Positions 1-64,000 of a stretch of DNA of 64,000 nucleotides are shown one piece after another; the first letter of the stretch is position 1, and each line of letters begins with the position of its first letter. The notes under the pieces were generated by a model. The model did not search any database and was not told where the DNA came from. It was given only the letters and a program-made list of their open reading frames with translations. This DNA comes from Roseibaca calidilacus (GTDB taxonomy: Bacteria > Pseudomonadota > Alphaproteobacteria > Rhodobacterales > Rhodobacteraceae), in the NCBI RefSeq assembly GCF_001517585.1, contig NZ_FBYC01000004.1, positions 744,001-808,000 of the forward strand, given 5' to 3'. The position numbers and the translations under genes are program-made.

Positions 1-1644
1 GGCGATCAGGTCATTGTCGTTGATCGCCTTCGAGATTTCCTCTTGCAGCGGGCCGGAATTGCCGATGCAGGTGGTGCAGCCATAGCCCACAAGGTTGAAG
101 CCGATGGCGTCCAGATCGTCTTGCAGATCGGCGGCTTCCAGATAGGCAGAGACGACCTGAGAGCCGGGCGCGAGCGAGGTTTTGACCCAAGGCTTGCGGG
201 TCAGACCCAGCGCGCGGGCTTTGCGCGCGACCAGACCGGCCCCGATCATCACATAGGGGTTCGAGGTGTTGGTGCAGGACGTGATCGACGCGATCACGAC
301 AGAGCCGTCGCGCAGGGTGTAATCCTCTCCGGTCACGGTGGCGGATTTACGCGGGTCGGCAGGCGCAGTGGGCGCGGGGCCTTCATCTGCCATTTCGGCG
401 GCCTCGGTCGTGGCAGCCACACCGCGATACTCCGACACCACGTCCAGAAACTTTGCGGCCGCTTGGTCCAGCGGGGTATGGTCCTGCGGGCGCTTGGGGC
501 CGGAAATGGCAGGCACCACGCTGCCCATGTCCAATTCCAACGTGCTGGTATAGACCGGCGCGTAATCGGCACCGCGCCAGAAGCCGTTTTCGCGTGCATA
601 GGCTTCGACCAGCGCCACGCGGTCCTCGTCGCGGCCGGTCTGGCGCAGGTAGCGCAGGGTTTCATCGTCAATCGGGAAGAAGCCACAGGTCGCGCCGTAT
701 TCTGGGGCCATGTTGGCAATGGTGGCGCGGTCCGCCAGCGGCAAGTTGTCCAGCCCCGGACCGTAGAATTCGACGAATTTGCCCACAACGCCGTGCGCGC
801 GCAGCATCTGCACCACTTTCAGCACCAAGTCGGTGGCGGTGGTGCCTTCGACCATGGCACCCGTCAGCTTGAAGCCCACAACTTCGGGAATCAGCATCGA
901 CACAGGCTGGCCCAGCATTGCGGCTTCAGCCTCGATCCCGCCAACACCCCAGCCCAGTACGGCCAGACCATTGACCATGGTGGTGTGGCTGTCGGTGCCC
1001 ACCAGCGTGTCGGGATAGGCCACTTCAGCGCCGGTCTGGTCGGTATCGGTCCAGACGGTTTGCGCCAGATATTCAAGGTTTACCTGATGGCAGATGCCGG
1101 TGCCCGGCGGCACCACGCGGAAATTGTTGAACGCCTTCTGGCCCCATTTCAGGAAGGTGTAGCGCTCGATATTGCGCTCATATTCGCGGTCCACGTTCAT
1201 CTGGAAGGCGCGCGGGTTGCCGAATTCGTCGATCATCACCGAATGGTCGATGACCAGATCGACCGGGTTCAGCGGGTTGATCTTTTGCGCATCGCCGCCC
1301 AAGGCTTTGATGCCGTCACGCATGGCGGCCAAGTCAACCACGGCGGGCACGCCGGTGAAATCCTGCATCAGCACGCGGGCAGGGCGGTAGGCAATCTCGC
1401 GCGGGTTCTTGCCGCCTTGTGTGGCCCAATCGGCAAAGGCGCGGATGTCGTCGGTCGTGACCGTCTTGCCGTCCTCGAACCGCAGCATGTTTTCCAGCAC
1501 CACTTTCAGCGCGGCGGGCAGCTTGGCGAAATCGCCCAAGCCTGCGGCCTGCGCGGCGGGGATGGAGTAATAGGCAATGCTCTTGCCTGCGACGGTCAAT
1601 GTCTTGCGCGCACCCGCGCTGTCGTGGCCGACTGTAATGGTCAT
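1..1644 (-). CDS. acnA: Aconitate hydratase (partial, 3' end outside window)
   Basis: TCA-cycle enzyme that interconverts citrate and isocitrate through a [4Fe-4S] cluster. The minus-strand frame opens at 1644 with [16 protein letters not shown] and stays open to the window edge, giving about 548 residues of an expected ~900. Family hallmarks are visible: the [20 protein letters not shown] segment, the cluster cysteine in [11 protein letters not shown], and the C-terminal [11 protein letters not shown] segment with further cluster cysteines. The swivelling C-terminal domain lies outside the window. A 245-bp divergent spacer separates it from the DUF1223 gene and should carry its promoter. A long open frame on the plus strand (43-1911) is only its shadow. 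Confidence 0.96.
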
Positions 1645-1889
1645 TTGGCTGAGCCTTCTGCTAAATTGGGTGACAGGGGTCTTGGCCCCTTGCATTTGCC
1701 ATTGCTCGCCGTATCGATCAAGGGCTATTGCGCATTTTTGTATACCGTTGTGCACAATTTTGCGGTTTTCCTGCGGTGTCGCCCGCGCTGTGGCCAATGT
1801 GCAGCGTGCAGGCACTTCTCGCAAAACCTTGATTGGCCCTTGTGCAAGGGGGTGGTTAGATCGCAACGCACCAACAGAACGGAAAGCCC

Positions 1890-2612
1890 ATGCGCCAGCA
1901 CTCTGCCTTAGCATTTGCCCTTTGCGCGCTGATCGGATCTGCCGGTCCGCTATGGGCGCAGCAAAACCCGGTTGTGGTCGAACTCTATACCTCGCAAGGC
2001 TGTGCGGCCTGCCCGCCGGCCGATGAACTGCTCAACCAGATGGCGGATCATGACGCTATTTTGCCATTGGCGCTGCATGTCGATTACTGGGACTATATTG
2101 GCTGGGCCGACACTTTTGGCAAAACGGCGTTCAGCGAGCGGCAAAAAGCCTATGCCCGCGAGATGGGGCGCAAATCCGTCTACACCCCGCAAATGGTCAT
2201 TGGCGGCGTGGATGACGTGCAGGGCAATGCCACGATGCAGGTCATGGCGCAAATCGCCGAACACCGCATGAACCCGGTCGGCGGCGGGCGGGTGTCCGTT
2301 CAGATCACGGCCCGCGACGGCGGCGGTGTGACGATCACTGCGCAATCTCCGTTGGGGTTGGACCATGCGGTCGATGTTCAGCTTGTCCGCTTTCTGAACG
2401 AGGCGACTGTCGAGATTCTGGCCGGAGAGAATGAGGGCCGTTTCCTGACCTATCGCAACATCGTGACCGATTGGAACATGCTGGGCGCGTGGGACGGGTT
2501 GGAGCCCTTCAACCATACCGTGACAGAGAATCTGCCCCAAGGCTCCGGGATGGCCGTTCTGGTGCAAGAGCAAGGTCAGGGGCCGGTCCTTGGGGCCGCG
2601 CGCTATCCCTGA
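1890..2612 (+). CDS. DUF1223 thioredoxin-fold exported protein
   Basis: A 240-residue protein with an N-terminal signal peptide ([24 protein letters not shown]). The mature part begins [21 protein letters not shown], the DUF1223 signature with a CxxC pair in a thioredoxin-like fold, so it is probably a periplasmic or secreted protein of redox character. The family has no firmly established reaction. The start at 1890 lies shortly behind a purine-rich ACGGAAAG stretch. It is divergent from acnA and stands alone, with the iorAB pair starting 79 bp downstream on the same strand. The DUF assignment rests on the conserved N-terminal motif. Confidence 0.85.
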
Positions 2613-2691
2613 CGGGCTGACGCAAGGTGTGCCTTGGCAGAGCGGTGCGCGCACCCCATATTGACGGGGAACAGCGCAAGGAACCGCCGCT

Positions 2692-3150
2692 ATGTCGATT
2701 ACCCTGACCGTGAACGCCGCCGAAATCCAGACAGATGCCGCGCCGGACACCCCGCTTTTATGGGTGCTGCGCGACGAGTTGGGACTGACCGGTACCAAGT
2801 TTGGGTGCGGTATTGCCGCTTGCGGGGCCTGCACCGTGCATGTCGCGGGCCAAGCCGTGCGGTCGTGCCAAGTGGCGGTGGGCGATCTGTGGGGTCCGGT
2901 CACGACCATTGAAGGGCTTGGCGGCCAGACGCCCCTGCAAGCGGCGTGGGAACGTCACCAAGTCGCGCAATGCGGCTATTGCCAGTCCGGCCAGATCATG
3001 CAGGCGGCGGATCTGCTGGCCAATAATCCTGCGCCCACCGATGCCGATATTGACGCCGCCATGAGCGGCAACCTGTGCCGCTGCGGCACCTATACCGCCC
3101 TGCGCGCGGCCATCCATGATGCGGCGCGCGCGATGGGGTCAGACCAATGA
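2692..3150 (+). CDS. iorA: Isoquinoline 1-oxidoreductase-type (2Fe-2S) subunit
   Basis: Small iron-sulfur subunit (152 aa) of a xanthine-oxidase-family molybdenum hydroxylase. It should pass electrons from the molybdopterin subunit encoded next door. The N-terminal ferredoxin-like domain has the [14 protein letters not shown] cluster motif, and the C-terminal helical domain has [10 protein letters not shown] and NLCRCGTY, the second [2Fe-2S] site. Length fits the family. AAGGAACC precedes the ATG. The stop overlaps the next gene's start as ATGA (3147-3150), so the two are translationally coupled. The real substrate (N-heterocycle or aldehyde) cannot be read from sequence. Confidence 0.9.
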
Positions 3151-5378
3151 GCACCTTGGGCAAGATCACGCGGCGCGGGCTTTTGCTGGGTGCGGTCGCG
3201 GTGGCGGGCGGCGCGGCATTTGGCGTCTATCACATTCGCAAACCGGTCGAAAACCCGCTGGCCCCCGATCAGGGCGCCACGTTGAACCCCTATGTCATCA
3301 TTGACCAGACGGGTGTGACCATCATCGCGCCGCGCGCCGAAATGGGGCAGGGCGTGCACACCACCCTTGCCGCGCTTGTAGCCGAAGAACTGGACGTGGA
3401 TTTCGCGTCCATCCGGGTCGAGCATGGCCCGCCCTCTGCCGCTTATTACAACGGCGCGCTGATGCATGGTGCGCTGCCCGTTGCCGATTACGCCATGAAG
3501 GATTGGCAACATAGCGTGGTCGGCGGGCTTGGCGCAGTCAGCAAGCTGCTGGGGTTGCAGGTGACGGGTGGGTCCACCTCGACCGTCGATGCCTATGAGA
3601 AGATGCGGCTGGCCGGTGCTGGCGCGCGCGAGGCGCTGAAGGCGGTCGTAGCCGACCGTCTGGGGGTGAACAGAGCGGAGTTGCGCACCGAAGACGGGGC
3701 TGTCATCGCCCCCGACGACAGACGTATTCCCTATGCCGATTTGGCGGAAGAGGCCGCCGCGCGCCCGGTGCCCGATGTAACCTTGCGCCCGCAATCAGAG
3801 TGGAAATTGCTGGGTCGTGCTTTGCCGCGCCCCGATATGCGCGCCAAGATCACGGGCAAAGCGCAATATGCAACCGATATCCAACTGCCGGGGATGAAAT
3901 TCGCCACCGTCCGCATCTGCCCGCATCTGGGCGGCGGCATGGCGGGGTTTGATCCCGCGCCTGCGCTGGCCATGCCCGGCGTTGAACAGGTGATCGACAT
4001 GGGCAATGGCGTGGCCGTGGTCGCGCGCAACACATGGGCCGCGCTGGAAGGGGCGCGGGCGGTGGATATCACATGGACAGACTCGCCTCTGCCTGCCGAT
4101 ATGGACGGCATGTTCGCCGCTATAGAGGCCGCGTTCGACACAGAACCAAATTCCACCCTGCGCGATGAGGGTGACGCGACCACCTTGCCAGACGGCGCGA
4201 TCAGCGCCGAGTATCGCGTGCCCTTCCTTGCCCATTCCACGATGGAACCCCAAGGCGCAACGGCATGGTTGCAAGACGGGCGCATGACCCTTTGGGCTGG
4301 CAACCAAGCGCCGCGCCTCTGCGTGCAAAAGGCGGCTGAAGCGTCTGGGCTGGCCGAGGATGCGATCACCCTGCACACGACCTTTATGGGGGGCGGGTTC
4401 GGGCGGCGCGCGGAAACCGATGCGGTCGCCCAAGTCGCCCGCATTGCCGCCGCCATGCCCGGCACGCCCATTCGCCTGACATGGTCGCGCGAGGAAGATA
4501 TGGGGCATGATTTCTACCGCCCCGCCGCCATAGCGCGGATGCAAGGCGCGCTAGATCAGGGCCGCATCAGCCATTTCAACGCCGCGATTGCCGCGCCATC
4601 CGTCACCCGCGCCGCCATGACGCGGATCATGGGCCGCGCGCCCGGCGGGGCCGATAAGGGGCATGTCGAAGGCGCGTTCGACCAGCCCTATGCGATCCCG
4701 AATTACCGCGTGGCGGGGCATCTGGCCGATCTGGACGTGCCCATCGGCTTCTGGCGGTCGGTGGGCGCGTCTTTCAACGGGTTCTTTCATGAAAGCTTTG
4801 TCGATGAATTGGCCCATGCTGCCAGGGCCGACCCGCTGGCGTTTCGGCTGGCGCATGTCGCGCCCGAAAGCCCGGTTGCCGCAGGCGTGCTGACCCGCGT
4901 GCGCGAGATGTCGGGCTGGGACACGCCCCTGCCCGAAGGCCGCGCGCGCGGCGTGGCGATGACATGGTCTTTCGGCACGCCCACGGCGGTGGTGATCGAA
5001 CTGGCGCAGGATGGCGAGCGCATCCGCATGGACCGTGCCTTCATGGCCTGTGATCCGGGGCTGGTGCTGGACCCCGGCATTGTGCGCGCGCAGATGGAAT
5101 CGGGGCTGATCTACGGGCTATCGGCGGCGGTGATGGGCAAGATCACCTTCGCGGGTGGCGCAGTCGAGCAAGCCAATTTCCCCGATTATGACGCCTTGCG
5201 CATGGTCAACACGCCGCGCATCGAGGTCGCGATCCTGCAAGACAACCCGCATATGGGCGGTGTGGGGGAACCCGGCACACCGCCCGCCATGCCCGCGCTC
5301 GCCAATGCGCTGTTTGCCCTGACAGGCACACGCGCGCGCAGCCTGCCCCTGCGCGATGTGGCGGATTTCGGGGTTTAG
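3147..5378 (+). CDS. iorB: Molybdopterin-binding subunit of IorB-type oxidoreductase
   Basis: Large catalytic subunit (743 aa) of the molybdenum hydroxylase paired with the preceding [2Fe-2S] protein. The N-terminus [20 protein letters not shown] is a twin-arginine-type signal, so the enzyme is probably exported folded or anchored on the periplasmic face. Family motifs seen include [35 protein letters not shown] and a C-terminal [18 protein letters not shown] carrying the conserved active-site glutamate region. No third (cytochrome c) subunit and no XdhC/MocA-type maturation gene lie nearby, so the final electron acceptor and cofactor insertion must be encoded elsewhere. Many such proteins are called aldehyde dehydrogenases; the substrate is unknown. 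Confidence 0.88.
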
Positions 5379-5585
5379 GATTGGTTCACGCGGGGCAGTG
5401 GCCAAGGCCGCTCAAACCAGTTCTTTGAAAATCTGATGTCAGAAACTCTTGGCATAACTTTCTTAAGCTATGTCAGGTTTCTGGCAACTGATAAGAGCGC
5501 GCCTTCCTGCGTCGTGCCGCATCTGTCGCTTTGGGTTCCTCTCAGCCTCTCGGCGCGGTGCGATCCCGAATGTTGAAGGCGTGCG

Positions 5586-6782
5586 TCACCGCGTTGCAAC
5601 CAGCACGGCCACCGGCCCGGCATAGAGCGCCAAACTACCATCCGGCAGGTGCTTGATCCCGGTGGCAGCTTCCAGCGCGTCCAGAAAGCGGATTTCAAGA
5701 TTGGACTGGTTGGCCGGGCAGCTTAGACGCGTGGTGCCAAGGTCGGTGACCTGCAAACGGGTTTCGGCAATCGCGGCGCGGCCAAGGTAGCGGTTGCAGT
5801 TTGTCCGCCCCGAAAGCCGCCCGGCATTAACCTGAACCGAGAAATCCGTCATCCTTTCATCCGCGCGGGGCAGGGGCAGCCCATACAGATGCGTGACCTG
5901 CCAGACCGGCCCTTCCAGCGCATGCAGCGGGTTGCCCGCGCAGCCCGGTGGAAAACTGGCCCCCGGGGCCGAAAGCTGCGCGGTGAAGGGATAGGGCATG
6001 TCCAGCCCCGGAAGCTGGCAAGGGCGGTGTTCTACCCGCAGGGTCTGGCGTCCGATTCTGAATGCATACACGTCATCGGCGGTTCGGGTGATCTTGGTCG
6101 GGGCAAGCTCTGGCACGGGATCGGCCGGCGGCTCTGGCGTGGTCAGAACCATGGACCCGGCGACTTCTGTGTGCACTTTCCAGCTTGCATCCGGCCCCAG
6201 TGCCGTCAGCGGCAGGATGGGGCGTGCGGGAATGGCTTGGCAGCTGTCGATCAGCGTGCCTTCGGCGGTTTCCAGTTGCAGCAGGCCGGGCGCGCGGTTC
6301 AGGACCGTCCCGTCGGGGGCGGTAAACCTCCCTTCCAGCGCCGCGGGGCTGAAGCGTTGGCCCTCTAACCGGACCGCGTCGCCATCGGGGAAAAGCGCGA
6401 TCACCTGCCCCGAATTGCACAGATACGCGTCAGAGAAACTTGCGCTCAGCGCCGCGTTTAGCTGCATCTGTTCGGGCGCTTGCCCGCCTTCGACGGGGGC
6501 GCGCGCGCTTTGCAACGCAAAAGCATCATCCACCAACGCGCCGACCTGCACTGTGCTGGCTTGGCGAGACAGGCTTGGCAGGGGCAGCACCGCGTTGCGC
6601 GTGTCGGCGGGCAGGGTCAGGCGTTGGGTGTCCAGAACAGCGCCTGCCGTGTCACGGGTGACGGCGACAATCTCTGTTGCCGGGGCTGTATCGGTCGGCC
6701 AGTCAAGCGTCAGGGCCACGTCACGCGCCTGCACGCCCTGTGCAAGGGCTGTGATTGCGCAGGATATGGCAATGACACGCAT
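5586..6782 (-). CDS. Exported META-domain protein with YbaY-like N-terminal part
   Basis: A 398-residue protein starting MRVIAISCAITALAQGVQA, a signal peptide. Residues ~20-105 resemble a YbaY/lipoprotein beta-sandwich (VALTLDWPTDTAPATEIVAVTRD). The last ~115 residues look like a META/HslJ domain (WQVTHLYGLPL, then GRTNCNRYLG and RLSCPANQSNLEIRFLDALE). No enzymatic residues are evident; META-domain proteins are cell-envelope proteins linked in some bacteria to stress or antibiotic tolerance. It begins 34 bp after the efp stop and is probably cotranscribed with it. An open frame continues upstream of the chosen start, but the signal peptide fixes the ATG. A shorter relative sits at 18244-19185. 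Confidence 0.75.
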   Translation of the reverse strand: MRVIAISCAITALAQGVQARDVALTLDWPTDTAPATEIVAVTRDTAGAVLDTQRLTLPADTRNAVLPLPSLSRQASTVQVGALVDDAFALQSARAPVEGGQAPEQMQLNAALSASFSDAYLCNSGQVIALFPDGDAVRLEGQRFSPAALEGRFTAPDGTVLNRAPGLLQLETAEGTLIDSCQAIPARPILPLTALGPDASWKVHTEVAGSMVLTTPEPPADPVPELAPTKITRTADDVYAFRIGRQTLRVEHRPCQLPGLDMPYPFTAQLSAPGASFPPGCAGNPLHALEGPVWQVTHLYGLPLPRADERMTDFSVQVNAGRLSGRTNCNRYLGRAAIAETRLQVTDLGTTRLSCPANQSNLEIRFLDALEAATGIKHLPDGSLALYAGPVAVLVATR

Positions 6783-6816
6783 AGGCCTGGCCCCGGACCG
6801 AAGCCGCGCAAGAGGG

Positions 6817-7380
6817 TCAGGCGCGTTCGGAATACTCGAAGGTTTCGGTGTTGACGACGATGTCCTCGTCCTGCCCGACGAAGGGCGGCACCAGCACGCG
6901 CACGCCATTGTCCAGCAGGGCGGGCTTGAAGCTGTTGGCCGCGGTCTGGCCTTTGACGACCGGTTCGGTTTCAACAACCTTGCAGATCACCTTTTGCGGC
7001 AGCGTCATGTTCAATGCTTCCTCGCCGTAATATTCCACCGTGACGGTCATGCCGTCTTGCAAGAAAGGGCGGCGGTCGCCAAGGATCTCGGCATCCAGTT
7101 CGATCTGCTCGAATGTGTCCATATCCATGACCACAAGGCGGCCATCGGTTTCATACAGAAATTGCTGGTCTTTTTGCTCCAGCCGCACACGCTCGACCTT
7201 GTCATCCGACCGGAAGCGTTCGTTCAGTTTGCGCCCATCGCGCAGGTTCTTCATCTCGACCTGGGCAAAGGCGCCGCCCTTGCCGGGTTTCACATGGCCC
7301 ACTTTCACCGCGGCCCACAGGCCGCCGTCATGCTCCAACACATTGCCGGGGCGAATTTCGTTACCGTTGATTTTGGGCAT
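6817..7380 (-). CDS. efp: Elongation factor P
   Basis: Translation factor (187 aa) that relieves ribosome stalling at polyproline stretches. It begins [27 protein letters not shown] and contains [17 protein letters not shown], whose lysine in PGKGG is at the position modified in EF-P families. C-terminal OB folds are present ([21 protein letters not shown]). The 187-aa length is normal. An upstream in-frame extension of 23 codons does not match the family, so the start at 7380 is preferred. It is divergent from the small conserved protein at 7590, with a palindrome in the shared spacer, and is followed by the META-domain gene. Confidence 0.97.
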
Positions 7381-7481
7381 GGGACAAACCTTGGCGAGGA
7401 CGCGACTTTTCTTGTCGGATGCTATATCGCGTGATGCCAAGCCGCGCAAGAACAGGATATGGAGCCGCCTTGTGATGTGCT

Positions 7482-7496
7482 ATGCAAAATTTGCAT
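7482..7496. promoter_or_regulatory. Perfect 15-bp palindrome, possible operator
   Basis: ATGCAAAATTTGCAT reads the same on both strands around a central A (7-bp arms). It lies in the divergent spacer between efp (starts 7380) and the small gene at 7590, about 100 bp from either start, a plausible operator position for both. No regulator can be named from sequence. Confidence 0.35.
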
Positions 7497-7589
7497 GGGT
7501 GGTATGCGTTGGCGGGCTAGCGAATCAGTCTTCAAAAAGGGTAGGCAGGCGTTCGCGGTGAATGCAAGAGCAAGAACAAAGGAAAGAAC

Positions 7590-7913
7590 ATGTTTGATGC
7601 GGCGGATGGAACGGCGTTTACCCATGAGCAGGGCGCGCGGGCACGCAAGCTGTTTGCGGCGGTGGTGCTGGCGGCGCTGGATGACGCGATCGCCGATGAC
7701 AAGAAATACGGCAACGGGCCGGAACAGATTGCCCGCTGGGCACGCTCGCGCGATGGCCGCGAAGTGCTGAGCTGTGCGGGAATCGACCCCAATGAGCGCG
7801 TTGTCGCCGGATTGATGGAATTCGTGGCCAAGGGTGTGCGCACCTCTGTTGCGCTGTCGCGCGAGGAAAGTGAACGCCGTGCCGCAGCCGAGGCAGAGGC
7901 CGAAGCGGCCTGA
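7590..7913 (+). CDS. Small conserved alphaproteobacterial protein (DUF6280-like)
   Basis: A 107-residue cytosolic protein, MFDAADGTAFTHEQGARARKLF..., with the central stretch DDAIADDKKYGNGPEQIARWARSRDGREVLSCAG and an Ala/Glu-rich tail. I recall near-identical short proteins next to efp in Rhodobacterales, recorded as DUF6280, but this is from memory. No signal peptide, membrane segment or catalytic motif is seen. AAAGGAAAG precedes the ATG. A strong intrinsic terminator starts 20 bp past the stop, so it is probably monocistronic. Function unknown. Confidence 0.75.
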   Translation: MFDAADGTAFTHEQGARARKLFAAVVLAALDDAIADDKKYGNGPEQIARWARSRDGREVLSCAGIDPNERVVAGLMEFVAKGVRTSVALSREESERRAAAEAEAEAA

Positions 7914-7933
7914 ACAACGCTGGACCGGACCTG

Positions 7934-7970
7934 AAAAAACCCCGCATCCGTGATCGGTGCGGGGTTTTTT
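7934..7970 (+). terminator. Intrinsic terminator (bidirectional)
   Basis: A perfect 13-bp stem, AAAAAACCCCGCA (7934-7946) with TGCGGGGTTTTTT (7958-7970), around an 11-nt loop. It ends the small gene at 7590-7913. The A-run on the left arm makes it work for the minus-strand gene 7995-8591 as well. Confidence 0.9.
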
Positions 7971-7994
7971 CGTGTCTGAAAGCGGGCTGCTGGG

Positions 7995-8591
7995 TTACAG
8001 GGTCACGCCAAGGTGATCGGCCAGAAAATCCAGCCGGTCTTGCCCCCAGAACCGCGCCTCATCCACCACGAAGAAGGGCACGCCGAACACGTCGGCTTCT
8101 ATCGCGTCTTCAAGGTTGCGGGGGTAGATCTCTGCGCCTTGCAACATGCCGGAAAAGGCCAGCCCGGTATCGAAGCCCGCTTTTGCCAGACAGTCGCGGA
8201 TCACGTCATCCTCGGCGATGTTGCGGTCGTCCTCCCAACATGCGCGGCTCAGGCCGGTGACCAGCGCGTCAATGTCGCCGCCGCCTGTTTCCTGCGCGGC
8301 AATGATCGCATAGGCGGCGGGCGCGGGGTTGGTCGGGAAATGCGCGGGGTGCAGCTTCAAAGGCACGCCAAGGCGGCGCGACCAGCGGTCCAGTTCTTGC
8401 AAGCGGTAGGCTTTGCGGCTGTCATGGCGGTCAGCCAGAACCTGTCCGCCGGTGCGCGGAAACAGCGCCATCGGGTCCAGCGGTTTGTAGCGCAACGTCA
8501 CACCCGCCTTGCGGGCAATCCGGGCGGCGCGGCCCCCGACAAGATGCGTCCATGGCGAAATCGGGCTTAGGTAGTAGTCAATCTGCGACAT
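7995..8591 (-). CDS. 2-hydroxychromene-2-carboxylate isomerase / DsbA-kappa family protein
   Basis: A 198-residue thioredoxin-fold protein of the GST-kappa/HCCA-isomerase group. It starts MSQIDYYLSPISPWTHLVGGRAA and has SPISPWT where DsbA proteins have CxxC, as expected for the glutathione-using isomerase branch. The cis-proline loop FGVPFFVVDEARFWGQDRLDFLADHL is typical. HCCA isomerases act in naphthalene-type aromatic degradation, but no such pathway is here, so the physiological substrate is open. It converges on the terminator at 7934 and is divergent from prs. Confidence 0.85.
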   Translation of the reverse strand: MSQIDYYLSPISPWTHLVGGRAARIARKAGVTLRYKPLDPMALFPRTGGQVLADRHDSRKAYRLQELDRWSRRLGVPLKLHPAHFPTNPAPAAYAIIAAQETGGGDIDALVTGLSRACWEDDRNIAEDDVIRDCLAKAGFDTGLAFSGMLQGAEIYPRNLEDAIEADVFGVPFFVVDEARFWGQDRLDFLADHLGVTL

Positions 8592-8681
8592 CTGCGGTCC
8601 CTTTTGGCTGCTTGTAACATTTCCAAGACCGTATCGGGGTGGTAAGCGGTGTCAACGTCGCGACTCGCCAAGGAAACCCCC

Positions 8682-9701
8682 ATGATCGACCGTACCGAAC
8701 CCAAGCTGATTGCCGGGAATTCAAATCCCGAACTGTCCAAGGCCATTGCGCGGCGCATGTCGTTGCATCGCGGCGTCAATGTCGGACTGGTCGATGCGCG
8801 GGTCGAACGTTTCAATGACCAAGAAATCTTTGTCGAAGTTTACGAAAATGTCCGGGGCGAGGACATGTTCATCCTGCAATCGACCTCGCGCCCGGCAAAT
8901 GACAACCTGATGGAGTTGTTGATTATCGCCGATGCGCTGAAACGCTCATCCGCTGCGCGCATCACTGCCGTGATCCCGTATTTCGGCTATGCGCGCCAAG
9001 ACCGCCGCACCAAGGCGCGCACGCCGATTTCCGCCAAGCTGGTCGCCAATATGATCGCGCAGGCGGGGATCGAACGGGTGCTGACGCTGGACCTGCACGC
9101 CACGCAGATACAGGGGTTTTTCGACATTCCGGTGGACAACCTGTATGCCGCGCCGGTTTTCGCGCTGGATGTGCTGCACCATTTCAAAGGGCGGCTGGAT
9201 GATGTGATGATTATCTCTCCCGATGTGGGCGGGGTGTCGCGGGCGCGCGAATTGGCCAAACGTGTGGGCTGCCCGCTGGCGATTGTCGACAAGCGGCGCG
9301 AGAAGGCGGGCGAAGTGTCGGAAATGACCGTGATCGGGGATGTCAGCGGCAAGACCTGCATCATCGTCGATGACATTTGCGACACCGCAGGCACCTTGTG
9401 CAAGGCAGCCGAAGTGCTGATGGAAGCGGGGGCCACCGAAGTGCACAGCTACATCACCCATGGCGTGCTGTCCGGCCCGGCGGTGGAGCGGATTACCAAA
9501 TCGGTGATGAAATCGCTGATCATAACCGATTCCATCGCGCCGACCGATGCGGTGAAAGCTGCGCCCAATATCCGCATTGTGGCCACGGCGCCCATGTTTG
9601 CCCAAGCGATCCTGAACACATGGAAAGGCACATCTGTCTCGTCGCTGTTCGATACAGAGACGTTGCAGCCGATCTATGAGGGGCTGTATTCCAGCGTTTA
9701 A
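8682..9701 (+). CDS. prs: Ribose-phosphate pyrophosphokinase
   Basis: Makes PRPP from ribose 5-phosphate and ATP for nucleotide, histidine and tryptophan synthesis. The 339-residue protein has [17 protein letters not shown], the ATP-loop region [30 protein letters not shown], and the PRPP-binding signature [13 protein letters not shown]. An upstream GTG at 8649 is in frame, but the ATG at 8682 has AAGGAAAC about 5 nt ahead and matches the family N-terminus, so it is chosen. It converges on nfeD with only 28 bp between stops, where a GC hairpin sits. Confidence 0.96.
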
Positions 9702-9705
9702 GTGC

Positions 9706-9728
9706 GGGGGGCGCGCGCTGCGCCCCCG
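9706..9728. terminator. GC-rich hairpin between convergent prs and nfeD
   Basis: GGGGGCGC (9707-9714) pairs with GCGCCCCC (9720-9727) over a 5-nt loop. It fills the gap between the two convergent stops. There is no T-run, so it is a weak or Rho-assisted terminator at best. Confidence 0.45.
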
Positions 9729-9729
9729 T

Positions 9730-10047
9730 CTAGTCTTTGCCGGTCCAGCCGCCCCGGTCAGAGGGCGGCAGGCTGTCGCGCGGGTCGTAGTCGTTTATGT
9801 CGGGGCGTTTGTGGCGCTGCGTGTTCCAGCGCGATAGCCCCAGCCAGATCGCCAGACCCAGCGCGGCCCAGATAAAGGCCTGAACCACCACGGGCAGCCC
9901 CGGCACCAGCCAGACGATCAGCCCCATCAGCCCGGCCGCCACGGCAAAGCCCAAGGCCACATAGGCGGTGGTCAGCATTTCGCCCACCAGAAGGATAACG
10001 GCAATCAGCCCCCAGATGGACCAGTCGGGCAGGGCGAACAGGTCCAT
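9730..10047 (-). CDS. nfeD: NfeD-like membrane protein
   Basis: A short (105 aa) NfeD-family protein. It begins MDLFALPDWSIWGLIAVILLVGEMLTTAYVALGFAVAAGLMG, with about three hydrophobic helices, then a charged tail ending SDRGGWTGKD. Short NfeD proteins partner stomatin-like SPFH proteins in membrane quality control. Here the SPFH gene lies only 3 bp upstream on the same strand, which supports that pairing. There is no protease (ClpP-like) domain, unlike long NfeD. Confidence 0.85.
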   Translation of the reverse strand: MDLFALPDWSIWGLIAVILLVGEMLTTAYVALGFAVAAGLMGLIVWLVPGLPVVVQAFIWAALGLAIWLGLSRWNTQRHKRPDINDYDPRDSLPPSDRGGWTGKD

Positions 10048-10050
10048 GGT

Positions 10051-10905
10051 TTACATCTCCTTCAGGATGGCGGCGGCTTCGCGGAAGCTGTTCGATGGCC
10101 CGCCCGGCAGCATGATCAGCTTGGCATTGGATGATTTCGCCAACCCTTCCAAGGCTTCGACCTGCATCCGGGCGGTCTGGAAGATCAACGCCTCGCGCGC
10201 GCTGTCGCTGTCCAGTGACAGGGCCAGCATCCGGTTCGATTCCGCATTGGCCTGCGCGATGGCGCGAATGGCGTCGGCCTTGCGCTGCGCTTCATAAAGC
10301 TCGGCATCGGCGTTCAACTCGGTCGCGCGCCGCTCGCCTTCGGCGCGGGTGATGGCGGCGCGGCGTTCGCGTTCGGCGGCCAGCACTTCGGCCATGGCGG
10401 CCTGTGTTGTCGCGTTCAGGTTCACATCGATGATTTCCGAGCGTGAAATGCGAATACCATAGGTCTTGCCCGCGTCTTCCAATGCGGTCAGCAGCGCCAC
10501 GTTCAGCGAACCGCGATCCGATTGCACCGCGTCCAGTTCCACCTTGCCCAGTTCCGAACGCACCAGCGATTGCACCAGCCCGATGACCAATTCATCGATC
10601 TTGTTCACGCGGAACACGGCGGCTTCTGCGTTTTCAATACGGTAGACAACCAGCAGCTTGGCCCCGAATACCACGTTATCGGCAGAGACGACCTCTAGCT
10701 GGATATCATTCAGCACTTGGTCATTGACCGGCACCTTGGAATGGACCTTGTCCAGAAACGGCACGATCACATTCACGCCCGCATCCAGCGTGCGGTGGTA
10801 AGCGCCCAGTCGGGTAACAACGAAATTCTGCGCCTGCGGCACGATTTTCAGGCCCATCAGCACGATCAACACGATCAGAACGGCAAGGGCGAGGATCAGT
10901 TCCAT
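10051..10905 (-). CDS. SPFH/Band 7 stomatin-like protein (QmcA type)
   Basis: A 284-residue membrane-anchored SPFH-domain protein. An N-terminal helix (LILALAVLIVLIVLMGL) is followed by the band-7 fold (IVPQAQNFVVTRLGAYHRTLDAGVNVIVPFLDKV). A long Ala/Glu/Arg-rich coiled-coil follows (MAEVLAAERERRAAITRAEGERRATELNADAELYEAQRK), then a short tail with LIMLPGGPSN. Such proteins form large ring assemblies at the inner membrane and interact with FtsH-type proteases. The partner NfeD gene follows after 3 bp. Confidence 0.92.
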   Translation of the reverse strand: MELILALAVLIVLIVLMGLKIVPQAQNFVVTRLGAYHRTLDAGVNVIVPFLDKVHSKVPVNDQVLNDIQLEVVSADNVVFGAKLLVVYRIENAEAAVFRVNKIDELVIGLVQSLVRSELGKVELDAVQSDRGSLNVALLTALEDAGKTYGIRISRSEIIDVNLNATTQAAMAEVLAAERERRAAITRAEGERRATELNADAELYEAQRKADAIRAIAQANAESNRMLALSLDSDSAREALIFQTARMQVEALEGLAKSSNAKLIMLPGGPSNSFREAAAILKEM

Positions 10906-10971
10906 GTCATGACACCTTTAACGAAAATACCTTCAACTACCTTCTACAAGGCAAAAGATGGAAATTGAATG

Positions 10972-12198
10972 CTATTCGGCGGGCTGCTCTGGGGCAAGGC
11001 GCTGCGCGATCAACATCAGCGCCAGCGCCGAGCAGGCGCAAAACGCCATGCCGGTTATCAGCGGCAGGGGCGTGCCGTTATAGGCCAGCGAAATCGGCAC
11101 CGCGACCATGACCGACCCCACGGTCGAAAGCGATTGGATGACCGACGCCCCGATGCCAGCCATATGCCCCAAGGGTTGCAGCGCCAGCGCGTTCAAATTG
11201 CCAAAGGTCAGCCCGATCGAGAAAAACGCGCTGCACATGAAAGCGAAGAAAAACGCGAAATCCCACGGTGCAGGCAGGTTGAACTGCAACAGGGCCAGAA
11301 AGAACAATGATACCCCGGCCTGAAAGCCGAAGGCCAGCGTGGCGATCCGCTTCATGCCCAGCCGCATGACCAGTTTCGCATTGACCACGCTGGCGCTGCC
11401 CGCGATCAGCGCGGTGACGCCGAACCAGATGGGAAAGCTTGCCTCGCGATCATAGACATCGGCAAAGATCATCGGCAGGTTCGACAGCCATGCGAACAAG
11501 GGCGCAAAGGCAAATACCAGTGTTACTACATAGATCATCACGGCGGGCGTGGTCACGATTTCCACAATTGCCGCCCAGATGTTGCGCAAGGACAGCGCGC
11601 GGCGGCGGTCTGGGGGCAGGCTTTCGGGTTGGCGCAGCATAAGCCACGCAGCCGCGATCAGGCCAAAGCCCACGAAGGCCAGAAACACCGCGCGCCAGTC
11701 GGCCAGCCAGATGATGACCGCCCCGATAGAGGGCGCAAGCGCCGGCACAAGGATGAAAAGGGTCATGATAATGCTCATGACCCGCGCCATGGTGCGCCCT
11801 TCATACATGTCGCGCACCATGGCGGTGGCGATCACGCGCGGCGCGGCAGCCCCCAGCCCTTGCAGGAAGCGCGCGGCCAGCAGCCCGTCAATGCTTTGCG
11901 CCTGCATGGCCAGAAGCGAGCCCGCGATATAGGCGGCGATCCCGATCAGCAGCACCGATTTGCGCCCGTATGCGTCGGACACCGGCCCGCAGATCATGAC
12001 GCCCAGCCCCATGCCCAGCACGAAGCTGGTAATCACCAGCTGGCCTTTCTGAGGCGCGTCGGGCGACAATTCCAGCCCGATCGTGGGCAGCGCGGGCAGC
12101 ATGGCATCTATGCTGAAGGCCACAGAGGACATCATCAGCGCCATCAATGCGACGAATTCGCCGAAATGCAGCGGGCGGGTGGGGCGCGGCCAGGTCAT
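10972..12198 (-). CDS. Bcr/CflA-type multidrug efflux MFS transporter
   Basis: A 408-residue major-facilitator permease with 12 predicted helices. MTWPRPTRPLHFGEFVALMALMMSSVAFSIDAMLPALPTIG and the loop-2/3 motif CGPVSDAYGRKSVLLIG are typical of the Bcr/CflA drug:H+ antiporter subfamily. The start at 12198 overlaps the stop of the upstream DsbA-like gene as ATGA (12195-12198), so the two are translationally coupled. A 12-codon in-frame extension upstream is rejected for that reason. With the ligase further upstream it forms a three-gene unit; the transported compound is unknown. Confidence 0.88.
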   Translation of the reverse strand: MTWPRPTRPLHFGEFVALMALMMSSVAFSIDAMLPALPTIGLELSPDAPQKGQLVITSFVLGMGLGVMICGPVSDAYGRKSVLLIGIAAYIAGSLLAMQAQSIDGLLAARFLQGLGAAAPRVIATAMVRDMYEGRTMARVMSIIMTLFILVPALAPSIGAVIIWLADWRAVFLAFVGFGLIAAAWLMLRQPESLPPDRRRALSLRNIWAAIVEIVTTPAVMIYVVTLVFAFAPLFAWLSNLPMIFADVYDREASFPIWFGVTALIAGSASVVNAKLVMRLGMKRIATLAFGFQAGVSLFFLALLQFNLPAPWDFAFFFAFMCSAFFSIGLTFGNLNALALQPLGHMAGIGASVIQSLSTVGSVMVAVPISLAYNGTPLPLITGMAFCACSALALMLIAQRLAPEQPAE

Positions 12199-12824
12199 GC
12201 CCGTTCCGCCAATTCGTCGATCACCTGCACCCATAATTCGGTGTCCTGCGCGCCGGGGACAGCGTGCTGACCTGCCACCACGAAAAACGGCACGCCTTGT
12301 ATGCCACGCGTGCGGGCGGTGCGGTCGGCGTCTATTACCGCGTCGCGATCCGCGCCGGCATCCAGCAGGCGCGCGGTCAGATCGCGGTCCATGCCGATAC
12401 TGTCAGCAATTCTCAACAGCACATCGCGCGCGCCAATGTCGCGACCCTCTTTGAAATACGCCCGGAACAGCGCGCTTACGGCAGCGTTCTGCTTGCCTTC
12501 CAGCCCGGCCCAATGGATCAGCGCATGCGCCGCAGCGGTGTTGGGTTGGCGCGTGATCGCGGGCAGGTTTAGATCCAACCCCAGCGCTTCGGCGCGTTTC
12601 ACGATAGGGCCGTAAGCGCTCATCAGGTCGGCGCCGAATTTCAGCTCAAGGTATTCCTGCCGGTCCATGCCGTCTGCGGGCATGTCGGGGTTTAGCATGA
12701 ACGGGTGCCATGTCACCGCGAACGGATGGTCAGGGCGCGCCTCCATCGCGCGCTCCAGCGCGACCTTGCCGATATAGCACCACGGGCAGACCGGGTCGGA
12801 ATAGATCTCAAGCGTTATCATCAT
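12195..12824 (-). CDS. DsbA-family (FrnE-like) oxidoreductase
   Basis: A 209-residue cytosolic DsbA-fold protein. It begins MMITLEIYSDPVCPWCYIGK, where CPWC is the redox-active CxxC of the FrnE/polyketide-DsbA group. The cis-proline loop is IQGVPFFVVAGQHAVPGAQ. There is no signal peptide. The start lies inside the 3' end of the upstream acyl-CoA ligase gene (17-bp overlap) and the stop overlaps the MFS start, so all three genes appear to be one transcript. FrnE proteins act as disulfide isomerases in stress responses; a role specific to this operon is only inference. Confidence 0.88.
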   Translation of the reverse strand: MMITLEIYSDPVCPWCYIGKVALERAMEARPDHPFAVTWHPFMLNPDMPADGMDRQEYLELKFGADLMSAYGPIVKRAEALGLDLNLPAITRQPNTAAAHALIHWAGLEGKQNAAVSALFRAYFKEGRDIGARDVLLRIADSIGMDRDLTARLLDAGADRDAVIDADRTARTRGIQGVPFFVVAGQHAVPGAQDTELWVQVIDELAERA

Positions 12825-14268
12825 CTGCCTTGAACTGGGCCCGCAGCGCGCGCCGGGAAAGTTTGCCATTCGCCCCGCGTGGCAAGCTGGGCAAATGCTG
12901 GTAGAGTCGCGGCTGCTTGTAGCGCGCCAGCCGCCCGGCTGCAAAGGCGTTGAGCGCTGCGTCGTCCAGCGGCGCTGGCGCGGTGTAAAACGCGGCAATG
13001 ATCCGCACATCGGGGCGGATTTCGACATCGGTCACAGCGATATCGTCAATACCGGGGGCGTCGGCCAATGCGCGCTCTACCTCTAGTGGAGAGACCCGGA
13101 AGCCGCCCGCATTCATCATGTCATCGTCGCGGCCCAGATAGGTGATCGCGCCATCCTTGGCTTGCGCTACGCGGTCGCCGGTCACGAACCAGTCGCCGTG
13201 CAAGGGCAGATGCGGCCCATCCGGCCCCAGATAGCCCAGCATCAAGCCCGGATCATCGCGGTGAATGGCCAAAACACCGTCCTGCACGGATATGCGCCGC
13301 CCGTCTTGCAGGTAGCCAATCGCGCCGTCAGGCGCAGGCCGCGTGGGGCTGGCGGAAATATAGGTCGAACATTCGGACATACCGAGCGCTTCGTAAATCG
13401 CTGTGCCCGTGGCGGCGGCCCATGCCGCGCGTGTGGCCTCTGGCAGTTTTTCGCCCGCCGACAGCCCATGGCGCAGGCGCGGCAGCGCGCCCAAGCGGCC
13501 CGCTGCCAGAAGCTGGCGATACACGCCCGGCACGGCGGCAAAGATCGTGGCATCATGGCGGCGCATCAGCAGGCTCATGGGCGCACCGGGCGCGACCACC
13601 AAGGCGGTTGCCCCAATCGCCCAAGGGTCCATCAGCCCGGTGCCCAGCGTGTAGGTCCAGTTGAACGCGCCTGCGTGCAACACCCGGTCATCGGTGCGCA
13701 GCCCATACCAGCCATCCCACATCATCCGCCGCGCCCAGACCGCGCGATGGGCGTGCACCACCGCACGCGGGGTGCCGCCGCTGCCAGAGGTGAAGACGAT
13801 ATATCCGGGCCGGTCGGGCGCGCCCATGTCATAGGCACATGGCGGCAGATCGCGCATGGCGCGCAACTGCTCCAGCGTCAGGACGGGGGCCGGGTGGTCG
13901 GGCAGGGCGACGCCTTCTTCCGCGATAACCAGCGCGGGGTTCAACCCCTTGGCCATGGCCGAAATCTCTGGCCCGGTCAGCGCGGTAGAGGTCGGCACGG
14001 GCACCAGCCCAACCGCCACAGCCCCAAGAAAGGCCAGCGGAAAACCCACGCTATTGCCCAAGCGCAAAAGCACCCGTGCGCCCGGTGGCAAGCCAAGCGC
14101 CGCCAAACCCGTGCCGGTGCCGCGCACCGCTGCGTCCAGCCGCGCAAAGGACCACCGTTCGGCCCGGCTGGCGCGCAAGATCTCGAGCGCGATCTTGTCA
14201 GGGGTCTGCAAACCCGCCGCCAGCACATGGGCGGTCAGGTTGAACGGGGCAGGGCAATGGGCGGTCAT
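12808..14268 (-). CDS. AMP-dependent acyl/aryl-CoA ligase (benzoate-CoA-ligase-like)
   Basis: A 486-residue ANL-superfamily adenylating enzyme. It has the P-loop-like YIVFTSGSGGTPRAVVHAHRA, the A5-type segment YEALGMSECSTYIS, GDWFVTGDRVAQ, the hinge YLGRDDDMMNAGGFRVSPLEVE and the C-terminal catalytic Lys region PRGANGKLSRRAL. It should activate a carboxylic acid to an acyl-AMP and then acyl-CoA. The closest feel is to benzoate/4-hydroxybenzoate-CoA ligases, but the substrate cannot be fixed. The start MTAHCPAPFNLTAHVL at 14268 is chosen over longer frames. It is the first gene of the ligase-DsbA-MFS unit. Confidence 0.88.
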   Translation of the reverse strand: MTAHCPAPFNLTAHVLAAGLQTPDKIALEILRASRAERWSFARLDAAVRGTGTGLAALGLPPGARVLLRLGNSVGFPLAFLGAVAVGLVPVPTSTALTGPEISAMAKGLNPALVIAEEGVALPDHPAPVLTLEQLRAMRDLPPCAYDMGAPDRPGYIVFTSGSGGTPRAVVHAHRAVWARRMMWDGWYGLRTDDRVLHAGAFNWTYTLGTGLMDPWAIGATALVVAPGAPMSLLMRRHDATIFAAVPGVYRQLLAAGRLGALPRLRHGLSAGEKLPEATRAAWAAATGTAIYEALGMSECSTYISASPTRPAPDGAIGYLQDGRRISVQDGVLAIHRDDPGLMLGYLGPDGPHLPLHGDWFVTGDRVAQAKDGAITYLGRDDDMMNAGGFRVSPLEVERALADAPGIDDIAVTDVEIRPDVRIIAAFYTAPAPLDDAALNAFAAGRLARYKQPRLYQHLPSLPRGANGKLSRRALRAQFKADDDNA

Positions 14269-14389
14269 GCCATGACATAGGCGCGCCCGTGTGAAAGATG
14301 CAAGCACCCAGCCGCACAAGCGTTGACGCAGCCCGCCTGAACATGCAAGGGCGGCACAGCGCCCCATTCCCGCAGCAAAGGCTTCAAGC

Positions 14390-15160
14390 ATGATCGTGAC
14401 CATCGATGTGACCATGGACTATGCGCTGGAACCGGGCGATCCGGTCTTGCTGGCGCTTGCAGTGCTGCCATCGCCCGCGCAGACCATCCTGCACAGCGAT
14501 TTGCAGGTGCAAGATGCCCAGCTTTCATGGTTGGATCAGGCCGGGGCGGCGGGTCAGCGTGTCTGGGTCTTGCATGAGGGCGTGCGCCTGCTGGCCCGCT
14601 ACGCGGCGCGGGTTCAGATATCCCGCGCGGCACCGCTGCTGGACAGGCTGTCGGCCGTTCCCATGCACGATCTGCCCACAGAGGCGCTGGCGGCACTGCG
14701 CCCGTCGCTGTTCTGCCCCTCGGACCGGTTTGGGCCATTTGTGCAGGACCGGTTCGGGCATTTGTCGGGGGGCGCGATGATCGCCGCCATGCGCGACTGG
14801 GTGGCGGGCAATCTGCGCTATGTGCCCGGCGCGTCAGATGCTGCGACCACCGCGCTGGACACATTCGTCACGCGGCAGGGGGTGTGCCGCGACTATGCGC
14901 ATTTGCTTTGTGCCTTTGCCCGCGCCGCCGGGGTGCCCGCGCGCTATGTTTCGGGCTACAGCCCCAGCGTGACACCGCCCGATTTCCACGCCTGCGCCGA
15001 GGTCTGGCTGGAGGGCGGCTGGCAACTGGTGGACCCGACGGGGATGAGCACGCCGGGCAACTTCGCCGTGATCGCCTCTGGCCGCGACGCGGGCGATGTG
15101 GCCTTCATGGAAACGGCAGGCTGGGCGACCGTGGTGCGGCAAGAGGTGCGGGTGGGCTGA
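14390..15160 (+). CDS. Transglutaminase-like family protein
   Basis: A 256-residue cytosolic protein with a bacterial transglutaminase-like core. The likely triad is Cys166 in TRQGVCRDYAHLL, His200 in PPDFHACAEVWL and Asp215 in LVDPTGMS. The N-terminal ~100 residues form the beta-rich domain usual in this family (VTMDYALEPGDPVLLALAV). Such proteins are papain-like peptidases or amidases of uncertain substrate. It is divergent from the ligase operon, with about 120 bp between starts. Confidence 0.88.
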   Translation: MIVTIDVTMDYALEPGDPVLLALAVLPSPAQTILHSDLQVQDAQLSWLDQAGAAGQRVWVLHEGVRLLARYAARVQISRAAPLLDRLSAVPMHDLPTEALAALRPSLFCPSDRFGPFVQDRFGHLSGGAMIAAMRDWVAGNLRYVPGASDAATTALDTFVTRQGVCRDYAHLLCAFARAAGVPARYVSGYSPSVTPPDFHACAEVWLEGGWQLVDPTGMSTPGNFAVIASGRDAGDVAFMETAGWATVVRQEVRVG

Positions 15161-15379
15161 GAAGGCCGTCAAAACCGTCATTTGCACACCCTCGTTGAGC
15201 GACCTCTTTGCCGATGAACGACCAGTCGGCAGGCCCATTCCCAAGACCGGGTTCAGCCTTGCGGCCCTTGCCGGGTGCTGGCGCGGCCGCTGCTTGAAAG
15301 ATCACTTGCGAACGGGCCAAGATTGCCATACTTGGACGCTCGCTTATGGTGGCGACCCTCTGGCAAGTGTGAACACATT

Positions 15380-15904
15380 ATGGAACGTCTGATCGAGAAT
15401 ACTCTTTTTGCCAGTCGTTGGCTGCTTGCACCGATGTATCTTGGGCTTGTGGTCACCGTGGCTGCGCTTGTCTGGGTTTTCGGGGTGGAACTGGTCCGCT
15501 TCGTAGGTCAAATCCCGTCGATGACGGTCGATAATGCGATCCTTGGCGTTCTTGCTCTGATCGACCTGAGCCTTGCGGCGAACCTGCTTCTGATCGTGAT
15601 TTTCTCGGGCTATGAGAATTTTGTCAGCCGTATGGACTTTAAGGAACATGAAGATCGGTTCGACTGGCAGGGCGATGTCGACTTCTCTGCGCTGAAGCTC
15701 AAGCTCGTGGCCTCTATCGTGGCAATTTCCGGGATTCACCTTCTTAAGGTGTTCATGGATATCGAGAAATACACCGATGCGCAGATCCAGTGGATGATTA
15801 TCATCCATTTGGTCTTTGTCGTCTCGGGCGTTCTTCTTGCTGCGATGGATTGGATCGCCAACCATGCCAAAGCCCTGAAGCGATCAAAGCTTCCGAAAAC
15901 CTGA
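15380..15904 (+). CDS. YqhA/UPF0114-type inner-membrane protein
   Basis: A 174-residue membrane protein beginning MERLIENTLFASRWLLAPMYLGLVVTVAALVWVFGVELV. It has about four helices and the family segment IVIFSGYENFVSRMDF, with KLVASIVAISGIHLLKVFM and a hydrophobic C-terminal helix. This matches the TIGR00645/YqhA family, which has no firmly known function. Codon choice (more CTT, TTT, ATT) looks less GC-biased than its neighbours, and the 219 bp upstream hold nothing recognisable. Acquisition from elsewhere is possible. Confidence 0.85.
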   Translation: MERLIENTLFASRWLLAPMYLGLVVTVAALVWVFGVELVRFVGQIPSMTVDNAILGVLALIDLSLAANLLLIVIFSGYENFVSRMDFKEHEDRFDWQGDVDFSALKLKLVASIVAISGIHLLKVFMDIEKYTDAQIQWMIIIHLVFVVSGVLLAAMDWIANHAKALKRSKLPKT

Positions 15905-15973
15905 CCGCTTCCGCCGCCTTTAACCGGCGAAGCTTGCCGCCGGGCCTTGGCGGCGCGATGGGTCATCGGGTGC

Positions 15974-15998
15974 GGGAAGGCCGTTTGCGGACCTTCCC
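15974..15998. terminator. Hairpin between convergent yqhA-like gene and ppk
   Basis: GGGAAGGCCG pairs with CGG-A-CCTTCCC around a TTTG loop with one bulged A. It lies between the two convergent stops. There is no T-run, so assignment as a terminator is tentative. Confidence 0.4.
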
Positions 15999-16004
15999 CC
16001 GCCC

Positions 16005-18188
16005 TCAATCAAATCCATGCGTCAGTTCTGGCACGTCATCCGCGCCCGCCGACCCGCGCCCGGACAGGGACGGGTTTTCCATGAAGAATCGGTGGCAGTT
16101 GAACAGGCGGCGGTCGTCACCATCTTCGGGCAGCACGCGCCGGGCCGGGCCGTCGGGTTGCAGCACCCAGCTTTGCGCCTCATCCGCAAGGTTGGCGGCC
16201 ATGATCTGGCCCACGATCTGCGCCTTGACCGTGTCATTCATGATCTCGACCAGTGTTTCCACCCGGCGGTTCAGGTTGCGCCCCATCCAATCGGCGGAAG
16301 ACATGAACACCCGCGCCTGACCAGACGGCAGCGCAGCGCCATTGCCGAAGCACACGATGCGCGAATGCTCCAGAAACCGGCCCACGACCGATTTAATGCG
16401 GATATTCTCTGACAGCCCCGCAATGCCGGGCCGCAAGCCACAGATGCCACGAATGACAAGGCTGATTTTCACGCCCGCGCGGCTGGCATCATAAAGCGCG
16501 TCAATGATATCCGGCTCTATCAGCGAATTCATCTTGGCCCAGATTTCTGCGGGTTCGCCTTTGCGGGCGCGCGCGGCCTCTGCGGCAATCATGTCCAGCA
16601 GGCGCGGTTTGATGCCCATGGGCGAAATCGCCAGATTTTCCAGCCGCGCAGGTTCGGCATAGCCCGAGACATAGTTGAACACCCGCGCCGCATCGCGCCC
16701 CAAGGCCGCGTCGCAGGTGAACAGCGACAGGTCGGTATAGATGCGGGCGGTGATGGGATGGTAATTGCCCGTTCCCCAATGGGTATAGGTCACCAGCCGG
16801 TCGCCTTCGCGGCGCACCACGGTGCTGATCTTGGCATGGGTCTTGTAATTCACGAAGCCGTAGACCACATGCGCGCCCGCGCGCTCCAGGCGGCGGGACT
16901 GGCGAATATTGGCGGCCTCGTCAAAGCGGGCTTTCAATTCGACAAGGGCGGTCACGGATTTGCCGTCCTCGGCCGCCTCGCACAGGGCTTCCACGATGGG
17001 GCTGTTGCGCGAGGTGCGATACAGTGTCTGGCGGATGGCCAGCACATCGGGGTCGCGCGCGGCCTGTTGCAAGAAGCGCACCACCATGTCGAAGGTTTCA
17101 TAGGGGTGGTGCAGAAGCATGTCCTTCTGGCGGATGGCGGCGAACATGTCGCCATCATGGTCCTGAACACGTTCGGGCACGCGCGGGCTGAAACTGGGCC
17201 ATAGCAGGTCAGGCCGCTCATCAAGGATCAGTTCCTTCAGTGTGGTGATGCCCATGATCCCACGCACTTCGACCACTTCTTCGGGGGCGACGCGCAGCTT
17301 GTCCATGACCATGTCGCGCAGGTCGGCAGTGGCGCCTTGCGATAGTTTCAGGCGCACCACCTCGCCCCGGCGGCGGCGTTTCAGCGCAACCTCGAATTCG
17401 CGCACAAGATCTTCGGCTTCTTCCTCGACCTCTAGGTCGCTGTCGCGCAGCACCGAAAAGGTGCAAGAGCCACGCAGCGCGTAACCCGGAAACAGGCTGT
17501 CCAGTTCGGCCAGCACCAGTTCTTCCAAGGGCAGCAGACGGACGGGATTGGTGCCCACCCGGACGAAACGGTCAATCTGGTTGGGGATGGGCACAAGCGC
17601 GTCCAACTGGCGACCAGACGGGTCTTCCAGTTCCAACGCCAAAGAGAAACCGGCATTGGGGATGAAGGGGAAGGGATGCGCCGGGTCAATGGCCAGCGGC
17701 GACAGCACCGGAAAGACATTGTTCAGATACCAGTCCTGCAACCATGCGCGGTCTTCGGCCGTCAGCTCATGGCGCGACAGGATGGTGATGCCTTCTTCTG
17801 CCAGAAGCGGCCGCAGTTTGGCCCAGACTTCTTGCTGGTAATCCATCAGGCGGCGCGCATCCTCGTCGATCAGCACAAGCTGTTCGGCGGGGGTTTTGCC
17901 GTCATCCGACGGGGTGCTATGCCCGGCACGCGCCAATTCGCGCAGACCCGCCACGCGGACGGTGTAGAATTCATCCAGATTGGCCGCCGAGATGGACAGA
18001 AAGCGCACGCGTTCCAGCAGCGGCACGCGTGGGTTCATCGCCTCTTCCAGCACGCGCCAGTTAAAGGCCAGCCACGACAATTCGCGGTTGAAGAAACGGT
18101 CCGGTCCGGCCGGGTCGAAATCCGACAGGGTTACGGGCGCGGGGAAGGGGCTGGACAGAAAATCTGCCGTGGGGGTCGTGTGTGTCAT
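16005..18188 (-). CDS. ppk: Polyphosphate kinase 1
   Basis: Reversibly polymerises the ATP gamma-phosphate into polyphosphate. The 727-residue protein has the N-domain RFFNRELSWLAFNWRVLEEA, SISAANLDEFYTVRVAG, the ATP-site region QTLYRTSRNSPIVEAL, the phospho-His segment FVNYKTHAKISTVVRR and a second His region (MSSADWMGRNLNRRVETLVEI). Full length. The start MTHTTPTADF at 18188 is preferred over a 17-codon upstream extension. It lies 55 bp downstream of the META-domain gene; the ppx exopolyphosphatase often found beside it is absent here. Confidence 0.96.
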   Translation of the reverse strand: MTHTTPTADFLSSPFPAPVTLSDFDPAGPDRFFNRELSWLAFNWRVLEEAMNPRVPLLERVRFLSISAANLDEFYTVRVAGLRELARAGHSTPSDDGKTPAEQLVLIDEDARRLMDYQQEVWAKLRPLLAEEGITILSRHELTAEDRAWLQDWYLNNVFPVLSPLAIDPAHPFPFIPNAGFSLALELEDPSGRQLDALVPIPNQIDRFVRVGTNPVRLLPLEELVLAELDSLFPGYALRGSCTFSVLRDSDLEVEEEAEDLVREFEVALKRRRRGEVVRLKLSQGATADLRDMVMDKLRVAPEEVVEVRGIMGITTLKELILDERPDLLWPSFSPRVPERVQDHDGDMFAAIRQKDMLLHHPYETFDMVVRFLQQAARDPDVLAIRQTLYRTSRNSPIVEALCEAAEDGKSVTALVELKARFDEAANIRQSRRLERAGAHVVYGFVNYKTHAKISTVVRREGDRLVTYTHWGTGNYHPITARIYTDLSLFTCDAALGRDAARVFNYVSGYAEPARLENLAISPMGIKPRLLDMIAAEAARARKGEPAEIWAKMNSLIEPDIIDALYDASRAGVKISLVIRGICGLRPGIAGLSENIRIKSVVGRFLEHSRIVCFGNGAALPSGQARVFMSSADWMGRNLNRRVETLVEIMNDTVKAQIVGQIMAANLADEAQSWVLQPDGPARRVLPEDGDDRRLFNCHRFFMENPSLSGRGSAGADDVPELTHGFD

Positions 18189-18243
18189 AGGGTTCGCATA
18201 ACCAGATTTGATGTAGGTTTTGTAACGGCGCAGGCGCATTTCA

Positions 18244-19185
18244 TTATTGGCGGCGGGCGTCGATGACGACCGCGCCTTGGGCGGTCAACGAAAGCCGCCC
18301 CGTCTCTGGGGACAGCCGGTAGCCATCCACACGTTCCAAGGCGCGGGCAAAGCGCTGTTCCTGCGCCATCGTGGCGTCCGTGCAGGCCATCATGGTGCTG
18401 GCAATGCGCCCAAAGGTCAGAATGCCGCCATGGCGCTGAAACCCGCCGATCAGCCGGTTGCAGCCCACCGTGGCGGACATGCGCCCATCGGAAAAGAACA
18501 CCAATTCGGTGCGCGACGGAAACAGCGCCGCATTGCCGTCAATCTGGGTCAGGTTCCAGACCCCGCGCGCCAGTTCTTCACTGGCAGCGATGAAGCGGCA
18601 GTCGGCCAGTTGCGCACCGTCAATGGTCAGAATTGCAGACCCGGCTTTCAGATGCGCAGATGTCGCGGGGTTGTCGGCCTGCTCGTAATACGCGCCAGAG
18701 GCCGCCGGGCGCGGCACCAGCGTCAGCACCTGCTCGTTGAAGCGCAAGCGCAATTCTTCCGGCAGAAAGCCGATTTCCACATATTGCCCGCCGCAATCGA
18801 GCAGGCTGGCAAAGCCCATGGGCGGTGTTGCAATCGCCCGCAGCGGGGGCAGCGTGATATCATCAGTGCCGGGGTTTAGGGCATAGGGTTCTGTCAGCCA
18901 AAATTGACCGCCGGGTGCCCGCAGCCCGGCCCGCAGGATCAAGGCGCGGTCGGTGGGCGCGTCCAGCGCAAAGGCGAACGGGCTTTGGGTATCGCCAATT
19001 TCGGCCCGGCTTTCAGCGGCCTTGGTGTCGTCGGCATCGACAAGGTCAACCATGAAACTAGTGCCAAAGGGCAGGGCGATTCGTTCCAGCAGCACCACCT
19101 CGCCGCTGATCTGGCGGGTGGTCTGGGCGGCGGCAATCGGCGCGGCCATAATCAGAGCAAGGACAAACAGAAGAGAGCGGATCAC
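18244..19185 (-). CDS. Exported META-domain protein (second copy)
   Basis: A 313-residue protein with signal peptide MIRSLLFVLALIMAAPIAAAQ and a YbaY-like N-terminal part (ISGEVVLLERIALPFGTSFMVDLVDADD). A middle ~90 residues resemble MliC-type or uncharacterised beta domains with one Cys (LLDCGGQYVEIGF). The C-terminal META domain has GVWNLTQIDG, MSATVGCNRLIGGF and STMMACTDATMAQEQRF. Architecture matches the protein at 5586-6782, so they are probable paralogues. It sits between hdaA and ppk on the same strand. Probably periplasmic; function not established. Confidence 0.78.
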   Translation of the reverse strand: MIRSLLFVLALIMAAPIAAAQTTRQISGEVVLLERIALPFGTSFMVDLVDADDTKAAESRAEIGDTQSPFAFALDAPTDRALILRAGLRAPGGQFWLTEPYALNPGTDDITLPPLRAIATPPMGFASLLDCGGQYVEIGFLPEELRLRFNEQVLTLVPRPAASGAYYEQADNPATSAHLKAGSAILTIDGAQLADCRFIAASEELARGVWNLTQIDGNAALFPSRTELVFFSDGRMSATVGCNRLIGGFQRHGGILTFGRIASTMMACTDATMAQEQRFARALERVDGYRLSPETGRLSLTAQGAVVIDARRQ

Positions 19186-19305
19186 GGCAAAGGCCTCGAG
19201 TGTGATTTAATGCAATGACACGACAGTAAGCACGCGCTTGCCGTGCCACAAGTCGCGCTGTTCAGAATATGCATGGCCCCTTGCGCGTGCCGGGGGCGGC
19301 GCAGG

Positions 19306-19974
19306 TCAATCGCTTTGCATAAGTTCTGCCGCCAGCGCCCGCCCGATGGGTTTGCCGCGCGCCAAGGCATTGGCATCAAGCTGCGCGACCAGCCTTTGCG
19401 CGGCCGCCAGCGACCGTTCCATCCGGGGCAGCAGATAGGGAATCAGCCGCTCGGATATGACCACTTGCCGATCCGCGAACAGCTTGGCCAATACGGCGGC
19501 CAGCAGCGTGTCATCAGGCGCGGCGACGGCGACATGAGTGCAGGCACCCAGCCGCGAGGCAAGGTCGGGCAGGGTCACACCCCAATCGCGGGCGGGGGGG
19601 CGCGCGGCCATCACCACTTCGGCGTCATGCGCCTGCGCAAGGTTCAGCAAATGAAACAGCGCGGTTTGCCCGTCAGCGCTGTCGGCCACCTGCGCGGCAT
19701 TGTCCAGCCAGACCGCCCCTTGCGCGACTGCGCCGGGCAGATCGGCCCGGGCCAGCGCGGTGCCGTCCAGATGCACTGCATTGCGTGCCTCTGCCCAGAT
19801 ATGGCCCAGATGCGTTTTACCCGACCCCTCTGGCCCATGCAGCACCAAGCGACCGCCGGGCAAAGGCGCGCCCAGCAGCCCCAGCGCTGCCGCATTGCAA
19901 GCACTTGGCACGAAATCGGCCCGCCCCATGCGCGCGGGCAGAACCAGCGGCAGAGCGGCTTGCCGGGGCGTCAT
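19306..19974 (-). CDS. hdaA: DnaA-related regulator HdaA
   Basis: A 222-residue AAA+ protein related to DnaA domain III, of the Hda type that promotes regulatory inactivation of DnaA after replication starts. It has the Walker A GPEGSGKTHLGHIWAE, a weak Walker B AVWLDNAAQ, and the box VI/VII region LPDLASRLGA. No DNA-binding domain IV follows, which separates it from DnaA. The start overlaps the stop of the AI-2E-family permease as ATGA (19971-19974), an arrangement common in Rhodobacterales. Confidence 0.88.
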   Translation of the reverse strand: MTPRQAALPLVLPARMGRADFVPSACNAAALGLLGAPLPGGRLVLHGPEGSGKTHLGHIWAEARNAVHLDGTALARADLPGAVAQGAVWLDNAAQVADSADGQTALFHLLNLAQAHDAEVVMAARPPARDWGVTLPDLASRLGACTHVAVAAPDDTLLAAVLAKLFADRQVVISERLIPYLLPRMERSLAAAQRLVAQLDANALARGKPIGRALAAELMQSD

Positions 19975-21032
19975 TTCGGCTCTCCGCCTTTGCCATAAAG
20001 CTTGCTGTCCATGTATTGCGCCACGCCAAAGCGCACCAGCACCCCGATGCTGGCCGCCAGCGGCACTGCGATCAGCATGCCGGTAAAGCCCAAAAGCGCC
20101 CCAAAGGCCGAGACGGCGAACAAAAGCCAGACCGGGTGCAGCCGAACCGAATCTCCGACAATGCGCGGCACCAGCACATTTCCTTCCAGCATCTGCCCGA
20201 AAACGAACACCGCCAGCACCAGCCCGATTTCCAGCGGGCTGCCCCAGAACTGCCAAAGCCCGACGCCAATCGCCAACGCGCCCCCGATGATGGCGCCAAT
20301 ATAGGGGATGAAGGAAATCAGCCCCGCCGTGACGCCAATCGCCAGCCCGAATTGCAGCCCGATCAGGCCCAGCGCAGTCGCGTAATAGGCGGCAAGGATG
20401 AAACACACCGTCACCTGACCGCGCACGAACCCGGCGATGCTGGCGTCAATCTCTCCGGCCAGGTGGCGTAGCACCGGTGCGTGCTGGCGTGGCAGCAGGT
20501 CGTCAATCTGGCGCACAAGGCGTTCCCAATCCAGCAGAAGGTAAAAGGCCACGACCGGCGTGACCACCAGAAAGACCAGCGCGCCCACCAGCCCCGAAAC
20601 CGAACGCAGCACACCCTGCGCCAAGGCCGCACCCCGGTCGCGGATCGCCTCACCCAGCGATGACAGCGAATTGCGCAGCGTGTCTTCCAGTTGCGCGATA
20701 TCGGGAAAGCGTGCGGTCAGGAATTCTTGCAGGCGTGTCAATAGGTCCGGCGCGGTTTCGGAAAACTGCACCGCCTGAGTGACCACGGCCGGGATAATCA
20801 GCCCCCCGGCCAGCACCACCACGCCAAAGGCCAGCGCCATCAGCGCAGAGACCGCGGCGGTGCGCGGCACCCCCCTGTTTTGCAGCTTGGTCACAACCGG
20901 GTTCAGGAAATAGGCCATCGCCATGCCCGTGATGAAGGGCAACAGCACATCCCCCATCACCCATAACAGGGCAATAAAGACCAGCCCCGCAAGGCCCCAA
21001 TAGCGCAACTGTTGGTCTATCGGCATGGCCAC
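19971..21032 (-). CDS. AI-2E family (PerM-type) transporter
   Basis: A 353-residue integral membrane protein with about eight helices. It shows GDVLLPFITGMAMAYFLNPVVTKLQNRGVPRTAAV near the start and the family segment GLQFGLAIGVTAGLISFIPYIGAIIGG in the second half. Members export small metabolites or ions; the AI-2 name comes from E. coli TqsA and need not apply. The GTG at 21032 has AAGGGG 8 nt ahead and is chosen; an ATG at 21026 is also possible. It is coupled to hdaA by an ATGA overlap. Confidence 0.9.
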   Translation of the reverse strand: MAMPIDQQLRYWGLAGLVFIALLWVMGDVLLPFITGMAMAYFLNPVVTKLQNRGVPRTAAVSALMALAFGVVVLAGGLIIPAVVTQAVQFSETAPDLLTRLQEFLTARFPDIAQLEDTLRNSLSSLGEAIRDRGAALAQGVLRSVSGLVGALVFLVVTPVVAFYLLLDWERLVRQIDDLLPRQHAPVLRHLAGEIDASIAGFVRGQVTVCFILAAYYATALGLIGLQFGLAIGVTAGLISFIPYIGAIIGGALAIGVGLWQFWGSPLEIGLVLAVFVFGQMLEGNVLVPRIVGDSVRLHPVWLLFAVSAFGALLGFTGMLIAVPLAASIGVLVRFGVAQYMDSKLYGKGGEPK

Positions 21033-21044
21033 GGCGAATACCCC

Positions 21045-21467
21045 TTACACTGTCATGTGGCGCGCGCGTGCGCCGCGTTCGATGGCGGCGGCATGTAGCC
21101 GATCTATCCCCAGCTCATGGCGGATTTCTTCCAGCATGCGCAATTCGGGCTGCGCCAGCAACCCGTCGGCGGCGGCCACGTCGCAAGCCAGCGCATAGGC
21201 GGTTTCGTGCAGCACCTCTGGCAGGCTGTCGCGCACCAACCCGAACAGCGCATCCAGCCCGTCATCTTCCTCGAACAGTTCGAACACGGTCTGGGCCATG
21301 ACCCGGATGCGGTCGGAATCATACTCCGCAAAGATCGGCAGGTGGTTCACCAGCGTCTGGATGGCGACCAGTTCCGCGGTGCGAATGCTTTGGTCGGCGG
21401 CGGAAACCGCGATCATCACCGCGACAAGGCTGTCTTGCGGCGACATCGGGTGCGGAAGGGGGGGCAT
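21045..21467 (-). CDS. TerB-like tellurite-resistance-domain protein
   Basis: A 140-residue, largely helical, acidic protein, MPPLPHPMSPQDSLVAVMIAVSAADQSIRTAELVAIQTLV..., with AYALACDVAAADGLLAQPELRMLEEI. The repeated D/E-rich helices (SAADQSIRTAE, AAADGLLAQPE) are the metal-binding pattern of TerB/DjlA-N proteins. There is no ter operon here, so actual tellurite resistance is unlikely to be its job. It ends 12 bp before the AI-2E-family gene begins and may be cotranscribed. An upstream in-frame extension is rejected. Confidence 0.78.
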   Translation of the reverse strand: MPPLPHPMSPQDSLVAVMIAVSAADQSIRTAELVAIQTLVNHLPIFAEYDSDRIRVMAQTVFELFEEDDGLDALFGLVRDSLPEVLHETAYALACDVAAADGLLAQPELRMLEEIRHELGIDRLHAAAIERGARARHMTV

Positions 21468-21574
21468 ATCTTTGTCCTGTGTTATGCGTGCAGGTGCAGA
21501 ATATTGACGCGGGCGCGCCGCCGCAATAGGAACCAAGGCCAAACCAGCCCCCCCACACGGAAGTGACCAGACCC

Positions 21575-23194
21575 ATGTCCAGCCTGCGCGACGCTGCCCT
21601 GACCTCGAAAGCTTGGCCCTTCGAGGAAGCCCGGAAACTGGCCGCGCGCTACAAGGACGCGCCGCCGGAAAAGGGCTATGTGCTGTTTGAAACCGGCTAT
21701 GGCCCCTCTGGCCTGCCGCATATCGGCACGTTTGGAGAGGTCGCGCGCACAACCATGATCCGCCGCGCGTTTGAGGCGATCAGCGACATCCCGACCCGGA
21801 TGATCTGCTTTTCCGATGACATGGACGGTATGCGCAAGGTGCCCGACAACGTGCCCGACCCGAGCGCGCTGGCCGAACATCTGCAAAAACCGCTGACCGC
21901 GGTGCCCGACCCGTTCGGCACGCATGACAGTTTCGGCGCGCATAACAACGCCATGTTGCGCCGGTTTCTGGACACGTTCGGGTTTGATTACGAATTCATC
22001 TCGGCCACGGAATATTACGCATCCGGCCAGTTCGACCCGGTGTTGCTGCGCGCTGCCGAACGCTATGATGACCTTATGGCGGTCATGCTGAAATCCTTGC
22101 GCGAAGAACGTCAGCAAACCTATTCCATCTTCCTGCCCATCCATCCCGAAACCGGCCGCGTTCTGTATGTGCCGATGAAGCATGTCGATGGCGCGAAGGG
22201 TGAAATCACATTTGACGACGAGGACGGGCGCGAATGGACGCTGCCTGTGACCGGCGGCCATGTAAAACTGCAATGGAAGCCCGATTTCGGCGCACGCTGG
22301 GCCGGGCTTGGCGTGGATTTCGAGATGTATGGCAAGGACCACGCCGCCAACACGCCCATCTATGACCGGATTTGCGAGATCTTGGGCGGGCGCGCGCCCG
22401 AGCATTACATCTATGAATTGTTCCTCGATGAGCAGGGCGAGAAGATCAGCAAATCCAAGGGCAACGGGATCAGCATTGACGAATGGCTGACCTATGCCAG
22501 CACGGAATCGCTGTCGTATTACATGTTCCTGAAACCGCGCACCGCCAAGCGCCTGTCATGGGATGTGATCCCAAAAGCGGTGGATGAATATCACCAGCAA
22601 TTGCGCGCCTTTCCGGGGCAAGATGCCGATCAGCAAGCCGCGAACCCGGTCTGGCATATCCATGGCGGGCAGGTGCCCGCGTCTGGCATGGTGGTCAGTT
22701 TCTCGCTTTTGCTGAACCTTGCGTCGGTTGCCCGTGCGCAGGACAAGGACACGCTTTGGGGCTTTATCCGCCGCTACGCGCCCGAAGCCGCGCCAGACAC
22801 GCACCCGGACCTTGACCAAGCGGCCGGTTTTGCCGTGCGCTATTTCGCAGATTTCGTGGCCCCCACGCTAAAGCCCCGCGCCCCCGACGATGCCGAGCGC
22901 GCGGCACTGGTGGAATTGGCCGCAACGCTGAAAACCATGGCAGAGACGGGCGCAGTGCCCGAAGCCCATGCCGCCGAATATGACAGCTTTTCCGAAGAAC
23001 TGTTCATGTCGGTGGTGCGCGATACTGGCAAGGCGCATGGTTTCGACAACCTGCGCGCATGGTTCAAGGTGCTGTATGAGGTGCTTCTGGGGTCGGACCA
23101 GGGGCCGCGTTGGGGCAGCTTCATAGCACTCTACGGGTTGGCCGAAACCGTCGCTCTGATTGACCGCGCATTGGCGGGCGATCTGACCGCCTAG
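21575..23194 (+). CDS. lysS: Lysyl-tRNA synthetase, class I
   Basis: Charges tRNA-Lys. The 539-residue enzyme is of the class I (archaeal-type) fold found in alphaproteobacteria. The HIGH motif appears as [16 protein letters not shown] and the KMSKS motif as [29 protein letters not shown] is also family-typical. The ATG at 21575 is preferred over a GTG four codons upstream. Its stop (TAG 23192-23194) overlaps the stop of the convergent CHAD gene. Confidence 0.96.
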
Positions 23195-24066
23195 GCTTTG
23201 CGCCAAACCTGCCACGCTTTCGCCCAACCCTCTGTCGGGTTGGGCTGGGCATAGAGGGCATGGCCCATATGCAACGCCTGCCGCGCGAAACGGGCGCGCG
23301 CGGCAATCAGGTCCGGCTCCAGCCGCGCCAAGGCGGGGTCGTTTGTGCAGGTCGCGCGCAGAAATATGTGCAACACATCCAGATCGTTATGCGCACCCAA
23401 GGTGCGCGCAAGCCTGTCGACCTGAGCGATATGGCCGCGCAGCGCGGGCCGGTCGATTGGTTTGAAAAACCGCGCTTGATACCAATGCTGTTTTAGTCGC
23501 TTGCGCCAGGTGTGAAAGGCGGTTGCGTCCTCGCCCGCCATGCTGGCCGCGCAATAGGCGCGCTGGCCCTTGATCCATGTTCGTGCAAGGTTGCCCCAGA
23601 CAAGCGGTGCGGTCTTGCCATGGAGGCGTGCGCTTTGCGCGGCATCGGCGAAGTCTGCCATCATACCGGAAAATTCTTGCAGCGCCATGGGGTCGCTTGC
23701 AGAATTCCAGAGTTCAATCTCGTCCAGCACGGCCGCGCGCAGGCTGTCGAAATCGGCAGGGGCGCGGCGCCGCGCGGTCAGATCGTCGAAGGTGGTCAGC
23801 ATCACCTCGGCATCGCGGGCAGGGGCCAGACGGGCGGCGGCATCGCGAAGCTGCGCGTTCCAGTCTTTGGCCTCGTCCCACCCGCCGCGCAGCAGCCGCA
23901 ACAGCCCGCGACATTCCTTGGCGCGTTTTCGCAGCATAAACAGGCTGGCCGCGCTGCCATGTTGCGCGACCTCTGCACATGCCATGCTGGCGCGCGCGCT
24001 CAGCACTTGGCGCAGCGCGGGTTGCAGCTTTGGACGGTTGGACGGATAGGCCAGTTTCATCGTCAT
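23191..24066 (-). CDS. CHAD-domain protein
   Basis: A 291-residue helical protein with a CHAD domain (conserved histidine alpha-helical domain). Basic and histidine-bearing helices are visible: [40 protein letters not shown] and [22 protein letters not shown] domains bind inorganic polyphosphate, and a ppk gene lies 5 kb away, which fits. No CYTH/ygiF domain is fused. The start [13 protein letters not shown] at 24066 is chosen; a TTG six codons further up is possible. Confidence 0.88.
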
Positions 24067-24199
24067 ATGCAGGGGTTGATCCAATCGGGGCAGCGTGCCG
24101 TGCGATTATGGCACGGGCAGGGCCGATCCATGGCCATGGCCTGAAACTGATCCGAACGCGCCCGCGTAGCGTAACCATCCAGACAAGAAAGGACATGCC

Positions 24200-24601
24200 A
24201 TGCGCTACGTGATTGCCCTGTTGCTTGCCATTTCCCTTGCGCCCGCTGGGTTGCGCGCCCAAGGCTCAGAGATACCCGATGTCATCCGCGACCAGATCAG
24301 CGCCTTTCAGGCCGATGATTTCACCGCCGCGTTTGACCATGCCAGCCCGACGATCAAGCGCCTGTTCGGCACGCCCGAGCGGTTTGGCCAGATGGTGCAA
24401 AGCGGCTACCCGATGGTCTATCGCCCCGCCGACGTGCAGATGCTGGACCTGCGCGAGATGGGCGCGGCCCGCATTCAGCGCGTGATGATCCGTGACGCGG
24501 AGGGGCGTCTGCATTTTCTAGACTACCAGATGATCCCGTCTGACGCAGGCTGGCAGATCGACGGCGTCCAGATCGTGCGCGACGGGCAGGTGGGCGCTTA
24601 A
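24200..24601 (+). CDS. Exported DUF4864 protein
   Basis: A 133-residue protein with signal peptide MRYVIALLLAISLAPAGLRAQ and a compact domain (VIRDQISAFQADDFTAAFDHASPTIKRLFGTPERFGQMVQSGYP). The motif and length match the DUF4864 group, which has an NTF2-like look. It probably acts in the periplasm; function unknown. AAGAAAGGA lies just ahead of the ATG. Its stop overlaps the stop of the convergent adenosyltransferase gene by 4 bp. Confidence 0.8.
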   Translation: MRYVIALLLAISLAPAGLRAQGSEIPDVIRDQISAFQADDFTAAFDHASPTIKRLFGTPERFGQMVQSGYPMVYRPADVQMLDLREMGAARIQRVMIRDAEGRLHFLDYQMIPSDAGWQIDGVQIVRDGQVGA

Positions 24602-25170
24602 CGGTTCGCGCCGGGCACCCACAGAATGTCGTCGGCGCCGTTATTGTTGACCACACGACCGGCGACGAAAAACCAGTCGGACAGCCGGTTCAGGTATTTC
24701 ACCGCCGACTCGTTGACGGATTCAATCGCCGCTAGTGCAATGGTTTCGCGTTCAGCGCGGCGCGCGACCGTGCGGCACAGGTGGAAATGCGCGGCCAAAG
24801 GCGTGCCACCGGGCAGGATGAAGCTGCGCAAGGGTTGCAGGTCTTTGTTCATCGCGTCGATCTCAGCTTCCAGCCGGTCGATCTGCGCCGGGATCATCCG
24901 CAAGGGGGTGTATTCTTCCTCTGCGTCGCGCTCCATATCGGGGCGGCACAGATCCGCGCCCAGATCGAACAGGTCGTTCTGAATGCGCGCCATGGCGGCG
25001 GCCATGTCGCCTGTCGCGTGCAGCCGCGCAAGGCCCATGACGGCGTTCAACTCATCGACCGTGCCATAAGCGGTCACGCGCTGCGAATGTTTGGCGACCC
25101 GCATGCCGTTGCCCAAAGCGGTTTCGCCCGCATCACCGGTGCGCGTGTAAATCTTGTTCAGAACAACCAT
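24598..25170 (-). CDS. Cob(I)yrinic acid a,c-diamide adenosyltransferase (PduO type)
   Basis: A 190-residue ATP:cob(I)alamin adenosyltransferase, making coenzyme B12 for enzymes such as methylmalonyl-CoA mutase. It has the N-terminal ATP site IYTRTGDAGETALGNGMRV, AYGTVDELNAVMG, and FILPGGTPLAAHFHLCRTVARRAERE with the conserved basic residues. Length is normal. It begins 1 bp after the upstream twin-helix gene's stop, so they share a transcript. With prpE in the same region it would serve a propionyl-CoA route, though the mutase is not in the window. Confidence 0.94.
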   Translation of the reverse strand: MVVLNKIYTRTGDAGETALGNGMRVAKHSQRVTAYGTVDELNAVMGLARLHATGDMAAAMARIQNDLFDLGADLCRPDMERDAEEEYTPLRMIPAQIDRLEAEIDAMNKDLQPLRSFILPGGTPLAAHFHLCRTVARRAERETIALAAIESVNESAVKYLNRLSDWFFVAGRVVNNNGADDILWVPGANR

Positions 25171-25171
25171 G

Positions 25172-25381
25172 TCAGGCCCCTTTTTGCCGGAAATAGACGA
25201 AGGCGACGATCAGCAGGACCGCGATGAACTGCGCGATCAGTCGGTAGCGCATCATGCGGTTGCCGTGTTTCTGGTTGAAGGCCCCACCGCGGCCGAAACC
25301 GCCAATGCCCACCACCAGAACGCCCAGCACCACAAGACAGGCCACCACCGCAGCTATGAATAACGGATCATTTGCGAACAT
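25172..25381 (-). CDS. Twin transmembrane helix small protein (HIG1-like)
   Basis: A 69-residue membrane protein: helix one FIAAVVACLVVLGVLVVGIGGF, a short loop GRGGAFNQKHGNRMMRYR, helix two LIAQFIAVLLIVAFVYF, then RQKGA. Two helices joined by a basic loop match the HIG_1_N / twin-TM small protein family, related to cytochrome oxidase supercomplex factors. The start at 25381 is the first ATG that gives this topology. It precedes the cobalamin adenosyltransferase with 1 bp between. Confidence 0.85.
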   Translation of the reverse strand: MFANDPLFIAAVVACLVVLGVLVVGIGGFGRGGAFNQKHGNRMMRYRLIAQFIAVLLIVAFVYFRQKGA

Positions 25382-25459
25382 GGCCAGTCCCCTGTCGTTG
25401 CGCCTTGCGCGCAACTTAATCTTATTGCCGCGCGTTGCGACCCCTAATTTCGCGTGGGG

Positions 25460-26284
25460 TTACAGCCGCTGCAAGATCATGTCCAGAACCCGCGTGGGCA
25501 GCACCCGGCGCAATGCCCCCAGCAGGTAGGTGGGTGTTGTGACCGGGTAGCGCGCGCGTGGGCGGCGCGCTTCCAGCGCGTGGATCAGTCGTTTCGTGAC
25601 CGCTTCGGGCGGCAGTTCAAAAACATCGGGGTCGCGCTTATCATATAGCCGCGCCAGCAGGCTGCCACGGTATTGCGCGGCGCGGGGGCTATTTTCCCAA
25701 TCGATCCACCGCTCGAAATGCGGGATCGAATTTTCCCGTATGCGCGAGGTGATCGGCCCCGGTTCGATCAGCGCGACATGAATGCCCGTGCCCGCCAATT
25801 CCAGACGCATCACGTCTGATAGCCCTTCCAGAGCGAATTTGCTGGCCACATAGGCACCGCGCCATTTCAGCGCCGCCAGCCCCAGCACTGACGAATTCTG
25901 CACAATCCGCCCATGCCCTTGCGCGCGCATCAGGGGCAGGACCGCGCGGGTCAGTTCGTGCCAGCCAAAGAGGTTGGTTTCGAACAGCGCGCGCAAGCCC
26001 TCGGTTGGCAGGTCTTCCACGGCGCCGGGCAGGGCGAAGGCACCGTTGTTGAACAGCGCATCCAGCCGCCCGCCGGTACGGTCCAGTGTTTGCGCCAGTG
26101 CCGCGTGAATGCTGGCCGTGTCGGTCAGGTCCAGCGGAAAGCTGTCCAACCCCTCGGCGCAAAGCCGCGCGCAATCGTCGGGCTTGCGGCAGGTGGCCAG
26201 CACCTGCCAGCCGCGCGCGGCCAGCGCATGGGCGGCATGATGGCCAATGCCGGAACTGCACCCGGTAATCAGAACGCTGCGCAT
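25460..26284 (-). CDS. Short-chain dehydrogenase/reductase
   Basis: A 274-residue classical SDR. The Rossmann motif GCSSGIG is at residues 8-14, NNGAFA appears where NNAG is usual, and the active-site Ser is in QNSSVLGLAALKWRGAYVASKFALEGLSDVMRLEL with Tyr/Lys as YVASK. EPGPITSRI follows. NAD(P)H-dependent; substrate unknown. The start MRSVLITGCSSG at 26284 is chosen. It ends the group transcribed from the Hpt/response-regulator side, with 8 bp between it and the regulator stop. Confidence 0.9.
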   Translation of the reverse strand: MRSVLITGCSSGIGHHAAHALAARGWQVLATCRKPDDCARLCAEGLDSFPLDLTDTASIHAALAQTLDRTGGRLDALFNNGAFALPGAVEDLPTEGLRALFETNLFGWHELTRAVLPLMRAQGHGRIVQNSSVLGLAALKWRGAYVASKFALEGLSDVMRLELAGTGIHVALIEPGPITSRIRENSIPHFERWIDWENSPRAAQYRGSLLARLYDKRDPDVFELPPEAVTKRLIHALEARRPRARYPVTTPTYLLGALRRVLPTRVLDMILQRL

Positions 26285-26292
26285 GCGCGGGC

Positions 26293-27684
26293 CTATGCCT
26301 TGTCCCATTGCTCGCGCTTGCGGTAGATGGTCGAAGGCGCGATGTCCAGTTCGCGCGCGGCGCGCGGCACAGATCCGCCATGGCGCGAAATGGCCGCCGT
26401 GATCGCGCGCTCTTCGATCTGGGCCATGGTCAACCCGGCGAACGGGTCTGCGTTCGGCTGAGTGGGGGGCACTTGGTTCGGGTCCGGCAGATTGGCCAGA
26501 TTATGCGGCAGCATTGCCCGGGTCACGACCTCTCCATCATGCAAAACGACGGCATGACGCAGGACATTTATCAACTCGCGCACATTTCCGTGCCATGGCA
26601 GGGTCAGGAACAGGTCCAGCACATCGGGGCTGAAGCGGGAAAAGCGCTTGCCTTCTTCCGCGGCAATCTGGGCCAGGTAATATTGCGCCAACATGTGAAT
26701 ATCGGTGCCGCGCGCGCGCAGCGGCGGCATGGTCAACGGAATGACGAACAGCCGGTAATACAGATCCTCGCGCAGGCGACCGGCGCGCATGTCTTCGGTC
26801 GGGTCGCGGCTGGCGGTGCACACAAGGCGCACATCGACCTTGATCTGGCGTGTGTCGCCGACCGGCGCAAAGCTGGAGCGTTGCAGAAACCGCAAGAACG
26901 CGGCTTGCAGATCGCGATTCATGTCCTGAATGTTTTGTACAAACAGTGTGCCGCCATCGGCTTGCGCAATCGCACCGGCGCGGGTTTGGGCCTGCGCAGA
27001 ACCGCGCCCGGATTTGGGCGCGCTTTGCCCGAACAGTTCGATCTCCAGCATCTCTGGGTCGGCCGCAGCACAATTGAGCGTGACAAAACGCTGCGCCGCG
27101 CGGTCCGATTTCAGATGCACGGCGCGCGCGCACAGCTCTTTGCCGGTGCCGCTTTCGCCCAAGATGAACACTGGCGCGGTTGATGCGGCCACTGCCGCGA
27201 TCCGGTTATGGACCTCTTGCATCGCGGCCGATTGGCCCATGAATGCACGGTCCAGCGCGTCCCCACGCCCGGCAGAGTCAACGGTCAGGCTGACCTCTTC
27301 GCGCAATTCCGCAAAGGCGCTGGCAACCGCCCCGATCATGCGGATATCGCCCAGCGGCTTGACAAGGAAATCATGCGCGCCTTCGCGCGTCGCTTCTATT
27401 GCGTTATTGACCGACCCGTTGGCGGTGATGACGATGATGCGCGTTTCGGGCTGCAATTCCAGCATTTCGCGCATGACCATCAGCCCATCGGCATCGGGCA
27501 GCATAAGGTCCAGCAACACCACCCGTGGCCGGTGCTCGGCAAAGGTTGCAAGGGCTTCGGCACCGCTGGCGGCCAGCATCGGTTTGTAGCCTGCCTTGCG
27601 CAACACCGTGGCATACAGCATCTGCAAAGATGGCGTGTCCTCTACCAGAAGCAGGCCATGCGCCTTGGTATCTTGCTGCGGCAT
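26293..27684 (-). CDS. NtrC-like response regulator with degenerate AAA+ domain
   Basis: A 463-residue protein with three parts: a receiver domain (residues ~10-125; phospho-Asp59 in LLDLMLPDADG, Lys109 in VKPLG), an NtrC-type AAA+ domain (~150-390) and a Fis-type helix-turn-helix (~425-463; VPRAARELDIAPSTIYRKR). Walker A is intact (GESGTGKE, 176-183), as are RLREDLYYRL and GNVREL. The sigma-54 contact loop GAFTGA is missing (SAPKSGRGSAQAQTRAGAI occupies it), and Walker B, normally LFLDEI, reads LFVQNI with both acids lost. It therefore probably cannot drive sigma-54 open-complex formation. The start overlaps the Hpt stop as TGATG. Confidence 0.9.
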   Translation of the reverse strand: MPQQDTKAHGLLLVEDTPSLQMLYATVLRKAGYKPMLAASGAEALATFAEHRPRVVLLDLMLPDADGLMVMREMLELQPETRIIVITANGSVNNAIEATREGAHDFLVKPLGDIRMIGAVASAFAELREEVSLTVDSAGRGDALDRAFMGQSAAMQEVHNRIAAVAASTAPVFILGESGTGKELCARAVHLKSDRAAQRFVTLNCAAADPEMLEIELFGQSAPKSGRGSAQAQTRAGAIAQADGGTLFVQNIQDMNRDLQAAFLRFLQRSSFAPVGDTRQIKVDVRLVCTASRDPTEDMRAGRLREDLYYRLFVIPLTMPPLRARGTDIHMLAQYYLAQIAAEEGKRFSRFSPDVLDLFLTLPWHGNVRELINVLRHAVVLHDGEVVTRAMLPHNLANLPDPNQVPPTQPNADPFAGLTMAQIEERAITAAISRHGGSVPRAARELDIAPSTIYRKREQWDKA

Positions 27685-28064
27685 CAATCGCCCGCCGCCA
27701 GCGCGGCCAGTGTCGCCCCGGCCTGTTGGGTTTGCGCTTCCAGCATTGGCAGCAAGACAGCCAGCGCCGTGCGGTCGTGCACGGTGCAGGCCTGTTCGGC
27801 CTGTTCGGCAGTGTCTGCAAGGCTGTCCGCCCCCAATGTGACGGACAAACCCTTGACCTCATGCGCGGTCTTGCGCAAAGCGTTCATGTCGCGTGACGGT
27901 TCCGAACTTGCCAGTGCAGCCGTCAAGACATCGCGACACCGCGCAAGGTCCATTTGGACCTGTGCCAAAAGCACATCCCGCAGCTCCGGGCCCCCCATGT
28001 CAAGAAACTCTGACAATTTTACCGGGTCAAATGACCCCGTTTCTGTTGCAATCCTGCCGGACAC
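27684..28064 (-). CDS. Hpt-domain phosphotransfer protein
   Basis: A 126-residue, mainly helical histidine phosphotransfer protein. The predicted phospho-accepting His68 lies in RKTAHEVKGLSVTLGA, the HxxKG core of Hpt domains. The N-terminal FDPVKLSEFLDMGGPELRDVLL helix is typical. The start is GTG. The stop shares a base with the following regulator's ATG (TGATG at 27682-27686), so the pair should form one phosphorelay, in the manner of LuxU/LuxO. The sensor kinase that feeds it is not in the window. Confidence 0.9.
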   Translation of the reverse strand: MSGRIATETGSFDPVKLSEFLDMGGPELRDVLLAQVQMDLARCRDVLTAALASSEPSRDMNALRKTAHEVKGLSVTLGADSLADTAEQAEQACTVHDRTALAVLLPMLEAQTQQAGATLAALAAGD

Positions 28065-28191
28065 CAGTACACCGCTTCATTGCCAAGGCTGAAACTCATC
28101 TGCTTCAGCCTAGTCCGAAGCCGGTTCCGACAACAAGAGGTTTAAGTGCCCTAGCGGGAATTTGGGCGCGTATTTAATCCCTGCGGTTGTG

Positions 28192-30093
28192 TCAGCCGGC
28201 TTTCGCGGCGGGCAGGCCAAGGGTTTGCAACGCCGTGGCGATTTCATCAAGGATTGCCGGATCGTCAATGGTTGCAGGCATTTTGAACGCCTCGCCATCG
28301 GCGATCTTGACCATGGTTGCGCGCAAGATCTTGCCTGACCGTGTTTTGGGCAGGCGGTCCACCACCACGGCCAGCTTGAACGCGGCAACCGGCCCGATTT
28401 TCTCGCGCACCAGCTTCACGCATTCCGCGACCACCTCTGCGGCTTCGCGGTCCGCCCCCTTGTTCAGGCACAAAAAGCCCAGCGGCGCTTGGCCTTTCAG
28501 CGTGTCCGAAATGCCGATCACGGCACATTCGGCAACATCGGGGTGGCTTGCCAGCACTTCTTCCATGCCGCCGGTCGACAGGCGGTGCCCTGCCACGTTG
28601 ATCACATCATCGGTCCGCGCCATGATATAGACATAACCGTCTTCATCCATGTAGCCCGCATCGCCCGACGCGTAATAGCCGGGGAATTGTTCCAGATAGC
28701 TTTTGCGGAAGCGGTCTTCGGCATTCCACAGCGTGGGCAGCGTGCCCGGCGGCAGCGGCAGCTTGATGGCGATGGCGCCCAATTCGCCCGGCGCGACCGG
28801 ATGGCCGCCTTCGTCCAGCACCCGGATGTCATAGCCCGGCATTGCCACTGCGGGCGAGCCGATCTTGACCGGCAAGTGTTCCACACCCACGGGGTTTGCG
28901 GCGATCGCCCAGCCGGTTTCGGTCTGCCACCAATGGTCAATGACCGGCACGTTCAACTGCTCTTGCGCCCATGTAATCGTGTCAGGGTCCGCGCGCTCGC
29001 CCGCAAGGTAAACCTGTTTCAGGCAGGACAGATCGTATTTCTTGACGAACTCGCCCTGCGGGTCTTCGCGTTTGACGGCGCGGAAGGCGGTCGGCGCGGT
29101 GAAAAAGCTTTTGACCTTATGTTCGGAAATCACCCGCCAGAAAGTGCCCGCATCTGGGGTGCCGATGGGTTTGCCCTCGAACACGATGGTGGTGTTTCCG
29201 GCCAGCAGCGGCGCATAGCAAATATAGCTGTGGCCCACGACCCAACCCACATCCGAGGCTGCCCAGAACACATCGCCCGGATCGACATTGTAGATGGCCT
29301 TCATCGTCCAATGCAGCGCAACCATATGGCCTGCGGTGGGGCGCACCACGCCCTTGGGCTGGCCGGTGGTGCCGGATGTATAAAGGATGTAGGCCGGATG
29401 GTCGCCCGCGACCGGCACACATTCCGCCGGGGCCACGCCATACTGAAAGCCGTGCCAATTATAGTCGCGCCCTTCGACCAATTTGGCCACTTCCTGTTCG
29501 CGCTGGAAGATGACACAGAAGTCGGGCTTGTGGCGGGCCGCGTCAATCGCGGCATCCAGCAGCGGCTTGTAATGCACCACGCGCCCCGGTTCCAACCCGC
29601 AGCTTGCGGCGATGATCGCCTTTGGCTGCGCATCGTCAATCCGCACGGCCAATTCATTGGCGGCAAACCCGCCGAAGACGACCGAATGCACCGCCCCCAG
29701 ACGCGCGCAGGCCAGCATCGCTTCCAGCGCCTCTGGGATCATCGGCATGTAGATGATGACCCGATCGCCCTTTTCCACACCCTTGGCGCGCAGCGCACCG
29801 GCCAGATTGGCCACGCGGTTGCGCAGTTCCACATAGCTGATCTCGCGCTTGGTATGGGTGATGGGGCTGTCATAGATGATGGCCGTCTGCTCGCCCCGGC
29901 CCGCTTCGACATGGCGGTCAACCGCGTTCCAGCAGGTGTTGCACTGCGCGTCTTTGAACCATTCGTAAAGCGGCGCGTTCTCGTCAAACAGCGCCTTGGA
30001 TGGCGGCGTTACCCAGTCGATGGCTTGGGCTTGCTCCATCCAGAATGCGTTCGGGTCGGTCAATGATGCGCGGTGCAGGTCGGCATAGGCCAT
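28192..30093 (-). CDS. prpE: Propionyl-CoA synthetase
   Basis: Activates propionate to propionyl-CoA through an adenylate. The 633-residue ACS-type enzyme has the N-terminal ACAS segment FKDAQCNTCWNAVDRHVEAG, the AMP-binding loop YILYTSGTTGQPKGVVRP, WWQTETGWAI, YYASGDAGYMDEDGYVYIMARTDDVINVAGHRLSTG and the C-terminal catalytic Lys segment LPKTRSGKILRATM. CNTCWNA and GHRLSTG favour PrpE over acetyl-CoA synthetase. The ATG at 30093 has GAGGAGG about 8 nt ahead. The upstream spacer holds TTTGCAAA motifs consistent with short-chain acyl-CoA control. Confidence 0.93.
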   Translation of the reverse strand: MAYADLHRASLTDPNAFWMEQAQAIDWVTPPSKALFDENAPLYEWFKDAQCNTCWNAVDRHVEAGRGEQTAIIYDSPITHTKREISYVELRNRVANLAGALRAKGVEKGDRVIIYMPMIPEALEAMLACARLGAVHSVVFGGFAANELAVRIDDAQPKAIIAASCGLEPGRVVHYKPLLDAAIDAARHKPDFCVIFQREQEVAKLVEGRDYNWHGFQYGVAPAECVPVAGDHPAYILYTSGTTGQPKGVVRPTAGHMVALHWTMKAIYNVDPGDVFWAASDVGWVVGHSYICYAPLLAGNTTIVFEGKPIGTPDAGTFWRVISEHKVKSFFTAPTAFRAVKREDPQGEFVKKYDLSCLKQVYLAGERADPDTITWAQEQLNVPVIDHWWQTETGWAIAANPVGVEHLPVKIGSPAVAMPGYDIRVLDEGGHPVAPGELGAIAIKLPLPPGTLPTLWNAEDRFRKSYLEQFPGYYASGDAGYMDEDGYVYIMARTDDVINVAGHRLSTGGMEEVLASHPDVAECAVIGISDTLKGQAPLGFLCLNKGADREAAEVVAECVKLVREKIGPVAAFKLAVVVDRLPKTRSGKILRATMVKIADGEAFKMPATIDDPAILDEIATALQTLGLPAAKAG

Positions 30094-30187
30094 GGTCATC
30101 CTCCTCAGAATGCACATGGATTAGCCGAGCGCGCGGGCAGCGCGCAATGGCTGTTACCGTCAACATAGGGCGCGGAGGTGCATAAAA

Positions 30188-30265
30188 TTTGCAATTTTGC
30201 GGCCAGAGTTTGCAAACACGCTATTATGCGTGCCGAAACCACGCGGCCGAAGGCGGTTTTGCAAA
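30188..30265. promoter_or_regulatory. TTTGCAAA motif cluster upstream of prpE (possible ScfR/PccR sites)
   Basis: Two perfect TTTGCAAA octamers (30209-30216 and 30258-30265) and one near match TTTGCAAT (30188-30195) lie 95-172 bp upstream of the prpE ATG, in the 186-bp maeB-prpE spacer. TTTGCAAA is the half-site I recall for RamB and the Rhodobacter PccR (ScfR family), which control acetate and propionate genes. The spacing here is not the tandem four-base spacing I associate with PccR, so the assignment is an inference. Confidence 0.5.
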
Positions 30266-30279
30266 TTGGTGCGTGCCCC

Positions 30280-32559
30280 TTACCCGTAATGCGCCACAGG
30301 TGTGCCCGCCAGCGCGGTCATGTTCAGCAAGCCCCGCGCCGTGATAGAGGGGGTTACGATATGGGCGGTATTGCCCATGCCCATCAGGATCGGCCCCACT
30401 TCCAAAGCGCCGGCGCGGGTTTTCAGAATGTTGCGCACGCCGCTGGCGGCATCGGTATTTGCAAAGATCAGCACATTGGCAGGCCCGCTGAACCGCGCAT
30501 CGGGCAACAGCCGCGCGCGCAGATCGGGGTCAAGCGCCGCATCGACATGCATTTCGCCCTCATAGTCGAAATCTAGGCCCATGCTGTCCAGAATGCCCAG
30601 CGCCGCGCGCATGTTGCGCCCGGATGGCGTATCCAGATTGCCGAACTGGCTATGCGAGCACAGCGCGATTTTCGGGTCCAGCCCGAAGCGGCGCACATGG
30701 CGCGCGGCCCCGATGGTGGTTTCGACAATCTGCTCGGGCGTTGGGTTGGGGTGGACCTGCGTGTCGGCCACGAACAGGTTGCCCTCTTGCTGAATCATCA
30801 GCGACAGCGCGCCCACCGCGTGCCGCTCTGGCCCGCCCAGAATTTGCGTGACATAGTTCAAGTGCCACAGATATTGCCCGAAGGTGCCGCAGATCAGGCT
30901 GTCGGCATCGCCCCGATGCACCATGATCGCGCCAATGGCGGTGGTATTGGTGCGCAGGATGGCGCGCGCCAGTTCGGGCGTCACACCCCGGCGCTGCATG
31001 ATTTGATGGTAGCTTTGCCAATAGTCGCGATAACGCGGGTCATCTTGCGGGTTGACCAATTCGAAATCGGTGCCCGGTTTGATCGACAGCCCCGCGCGCT
31101 CCAGCCGGTTGGCGACAACCTTGGGGCGGCCAATCAGAATGGGCACTTCGGTGGTTTCTTCCAGCATGGCGCTGGCGGCGCGCAGCACGCGCTCATCCTC
31201 GCCCTCGGCAAAGACAATGCGCCGCGAGGCCGCGCGCGCCGCTTCGAACACGGGCCGCATAATCATGGCAGAGCGGAACACCGACGCATCCAGCCCCTGT
31301 TTATAAGCGTCCAGATCGGCCAAGGGGCGCTTGGCCACGCCCGATTCCATTGCCGCGCGCGCAACCGAACTCGCCACAATCCCCATCAGGCGCGGGTCGA
31401 AGGGCTTCGGAATTAGATAATCGGGGCCGAAGCTAAGCTGCTCGCCCTTATAGGCCGCTGCCGCTTCGGCGCTGGTGGTCGCGCGGGCCAGCGCCGCGAT
31501 CCCCTCGACACAGCCGATCTGCATCGCGTCATTGATCTCTGTCGCGCCCACATCCAGCGCGCCCCGAAAGATGAAGGGAAAGCACAGCACATTGTTGACC
31601 TGATTGGGGAAATCAGAACGCCCCGTGGCGATGATCGCATCGGGGGCAACCTCGCGGACCTGATCTGGCAGAATTTCTGGCGTGGGGTTGGCCAGCGCAA
31701 AGATGATGGGGCGCGCTGCCATGCGTGCCACATGCGCGGGCGTCAGCGCGCCGGGGCCGGACAGGCCCAGAAACAGGTCGGCCCCGTCGATCACATCGTC
31801 CAAGCTGCGGGCATCGGTGGCTTGGGCGAAAGCGGCCTTTTGCGGGTTCATATCCACTTCGCGCCCGGCATGGACCAGCCCGTGAATATCGCACAGGAAC
31901 ACGTTTTCGCGCTTCACACCCAGCTTTAGCAGCATGTTCAGGCAGGCAATGCCCGCAGCCCCGCCGCCGGTAGAGACGATCTTGATATCTTCAAACCGCT
32001 TGCCGGCCACGCGCAATGCATTGGTCGCCGCTGCGCCCACAACAATGGCGGTGCCGTGCTGGTCGTCATGGAACACCGGAATGCCCATCCGCTCGCGGCA
32101 GATCTTTTCCACGATGAAGCAATCGGGGGCCTTGATGTCTTCAAGGTTGATCGCGCCGAATGTGGGTTCCAGCGCGCAGACGATCTCGGCCAGCTTGACC
32201 GGGTCGGGTTCATTCAGTTCAATGTCAAAACAATCGATATTGGCGAATTTCTTGAACAGAACCGCCTTGCCTTCCATAACCGGTTTGGACGCCAGCGCCC
32301 CGATATTGCCAAGCCCCAGCACCGCGGTGCCATTGCTGACAACGGCCACAAGGTTGCCGCGCGTGGTGTAGCGGGCGGCATTTTCCGGGTTCGCCTTGAT
32401 TTCCAGACAGGCCTCTGCCACGCCGGGTGAATAGGCGCGCGACAGGTCATAGCCATTGGCCAAGGGCTTGGTCGCCCGAATTTCTAATTTCCCAGGGCGC
32501 GGGTATTCATGATAAAGCAGCGCCGGGTGGCGGTTGTCGTCATGGGTCTGCTCTGTCAT
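30280..32559 (-). CDS. maeB: NADP-dependent malic enzyme with phosphotransacetylase-like domain
   Basis: Decarboxylates malate to pyruvate, yielding NADPH. The 759-residue protein has an N-terminal malic domain ([56 protein letters not shown]), CIVEKI-like and [11 protein letters not shown] motifs, and a Rossmann part ([14 protein letters not shown]). The C-terminal ~330 residues form a PTA-like domain ([20 protein letters not shown]), which in this family is regulatory (acetyl-CoA sensing) rather than catalytic. AGGAGGA is 4 nt ahead of the chosen ATG at 32559. prpE follows on the same strand after 186 bp. Confidence 0.95.
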
Positions 32560-32722
32560 CTTATCCTCCTGCCGCAACTTGGTTTAACCTTAAACCATTG
32601 CCCGGTCGCTGCAAGTCCCGGTAGCGCTAAAGCGGTTTTGTCCAGTCGTCGGCAAACGCCGCAGCGCGGGCTTGCATCGCTGCGTGCGGCGGCGCAAACT
32701 TGCGCGCAAAAAGAGGTATGCG

Positions 32723-33115
32723 ATGTCACTCGAAGATGCAGCGCGCGATGTGCGCGAGCGGGCCTATGCGCCTTATTCCAATTTCAAGGTGGGGGCGGCG
32801 CTGCGCGCCGACACGGGCGCGGTGTTCGTGGGGTGCAATGTGGAAAACGTGGCCTACCCCGAAGGCACCTGCGCCGAAGCGGGCGCGATTGCGGCCATGA
32901 TCGCGGGTGGCGCACAGCGGATTGCGGAAATCGTGGTCATTGCCGACAGCCCAACGCCGGTGCCCCCCTGCGGTGGCTGCCGTCAGAAGATTGCCGAATT
33001 TGCGGGGGCTGATGTGCCGGTCACGCTCTTGTCGCTGAACGGCGCGCGGCAGAACACCACGGTCGCGGCACTTTTGCCCGGCGCGTTCGGCGCGGACCAT
33101 ATGGAGCGCGGCTGA
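32723..33115 (+). CDS. cdd: Cytidine deaminase
   Basis: Deaminates cytidine and deoxycytidine. The 130-residue, tetramer-type enzyme has APYSNFKVGAAL, the zinc/catalytic segment GTCAEAGAIAAM (Cys and Glu of the [C]AE motif) and PPCGGCRQKIAEF. The ATG at 32723 has AAGAGG just ahead; an in-frame upstream ATG (32672) does not fit the family. It is the first gene of the salvage operon, and its stop shares a base with the deoB start (TGATG at 33113-33117). Confidence 0.95.
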   Translation: MSLEDAARDVRERAYAPYSNFKVGAALRADTGAVFVGCNVENVAYPEGTCAEAGAIAAMIAGGAQRIAEIVVIADSPTPVPPCGGCRQKIAEFAGADVPVTLLSLNGARQNTTVAALLPGAFGADHMERG

Positions 33116-34314
33116 TGCCGCGTGCCTTCCTCGTTGTGCTCGATTCGGTGGGCTGTGGCGGCGCGCCGGATGCCGAGGCGTTCGGCGATGCGGGCGCCAA
33201 CACGCTGGGCCATATCGCGCAAGCTTGTGCGGCGGGGCAGGCGGACAAGGGCCGCGCAGGGCCGTTGCGCCTGCCGGTGCTGGATGGGCTGGGCTTGGGG
33301 GCCGCGATCCTGCTCGCCTCTGGCATGGATGCGCCGGGTCTTGGCGCGCGGCCCTCGGGCCTGTGGGGTGCGGCGACAGAGGTCTCGCGCGGCAAGGACA
33401 CCCCGTCGGGGCATTGGGAACTGGCGGGCGTGCCGGTGCCGTGGGACTGGACCTATTTCCCGCGCCAGATCCCGGCCTTTTCGCCCGATCTGACCGCGAA
33501 GGTCTGCGATTTGGCCGGGACCCATGGCATTTTGGGCAATTGTCACGCTGGCGGGGTCGCGATAATCGACCGTTTCGGGGCCGAACACCTGCGCACGGGC
33601 TGGCCGATCTGCTACACCTCTGCCGACAGCGTGTTCCAGATTGCCGCGCATGAACAAGCCTTCGGGCTGGACCGGCTGCACAAACTTTGTGCCGATCTTG
33701 CCCCCCATCTGCACGCCATACGCGTGGGTCGGGTCATTGCGCGGCCCTTTCTGGGCACCGAGGGCGCGTTCACCCGCACCCATAACCGCCGCGACTACGC
33801 CATTGCCCCGCCCGCGCCCACGCTGTGCGATTGGGTTAGCGGGGCCGGGCGCGTGGTGCATGGCGTGGGCAAGATATCCGACATTTTCTCGGGGCAGGGG
33901 ATTACGCATAGCCACAAAGGGGCGGATGACGCGGCGCTGTGCGATCACCTTCTGCGGTTGGTGGACGGGGCCGAGGACGGGTCACTGACCTTCTGCAACC
34001 TTGTGGAATTCGACAGCCTATACGGCCACCCGCGCGACGTGGCGGGATATGCCCGCGCGCTAGAACGGTTCGACGCAGTCGCGGGCCAAATGCTGGGTCG
34101 CCTGCGCCCGGGCGATATTGCGGTGTTCACCGCCGACCACGGCAACGATCCGACGGCAGCGGGGTCCGACCACACGCGCGAACGCGTGCCGGTTCTGGTT
34201 GCGGGCCTTGGTGCGGGCGAAATCGGGCATTGCGGTTTTGTCGATGTCGCGGCATCCATCGCGCAGCATCTGGGCGTTCCTGCCCATGGGCCGGGACGGA
34301 GCTTTCTACCATGA
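33115..34314 (+). CDS. deoB: Phosphopentomutase
   Basis: Interconverts ribose/deoxyribose 1- and 5-phosphate. The 399-residue alkaline-phosphatase-superfamily enzyme has the metal-binding start AFLVVLDSVGCGGAPDA, the phospho-acceptor Thr region GKDTPSGHWELAGV, and the C-terminal metal motifs FTADHGNDPT and SDHTRERVPVLV. It overlaps cdd by 1 bp and add by 4 bp (ATGA at 34311), so it is translationally coupled on both sides. It links nucleoside breakdown to pentose phosphate metabolism. Confidence 0.96.
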   Translation: MPRAFLVVLDSVGCGGAPDAEAFGDAGANTLGHIAQACAAGQADKGRAGPLRLPVLDGLGLGAAILLASGMDAPGLGARPSGLWGAATEVSRGKDTPSGHWELAGVPVPWDWTYFPRQIPAFSPDLTAKVCDLAGTHGILGNCHAGGVAIIDRFGAEHLRTGWPICYTSADSVFQIAAHEQAFGLDRLHKLCADLAPHLHAIRVGRVIARPFLGTEGAFTRTHNRRDYAIAPPAPTLCDWVSGAGRVVHGVGKISDIFSGQGITHSHKGADDAALCDHLLRLVDGAEDGSLTFCNLVEFDSLYGHPRDVAGYARALERFDAVAGQMLGRLRPGDIAVFTADHGNDPTAAGSDHTRERVPVLVAGLGAGEIGHCGFVDVAASIAQHLGVPAHGPGRSFLP

Positions 34315-35300
34315 GCGATTTTGCAAAGCTGCCCAAGCTGGAATTGCACCTGCATCTGGAAGGGGCGGCACCCCCTGCCTTCATCCGCGCGCAGGCCAAG
34401 CGTAAGGGCGTGGACCTGTCGGGCATTTTTGACGTGGCAGGGGCCTATAAATACACTGGCTTCGTGGATTTCTTGCGCGTCTATGAAGCTGCCTGCACGG
34501 TGCTGACCACCCCGCAAGATTTTCACGACCTGACCTTGGCCGTGCTGGAGCAATCCGCCGCGCATGGCGTGATTTACTCGGAAGCGTTCCTCTCGCCCGA
34601 CTTTTGCGGTGGCGGCGACTTGGTGGCGTGGCGCGACTACCTGGCGGCGATCGAAGCTGCGGCTGCGACCGCCGAGTCGCAAATGGGCATCACCCTGCGC
34701 GGCTGTATTACCTGCATTCGCCATTTTGGGCCGGACAAAGCCCGCATCATCGCGCGGTGCGCGCAGGAAACGGCGGGCGATTTCATCACTGGCTTTGGCA
34801 TTGCGGGCGATGAGAACGCGGGCGAACTGCCCGATTTCATCTATAGTTTCGATGCCGCGCGCGAGGCGGGTCTGGGCCTGACCGCCCATGCCGGCGAATG
34901 GCGCGGGCCGGATGAAGTGCGCGCAGCACTGGAACACCTGCGCGTGTCGCGCATCGGCCATGGGGTGCGGGCGGTAGACGACCCGGCGCTGGTCGAACAT
35001 CTGGCCGAGCGCGGCACCGTGCTAGAGGTCTGTCCCGGGTCCAACGTGGTGCTTGGCGTCTATCCCGACCTGCGCGCCCATCCCATCGAAAAACTGCGCG
35101 CGGCGGGGGTGGCTGTCACCGTCTCGACCGACGATCCGCCGTTTTTCCACACCGATATGAGCGCGGAATATGCCGGGCTGCACCGCGCCTTCGGCTGGGA
35201 GCAGCCGCAATTCGACGCGCTGGCGCAGACCGCGCTGCACGCCGCCTTTTGCGACGACAGCACGCGCGCACGCCTTGCCAAACGATTGGAGAGCGCATGA
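34311..35300 (+). CDS. add: Adenosine deaminase
   Basis: Converts adenosine and deoxyadenosine to inosine forms. The 329-residue amidohydrolase has the metal pair His13/His15 in [12 protein letters not shown], the zinc-binding [29 protein letters not shown] and the catalytic [13 protein letters not shown]. Length fits. The start overlaps the deoB stop, and its own stop overlaps the upp start (ATGA at 35297). An adenine deaminase (Ade) cannot be excluded without comparison, but the motifs and salvage context favour Add. Confidence 0.92.
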
Positions 35301-35932
35301 CCCATCCTGACCTTACCCTGATCGACCACCCGCTGGTGCAGCACAAGCTAAGCCTGATGCGTGACAGCCGCACGCCCAGCCCGGAATTTCGCCGCCTTTT
35401 GCGCGAAATCGCGCTGCTCTTGACCTATGAGGCCACGCGCGACCTGCCCATCGCGCCGCAGCGCATCGACACGCCGCTGACGGCGATGGACGCCCCCATG
35501 CTGGCCGGGCCTGACCCGGCGGTGGTGTCAATCCTGCGGGCGGGCAATGGGCTGCTTGACGGGGTGCTTGATGTGGTGCCAACGGCCAAAGTAGGCTTTG
35601 TGGGCCTTTACCGCGATGAAGAAACCCTGCGCCCGGTGGAATATTACAACAAGCTGCCCTCTGATATGCCGGGCCGGTTTACCATAGCGGTCGACCCGAT
35701 GCTGGCCACCGGCCATTCCGCTGCCGCAGCCATTGACCTGCTAAAGCGGGCAGGTGCCGCGCGGATATGCTTTATCTGCCTGCTGGCCGCGCCCGAAGGC
35801 GTGGCAGTCATGGCCCAGAAGCACCCCGATGTGCGGATCGTAACCGCCGCGCTGGACAGCCATTTGAACGAAAAAGGGTATATCGTGCCGGGCTTGGGCG
35901 ATGCAGGTGATCGTATCTTTGGCACGGTTTAG
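35297..35932 (+). CDS. upp: Uracil phosphoribosyltransferase
   Basis: Makes UMP from uracil and PRPP. The 211-residue enzyme has the N-terminal [31 protein letters not shown], and the PRPP loop [18 protein letters not shown], with the C-terminal uracil site [15 protein letters not shown]. The PRPP loop has His where GGS is common (ATGHS versus ATGGS). It is the last gene of the cdd-deoB-add-upp operon and is coupled to add by ATGA. Confidence 0.95.
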
Positions 35933-36009
35933 GCAAGCGCAGGGCCGAATCGCCTTTACTTTCCAAGGCTTGCAGCGGCATTCTTGAATGAATTGACCGG
36001 GGGGTTTGG

Positions 36010-36924
36010 ATGACTCGTTTTTTGATGGCTGCAAGTGTGGCGGCGATTTGCACGGGCCTTGCGGCACAGGCTCAGACCAATGGGTTGAACCCGGCCAATC
36101 TGCCGCCCGCAGCGTTTGAAGGGCGCGAATTCGTCGATAGCGCGGGCTGCGCATTTCTGCGGTCAACCTTCGGGGGCGAAGTGACATGGATTCCGCGCTA
36201 CGGGACGGACCGCAACCCGGTTTGCGACCTGTCCCCAACGGTTTTTGCATCCGATACTCCCGCAGCCCCGGCAACATCTGCGCCAGACGCGCCAAGCCAA
36301 CAGGCCAGCGCGGCAGAAAATGCAGCACCTGCCGCCGACGCAGAGCAGGCCGATCCGGAAACGACCGAAACCACAGCGGCCGCGCCCGCCGACACCACCG
36401 CCGCACCGCGCGGCCGGATAGAGATTGTCGGCGCTGTCCGTGACCCGGTGCGCCGCGTCGCACCCAGTTTTCTGGGCAAGGAACCGCCACGAAGCCAACC
36501 GCCGCGCCGCGCCAAGCCGCGCTACCCGGTGGCCGATGCCTCTGGCCGTCACCCGTCCTGCCCCGGCAGTGCGCCTTTCGGGCAGTTGGTGAATGCAAGC
36601 GACGGGCGCAAACTGGTGCGCTGCGTGACCGAACCGGCCTTGTTTCTGGGCAAGCACGAAACAGAGCAGACGCAGCTCGCCTCTGTTGCCCAGCATGACA
36701 GTGGCGGGCAGGGGCTAAGGGTGCAGGTGGGCAGTTTTTCCGTGCCGGCCAATGCCCACCGGCTGGTGTCGCGTCTGCTAGCGCATGGCTTGCCCGCCAG
36801 CCAGCAGACGGCACGCGGGCTAAGGGTTGTGAGCGTTGGCCCTTTCAGCGGCGGCGCAGAGGCACAGAGCGCCTTGGCACAGGTGCGCGCGATGGGCTTT
36901 CACGACGCCTTCCTGCGCCGCTAA
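36010..36924 (+). CDS. Exported SPOR-domain protein
   Basis: A 304-residue protein with signal peptide MTRFLMAASVAAICTGLAAQAQ and an N-terminal Cys-containing part (LPPAAFEGREFVDSAGCAFLRSTFGGEVTWIPRY). A Pro/Ala/Glu-rich linker (~80-160) is followed by a C-terminal SPOR domain (GLRVQVGSFSVPANAHRLVSRLLAHGLPASQQ ... RVVSVGPFSGGAEAQSALAQVRAMGFHDAFLR). SPOR domains bind denuded peptidoglycan at division sites, so a septal or wall role is likely. It lies 77 bp after upp but is unrelated in function. Confidence 0.85.
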   Translation: MTRFLMAASVAAICTGLAAQAQTNGLNPANLPPAAFEGREFVDSAGCAFLRSTFGGEVTWIPRYGTDRNPVCDLSPTVFASDTPAAPATSAPDAPSQQASAAENAAPAADAEQADPETTETTAAAPADTTAAPRGRIEIVGAVRDPVRRVAPSFLGKEPPRSQPPRRAKPRYPVADASGRHPSCPGSAPFGQLVNASDGRKLVRCVTEPALFLGKHETEQTQLASVAQHDSGGQGLRVQVGSFSVPANAHRLVSRLLAHGLPASQQTARGLRVVSVGPFSGGAEAQSALAQVRAMGFHDAFLRR

Positions 36925-36950
36925 GGTCAAGACGGTTACGGCATGAAAAA

Positions 36951-36978
36951 CCCCCGGCGAGAATGCTCTCGCCGGGGG
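36951..36978 (-). terminator. Intrinsic terminator for the acidic-protein gene
   Basis: CCCCCGGCGAGA (36951-36962) pairs with TCTCGCCGGGGG (36967-36978) over a 4-nt loop. On the minus strand it is followed by TTTTT (plus-strand A-run 36946-36950), so it ends the gene at 37002-37721. It may also slow transcripts from the SPOR gene. Confidence 0.88.
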
Positions 36979-37001
36979 GCAATTCGGGGATGTGCCAGCG
37001 G

Positions 37002-37721
37002 TTATTCCGCGTCGGACCCTTGGGCTTCATTGCGAAGCAGGATTTCTGCGGCGCTTTCTTCTGCGTCGCCTTCAGCTTCCGCGCCGGCATTGTCTGAGTC
37101 GCCTTCGCCTTCCGCATTGTCTGCGTCGTTTGCGCCTTCGGCCGGTTCGTCTGCCGCTTCTTCTGTCGCGCCTTCACTTGGCGCGTCAGTGGCATCGCTT
37201 TGCTCATCCGTTGTAGCGTCATCTGTTGCTTCGGCCGCGTCTTCCGCCGCTTCCGATGTCGCTTCGGCTGCGTCGTCCGCCGCGTCACTTGCCGCATCTG
37301 CCGCGTCATCGGCCATATCTGCAGCGTCAGAGGCGGCATCGCTTGTCGCTTCGGCCGCGTCGTCTGTCGCGTCTTCGCCCGCGCCGGTCAGGTCTTCCAT
37401 CAGCGACTCAGCTTCTTCGACGGCACCCTCAACAGCATCTTGCGCGGCCGTGGTGGCATCTTCGAGGGCGGATTCTGCCGCCTCTGTTGCGTTTTCGACC
37501 GCGGTTTCCGCGGCACTTGCAGCCTCTTCTACGGCGTCCTGCGTGTCGGGTGCCACGTCTTCGGCTGGCTCGGCATCTGCGGCGTCTTCGGCAGGTGCTG
37601 GCTCTTCCATCGGCGTTTCAACGGGCGCGACAACCTCTGACGGTGTGCGCGACTGGATCCCCAACCAGATCCCCACAGCGGCGATCGCCAATGCGATCAA
37701 TGACAAAACCATCTTGTTCAT
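37002..37721 (-). CDS. Membrane-anchored acidic Ala/Asp/Glu-rich protein
   Basis: A 239-residue protein with one N-terminal helix (MNKMVLSLIALAIAAVGIWLGIQ). The rest is a long low-complexity stretch of Ala, Asp, Glu, Ser and Thr with almost no basic residues (for example SDAADMADDAADAASDAADD). It would be strongly acidic and helical, with an 11-residue-like repeat feel that recalls LEA proteins. The C-terminal ~50 residues include a less repetitive ESAAEILLRNEAQG. No known family is recognised. A role as an extended periplasmic spacer or osmoprotective polymer is speculation. It has its own terminator. Confidence 0.7.
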   Translation of the reverse strand: MNKMVLSLIALAIAAVGIWLGIQSRTPSEVVAPVETPMEEPAPAEDAADAEPAEDVAPDTQDAVEEAASAAETAVENATEAAESALEDATTAAQDAVEGAVEEAESLMEDLTGAGEDATDDAAEATSDAASDAADMADDAADAASDAADDAAEATSEAAEDAAEATDDATTDEQSDATDAPSEGATEEAADEPAEGANDADNAEGEGDSDNAGAEAEGDAEESAAEILLRNEAQGSDAE

Positions 37722-37830
37722 GCTACGGTCCTCTGAAACCATGATTAACTGTCGCTGCGTATGACAGAAATCTCTGCGCTTGCAAAGTCAGCCGCCGATA
37801 AACGAGCAATATCCCGCGCGCGATTCCCGC

Positions 37831-37859
37831 TTGAATAGCAGCGGTCGCGGGCTTAGATT
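37831..37859 (+). promoter_or_regulatory. Candidate sigma-70-type promoter of infC
   Basis: TTGAAT (37831-37836), a 17-bp spacer and TAGATT (37854-37859). This gives a transcript start near 37866 and a leader of about 30 nt before the ATA start codon of infC. Position and spacing fit a housekeeping promoter. Confidence 0.55.
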
Positions 37860-37895
37860 GCGCGCCACAAACGTAAGAATACAAGGAATTCAGCC

Positions 37896-38435
37896 ATAGC
37901 TCGCAGACCGCACAACGCCCCGCCCCCGCGCGACACTGGACCCCGCGTGAATGAGCGCATTCGCGCGCCCGAGATTCGCTTGATTGGGGCCGACGGGGAG
38001 AATATCGGCGTGGTTAAACCGTCCCAAGCCATGATGCTTGCCGAGGAAGCCGGGTTGGACCTGGTTGAAATCTCGCCCAATGCAACGCCGCCGGTCTGCA
38101 AGATCATGGATTTTGGCAAGTTCAAGTATGAACAGCAGAAGCGCGAGGCGGAAGCCCGCAAAAAGCAGCATGTTATCGAGATCAAGGAAGTCAAGTTTCG
38201 GCCCAATACCGACACCCATGACTACGAGGTCAAGATGCGCAACGTGATGCGCTTTTTGGAAGGTGGCGACAAGGTCAAGGTCACACTGCGCTTCCGGGGC
38301 CGCGAAATGGCGCACCAGAACTTGGGTGCAGACCTGCTGAACCGCGTGGCCGCCGATGTTGAAGAAATCGGCAAGGTCGAGAATATGCCTAAAATGGAAG
38401 GGCGGCAGATGATTATGATGATCGCGCCGCGCTGA
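37896..38435 (+). CDS. infC: Translation initiation factor IF-3 (ATA start)
   Basis: Binds the 30S subunit and checks initiator pairing. The conserved IF-3 sequence ([73 protein letters not shown]) begins upstream of the first ATG/GTG. In frame, [16 protein letters not shown] precedes VNERI, matching the family N-terminus I recall from alphaproteobacteria. The codon before it is ATA (37896), with AAGGA 8 nt ahead. This gives 179 residues. Non-AUG starts on infC are known from E. coli (AUU) and allow IF-3 to repress its own synthesis. The conservative alternative is GTG at 37947. Confidence 0.9.
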
Positions 38436-38460
38436 CTGCGCATCGTTTTGCAGGATCAGA

Positions 38461-38485
38461 AAAGCCCGGCCGTGCCGGGCTTTTT
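38461..38485 (+). terminator. Intrinsic terminator after infC
   Basis: AAAGCCCGGC (38461-38470) and GCCGGGCTTT (38474-38483) form a 10-bp stem with a 3-nt loop, followed by TT. It lies 25 bp past the infC stop; the A-run on the left also serves the convergent GNAT gene. Confidence 0.9.
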
Positions 38486-38492
38486 CATGCGC

Positions 38493-39035
38493 TTACATCC
38501 GGCGGATATAGGTCCAGGTGGGCACATTGGCGCGGCGGGCGACGGAATAGGCTTCGGCATCTCCCAGATAGTCGAAGCCGGCATTCGTCAGCACATGCGC
38601 AGAGGCCGTGTTGTCCTGAAACACTTCGGCAAATAGCGTGCGCGCGTTATGCGGATTGGCTTTGACAATGCAGGCCACGGCTTCCGACGCATAACCGGCA
38701 TTCCAGAACGCGGGCGCGACCCAGAACCCGATCTGGCTTTGCTGCCGGTCAAGAGGTTTGAGCGAGATCAGCCCCAGAACCGCCGCGCGATCATGCCCCG
38801 CGCCATCCATGACCCAGACATCTTCCTCGCGCGTGGGCGCAGTCGCGCGTTCGATGAATTGGGCGGTTGCGCCCGGCGGCAGGGGGTGCGGGATGGACCG
38901 CGTCCCTTCGGCCACGCGCGCATCGCTTGTGTAAAGCTCCAGTAGCCCTTCATCAGAAGTTTGCAACGGGCGCAGCACAAGGCGTGCGCTGGTCAGCACG
39001 GGCAAATCTGCGCCAAGCGTGGTATCAAGTTTCAT
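38493..39035 (-). CDS. GNAT-family N-acetyltransferase (RimJ/RimL-like)
   Basis: A 180-residue acetyltransferase. It has LTSARLVLRPLQTSDEGLLEL, the acetyl-CoA-binding region GFWVAPAFWNAGYASEAVACIVKAN (motif A is degenerate relative to Q/RxxGxG/A), and FAEVFQDNTASAHVLTNAGFDYLG, typical of the RimJ/RimL branch. The substrate (a protein N-terminus or small amine) is unknown. It lies between infC and rpmA, on the same strand as the ribosomal genes. Confidence 0.88.
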   Translation of the reverse strand: MKLDTTLGADLPVLTSARLVLRPLQTSDEGLLELYTSDARVAEGTRSIPHPLPPGATAQFIERATAPTREEDVWVMDGAGHDRAAVLGLISLKPLDRQQSQIGFWVAPAFWNAGYASEAVACIVKANPHNARTLFAEVFQDNTASAHVLTNAGFDYLGDAEAYSVARRANVPTWTYIRRM

Positions 39036-39123
39036 TCAATCCTCCTGTCGGGCCCTCACCCGGATCGGTGCCGCTAAAATGCCGGTTGCCTGCTCCTCCA
39101 CGCAACCGGGCTGCGAAACCGAA

Positions 39124-39151
39124 ACGGGGCCGGCACTTCTGCCGACCCCGT
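39124..39151 (-). terminator. Intrinsic terminator after rpmA
   Basis: Twelve-base arms (39124-39135 and 39140-39151) with a 4-nt loop; one pair is G-U when read as minus-strand RNA. It is followed on that strand by TTTCGGTTT. It lies 27 bp past the rpmA stop and ends the rplU-rpmA transcript. Confidence 0.75.
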
Positions 39152-39178
39152 GTTACATATAAAATGTTACAGTTCGGC

Positions 39179-39448
39179 TTATTCCGCGGCATCCGCAATC
39201 GGTTGCACCGATACGAAGCTGCGCCCTTTCAAACCTTTGGTGAAGGTCACGCGACCTTCGGTCAGGGCAAACAGAGTGTGGTCGCGGCCCATGCCGACGC
39301 CTTCACCTGCGAAATGCTTGGTGCCGCGCTGACGCACGATGATATTGCCCGGAATCGCGAGCTGACCGCCGTAAAGCTTGACGCCAAGGCGACGTCCGGC
39401 AGAATCGCGACCGTTGCGGGAGGAACCGCCTGCTTTCTTGTGTGCCAT
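39179..39448 (-). CDS. rpmA: 50S ribosomal protein L27
   Basis: An 89-residue ribosomal protein at the peptidyl transferase centre. It starts [29 protein letters not shown], the invariant L27 N-terminus, and continues [30 protein letters not shown]. It needs no N-terminal processing by the Firmicute-type protease. It lies 6 bp downstream of rplU, the usual rplU-rpmA pair. Confidence 0.98.
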
Positions 39449-39454
39449 GAGCTG

Positions 39455-40141
39455 TTACTCCTGTTCAGATGCGAATTGCTTGGCTTGGTCGATCCAGCCA
39501 TCACGCTCGATACGGCCTTTGAACGACAGTTTGTCATCCATATAGGCAATCTCTGCCGGACCCCAAGCTGCGATCTGGTCAAAGTGGAACACGCCGTTTT
39601 CGTGCAGCAGGCCTTCCAGCTTGGGACCAACGCCAGAGATCTTTTTCAGATCATCGGCCTTGCCGTCGCGGGCTTCGGTCAGCAGGTTGGCAGGCTTGGT
39701 GCCTTCCACGGCTTCTGCCGCCGGGGCGGCTTTCTTGGCGGGCTTGGGGGCCGGAGCGGCAGCTTCAACCGCAAAGCCCGACACGGACCCGGTGCCGATC
39801 GCGGCTTTCACGCCCGAGGCATCCGCGCCAGAGGCCAGAATATCGGTCACGCGCAGCAGCGTCAGCTTCTGGCGGTGGCCCTTGGTGCGCTGCGAGCTGT
39901 GCTTGCGGCGACGCTTGACGTAATGGATGACCTTGTCGGCCTTGATCTGGTCGATCACCTCGGCCTGCACGCCAGCACCGTCCACAATGGGCGTGCCGAT
40001 CACGGGGGCATCGCCACCGATCATCAAAATCTCGTTGAACTGGACTTTTTCACCAGCTTGTGCGGCAATGCGTTCCACGCGCAGAACGTCACCCGCCTGC
40101 ACCCGGTATTGCTTGCCACCTGTTTTCAGGACCGCGAACAT
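39455..40141 (-). CDS. rplU: 50S ribosomal protein L21 with C-terminal helix-hairpin-helix extension
   Basis: The L21 core is residues 1-102 (MFAVLKTGGKQYRVQAGDVLRVER ... KRRRKHSSQRTKGHRQKLTLLRV). A further ~126 residues follow: an Ala/Pro/Lys linker (~125-150) and then a domain ADDLKKISGVGPKLEGLLHENGVFHFDQIAAWGPAEIAYMDDKL with the GVGPKLE helix-hairpin-helix signature, ending GRIERDGWIDQAKQF. E. coli L21 is 103 residues. The ATG at 40141 has AAGGA 9 nt ahead; another ATG three codons up (40150) is too close to it. It leads the rplU-rpmA operon. Confidence 0.95.
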   Translation of the reverse strand: MFAVLKTGGKQYRVQAGDVLRVERIAAQAGEKVQFNEILMIGGDAPVIGTPIVDGAGVQAEVIDQIKADKVIHYVKRRRKHSSQRTKGHRQKLTLLRVTDILASGADASGVKAAIGTGSVSGFAVEAAAPAPKPAKKAAPAAEAVEGTKPANLLTEARDGKADDLKKISGVGPKLEGLLHENGVFHFDQIAAWGPAEIAYMDDKLSFKGRIERDGWIDQAKQFASEQE

Positions 40142-40386
40142 ATCGGTCATTCCTTATTTTCTGCCGCGCCCTGTGGTCCCTGCATAAGCAGGCGTTTGTT
40201 ACCGTCGGGCTGCGTGCCCCGGTTCGGGGCATAGACATAGATCCGCGCGGGCCGAATGCCCGAACGGAAGCTGGCTAATGCACCAGCACGCGCGCTCTGT
40301 CAAGCAGTGCAAAGGCCCCTGTTCACGGGGTGTTGCGCGCTGGGGCCGTTGCGTTACCCTAAGGTATCTCAAGTGGAGGAGAGACC

Positions 40387-40989
40387 ATGACCCGCCTTGT
40401 TCCCATGACCGCCATCGCGTTGGCCTTGACCGGGCCTGTTTTGGCGCAGACCGTCAATATCACGCCCGAAATGGGCGCCGTTACGGTCGAAACCCCGTCC
40501 GGCCCGGTCGAGATTTCGCGCATTCAGGACGAATCGGCCGTGATTGACGGGGAATTTGCCCGCATCGCGCGGCCTTGCCCGGAATTCTGCATCCAGCCGA
40601 TGACGCCCGCCGAGGGGGTGCGCACGGTGGGCGAGCTGGATGTGATGGACGCGCTCCAAGACCCCGACACCTTGGTCGTGGATGGCCGCGTGCGGCCCGA
40701 TTGGCAGACCGGCACCATCCCCGGCGCGATCAACATGCCTTATACGGAAATGGCGGATGAATTGCACGAACTGGGCTGTGAGCCGGATTTCGAAGGTTTT
40801 ATTTGCGATGCCGATGTGGTCCCGAACCTTGTGATGTTCTGCAACGGCCCATGGTGCGGCCAGTCGCCCACCGCGATTCGGCGCATTATTGATGCGGGCT
40901 ACCCGGCCGAGAAGATTGCCTATTATCGCTGGGGCATGCAGGGCTGGCGCATGTTGGGCCTGACGGTCGCAGGCGGGGCAGAGGGCTAG
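40387..40989 (+). CDS. Exported rhodanese-like protein
   Basis: A 200-residue protein with signal peptide MTRLVPMTAIALALTGPVLAQ and a rhodanese domain (TLVVDGRVRPDWQTGTIPGAINMPYTEM). The loop CNGPWCGQSPTAIRRI carries the expected active-site cysteine plus a second one five residues on. It could transfer sulfur or act in periplasmic thiol chemistry; no partner is evident. GGAGGAG lies 8 nt before the ATG. The stop overlaps that of the convergent PilP-like gene by 4 bp. Confidence 0.87.
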   Translation: MTRLVPMTAIALALTGPVLAQTVNITPEMGAVTVETPSGPVEISRIQDESAVIDGEFARIARPCPEFCIQPMTPAEGVRTVGELDVMDALQDPDTLVVDGRVRPDWQTGTIPGAINMPYTEMADELHELGCEPDFEGFICDADVVPNLVMFCNGPWCGQSPTAIRRIIDAGYPAEKIAYYRWGMQGWRMLGLTVAGGAEG

Positions 40990-41567
40990 CCCCCCAGCAC
41001 CAGCATTCGGCGCGTGTTGTCGGGGCGCAGCATGTAGAGCGTGTTGTCCCCGATCGCGGCCACGGTGGCATCTTGCAGCCGGTCGCCTTCGCGCACGCGC
41101 AAAATACGCCCATCGGCCAGCCGCACCAGCGCGTGGCGTAGGCCTGCGGCCTCGACCACGGCGATCAGGTTTAGCTGGTCCAGCGCAATGGCCTTGGGCC
41201 GCGTGGCGATATCGGCAACCGTCTGGCCCGATGGCAGGGGGGCGGCCCTTTCGGGCGGCGCATCTGCCATGCTCAGCGGCAATGGCGCGAAAGCGACCCG
41301 CAGAATGGGGCGCCTATGCGGGGCTGCGGCATCTGGCGCGCGCGGTTGTATCAAAGGGGCGTCTGGCTTGTTGGGGGGTGCGCAATCTGGACCGGGCGCG
41401 CTACAGGGCGGCACAAGGCTTGCCGCCAGATAAAGCGCGCCCAATGTCAGCCCCACGGCAAGCGGCAATTGCCACAGCCACCCGCGTGCAGGTGCGGCGG
41501 GGGGCAGCGGGCGCAGATGCTCTGGCACAGGCTGCGGAGCGGGTCGCATGGAACGGCGGGCATTCAT
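40986..41567 (-). CDS. Membrane protein with PilP/GspC-like C-terminal domain
   Basis: A 193-residue protein: a Pro/Arg-rich N-terminus, one helix (LWQLPLAVGLTLGALYLAASLV), a Pro/Ala-rich linker and a C-terminal domain ALDQLNLIAVVEAAGLRHALVRLADGRILRVREGDRLQDATVAAIGDNTLYML. The last part resembles PilP/GspC inner-membrane pilus or secretion subunits (LNLIGVV...ALVRL...VGD). No pilus or type II secretion gene lies nearby. The match is by eye and should be treated as a fold-level suggestion. Confidence 0.65.
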   Translation of the reverse strand: MNARRSMRPAPQPVPEHLRPLPPAAPARGWLWQLPLAVGLTLGALYLAASLVPPCSAPGPDCAPPNKPDAPLIQPRAPDAAAPHRRPILRVAFAPLPLSMADAPPERAAPLPSGQTVADIATRPKAIALDQLNLIAVVEAAGLRHALVRLADGRILRVREGDRLQDATVAAIGDNTLYMLRPDNTRRMLVLGG

Positions 41568-41698
41568 GGGGCAAATTTACCGCAAATCGGAAATCTGGGC
41601 GATACGCTGCACGATAGTCGTGCCGTGTTACGGTTGTCTGAAATCACGGATTGAACAAGGCCGCTCAGCACCTGGACCCTGTTTTTGCGCGAGAAGCG

Positions 41699-42619
41699 CT
41701 AATACCCGGCGCTGCGCGACACTTCGTGCAAAAGCGGCTGACCGGCCTGAACCCGCGCGATATTGGCGGCAATGACCGCTGACGCCGTATCGGGCCGCGT
41801 GGCGGCGGCAATATGCGGGGTGACGGTGACAGAGGGATGCGCCCAATACGGGTGCTCTGCGGGCAAAGGTTCGGTGCGAAACACATCCAGCGTGGCGGCG
41901 GCAATCTGCCCTGTATCCAATGCCGCCAGAAGCGCCGCATCCTCCACCAAGGTGCCGCGCCCCGGATTGATAATGCGCGCGCCGCGGGGCAGTTGTGCAA
42001 GCGTTTGGGCATTCAGGATGTTCGCGGTCGCAGGGGTGTCGGGCAAAAGCGTGACAAGAATTTCAGAGCATTGCAGCACCTTGCGCAACCCGTCTGCCCC
42101 ATGATGGCAGGCAATGCCCGCCACCGCGCGCGGGCTGCGCGACCAGCCTGCCACGTCAAAGCCCAGTGCCACAAGCGCCTGCGCACAGGCGCGCCCCAAT
42201 TCGCCAAGCCCCAGAAAGCCAACGCGCCGATCCTGCGCCAAGGGCGGCACGAGCGGCGCCCATTTGCTTGCGGGCCGGTCCAGCCCCAGATGGTAGCGCA
42301 GCACATGTCCGGTGACATATTCGACCATGCCTTGGGTCAGGCTGGGATCGACCATACGCGCCAAGGGCTGGGTCAGCGTTGGGTTGGCGACAATGCGTTC
42401 CACCCCGGCCCATAGGCTTAGCACCGCGCGGCAGCGTGTGAAGGGCGCGAAATCTTGCACCGGGCTGGAGGGGGCATAGACGATGTAGTCAACGCTTTCA
42501 GGCGCGGCATCCGTGACCAGTGCCGCGTCCAGCCCCTGCGCGGCAAAGGCCGCGCGCAAGGGGGCATCGTACTCCTCGAACACGCCGTGGCCTGCGGCCA
42601 GCAGAACCGTCAGTGTCAT
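41699..42619 (-). CDS. Glyoxylate/hydroxypyruvate reductase (GhrA-like)
   Basis: A 306-residue D-2-hydroxyacid dehydrogenase. The cofactor site is VGFLGLGELGRACAQALVALGFDVAGWSRSPR. The catalytic Arg lies in the INPGRGTLVEDAALLAAL region and the His in VTVTPHIAAATRPDT, with EHPYWAHP before it, typical of GhrA. It should reduce glyoxylate or hydroxypyruvate with NADPH. The start overlaps the rodA stop as ATGA (42616-42619), so it is the last gene of the cell-elongation operon, an unexpected place for it. Confidence 0.88.
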   Translation of the reverse strand: MTLTVLLAAGHGVFEEYDAPLRAAFAAQGLDAALVTDAAPESVDYIVYAPSSPVQDFAPFTRCRAVLSLWAGVERIVANPTLTQPLARMVDPSLTQGMVEYVTGHVLRYHLGLDRPASKWAPLVPPLAQDRRVGFLGLGELGRACAQALVALGFDVAGWSRSPRAVAGIACHHGADGLRKVLQCSEILVTLLPDTPATANILNAQTLAQLPRGARIINPGRGTLVEDAALLAALDTGQIAAATLDVFRTEPLPAEHPYWAHPSVTVTPHIAAATRPDTASAVIAANIARVQAGQPLLHEVSRSAGY

Positions 42620-43764
42620 GCTGGAAGCCTTGGGCGGTGAATATGAGCCGATTGCAACAGGCCAAAGCCCACCATCAGCACCATCATGGCCGACCCCCCA
42701 TAGCTGATAAGCGGCAAGGGCACGCCCACGACAGGGGCCAGCCCCATGACCATGGCCGTGTTAACCGCGAAATACAGAAAGAAATTCGCCGTCACCCCCA
42801 CTGCCAGCAATGCGGCGAAACGGTTCGATGTGCGCAGCACCGTCACAAGGCAAAAACCAATGATCATGACATACAGCAGCAGAAGCGATCCCGCACCGAT
42901 AAAGCCGAATTCCTCGGCCAGCGTGGTGAAGATGAAATCGGTGTGCTTTTCCGGCAGAAAGTTCAGCCGCGATTGCGTGCCTTCCATGAAGCCGCGCCCC
43001 GACCAGCCGCCAGAGCCAAGCGCGATCATTGCTTGGTTGATGTGATACCCCGCGCCCAAAGGGTCTAGCGTGGGGTCCAAAAAGGCATCTATCCGGCGAT
43101 ACTGGTAGTCTTTGAGCAATTGCCAGTCTGTCCCGCGCGAGGCGAACACGGCCACGACCAGCCCTATGAAAGAACCGATGACACCCGCGAAATAGCCCCA
43201 ATGCACGCCTGCGGCGAAGATCACCGCACCGCCAGCGGCTGCAATCAGCAGCGAGGTGCCAAGGTCCGGCTGGCGCACGACCAAAAAGACCGGGAACAGC
43301 GCAATGATCGCCGCGCCCAACACGAATACCGGGCGCGAAATCTTCTTGATATCGACCCAGTCGTAATAGGCCGCAAGCGCCATGACGGTGGTGATCTTGG
43401 CCAGTTCCGACGGTTGCAGGCGCAAAGGGCCAAGTTCCAGCCAGCGTTGCGCGCCCATGCCCACCGACCCGAAAAACTCGACCCCAAGCAGCAGGATCAA
43501 AGACAGCATATAGCCAAGGCCAGAGACAGACCGCCAGAACCAGATCGGCACCATGGCGACGGCGAACATCACCACAAGCCCCACGCCGAAGCGTTGCATT
43601 TGCAGTTCCATCCAAGGACGCGTGCTGCCGCCTGCAACCGAGTAGAGCATGACAAAGCCATAACAGGCCACAGCGATCAGCAGGACCACCAGCGCCCAGT
43701 TCAGATGCAGCACCTTGGCGGCACCCTTGGGCATGCGTTGGGTGTTGTATTCAAGATAGCTCAT
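42616..43764 (-). CDS. rodA: Rod shape-determining protein RodA (SEDS glycosyltransferase)
   Basis: A 382-residue polytopic membrane protein of the SEDS family that polymerises lipid II during elongation. It shows GAQRWLELGPLRLQPSELAKI, GAAIIALFPVFLVVRQPDLGTSLLIAAAG, and the C-terminal FTTLAEEFGFIGAGSLLLLY and GVPLPLISYGGSAMMV. It overlaps mrdA (ATGA at 43761) upstream and the GhrA-like gene downstream. Its partner transpeptidase PBP2 is the adjacent gene. Confidence 0.96.
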   Translation of the reverse strand: MSYLEYNTQRMPKGAAKVLHLNWALVVLLIAVACYGFVMLYSVAGGSTRPWMELQMQRFGVGLVVMFAVAMVPIWFWRSVSGLGYMLSLILLLGVEFFGSVGMGAQRWLELGPLRLQPSELAKITTVMALAAYYDWVDIKKISRPVFVLGAAIIALFPVFLVVRQPDLGTSLLIAAAGGAVIFAAGVHWGYFAGVIGSFIGLVVAVFASRGTDWQLLKDYQYRRIDAFLDPTLDPLGAGYHINQAMIALGSGGWSGRGFMEGTQSRLNFLPEKHTDFIFTTLAEEFGFIGAGSLLLLYVMIIGFCLVTVLRTSNRFAALLAVGVTANFFLYFAVNTAMVMGLAPVVGVPLPLISYGGSAMMVLMVGFGLLQSAHIHRPRLPA

Positions 43765-45698
43765 GCGCGGCTGACCCGGAACGATCCCAGATCGCGCAGG
43801 CGGTTTTCCATCTCCGTCTGCTCGGCGCTGATGCGGTTGCGCTGCGCGGTCGGGTAGGCGGCCAGCGGCGGGCGCCCGTCATTCAGCGCCGCAAGCAAAA
43901 TGTCGCGCCCGATGGGGGCCGCCGCCGTGGACCCGCCGCCGCCATGTTCCACGATGACCGCCACGGCCACGCGCGGGTTGTCGAGCGGTGCAAAATTGAC
44001 AAACAGCGCATGGTTGCGCCGGTTCCAAGGCAGGTCTTCCTGACGCCGAATGCCCGCGTCACGCTCTGCCTGCGTAATGCGGAACACTTGGCTTGTGCCA
44101 GTTTTACCCGCCATCGCCATGGTGGGTTCCACCACGCGCGAGGAATAGGCCGTGCCGCGCCGGTCATTGACGGATTGCGCCATACCCCGGCGGATCATGT
44201 CCAGCCATTCGGGGCGCAGATCAAGGCTGGCGGCTTGCGGAACCGCGCGTTCCAGCGGGTCGCGCAGCAGCCGCGGCACCACGGCGCGATTGCTGGCCAA
44301 ACGCGCGGTCATGATCGCCAGTTGCAGCGGGGTGGTCAAAACATAGCCTTGCCCGATCGAGACATTGACCGTGTCGCCAATGCGCCAATCGGCATCGCGC
44401 GTGCGCGCTTTCCACTCTCGCGACGGGTTCAGCCCCGCTGCGACAGAGGTCAGCGGAAGCTGGTAGCGAATGCCAATCCCAAGGCGTTCGGCCATCGCAT
44501 TGATGCGGTCGATCCCGCAACGCTGCGACATTTCGTAGAAATACACGTCACAGCTTTCCGACAATGCCGCCACCAGATCGACCCGGCCATGCCCGCTGCG
44601 CTTCCAGCAGTGAAAACGGTTGCCCGACACATCCATATGGCCGGGGCAAAAGACACGCTCGCGCCCATCGGTTTCGGCGGCGTCCAGCGCGGCCAATGCC
44701 GTCACCATCTTGAAGGTAGATCCGGGCGGATACATGCCCTGAACGCATTTATTGACCAGCGGGCGATATTCGTTTTCCAGCAGCGCGTTATAGTTCTTGG
44801 ACGAAATGCCCCGCACGAACAGGTTCGCATCATAGCTTGGGGCAGAGGCAGAGGCGAGGATATCGCCCGACTCGATATCGATGACCACCGCTGCGGCGCT
44901 TTGCCCCTCTAGTCTGGCCATTGCGTAATTTTGCAAGCGCGCGTCGATGGTCAGGTGCAGGGTCTCGCCCGGCTCGCCCCCGACCCGGTCCAATTCCCGC
45001 ATGACCCGACCGACAGAGTTGACCTCGACCCGTTGCGACCCGGCCTTGCCGCGCAGCCGCGCCTCGGCCTCGCGCTCGACCCCGCTTTTGCCAATCTGGA
45101 AGCGGGGGATCATCAGAACCGGGTCGGGGTCTTGCTCGCGCGCAAGGTCTTGGTCAGAGACCGGCCCGACATAGCCCACCACATGCGACAGATCTTCCGT
45201 CAGCGGGTAGACCCGCGACAAGCCCATTTCCGGCGTCACACCCGGCAGGGCAGGGGCATTGGCGGCGACGGCGCTTATTTCTTCCCAGCTTAGCCGCTCG
45301 GCGACCGTGATCGGCACGAACGGGCGATTGCGCAGCATATCTTCGCGGGCGCGGGCGATCGTGTCGTCCGGCAGCCCGATCAGCTTTTGCAGGCGGCCCA
45401 GCACAAGGTCGATATCGCCCGCGTCGTCCCGCGTTATGACCACGCGGTAATTTTGCTCATTGCCAGCCAAAAGCACGCCGTTGCGGTCATGGATCAGCCC
45501 GCGCGTGGGCGGCAGCAGGCGCAGGTTGATGCGGTTTTCCTCTGCCAGCAGGCGAAACGCATCTGCCTGTTCCAACTGCATGTCGCGCAGCCGCCATAGC
45601 AGTGCCCCGGTGACCACCAACTTTATGGCCCCAAGCCCCAGCGCCCGGCGGGTAATCAGGCGGCGACTGAGTTCCTTTTCCCGGTCCGTGCGTTTCAC
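43761..45698 (-). CDS. mrdA: Penicillin-binding protein 2
   Basis: Class B transpeptidase (645 aa) of the elongasome. It has an N-terminal membrane anchor (ALGLGAIKLVVTGALLWRL) and a pedestal region starting RLLPPTRGLIHDRNGVLLAGNEQNY. The transpeptidase motifs are SxxK in YPPGSTFKMVTAL, SxN-type SESCDVYFYEM (S-C-D, as in PBP2 proteins) and KTG in MAGKTGTSQV. It overlaps mreD (ATGA at 45695) and rodA. Confidence 0.96.
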   Translation of the reverse strand: MKRTDREKELSRRLITRRALGLGAIKLVVTGALLWRLRDMQLEQADAFRLLAEENRINLRLLPPTRGLIHDRNGVLLAGNEQNYRVVITRDDAGDIDLVLGRLQKLIGLPDDTIARAREDMLRNRPFVPITVAERLSWEEISAVAANAPALPGVTPEMGLSRVYPLTEDLSHVVGYVGPVSDQDLAREQDPDPVLMIPRFQIGKSGVEREAEARLRGKAGSQRVEVNSVGRVMRELDRVGGEPGETLHLTIDARLQNYAMARLEGQSAAAVVIDIESGDILASASAPSYDANLFVRGISSKNYNALLENEYRPLVNKCVQGMYPPGSTFKMVTALAALDAAETDGRERVFCPGHMDVSGNRFHCWKRSGHGRVDLVAALSESCDVYFYEMSQRCGIDRINAMAERLGIGIRYQLPLTSVAAGLNPSREWKARTRDADWRIGDTVNVSIGQGYVLTTPLQLAIMTARLASNRAVVPRLLRDPLERAVPQAASLDLRPEWLDMIRRGMAQSVNDRRGTAYSSRVVEPTMAMAGKTGTSQVFRITQAERDAGIRRQEDLPWNRRNHALFVNFAPLDNPRVAVAVIVEHGGGGSTAAAPIGRDILLAALNDGRPPLAAYPTAQRNRISAEQTEMENRLRDLGSFRVSRA

Positions 45699-46273
45699 AA
45701 TTTCTGCCCCAGATCATCGACTTCGCCTGTCGCGGGTTTGCGCAGGCTTAGACCGAAATGCAGCGCCGCCGCGACCAGCGGATAGATCGCTACAGTGCCG
45801 ATAAACTGCGCAAGGCTCAAGCCAAGCGGCGCTTGCGGCACCATCACAATTCCGAGCACCATGCGGTTGAACAGGAACATGCCCAGCATCAGGGCCGAAA
45901 TCAGGGCATATTCCAGCCAAAAGGACAACCCGCGCAAGGTCTGGTTACGCTTGCGCAGAAATTCGGTCATACCCAAAACGATCAACGCCCATAAACCGGG
46001 CGGGCGCATCATCAAGATGTCTTCGACAAAGACATATCCTGCGATCACAGGCGCGGGCAGCATGTCGGGGCGGCGCACCACCCAAGCCAAGATCAGCGCC
46101 AACATCAGGTCCGGGGCGGGCCAGCCATCCCAGCTTATCCCGGTCGCGCCCGGTTCGCGGGTGACATCGCCCAGCCCCTGCAAGGGCAAAAGGCGAAACA
46201 GCCAGATCAGCGCCCCGATGCCGATGAACAGCGCGATATACCACAACCGGCTGGACAGGCTGCGCTCAGCCAT
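45695..46273 (-). CDS. mreD: Rod shape-determining protein MreD
   Basis: A 192-residue membrane protein with about five helices (LWYIALFIGIGALIWLFRLLPL, LMLALILAWVVRR, YVFVEDILMMRPPGLWALIVLGMTEFL, LISALMLGMFLFNRMVLGIVMVP, FIGTVAIYPLVAAALHFGLSL). Weakly conserved by sequence, it is assigned by topology and position between mreC and mrdA. The start MAERSLSSRLWY at 46273 overlaps the mreC stop by 8 bp; a longer upstream frame is rejected. Confidence 0.88.
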   Translation of the reverse strand: MAERSLSSRLWYIALFIGIGALIWLFRLLPLQGLGDVTREPGATGISWDGWPAPDLMLALILAWVVRRPDMLPAPVIAGYVFVEDILMMRPPGLWALIVLGMTEFLRKRNQTLRGLSFWLEYALISALMLGMFLFNRMVLGIVMVPQAPLGLSLAQFIGTVAIYPLVAAALHFGLSLRKPATGEVDDLGQKL

Positions 46274-47243
46274 CGGTCCGGGCCGCATCGGGGACAGGGG
46301 CAAGGGGCGGCGCAATATCTGGCGCCAGATTGTCGGGCAGGGTCGGGTTTGCCCCATCGGTGGCTTCGGGCTGGCTGTCGGGGCCCGCAGGCAAGATCAG
46401 ATCACCGGTCGAGGTGATCGTTTCTTGCGGGCGCGACCGCAGCACGCGCAGAAATTCCAGCCGCCCGTAATCGGCGGCCAACCGCACCCGCAAGCGCCGG
46501 TCGCGCGACATGACAACTTCGCCCACGAGCAGCCCGGCGGGAAAGACGCCACCATCGTCGGAACTGACCACGCGGTCGCCGGGGCGCAGATCGTCCGGGT
46601 CCTCGATGAAATCCAGCAGCGGAAAGGCGCTGTTATCGCCCGACAGCATGGCGCGCTGCCCCGAGGGTTGGATCACCACCGGAACGCGGCTGGCGCTGTC
46701 GGTCAGCAGCACCACGCGCGCGGTGCGTTGTCCGACACCGGCAATGCGCCCGGCCAGCCCCAGCCCGTCCATCACCGCCCAGCCATCGACCAGCCCGTCG
46801 CGCGCGCCCACATTCAACAGCACCGAATTGCGAAAGGGCGATCCGCTATCGGCCATGACAACGCCGGTCACATGCGTCAGTTGCGGGTCCAGCCGCACTT
46901 GGTTCAGGTCCAGCAATTCGGCGTTGCGCTGTTCCAGTTGCAACGCCGCTTCGCGCCATGCGCGCATTTGCTGCAATTCGCGGCGAAGTTGCTGGTTCTG
47001 TTCCATGATCCGCGCATAAGAGCGGAAATCATCCAACAGGGCGGTCACTTGTGTCAGCGGTGCCAAAGCCCAGTCGAACGAAGGCACGACCGTGTCGATC
47101 ACGGCCATGCGGAAGCGTTCGATGCGCGGGCTGTCGATCCGCCAGACAAGGAACACCGCCAGCAGCGCAACGACCAGCACGCCCATGAAAATGCGTCGCA
47201 GCGGGCGGACATAGTCGGTGTCTGTCTGACGTTCGCCGGCCAA
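46266..47243 (-). CDS. mreC: Rod shape-determining protein MreC
   Basis: A 325-residue bitopic protein: short cytoplasmic part, one helix (FMGVLVVALLAVFLVW), a coiled-coil (QNQQLRRELQQMRAWREAALQLEQRNAELL) and the periplasmic beta domains (VTGVVMADSGSPFRNSVLLNVGARDGLVDGWAVMDGLGLAGRI ... DLRPGDRVVSSDDGGVFPAGLLVG). It scaffolds PBP2. The C-terminal ~45 residues are Pro/Asp-rich. It starts 16 bp after the mreB stop. Confidence 0.95.
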   Translation of the reverse strand: MAGERQTDTDYVRPLRRIFMGVLVVALLAVFLVWRIDSPRIERFRMAVIDTVVPSFDWALAPLTQVTALLDDFRSYARIMEQNQQLRRELQQMRAWREAALQLEQRNAELLDLNQVRLDPQLTHVTGVVMADSGSPFRNSVLLNVGARDGLVDGWAVMDGLGLAGRIAGVGQRTARVVLLTDSASRVPVVIQPSGQRAMLSGDNSAFPLLDFIEDPDDLRPGDRVVSSDDGGVFPAGLLVGEVVMSRDRRLRVRLAADYGRLEFLRVLRSRPQETITSTGDLILPAGPDSQPEATDGANPTLPDNLAPDIAPPLAPVPDAARTDG

Positions 47244-47259
47244 GACCCACCCCTACCTG

Positions 47260-49664
<2,405 letters not shown>

Positions 49665-49672
<8 letters not shown>

Positions 49673-50120
49673 GGCGCGCCTTGACCGCTGCGCCAGCCTT
49701 GGCGAAATCCATCTCGCCCGCGTGGCGGGTTTTCAACAGGCCCATGACCTGCCCGATATCGCGCACGCTGGCGGCGCCGGTTTCCCGAATGACGGCATCG
49801 ACGGCTGCGCCGATCTCGTCATCGTCCATCTGGCGGGGCAGGAAATCCTCGATCACGGCAATCTCGGCGTTTTCTTTCTCGGCCAGGTCCAGCCGTGCGG
49901 CCTCTTCATAGGCGCGCGCCGATTCGCGCCGTTGCTTGACCATGCGGGTCAGAACGGTGATGATCTCGCTGTCCGAAATCTCTGCGCCGCCATCGCCCCG
50001 CGCGGCGATGTCGCGGTCCTTGATCGCGGCATTTATCAGCCGCAAGGCGGCAAGGCGGTCCGTATCGCGCGCCTTCATTGCGGTTTTCAGCGCGGTCGTG
50101 ATCTTGTCCCGCATAAGCAT
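49665..50120 (-). CDS. yqeY: GatB/YqeY-domain protein
   Basis: A 151-residue helical protein, MLMRDKITTALKTAMKARDTDRLAALRLINAAIKDRDIAAR, with the YqeY pattern ILTRMVKQRRESARAYEEAARLDLAEKENAEIAVIEDFLPRQMDDDEI. The family resembles the tRNA-binding tail of GatB but stands free; its role is unclear (possibly tRNA-related). An ATG two codons later is an alternative start. It is divergent from carA, as in many alphaproteobacteria, and overlaps the AGE-family gene. Confidence 0.92.
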
Positions 50121-50249
50121 GGGGGGCCTCTTTTCGTGCTGTGTTAAGCCAAGCCCACATAGTAGGCAAGCACGGCAGGCACGGCAATGGCTATTAAAGT
50201 ATTTTTAAAACAATGGCTTGCGCGGATTGTCATAATGGGCCGGTTTCGC

Positions 50250-50278
50250 TTGATTCTTTTCGCCACGCCCCATAGTTT
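50250..50278 (+). promoter_or_regulatory. Candidate promoter of carA
   Basis: TTGATT (50250-50255), a 17-bp spacer and TAGTTT (50273-50278), giving a start near 50285 and a ~28-nt leader to the carA ATG at 50313. Confidence 0.45.
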
Positions 50279-50312
50279 GCGCCAAATTCAGCCAGCCCGG
50301 AGTCCGTGTCGC

Positions 50313-51470
50313 ATGTGTGCCCAGCCACTCAAACCCACTGCATGCCTTGCCTTGGCCGATGGAACCATCTTTTACGGGCGCGGCTTTGGCGCAACCGGCG
50401 AAACGGTGGCGGAGCTGTGCTTCAACACCGCGATGACCGGCTATCAGGAGATTATGACAGACCCGTCCTATGCCGGGCAGATCGTGACCTTCACCTTTCC
50501 GCATATCGGCAATACCGGTGTGACTGAAGATGACGACGAAACCGCCGATCCCGTCGCCGCAGGCATGGTGGTGAAATGGGATCCGACCGCGCCCTCGAAC
50601 TGGCGCGCGCAGGAAACGCTTGTCGCGTGGCTGGAACGGCGCGGGCGCATCTGCATGGGCGGGGTCGATACACGCCGCCTGACCCGCGCGATCCGCCAGC
50701 AAGGTGCCCCGCATGTCGCCTTGGCGCATAACCCCGATGGCGTGTTCGACCTTGAAGCCTTGGTGGCCAAGGCCCGCGCGTGGAAAGGGCTGGTGGGCCT
50801 TGATCTGGCGCGCGATGTGACCTGTGCGCAATCTTACCGTTGGGATGAAATGCGCTGGGCGTGGCCCAAGGGCTATACCCGCCAGACAGAACCAAAACAC
50901 AAGGTTGTCGCCATAGATTACGGCGCGAAACGCAACATCCTGCGCTGTTTGGCCAGCGCGGGCTGTGATGTGACCGTGCTGCCTGCGACGGCAACTGCCG
51001 AAGATGTGCTGGCGCTGAACCCCGATGGCGTGTTTCTGTCGAACGGGCCGGGCGACCCGGCGGCCACGGGCGAATATGCGGTCCCGATGATCCGCGACGT
51101 GCTGAATGCCGATTTGCCCGTCTTTGGCATTTGCCTTGGCCACCAGATGCTGGCTTTGGCGCTTGGTGCGAAAACCATCAAGATGAACCACGGCCATCAC
51201 GGCGCGAACCACCCGGTGAAAGACCACACCACCGGCAAGGTTGAAATCACATCCATGAACCACGGTTTCGCGGTCGATGCGCAGACCCTGCCCGAAGGCG
51301 TGGTGGAAACGCATACCTCGTTGTTCGACGGGTCGAATTGCGGGATTCAGCTTCAGGGCAAGCCGGTCTTTTCGGTGCAGCACCACCCAGAGGCCAGCCC
51401 TGGCCCGCAAGACAGTTTCTACCTGTTCGAGCGGTTTGCGGATGCGATGGCGGCACGCAAAGCGGGTTGA
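50313..51470 (+). CDS. carA: Carbamoyl-phosphate synthase small subunit
   Basis: Glutamine amidotransferase subunit (385 aa) supplying ammonia to CarB for arginine and pyrimidine synthesis. The N-terminal domain has LALADGTIFYGRGFGATGETVAELCFNTAMTGYQEIMTDPSYAGQ. The class I GATase triad is visible as Cys in FGICLGHQMLALALG and His/Glu in SVQHHPEASPGPQDS. The ATG at 50313 matches the family start; the frame extends 42 codons further up without similarity. carB is not in the window. Confidence 0.96.
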   Translation: MCAQPLKPTACLALADGTIFYGRGFGATGETVAELCFNTAMTGYQEIMTDPSYAGQIVTFTFPHIGNTGVTEDDDETADPVAAGMVVKWDPTAPSNWRAQETLVAWLERRGRICMGGVDTRRLTRAIRQQGAPHVALAHNPDGVFDLEALVAKARAWKGLVGLDLARDVTCAQSYRWDEMRWAWPKGYTRQTEPKHKVVAIDYGAKRNILRCLASAGCDVTVLPATATAEDVLALNPDGVFLSNGPGDPAATGEYAVPMIRDVLNADLPVFGICLGHQMLALALGAKTIKMNHGHHGANHPVKDHTTGKVEITSMNHGFAVDAQTLPEGVVETHTSLFDGSNCGIQLQGKPVFSVQHHPEASPGPQDSFYLFERFADAMAARKAG

Positions 51471-51548
51471 CGGGGCGTAGGCGCGGCTGGCTGTGCCCGC
51501 CGCCCGTGTCGTGCTAAAGGCCAGTCCAAAGGGGGCACAAAGCACGCA

Positions 51549-52301
51549 ATGACAATTTCACAAGACGCAGAGTTGCAGGCGCTGCGCAAGATCGGGCGGA
51601 TCGTTGCGCGCACCTTGCAGGGCATGGCCAAGGCCATGGAACCGGGCATGACCACAGCAGAGCTGGACGATATTGGCCGCGCGATGCTGGAGCGCGAGGG
51701 CGCGGTGTCTGCGCCGGAATCGCTTTACAGCTTTCCGGGCGCGACCTGTATCAGCGTCAATGACGCCATTGCGCATGGTGTTCCCGGCCCCCAAAAATTG
51801 GCAGAGGGCGATTTGGTCAATATCGACGTGTCGGCCTCGCTGGACGGTTTTTTTGCCGATACCGGGGCCAGCTTTTGTCTTGGTGCGGCGTCGGAAGATA
51901 CCCAGAGGCTGTGCCGCGACGGTCAGCGCGCGATGCAGATCGGGATTGCGCAGGTCGGGCATGGCAAACCCATCTCCGGCATTGGCAATGCGATCGGTGC
52001 GTTCGCCAGCAAGCGCGGCTATACGCTGATCCGCAATCTGGCCAGCCATGGGATTGGCCGCGCGTTGCACGAAGCGCCGAAAGAAATTCCGACATGGCCC
52101 ACCCGCCGCGATACCCGCCGCATGCGGCATGGCATGGTCCTGACGGTAGAGCCGTTTCTGGCGCGCGGCGGGCTTTGGGCAGACACGGTCGCAGGCGACG
52201 ATTGGACGCTCTATAGCACCCCCCGCAGCCCTGTTGTGCAATATGAGCATACCGTGATCGCCACGCGGCGCGGGCCGGTCATCCTGACATTACCGCACTG
52301 A
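51549..52301 (+). CDS. map: Type I methionine aminopeptidase
   Basis: Removes N-terminal methionine. The 250-residue enzyme keeps the catalytic and metal residues: His76 (AIAHGVP), Asp93 (VNIDVSA), Asp104 (FADTG), His167 (ASHGIG), His174 (ALHEAP), Glu201 (TVEPF) and Glu233 (QYEHT). The substrate loop is shorter and differs from housekeeping Map: YSFPGATCISVNDAIAHG replaces the usual YHGYPxxxCTSVNEVxCHG, and HEAPKEIPTW replaces HEEPxVLHY. It may be a second Map. It lies 78 bp after carA and converges on proS. Confidence 0.9.
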   Translation: MTISQDAELQALRKIGRIVARTLQGMAKAMEPGMTTAELDDIGRAMLEREGAVSAPESLYSFPGATCISVNDAIAHGVPGPQKLAEGDLVNIDVSASLDGFFADTGASFCLGAASEDTQRLCRDGQRAMQIGIAQVGHGKPISGIGNAIGAFASKRGYTLIRNLASHGIGRALHEAPKEIPTWPTRRDTRRMRHGMVLTVEPFLARGGLWADTVAGDDWTLYSTPRSPVVQYEHTVIATRRGPVILTLPH

Positions 52302-52304
52302 TGT

Positions 52305-52332
52305 CTGCCCCCAGCGCAAGGCATGGGGGCAG
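52305..52332. terminator. Hairpin between convergent map and proS
   Basis: CTGCCCCCA (52305-52313) pairs with TGGGGGCAG (52324-52332) over a 10-nt loop. It lies just past the map stop and 6 bp from the proS stop. There is only a short T-run (GGTTTAG), so efficiency is uncertain. Confidence 0.5.
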
Positions 52333-52337
52333 GGGGT

Positions 52338-53672
52338 TTAGCTGTAGATCTGGGCGATCCGGTCCACAGCCGCCTCTGGCGACATCTCTTCGCTCTCGCC
52401 CGTGCGGCGCGAGGTCAGTTCCACCACACCCTTTTCCAGCCCGCGCGGCCCCACGGTAATACGCCATGGCAGGCCGATCAGGTCCATCGTGGCGAATTTC
52501 GCGCCCGCGCGTTCGGCGCGGTCGTCATATAGCGGCTCCAGCCCCTTGGCGGTCAGCGCAGCATAGAGGCTTTCGCAAGCTGCATCCGCCGCTGCGTCGC
52601 CCTGTTTCAGGTTCACGATCCCGCAATGGAACGGCGTGACGCCTTCGGGCCAGATGATGCCCTTCTCGTCATGGCTCGCCTCAATAATCGCGCCCAGCAG
52701 GCGGCTTACGCCAATCCCGTGGCTGCCCATATGCACCGGAACGCGCCCGCCATCGGGGGTGACGACGGTGGCGCCCATGGCTTCGGAATATTTGGTGCCG
52801 AAATAGAAGATCTGCCCCACTTCAATACCGCGGGCGCTGCGACGGCGCGCTTCCGGCACCTGGTCGTTGAACAACGCTTCCTCATGGGTTTCGTCCGTGC
52901 GGGCGTAGCGCGAGGTGAATTCTTCCAGCACCGCCTGGCATTGGTCTACGCTGTCGTAATCCACCGCGCGGTCCCCGAATTTCATGTCGGTGATCTCGGA
53001 ATCATAAAACACTTCCGATTCCCCGGTTTCGGCCAGCACAAGGAATTCATGCGTGTAATCGCCGCCAATCGGCCCACCATCGGCGCGCATGGGAATGGCT
53101 TGCAGGCCCATCCGCTCATAGCTGCGCAGGTAGCTGACCAGATGGCGGTTATAGGCATGCAGCGCGTCTTCCTTGGTCAGGTCGAAATTATACCCGTCCT
53201 TCATGTAGAATTCGCGACCCCGCATCACGCCGAAGCGCGGGCGCACCTCGTCGCGGAACTTCCACTGGATGTGATATAGCGTCAGCGGCAGGTCCTTGTA
53301 GCTGTTCACATGGCTGCGGAAGATGTCGGTAATCAATTCCTCGTTCGTCGGACCATAAAGCATGTCGCGCCCGTGCCGGTCGGTAATGCGCAGCATTTCC
53401 TGCCCGTAATCATCGTAGCGCCCGGATTCGCGCCACAGATCGGCCGATTGCAGCGTGGGCATCAGCATGGGGATATGCCCCGCGCGGATCTGTTCTTCAT
53501 GCACGATCTGTTCAATGCGCTTGAGCACCTTGTAACCCAAGGGCAGCCACGAATAGATCCCGGCGCTGGCCTGCTTTATAAGCCCTGCGCGCAGCATCAG
53601 CCGGTGGCTGGCGATCTGCGCCTCGGACGGGGTTTCCTTCAGCACGGGCAGGAAATAGCGGGTCAGGCGCAT
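52338..53672 (-). CDS. proS: Prolyl-tRNA synthetase (short alphaproteobacterial type)
   Basis: Charges tRNA-Pro. The 444-residue class II synthetase has [27 protein letters not shown] (motif 1 region), [25 protein letters not shown] (motif 2), [28 protein letters not shown] (motif 3) and an anticodon domain at the end. The ~180-residue editing insertion of E. coli ProRS is absent, as usual in alphaproteobacteria. AAAGGA lies 8 nt ahead of the ATG at 53672, which is preferred over an ATG six codons up. Confidence 0.96.
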
Positions 53673-53740
53673 GGGGGTGTCCTTTGGCATCTGCGATTAA
53701 CGCCCGGTGTAAGACGTGGCGCGCGCAGGGGCAAGGCGGG

Positions 53741-55219
53741 TTATGGCGCGTCCGGGGTGCCGAACACGGCTTCCAGCGCCGCGCGGTCGGGGTGGTCGGG
53801 GGCGTGCTCGCGCAGGTGGATGAGGGTGTTGCGGGCGACTGTTTGCGTATCGGGGTGGTCGTCGCCCAAAGCGGCGCGGAAAATCTCTAACGCTTCTAAA
53901 TAAAGTGGCGTCGCTTCGTTCACACGCCCGGTGTTTTCTAACAGCCCGGCAAGATTGTTGATCCAGACAGCTAAGTCGGGATGCTGAACATCGAGCGTTT
54001 CGCGGCCGATCTCAATTGCTTCGCGCAAGAGTTCTTCGGCTTCTCCGCTACGTCCAGTGATTGCCAGTAATAGCGATAAATTGTTTAACCGTGTTGCCAC
54101 GGTAGGATGGCGCTCGCCTAGCGAAGCTTTGGTTAATCTGAGCGCTTCTCTGATAAGAGGCTCTGCCTCATTGTGCCGCCCAACCTCGCGAAGAAACACA
54201 GAGTAGTTATTTAGGCTTGTCGCGTATCCGAGAGTGTCGATTGCGATCGTAGCACGTCCAATCTCAACTCCCTGTTGATAGAAGGGCTCGGCTTCCTCGT
54301 AATGATGCAGCTCTCTTAAAACTTCGGCTATATTGTTCAGACATGCGCCAACCTTGGTATCGTTTGCGCCGAACGCTTTTTGTACAACTGTAAGCGCTTG
54401 TTTGAATTGGACAAGCGCTTCTTCATGCTGCCCTAGCGCTCGCAAGGTTTCTGCAAAATTGTTTTGGGCAAGCGCGGTCCTTGGGTTGTTGGGCCCAAAT
54501 TTGTCTTTCGAAAACTCGACAAGCTGCTTGTTTGCGTTCAATGCAGCATCATACTGCCCGCTACGCCATAATAGTTCACCAGCTGCCAGCAAAGGTTCAT
54601 AGTCGGGTTCCAGTTCCGCCGCCCGTGCGTAGTGCTGCGCCGCCGCCCGCCACTCCACCCGCGATTCCGCGATTTCGCCCAAGCCGAATTCAGCGCGCGC
54701 GGCGCGTTGCACCGCCATCGCCTCGCGCGCCGCGATTTCGGAAAAGATCGCCTCCGCCTCATCCGTATTGCCCGCGCGCAGCTTGGCAATGGCAGAGTTC
54801 AGCCGCTCCGCCCCAAGTTCATTGCCCTCGCGCAACAGCTTGTCTTCCAGATCGGCCAAGCGTTTGCGCTCCGCCTCGAACGCGCCTTCGGGGTCGTTGA
54901 TCTGAGCGGTCAGATCGTCGATGCGCGCTTGCAGGCGCCTGCGCTCTTCGTCATCCGCGCGGTCCAGTTCGGCGATGATGTCGTCGCGCAGCAATTTACG
55001 CATGCGCAGGAATTCTGGCATGGTCAGCCGGGTTTGCTCGTCAGCAAATGTAACTCTGGCTTCTACCTGCACCGGTTTGGGCTTTGTCACCGCCCAACGG
55101 ATGAGCCGGAACGCCCCCCAGATCACCGCGCCACCGAACCCAAGGATCGCCGTTCCGGCCGCGATGGCCTGTAGTAGCGTCGCCTCTTGCTCGAACCATG
55201 TCAGGATGTTTGAAATCAT
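53741..55219 (-). CDS. Membrane-anchored tetratricopeptide-repeat protein
   Basis: A 492-residue protein with an N-terminal helix (ATLLQAIAAGTAILGFGGAVIWGAF), a charged coiled-coil (~75-135, RADDEERRRLQARIDDLTAQ) and then TPR units. From ~residue 235 there are about five kinesin-light-chain-type repeats of ~42 residues (ALAQNNFAETLRALGQHEEALVQFKQAL, CLNNIAEVLRELHHYEEAEPFYQQGV, and so on). Such arrays bind proteins; no partner is visible. Base composition shifts inside the gene: about 53900-54590 (the repeats) is clearly more AT-rich than either flank. Confidence 0.85.
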   Translation of the reverse strand: MISNILTWFEQEATLLQAIAAGTAILGFGGAVIWGAFRLIRWAVTKPKPVQVEARVTFADEQTRLTMPEFLRMRKLLRDDIIAELDRADDEERRRLQARIDDLTAQINDPEGAFEAERKRLADLEDKLLREGNELGAERLNSAIAKLRAGNTDEAEAIFSEIAAREAMAVQRAARAEFGLGEIAESRVEWRAAAQHYARAAELEPDYEPLLAAGELLWRSGQYDAALNANKQLVEFSKDKFGPNNPRTALAQNNFAETLRALGQHEEALVQFKQALTVVQKAFGANDTKVGACLNNIAEVLRELHHYEEAEPFYQQGVEIGRATIAIDTLGYATSLNNYSVFLREVGRHNEAEPLIREALRLTKASLGERHPTVATRLNNLSLLLAITGRSGEAEELLREAIEIGRETLDVQHPDLAVWINNLAGLLENTGRVNEATPLYLEALEIFRAALGDDHPDTQTVARNTLIHLREHAPDHPDRAALEAVFGTPDAP

Positions 55220-55278
55220 GCTGCCTGCTCAAATGTTGCAGGCAGTCTGACCTTTGGGCGGCGATCTGTCCAGCGCCC

Positions 55279-55875
55279 TCAATACCCCTTCTTCGCGCCC
55301 CGATCCGCGCTGAGCGATTGTTGTCGCCGCTCGACCAGCAGCTCTATCGCGTCCGCCAGATGTTCGCGCTGGATGTTGCGGTCACCGTTTGCCACGCGGA
55401 TGCGGTGGGCTTCGATCATCACGTCGGCGTGGCGGGTGCCTTCGGGCGGTTCAAACCGGTAGCTGGCCAGTTCAATGCGCAGGCCCAGCGGGTCGCGGAA
55501 ATAGATCGAATCCATGAACCCGCGATCTACCGGCCCCGAATGGCGCACTCCGCGCGCATCGAGCCGCGCGGCGATTTGCCAGAAGGTCGCCTGCGACACG
55601 TTGAAGGCCAGATGATGCAGGCTGCCCGTGTCTTCGGGCACCGCTCTTGGGTCGGGCTTGCGGGTTTCATTGGTGAAGATGGTAATCAGCCGCCCGTCGC
55701 CAGGGTCGAAATACAAATGCCCTTCGTTCGCGTCATCCAGATTGGGCTGGTCAAAGATGAAGGGCATGCCCAGCACCCCTTCCCAGAAATCAATCGATGT
55801 CTGCCGATCCGCCCCGATCAGCGTGATGTGATGGACCCCTTGGGTCTGTATCTTGCGGTATTGCGTGTCTGACAT
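55279..55875 (-). CDS. VOC-family (glyoxalase/dioxygenase-like) protein
   Basis: A 198-residue vicinal-oxygen-chelate protein. Paired beta-alpha-beta modules show metal-ligand-type residues: His in GVHHITLIGADRQ, Glu in DANEGHLYFD, His in GSLHHLAFNV and Glu in DPLGLRIELASY. It resembles ring-cleaving dioxygenases or glyoxalase-fold proteins of unknown substrate. The start MSDTQYRKIQ at 55875 has AGGGAG ahead; a longer frame (55893) is less likely. The C-terminal ~50 residues are charged and unassigned. Confidence 0.85.
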   Translation of the reverse strand: MSDTQYRKIQTQGVHHITLIGADRQTSIDFWEGVLGMPFIFDQPNLDDANEGHLYFDPGDGRLITIFTNETRKPDPRAVPEDTGSLHHLAFNVSQATFWQIAARLDARGVRHSGPVDRGFMDSIYFRDPLGLRIELASYRFEPPEGTRHADVMIEAHRIRVANGDRNIQREHLADAIELLVERRQQSLSADRGAKKGY

Positions 55876-55971
55876 CGTGAACTCCCTGAGCAAGTCTTGC
55901 TTGGGAACTTAGCGCAGACCGGTCGGCCTGTCCTGTTTATCGCCGCACAGAACCTGTTAGGGCGGGGGCGC

Positions 55972-56883
55972 TCAGGCGACGGGTTCGGGCTGCGGTACAT
56001 CCCGTCCCGGCTTTGCCCTCTTGCGCGACAGGGCCTGCGACCTCTTGGCGGCAATGGCGGTCAGGCCGGGGCGCGCGCTGCGCGCGATCCGGCGGGTGAG
56101 GGCGCGCAGATATTCCGGGTCATGCCGCCGCGCGCGCAGCAGGCGTGCGGCTTTCGGCGCGGTCAAGGCGCCGGTCGCGGCCAGTTCGATCAGCGGGGCC
56201 AGCAAGCCCATGCGGGCAAGGCTGTCTTGGGTCGGACCATACAGGCGCGGGCTGCGCAGAAGGGTGACAAAGGGTCGGCGGAACAAGGCTGCATGCATGG
56301 CATCTGCCCGCAGCGACGGGTCATAGAGCACGAAAGCGTTGCGGCTGCCGTCCAGCATGTCGGGCGCAAACCCGAAGCGCGTGCGGAAGTCCAGCCGCCG
56401 CGCCCATATGAATCGCCGGTCCCATGGGGCGATTGCCGGGTCAAGCGTGGCTTGTGGCGCAATCGCCAGAACCGTCGCGCCGGGCGCGGTCAGGCTAAAC
56501 GCACAGGCTGCGTAACCGCCCATGCCCGCACCGTAGAACAGCACGCGCTTGAAGCTGTCGAAGAAACCTTCGTCAATCTGGGCATCGAAGAAATCCAGCA
56601 CTTCGGTATCCCGAAACCAGCGCGGCGCGCGTGCGATTAGGCCCAGATGCGACCAGCCATTCGCCTCTGCCACTAACAGGCCAAGCGGTTTGTGTTCGGG
56701 GCCGGTGGCGCGACACTCGGCCACCGTCTCGAAGCTGACGATCAGCGTGTCGCCACCATCGGCGTAGAATGCCGCATGTTGGCTGCCCAGAGGCGAGAAC
56801 GCGCCTAGCTCATCGCCCAGCTCGTCCAGTCGTGCCAGCCATTCGGCGTCGGTGCGCGCGGTCGAAAGATCAATACTGGTCAT
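55972..56883 (-). CDS. Alpha/beta-hydrolase-fold protein lacking the nucleophile serine
   Basis: A 303-residue cytosolic protein. The core VLFYGAGMGGYAACAFSLTAPGATVLAIAPQATL looks like an alpha/beta-hydrolase nucleophile elbow, but GxSxG reads GAGMG with Gly120 in place of Ser. Upstream are LIVSFETV and a strand-helix pattern; the C-terminal ~70 residues are Arg/Ala-rich. I recall similar Rhodobacterales proteins being called phosphoadenosine phosphosulfate reductase, but no PAPS-reductase motif is visible. Function unknown; it may bind rather than hydrolyse. Confidence 0.7.
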   Translation of the reverse strand: MTSIDLSTARTDAEWLARLDELGDELGAFSPLGSQHAAFYADGGDTLIVSFETVAECRATGPEHKPLGLLVAEANGWSHLGLIARAPRWFRDTEVLDFFDAQIDEGFFDSFKRVLFYGAGMGGYAACAFSLTAPGATVLAIAPQATLDPAIAPWDRRFIWARRLDFRTRFGFAPDMLDGSRNAFVLYDPSLRADAMHAALFRRPFVTLLRSPRLYGPTQDSLARMGLLAPLIELAATGALTAPKAARLLRARRHDPEYLRALTRRIARSARPGLTAIAAKRSQALSRKRAKPGRDVPQPEPVA

Positions 56884-57046
56884 GGCGGTCCTGCCCGGTC
56901 AAAATCTGTCTACAGGCTACAGAGCCGGTCGGGCGCTGGCAAATATCGTATGGCAAAGGCGCGGCGAATTTTTGTCAAAATCATGGCAACCGAAAAGCGA
57001 TTGTTCGCGGTTCTGTGCCAGTCCCGTGCAACAGGTTGGATTGTTT

Positions 57047-57067
57047 GTGAACAAGCACCGTGTTCAC
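57047..57067. promoter_or_regulatory. Inverted repeat, possible operator
   Basis: GTGAACA and TGTTCAC are perfect 7-bp inverted arms around a 7-bp spacer, ending 19 bp upstream of the FNR box. It could bind a second dimeric regulator at the same promoter. No regulator can be named. Confidence 0.4.
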
Positions 57068-57086
57068 CATGATGCGCGCCAATTTT

Positions 57087-57100
57087 TTGATTCAGATCAA
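57087..57100. promoter_or_regulatory. Perfect FNR/FnrL box
   Basis: TTGATTCAGATCAA matches the FNR consensus TTGAT-N4-ATCAA at all ten fixed positions. Its centre (57093.5) lies ~41 bp upstream of a start expected near 57134, given the TGATTATAC -10-like element at 57117-57125. That is the classic class II activation spacing for transcription rightward, toward the hairpins at 57171-57217. Confidence 0.75.
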
Positions 57101-57133
57101 GGAACGCCCGACGCAATGATTATACCCAGATAC

Positions 57134-57222
57134 ATGTTTATGGCGCTGCCAGAAACATTTTCCTCCCTGTCCCGCCGACACGCGGGTGACTGACCCGCCC
57201 TTATTGCAAGGGCGGGTTTTTT
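57134..57222 (+). ncRNA. Candidate FNR-controlled small RNA (~89 nt)
   Basis: The predicted transcript runs from about 57134 to the terminator T-run. A 5' single-stranded part includes TTTTCCTCCCT (CCTCCC at 57162-57167, complementary to Shine-Dalgarno cores). It is followed by hairpin 1 (CCCGC 57171-57175 with GCGGG 57182-57186, 6-nt loop) and the terminator hairpin. Rhodobacter has a known FnrL-dependent small RNA (PcrZ), and CCUCC-loop small RNAs are known there; whether this is a homologue cannot be told here. The alternative is a leaderless 19-codon frame (57134-57193, MFMALPETFSSLSRRHAGD). Confidence 0.55.
57193..57222 (+). terminator. Strong intrinsic terminator of the candidate small RNA
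   Basis: A perfect 10-bp stem, ACCCGCCCTT (57193-57202) with AAGGGCGGGT (57208-57217), a 5-nt loop, and TTTTTT ending at 57222. No annotated plus-strand gene lies upstream that it could serve; the divergent gene at 56883 reads the other way. Confidence 0.9.
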
Positions 57223-57315
57223 CGCGCGCCCTGTGCGCAAAGCCGAAAACAGTGACGGCTTGCCGTGCGCTCAGTTGCGCGGCATAGTCGCGCCATAATC
57301 GAAACCAGAGGCATA

Positions 57316-58317
57316 ATGTCCTATCCACCCAGCCCCAAATCTGACTTGCTGCGCAAATGGATCGCGCCGCTTATGGCCTGTGTGCTGGTTTGGCTGGCGC
57401 CGCTTGCCGTGCAGGCACAATCGGCCGGTGCGGCGCGTGATGCCGCCATCGCGGCTTGGCTGGCGGATGACGAATTGGCAGGGCTGCGTGGCTTGGCCGA
57501 GCTTGCGCAGGCGGGTGACGCGCCCGCGCAAACCCTGCTGGGGTTGATTGACCGTCACGCGGCATTGCAAGGCCCGGCGGTGCTGGCCTTGCCCCGGGCA
57601 GATCGGATTGCGCTGTTGCGCGCGCCCGGCGGGCTATCAGGGCGCAACTGGCTGGCAGAGGCCGCGGCGCAAGGCGATGAGCTGGCCCGTGCATGGCATG
57701 CTTTGGGTGGGGTTGCGGCTGATCTGGACGTTGCCGCGCAATTCGCTGCGCTGAACGAACCGCGCGCGTTGGCGCAGGCGCTGCTGACCGTAGCCAAGCG
57801 GCAAGAACGGGGCTTTGGGCGCGATATTTTGGCGCAAGACTGGTATCCGGAAACCTTGGCATTCCTGTCGCGCAACCGGACGCTGGCCCCCGAACAGGCC
57901 GAAAAGCTTCATCCGGGCGATCCGCAGCGCCGCTACATGGATGGGCAGGTGCCGCCCAAACCCGCCTTGCAAGACTGGCTGTCGACCGCGCCTGCTGCCC
58001 TTCATCTGCGCGCGGCCTGCGCGGCGGTTTGCCCGTCCGAAGCCGGTCAGTGCGTGCTGGCCCTGTATCATGCGCTTGGCAATTACGAGGCGTTGCTGGC
58101 GCATGGCAGCCCGGCGAACAGCCTTGTTCCCGACGCGGTGCTGGCCGACAGCCCGCGCGGGCGCGCGGCGCTTGGGCGGCGGATCATGCTGATGCGATCG
58201 ACCCGGATGCGCGAAGCGGAACGCCTGAAATTGTCAGAGATCAGCGCCTGCGCCGCCGATTGGCTGGCAGCGCAATTCGTCTCGCACACGCCGCGGAGGA
58301 TACCAAAAGCGGAATAG
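57316..58317 (+). CDS. Exported Ala-rich helical protein of unknown function
   Basis: A 333-residue protein beginning MSYPPSPKSDLLRKWIAPLMACVLVWLAPLAVQAQ, a long signal peptide. The mature part is Ala/Leu-rich and helical, with AAWLADDELAGLRGLAELAQAGDAPAQTLLGL and WLAEAAAQGDELARAWHALGG, which look like loose Sel1/TPR-type helix pairs. Four cysteines occur in the C-terminal half (AACAAVCPSEAGQCVLALY and ISACAADW). No family is recognised. AGAGG lies just ahead of the ATG at 57316; an in-frame upstream start (57265) is less likely. Confidence 0.72.
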   Translation: MSYPPSPKSDLLRKWIAPLMACVLVWLAPLAVQAQSAGAARDAAIAAWLADDELAGLRGLAELAQAGDAPAQTLLGLIDRHAALQGPAVLALPRADRIALLRAPGGLSGRNWLAEAAAQGDELARAWHALGGVAADLDVAAQFAALNEPRALAQALLTVAKRQERGFGRDILAQDWYPETLAFLSRNRTLAPEQAEKLHPGDPQRRYMDGQVPPKPALQDWLSTAPAALHLRAACAAVCPSEAGQCVLALYHALGNYEALLAHGSPANSLVPDAVLADSPRGRAALGRRIMLMRSTRMREAERLKLSEISACAADWLAAQFVSHTPRRIPKAE

Positions 58318-58330
58318 GACCGCGCAGGGC

Positions 58331-58359
58331 TTGTCCTTGGTGCCAATCCAGACTAATAA
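58331..58359 (+). promoter_or_regulatory. Candidate promoter of the gene at 58441
   Basis: TTGTCC (58331-58336), a 17-bp spacer and TAATAA (58354-58359). A start near 58366 would give a leader of about 75 nt. Confidence 0.5.
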
Positions 58360-58440
58360 AGTCGGGTTAGGTGCAGCCATGGAACACACGCGCGCAGCCA
58401 CGCCTGACGCTGTTCAATTCCATGCTGAAGGAGCCTGCCT

Positions 58441-58809
58441 ATGAACACCCTCGTCCGATACGCCTGTGTCGCCGTATTCGCGGCCATGCCGGCCATGGCG
58501 CAAGACCGCGTTGACCATTACGCCCCGCAACCGTCAGAAACGCTCGATGCGGCGCTTGCCAATTTTTCCGAGTATAACGCCATCATGGCCGGGATCATGG
58601 CCAAGGACAGCCTGACCCCGGATGACATGGAAGATGTGCACCAACTGACCTACACGCTGGAAGTGGCCTTGGCCAAGCTGATCGCCGAAAGCACCGAACT
58701 GGCGGAACAGCTGGAATATGTGCATCAGGCATCCGAAGGCAGCAATGGCGCGCGGTTGCGCGACTACGGGCTGACTTATCTGGAAACGGCGCAAAAGATC
58801 GTGCCCTGA
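58441..58809 (+). CDS. Small exported protein (DUF6746-like)
   Basis: A 122-residue protein with signal peptide MNTLVRYACVAVFAAMPAMAQ and a short helical mature part (ETLDAALANFSEYNAIMAGIMAKDSLTPDDMEDVHQLTYTLEVALAKL). The NLSEYN-like and VHQLTYTLE segments match small periplasmic proteins that I recall as DUF6746. Function unknown. GAAGGAG lies 8 nt before the ATG. Confidence 0.78.
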   Translation: MNTLVRYACVAVFAAMPAMAQDRVDHYAPQPSETLDAALANFSEYNAIMAGIMAKDSLTPDDMEDVHQLTYTLEVALAKLIAESTELAEQLEYVHQASEGSNGARLRDYGLTYLETAQKIVP

Positions 58810-58816
58810 GCGGCAC

Positions 58817-58839
58817 TGGCGGGGCCTGGCGCCCCGCCA
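58817..58839. terminator. GC hairpin between convergent genes at 58809 and 58844
   Basis: TGGCGGGGC (58817-58825) pairs with GCCCCGCCA (58831-58839) over a 5-nt loop. It fills the 34-bp gap between the two convergent stops. No T-run, so efficiency is uncertain. Confidence 0.5.
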
Positions 58840-58843
58840 TCCG

Positions 58844-60229
58844 CTAGGCCCGCTGCCCCCAGAGGTCATACTCCCCGGCCTCGTCCACCGTGACCCTGAC
58901 AATATCGCCGGGGGCCAGCCCGTCCGTGTCGTCGTCAATGAACAGGTTGCCGTCAATTTCAGGCGCATCGGCCTTGGTGCGGCAGGTGGCGATACCGTCT
59001 GCGTCGATATCATCAACGATTACCTGCATGACCTGACCGACCTTGGCGGCCAGCTTGGCCTCGGAAATGGCTTGCGCCTTTTGCATGAACCGCTCCCAGC
59101 GTTCGGCTTTCACCGCATCGGGCACATGGTCGGGTAGGGCATTGGCGCGGGCACCGTCCACGTTTTCATATTGAAAGCAGCCCACCCGGTCCAGTTGCGC
59201 CTCGTCCAGCCAGTCCAGAAGCGTCTGGAATTCGGCTTCCGTCTCTCCCGGATAGCCGACAATGAACGTGGAGCGCAGGGTGATATCGGGGCAGATGTCG
59301 CGCCATGCCGCGATATGGTCCAGCGTGCGTTCGGCATGGGCTGGGCGCGCCATGCGTTTGAGCGTGTCGGGATGCGCGTGCTGGAACGGAATGTCCAGAT
59401 AGGGCAGCACCAATCCATCCGCCATAAGCGGGATCAGATCGCGCACATGCGGGTAGGGGTAGACATAATGCAGCCGCACCCACGCGCCCAAAGACCCCAG
59501 ATCGCGCGCCAGATCGGTGATATGCGCGCGGTGGCCGCGGTCCTCGGCGTGTTTCAGGTCCACCCCATAGGCAGAGGTGTCTTGCGAGATTACCAGCAAT
59601 TCACGCACGCCCGCATCTACCAGCCGCTCCGCCTCGCGCAGCACCGCATGGGCGGGTCGGCTGACCAGCCGCCCACGCATATCGGGGATAATGCAGAACT
59701 TGCACTTGTGGTTGCAACCCTCTGAAATCTTGAGGTAACTGTAATGGCGCGGCGTCAGGCTGACGCTGCTGGCCGGCAGCAGGTCGATGAACGGGTCGGG
59801 CGCGGGCGGCACGGCTGTATGCACGGCATCCAGCACCTGCTCATATTGGTGCGGCCCGGTCACGGCCAGAACCTTGGGGTGCGCACCCGTTATGTAATGG
59901 GGTTCCGCCCCCAGACAGCCGGTCACGATCACGCGGCCATTCTCGGTCAACGCCTCGCCAATCGCATCCAAGGATTCGGCCTTGGCGCTGTCCAGAAACC
60001 CGCAAGTGTTCACGATCACCGCATCCGCGCCGGTGTAATCAGGGCTGATTGCATAGCCTTCGGCGCGCAGCCGGGTCAGGATGCGCTCGCTATCCACCAA
60101 TGCCTTGGGGCAGCCAAGGCTGACCATGCCGATGGTCGGCTGGTTGGGGCGCGGGGCGGCGTCGCGCAGTTGCGCGCGCGGGGCGATATCGGGGCGAAGC
60201 GAGGGCGGATTTTGCGACATGCGCGCCAT
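58844..60229 (-). CDS. rimO: Ribosomal protein S12 methylthiotransferase RimO
   Basis: A radical-SAM enzyme adding a methylthio group to an aspartate of S12. The 461-residue protein has the UPF0004 domain with cluster cysteines ([29 protein letters not shown]), the radical-SAM motif [11 protein letters not shown] (CxxxCxxC), and a C-terminal TRAM domain ([18 protein letters not shown]). CPKALVDSE and the DLWGQ tail point to RimO rather than MiaB. An ATG three codons downstream (60220) is an alternative start. Confidence 0.95.
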
Positions 60230-60264
60230 ATAGTCCCATGCGGGCGGGCAGGGAAGTGAAATCC

Positions 60265-61227
60265 TCAGTGCGGCTTTTCAGCCATCAGCACAGAATAGGT
60301 GATGGCAGCTTGCGTATCGCCCGAATTCGGCCCGGCCCCTTCAATCATATAGGGGCCGACCAGCCCGGCCACGGCATTGCGCAGCAGGTAAACCGGCAAG
60401 ACATGTTTCAGCAGGCGATACTTCCATGACCGGAAAAATCGCGCAGAGCGGTGGTGCAAATAGCGCAGCCCGGCAATGGATTGATCGGACAGATCGTCGC
60501 GGCGCAGCACCACAAGCCCTGCGCGGGCTAGCGCAGCCTCGCAAGCCTCGACACTGTGAAAGCCGCCTGTCACGGCGGTCGTCACCTCAAACAGGCGCGC
60601 GGCGGTCTGCACATCTGGCGGTGCTTGGTGAAAATCGGCCCGGCGGAACCCATCATACATAATGAACCGCCCGCCCGGCGCCATGGCAGCCGCAATTTGC
60701 CGCGCGACCGCATCCAGATCGGTCGCGTAGCACAGGGTTTCCACGGCAAACACCACATCGGCCCCGTGCAGATCCGTGGGAATATCGGCATAGCTGCCCA
60801 GTTGAAACCGGGCATTGGGCAGATGACGGGCATCTTTCCCGGCGCTATTGACATGATGCGCCATCAGGTCAAGGCCCGTGAACTGCACATCGGGGTGGTC
60901 TGGCGCCAGCGCGATGGTGTTGAACCCCATGCCGCTGCCCAATTCCAACACCCGTTTGGCCTGCACCTGCCGAATGTGATCTGCGACAGTGCGGATTTGT
61001 GTGAAATACCCGTCGGCGCTGTAAACCCCGTCGGGGTTCAGCGCCATATGCATGCAGCCCTTCTCGGAATGCACGCGTTTATAGCCGGGTTCGGATTGCT
61101 GGTAATAGGGGCGCAGAATATCGCACCCCTCATCCGTCAAAATCGTATCCAGCCCGAAAAACCGGTCCACATGCTCTAAGGCTTTTGGCAGCGGCATGGC
61201 AAAGGGCGTGGTTCTGGCATGGACCAT
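60265..61227 (-). CDS. Class I SAM-dependent methyltransferase
   Basis: A 320-residue methyltransferase with motif [31 protein letters not shown] (ELGSGMG) and an acidic loop FTGLDLM; the core resembles UbiE/small-molecule methyltransferases (motif [38 protein letters not shown]). The N-terminal ~80 residues ([34 protein letters not shown]) form an extra cap. The substrate is unknown. It lies 9 bp after the trpE stop and may be read with it. Confidence 0.85.
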
Positions 61228-61236
61228 GGCAGGTGC

Positions 61237-62763
61237 CTAACTGTTGCCACGGGTAAAGCGGCCCGCCTCTTCGGCGGCGCGGCGCAGGGCGCGCGATTTG
61301 TTGACCGTTTCCTCATATTCGGCCTCTGGGTCGCTGTCATAGACCACGCCGCCGCCAGCCTGAATGTAGAGCGTTTCGTCCTTCAGCACGGCGGTGCGCA
61401 GGCAGATGCACATGTCCATCTCGCCGCCTGCGGAAAAATACCCCGCGCCGCCGCCATAGACACCGCGCTTTTCCGGTTCCAACTCGTCAATGATCTGCAT
61501 GGCGCGCACCTTGGGCGCACCGCTGACCGTGCCCGCGGGCAGACCGGCCAACAGGGCCGACAGCGCATCTTGCCCTTCTGCCAGTTCGCCCACCACGTTC
61601 GACACGATATGCATGACATGGCTGTAGCGTTCGATCACGAATTCCTCTGTCGGGCGCACGGTCCCGATGCGGGCCACCCGGCCCACATCGTTGCGGCCAA
61701 GGTCCAGCAGCATCAGATGCTCGGCCAGTTCTTTCTGATCGGCGAGCAGGTCTTGCTCATGCGCGCGATCTTGTTCCGGGGTTGCCCCGCGCGGGCGTGT
61801 GCCCGCGATGGGGCGGATCGTTACCTCGCCATCGCGCAGCCGCACCAAGATCTCGGGGCTGGCACCGATCACCTGAAACGGGCCATCCGCCAGCGCGAAA
61901 TCGAAATAGAACATGAAAGGCGACGGGTTCATCCGCCGCAGCGAGCGATACAGCGCAAAGGGCGGCAGTGCAAAACGCTGCGACCAGCGCTGTGACGGCA
62001 CGACCTGAAAGATATCGCCCGCGCGTATGTAATCCTTGGCCTTTTCCACAGCGGCAAGGTAGTCGGGCTTGCTGAAATTCGACACTGGCGCACCGATGGG
62101 GGCATCGCCTTCGGCCAGCTCGCGCGGGGTGCCGGGAAGCCCGCGTTCCAGATCGCGCACGGCATCCATAACGCGCTCGGCAGCTTGGGCATAGGCGGCG
62201 CGCGCAGGCAGGCCGCTGGCGGCCCATGCGGGTGCGACCACGATCACCTCGCCCTTCACCCCATCCAGCACCGCCACGACGGACGGGCGCAGCATCAGCG
62301 CATCGGGCGCGCCAATCGGGTCGGGGTTTACGTCGGGCAGATGTTCGACCAGCCGGATCATGTCATATCCCAGATAGCCGAACAGCCCGGCACAGGCGGC
62401 GGGCAGATCATCGGGAATGTCGATCCGCGATTCGGCCAAAAGCGCGCGCAGGCTGTCAAGCGGGGGGGCGGCCTGATCCTCCCACGCGTCGGGGTCGAAT
62501 CGTGCCTGACGGTTCAACCGCGCGCGGCCATCGTGGCATTGCCAGACCAGATCGGGTTTCATCCCGATAATCGAATATCGCCCGCGCACCTCGCCGCCGG
62601 TGACGGATTCCAAGATGAAACTGTCGCGCGCCGCGCCCGCCAGTTTCAGATATAGCGACACCGGCGTGTCCAGATCGGCGGCCAGCCGCATATAGACAAG
62701 CTGGTTCTCACCGCGTGCCCAAGCTGCTTCGAAATGGTCGAAGTCGGGGGTCAGGCTGGCCAT
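61237..62763 (-). CDS. trpE: Anthranilate synthase component I
   Basis: Converts chorismate to anthranilate with the glutamine-amidotransferase subunit. The 508-residue protein has the N-terminal regulatory part (ESVTGGEVRGRYSIIGMKPDLVW, including the feedback-site region) and the chorismate-utilising domain PSPFMFYFDFALADGPFQVIGASPEILVRLRDGEVTIRPIAGTRPRGATPEQD, HLMLLDLGRNDVGRVA and AGTVSGAPKVRAMQIIDELEPEKRGVYGGGAGYFS. The start at 62763 lies 3 bp after the PpiD-like stop. trpG and trpD are not in the window. Confidence 0.97.
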   Translation of the reverse strand: MASLTPDFDHFEAAWARGENQLVYMRLAADLDTPVSLYLKLAGAARDSFILESVTGGEVRGRYSIIGMKPDLVWQCHDGRARLNRQARFDPDAWEDQAAPPLDSLRALLAESRIDIPDDLPAACAGLFGYLGYDMIRLVEHLPDVNPDPIGAPDALMLRPSVVAVLDGVKGEVIVVAPAWAASGLPARAAYAQAAERVMDAVRDLERGLPGTPRELAEGDAPIGAPVSNFSKPDYLAAVEKAKDYIRAGDIFQVVPSQRWSQRFALPPFALYRSLRRMNPSPFMFYFDFALADGPFQVIGASPEILVRLRDGEVTIRPIAGTRPRGATPEQDRAHEQDLLADQKELAEHLMLLDLGRNDVGRVARIGTVRPTEEFVIERYSHVMHIVSNVVGELAEGQDALSALLAGLPAGTVSGAPKVRAMQIIDELEPEKRGVYGGGAGYFSAGGEMDMCICLRTAVLKDETLYIQAGGGVVYDSDPEAEYEETVNKSRALRRAAEEAGRFTRGNS

Positions 62764-62766
62764 GCG

Positions 62767-64000
62767 TCAAAAGCTCTGCTCAACAGCGTCGATCATCTGT
62801 TGGTTCAGCGTGACCGGCATGGATTGGCGCAGCGCGTCACCAAAATACCCGAACAGGTCTTGCGCATAGCTTTGGGTGATCTGCTGGTCCAGCGCGCGGC
62901 GAATTTGTTGGGTGCTGTCCATATCCGGGTCGGGGGCATTGACGGCGTGCAATTGCACCACATGCACCCGCGCACCATCGGCGACGGTTGCCAGCGCGCC
63001 CTCGTCCAGTTCGAAGGCCTGTTCCAGCACGGCGCCGGGCAGGTCCGGCACCGGGTCAGAGCGCGACAGGTCGGCAAAGCGCAGACTGTCAAGGCCCAGA
63101 GCGTCGATCGCGGTGCCGCCCTCGACCTCTTCCATCAGCGCTTCGGCCAGCGTGGACAGGCGCGCGCGGATCTCGTCGCTTTGCCAATCCTGCACAACCT
63201 GCGTGCGGATGTCATCCAAGGGGCGCGGCGTGGCAGGCAGTCCTTCGACCAGTTCAAGCGCGAACATGCCGCCATCGTCCAACAGCAGGATTTCTGCGAA
63301 ATCCCCGGCTTGCACGTCGCGCGCGGCGTCGCGGAATTCTTCATAGGCGGCAATGCCGCTTCGAACATCCGGGCGCCAGTCGATCTGGCCTTCCTGCATC
63401 TCTGTTTCTGCCGCCAGTTGGGTCACGGTGGCCCCGCCTGCCAGCAGGTCTTCATACAGGTCAAGGTTTTCAGCCAGAATACGGCGGGCACGGTCCATCA
63501 GCAGCGCATCGCGCAGCTCTGCGCGGGCCTCTTCAAACGGGGTTTCACGCGCGGCCAGAATCGCGTTCATCCGGAAAATCGCGGGGCCAAGGTCGGTCTC
63601 TACCGGGCCGGTGACACCCGGTTCTTCCAGCGCGAAAACAGCTTCCGCGGCGTCGCCCAAAGCATCGCGGGTGACATCGCCCATATCGGTGTCATCCAGT
63701 GTCAGACCGCGATCTGCCACCACGTCTTCGAAAGTGGCCTCGCCCGCGCGGATGCGGTCCATCGCGGTTTGCGCGGCACTCATGTCGGGCAGGATCAGCC
63801 GTTCCACCAGCCGCCGTTCAGGCTGACGATACTGCGCCGCGCGCGCTTCATAGGCGGCGCGCAATTCCTCTTCGTCGGCATCCAACGTATCGAGCAGCAT
63901 CTCCGGGGTGATCCAAGCATAGTCCAGCCGCTTGCCAGCGGGCTGGGTGTAGCGGTCCAGATTGGCGTCGTAATAGGCGGTCAATGCCGCGTCATCGGGT
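62767..64000 (-). CDS. PpiD/SurA-type peptidyl-prolyl isomerase (partial, 5' end outside window)
   Basis: The C-terminal ~410 residues of an inner-membrane-anchored periplasmic folding factor. The frame is open to the window edge (…PDDAALTAYYDANLDRYTQPAGKRLDYAWITPEML), so the start is outside. The parvulin-like region runs through RRLVERLILPDMSAAQTAMDRIRAGEATFEDVVADRG ... LGDAAEAVFALEEPGVTGPVETDLGPAIFRMNAI, followed by a helical dimer-type C-terminus. The gene order ppiD-trpE is one I recall from Rhodobacterales. The membrane anchor is not visible. Confidence 0.85.
   Translation of the reverse strand, partial: PDDAALTAYYDANLDRYTQPAGKRLDYAWITPEMLLDTLDADEEELRAAYEARAAQYRQPERRLVERLILPDMSAAQTAMDRIRAGEATFEDVVADRGLTLDDTDMGDVTRDALGDAAEAVFALEEPGVTGPVETDLGPAIFRMNAILAARETPFEEARAELRDALLMDRARRILAENLDLYEDLLAGGATVTQLAAETEMQEGQIDWRPDVRSGIAAYEEFRDAARDVQAGDFAEILLLDDGGMFALELVEGLPATPRPLDDIRTQVVQDWQSDEIRARLSTLAEALMEEVEGGTAIDALGLDSLRFADLSRSDPVPDLPGAVLEQAFELDEGALATVADGARVHVVQLHAVNAPDPDMDSTQQIRRALDQQITQSYAQDLFGYFGDALRQSMPVTLNQQMIDAVEQSF

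Follow-up and report, generated by a model that had tools for sequence, protein, structure and literature searches.

The small RNA (sRNA) SorX of Rhodobacter sphaeroides, originally listed as RSs2461, is described as a 3' UTR-derived stress sRNA that is cleaved from the RSP_0847 mRNA and transcribed under RpoHI/II (PMC3320616, PMC9438474, PMC8307010), and its placement under alternative sigma factors is given in PMC8307010. Its known target, according to PMC9438474, is a polyamine uptake gene, and an FnrL ChIP-seq peak has been reported at its promoter (PMC4263372, PMC5036791). PcrZ of the same species is a low-oxygen sRNA of 136 nt (PMC6238624) whose level is FnrL-dependent; its promoter is described as carrying a PrrA consensus site, and the FnrL control may be indirect (PMC8139620). 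In E. coli, the sRNA FnrS is described as being under direct FNR control (PMC4263372).

Here we analyzed a locus in a 64-kb window (the whole stretch of DNA under study, G000:C4:744001-808000, from a genome of 3.35 Mb; window positions are used throughout), which probably harbors a stand-alone gene (57134-57222) for an FNR-induced anti-Shine-Dalgarno sRNA that would repress uptake genes at low oxygen. The source bacterium belongs to a soda-lake genus, represented by records named Roseinatronobacter, Roseibaca, and Natronohydrobacter. The RNA encoded in the window (hereafter, the window RNA) is apparently not SorX but a new sRNA family of the Roseinatronobacter group, to which it would add an apparently undescribed RNA with a clear likely inducer, FNR. 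Our searches of an open-licence library found no account linking FNR, an anti-Shine-Dalgarno sRNA, and solute-binding proteins in Rhodobacteraceae.

Promoter region and predicted fold

The putative gene lies in a 432-bp gap (56884-57315) that separates two flanking reading frames; as the initial annotation of this DNA had claimed, the gap contains no convincing gene, and merely spurious short frames were listed there. An FNR box without any mismatch, TTGATTCAGATCAA, occupies 57087-57100 on the forward strand at a class II position, and this claim was likewise borne out. It is the sole FNR-box match in the 64 kb, even with one mismatch tolerated, a one-mismatch count that is itself unremarkable given the 1.36 matches expected in shuffled sequences. 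A -10-like element, TGATTATAC (57117-57125, forward strand), which is a consensus match only and is absent from the promoter-scan listing, follows the box, and transcription is predicted to start at 57134-57135 (box centre at 57093.5 plus 41.5 nt), in line with the start near 57134, about 41 nt from the box centre, that had been proposed. A sigma-70 promoter scan listed nothing within 56880-57330; a good -35 element is often missing at class II activator sites, and class II FNR promoters have a distance of 40.5 to 42.5 nt between box centre and start. The box thus stands at the class II distance expected of an FNR-dependent sRNA, as measured to a predicted RNA start. Because of the box and its spacing, the RNA would be made at low oxygen, when an FNR-type regulator would bind 57087-57100 and recruit RNA polymerase in the class II manner; FNR activation of the window RNA is very probable on these grounds.

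The inverted repeat GTGAACA-N7-TGTTCAC (57047-57067; 7 bp, with arms at 57047-57053 and 57061-57067) does exist 5' of the FNR box, where the initial annotation had placed an extra repeat, but it was not seen in the window-RNA homologs whose sequences were inspected. In 1.2 Mb of the own genome, TTGAY-N4-RTCAA boxes occurred seven times, six of them in intergenic positions. One was located 53 bp before the gene of a 136-residue protein that by eye resembles universal stress proteins, and another preceded the gene of a di-haem cytochrome c peroxidase by 89 bp. A gene for an FNR-type regulator was not seen by a crude cysteine-pattern filter in the sampled 36% of the genome.

The predicted RNA of approximately 89 nt (57134-57222, forward strand), for which the fold and the homologs speak, had a folding energy of -37.2 kcal/mol (z = -4.38), and none of 200 shuffled sequences was equally stable. 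It is predicted to begin with a 5' hairpin, P1 (AUGUUU ... AAACAU, 57134-57158), a feature beyond the initial annotation, followed by the exposed core UUCCUCCCUGU (57160-57170), which would act as the anti-Shine-Dalgarno seed. A second hairpin, P2 (CCCGC/GCGGG, 57171-57186), and a terminator hairpin with a U-run (57192-57222) complete the fold. The unpaired CCTCCC (57162-57167), the 5-bp hairpin, and the 10-bp terminator with six T's, all of which had been pointed out before, were recovered in this fold, with the terminator stem (57192-57218) comprising 10 Watson-Crick pairs and an additional G-U pair. A terminator pattern scan missed 57192-57222, and its single match there was on the opposite strand. 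The exposed CCUCC segment that characterizes an anti-Shine-Dalgarno sRNA is thus suggested by the predicted fold, and the site enrichment presented below points the same way.

Conservation across the genus

A search across relatives, which the initial annotation had asked for, revealed homologs of the window RNA in 25 of the 37 genus genomes (20 in an alignment designated A1 and five others), with the layout retained. At the DNA level, a search with 57080-57225 against 100 relatives gave matches in 32 genomes at E values up to 0.1, and every match below E 0.003 belonged to the own genus. The 20 sequences of A1 were chosen by the core TTCCTCCCTGT, so that the invariance of the core in this alignment is partly a product of selection. 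A fairer conservation test starts at the neighbouring gene, which was present in 33 of the 37 genomes and through which 30 loci were fetched. The covariance model R1 matched 20 of these 30 syntenic loci (own window counted), 19 of them at 3e-10 or better and the remaining one (L048) at 1.4e-7; five of the matching genomes (L046, L048, L050, L057, and L060) had contributed no sequence to the model. When the same 30 loci were asked for the FNR box and CCTCCC alone, 18 responded, 14 of which were also in A1, and TTCCTCCCTGT was present in all 18. With filters off, the window RNA was missing from 10 of the 30 syntenic loci, one weak partial match aside.

Of the 25 genus genomes with the window RNA, 23 keep an FNR-like box. 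Among the 25 distinct sequences compared, one (L024, boxless and from another family) was dropped, and 23 of the remaining 24 homologs had an FNR-like box, in one case with one mismatch; L060 and L031 have the core and lack the box. In 19 of 23 homologs, 40.5-42.5 nt separated the box centre from the base at which pairing in the RNA begins, within a range of 18 nt covered by the script. P1 changes in sequence while its pairing persists: 23 of the 24 distinct homologs retain 6 bp or more, and several Watson-Crick types occur at helix positions 6-10. For P2, double changes were observed in one of the five pairs (2 of the 20 A1 sequences), and three pairs were broken in 2 to 4 of the 20 sequences, while the terminator was retained among the homologs despite sequence change. 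RNAalifold on A1 yielded nine pairs, three with double changes, in the P2 and terminator hairpins; P1 was not shown, probably because its loop length varies.

A scan for the box and the core in one genome per species (84,980 species) returned 19 records. The named ones were Natronohydrobacter, Roseinatronobacter thiooxidans and sp., Roseibaca ekhonensis, Roseibaca sp., and Roseibaca domitiana, of which NCBI now places ekhonensis and domitianus in Roseinatronobacter; the remaining records were MAGs labelled just Rhodobacteraceae or Alphaproteobacteria. A covariance search of the wider family returned two own-genus matches and two weak ones, and it is no proof of absence because, in the results shown, 10 candidates were scored per genome out of some 1200-5700. 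Both weak matches were rejected as homologs by eye, L064 being the antisense of a ribosome-binding site and L065 a third SorX-like type. Overall, the layout is more than chance since the homologs keep it, and the comparison across the genus argues for a real gene; the homologs, boxes, spacing, and hairpin strongly support the earlier proposal that this is the gene of an FNR-controlled sRNA exposing an anti-Shine-Dalgarno segment.

Candidate targets and genomic setting

The exposed segment, whose complement is ACAGGGAGGAAAAT, would pair with ribosome-binding sites that are rich in purines (ACAGGGAGGAA type). Targets were sought in 1.2 Mb (36%) of the genome, where a simple gene finder predicted 1041 genes (1040 usable); an energy-only ranking seemed to be ruled by G-U and GC noise and was abandoned, and exact complementarity was used instead. 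In the interval from -30 to +3, 19 genes had at least 8 complementary bases; flank-shuffled seeds with the same GGAGG averaged 9.6 genes, and 7 of 200 such seeds reached 19. Pfam searches of 18 of the 19 genes (the remaining one lay across two stretches) identified six solute-binding proteins (Peripla_BP_4, SBP_bac_1, DctP, Peripla_BP_6, Bmp, and SBP_bac_8), one permease, one ABC ATPase, and ten others.

To find more solute-binding proteins, 40 signal-peptide candidates were chosen by eye out of two lists (195 and 86 entries) and scanned. In the resulting list of 20 solute-binding proteins, whose compilation was not blind, six had sites of at least 8 nt, whereas among the 1020 other genes 13 did (Fisher 5e-7); if 60 or 80 solute-binding proteins are assumed in all, this value rises to 4e-4 or 0.002, respectively. 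The list excludes the lipoprotein 328915 (Peripla_BP_6), which we take to be a probable cell-wall factor, and includes gene 2259507, added by eye; gene 156761 was counted although its weak match sits upstream of the Shine-Dalgarno site. With shuffled flanks, the solute-binding set gave a mean of 0.70 and a maximum of 4, and 0 of 300 shuffles reached 6, whereas the other genes were not clearly enriched (13 vs. a mean of 8.8; 45 of 300 shuffles reached 13). In a control of 149 genes with a Shine-Dalgarno match of at least 4, from which genes with at least 7 complementary bases were left out, no solute-binding family was found among the 25 commonest of 252. Of the 23 orthologs with a start found (25 loci), 18 retained the best site at a length of at least 8 nt, as opposed to 2 of 14 (15 loci) for a second candidate site; conservation of GGGAGG alone says little because it is an ordinary Shine-Dalgarno sequence.

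The pairing of CCTCCC with ribosome-binding sites that the initial annotation had envisaged, and the target prediction it had recommended, thus gained statistical support for solute-binding-protein genes and not clearly for other genes, and the targets are not assignable to the window RNA alone because three SorX-like RNAs of the own genome share its seed. The evidence favours repression of uptake genes without singling out one of these four same-seed RNAs. We propose that pairing occurs chiefly at the ribosome-binding sites of solute-binding proteins belonging to ABC and TRAP uptake systems, whose translation it would block, a proposal that connects oxygen sensing with nutrient uptake in a testable way. 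Candidates of this class in the own genome are the genes at C4:2467951, 2156965, 2126928, 935245, and 2356357. It is rather unlikely, though worth weighing, that an FNR-controlled sRNA at this locus has another main role, either competing with SorX-like RNAs for shared targets or a shared chaperone, or regulating respiratory and oxidoreductase mRNAs. Among the 18 genes with long complementarity that were scanned, ten are not concerned with transport (cytochrome c, P450, a molybdopterin oxidoreductase, a molybdopterin-dehydrogenase FAD protein, and others), and redox enzymes would suit an FNR circuit, but the solute-binding proteins alone stood clearly above the flank-shuffled controls, the remaining 13 genes being equalled by 45 of the 300 shuffles.

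Two further sequence features were noted in the genome. The motif ACAGGGAGGGATCCCGATG is frequent in the genus (at least 20 of 37 genomes; own copy at C4:945965-945983, L107) and was set aside as a target, with no evident gene start behind it and no Rfam match; it is perhaps an unlisted structured RNA. Separately, a 408-residue frame, by eye probably a transposase, occurs in four copies with the same start and upstream DNA (C4:42766, 54846, 1063424, and 2174230).

The upstream flanking gene (55972-56883, reverse strand) encodes 303 aa, and the downstream one (57316-58317, forward strand) 333 aa from this start. Both flanking proteins occur in many genus genomes, yet neither has a Pfam match at 0.001. 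An ortholog of the upstream gene adjoins the window RNA in 20 of the 30 loci fetched via that gene. In the A1 loci, both neighbours were matched beside the RNA in 13 of 20 cases and one in 7, namely the downstream neighbour alone in L008, L012, and L013 and the upstream neighbour alone in L009, L016, L017, and L020, as judged within a 3-kb locus. The same-strand orientation of the downstream gene and the 13 loci with both neighbours could suggest that a neighbouring protein gene is what the FNR box controls and that the transcribed stretch is a leader or an attenuator instead of a free sRNA. We consider this improbable, given the strong predicted terminator between the RNA and the downstream gene, the seven loci in which just one neighbour was matched, and a box spacing that suits the RNA start and not the downstream gene.

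Relation to SorX and other known RNAs

Like SorX, the window RNA exposes CCUCCCUGU before a terminator. In SorX, this core is followed by UUGGACU, whereas the window RNA has a CCCGCC hairpin there and reads CCUCCCUGUCCCGCC, which departs from the SorX signature of CCUCCCUGU followed by UUGGA(CU). The SorX model (RF02784) had no match in the 64-kb window at the gathering score (46.6 bits) and none at E values up to 10 on 56900-57320 (421 bases). The setting also differs from that of SorX, as the window RNA is not located behind a same-strand gene; it lies by position in no 3' UTR, because the upstream neighbour lies on the opposite strand and is directed away from it, and therefore lacks the SorX-type position in the 3' UTR of an ompR-type mRNA. 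The own genome contains a canonical SorX (72.9 bits) and two SorX-like RNAs (44.6 and 33.8 bits; cut-off 46.6) at C4:2460946-2461022, 1732456-1732538, and 1271362-1271425 (L096, L097, and L098), all three of which carry CCUCCCUGU and none of which has an FNR box.

The window RNA shares with SorX the exposed CCUCCCUGU and the order of hairpin, core, and terminator, and its FNR promoter class is that of SorX in many other genera, but that it is a fast-diverged copy and a true member of the SorX family is very improbable: the SorX model remained blank on the 421 bases, UUGGACU is absent after the core, and the own genome already has its canonical SorX. Membership was rejected by the covariance model, and no intermediates between SorX and the window RNA were seen among the loci read. 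RSs2461, once considered as an equal of the window RNA, was discarded since it is SorX and hence a different RNA. Finally, the notion that the short protein MFMALPETFSSLSRRHAGD (57134-57193) is the conserved entity is hardly tenable, because, although 23 of 24 homologs have an ATG close to the predicted start, this ATG stands in different frames with respect to the core (13, 8, and 2 of 23) and the peptides vary in both length and sequence, with seven stopping after 2 to 10 residues, so the protein-coding reading of this 19-residue peptide was dismissed and the conserved translated frame that the initial annotation had named as a counter-indication was not found.

An FNR-controlled RNA carrying CCUCCCUGU is not peculiar to this genus. 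Among 394 family genomes (393 genera), 68 (67 genera) showed the pattern of an FNR box, 50-80 nt, and CCTCCCTGT, and the reversed-pattern control gave no match among those listed. CCTCCCTGTTGGA was present in 28 of 30 such loci read, and Rfam identified SorX in 12 of 12 such CCTCCCTGTTGGA loci submitted and matched no family in the window-RNA loci (0 of 3). SorX was present in 348 of the 394 family genomes, and an FNR box occurred 78-94 nt before the CCTCCCTGT core in 13 of the 29 best family SorX loci counted (30 were fetched, one without an exact core). The observations on boxed SorX concern the family loci L066, L068-L094, and L190-L215. They point to FNR boxes before SorX in many genera of the family, though SorX is described as RpoH-driven and 3' UTR-derived (PMC3320616, PMC9438474). 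Within the genus, the SorX model gave 85 matches at E values up to 1e-4, one to three in each of the 37 genomes, and 27 genomes had a match over the cut-off; a few weak matches among the 85 lack the exact core and may not be SorX. None of the 85 had an FNR box in the approximately 160 nt or more inspected before the core. Twelve of the 37 genus genomes showed no sign of the window RNA or of a boxed SorX. A second SorX type of the genus (e.g., L170, L172, L174, L177, and L178) has a conserved ATTTAACTTGCGTAATG approximately 70 nt before the core, which is perhaps another promoter or operator.

Because of these box counts, FNR control of an RNA with CCUCCCUGU appears to be common in the family and to rest on another RNA here. 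We tentatively suggest, as a possible though not the likelier course of events, that oxygen control of the shared CCUCCCUGU circuit changed its carrier, with boxed SorX serving in many Rhodobacteraceae genera and the window RNA in the Roseinatronobacter group; the wiring of FNR, CCUCCCUGU, and uptake would have been kept and the RNA replaced, that is, the window RNA may have taken the place of a boxed SorX in this genus. If true, a regulatory connection can outlive the RNA that carries it.

Regarding other known RNAs, Rfam gave no family at threshold for the window RNA. PcrZ is set apart by its description, including its greater length than the approximately 89 nt predicted here, and an FnrS-type family was not listed by the Rfam search at the gathering score or at E values up to 10. 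For anti-hemB (RF02837), which Rfam calls a Burkholderia RNA, UCCUCCCUG and the terminator aligned with the window RNA at 25.1 bits, below the gathering score of 49.5. GcvB and AbcR repress many mRNAs of uptake solute-binding proteins at ribosome-binding sites; their inducers differ from the one proposed for the window RNA, and the likeness is one of the way of working. The anti-Shine-Dalgarno type of action is already known. SorX is the nearest known RNA in its way of working, and the window RNA would work in the manner of SorX and of GcvB or AbcR as a separate RNA under FNR control.
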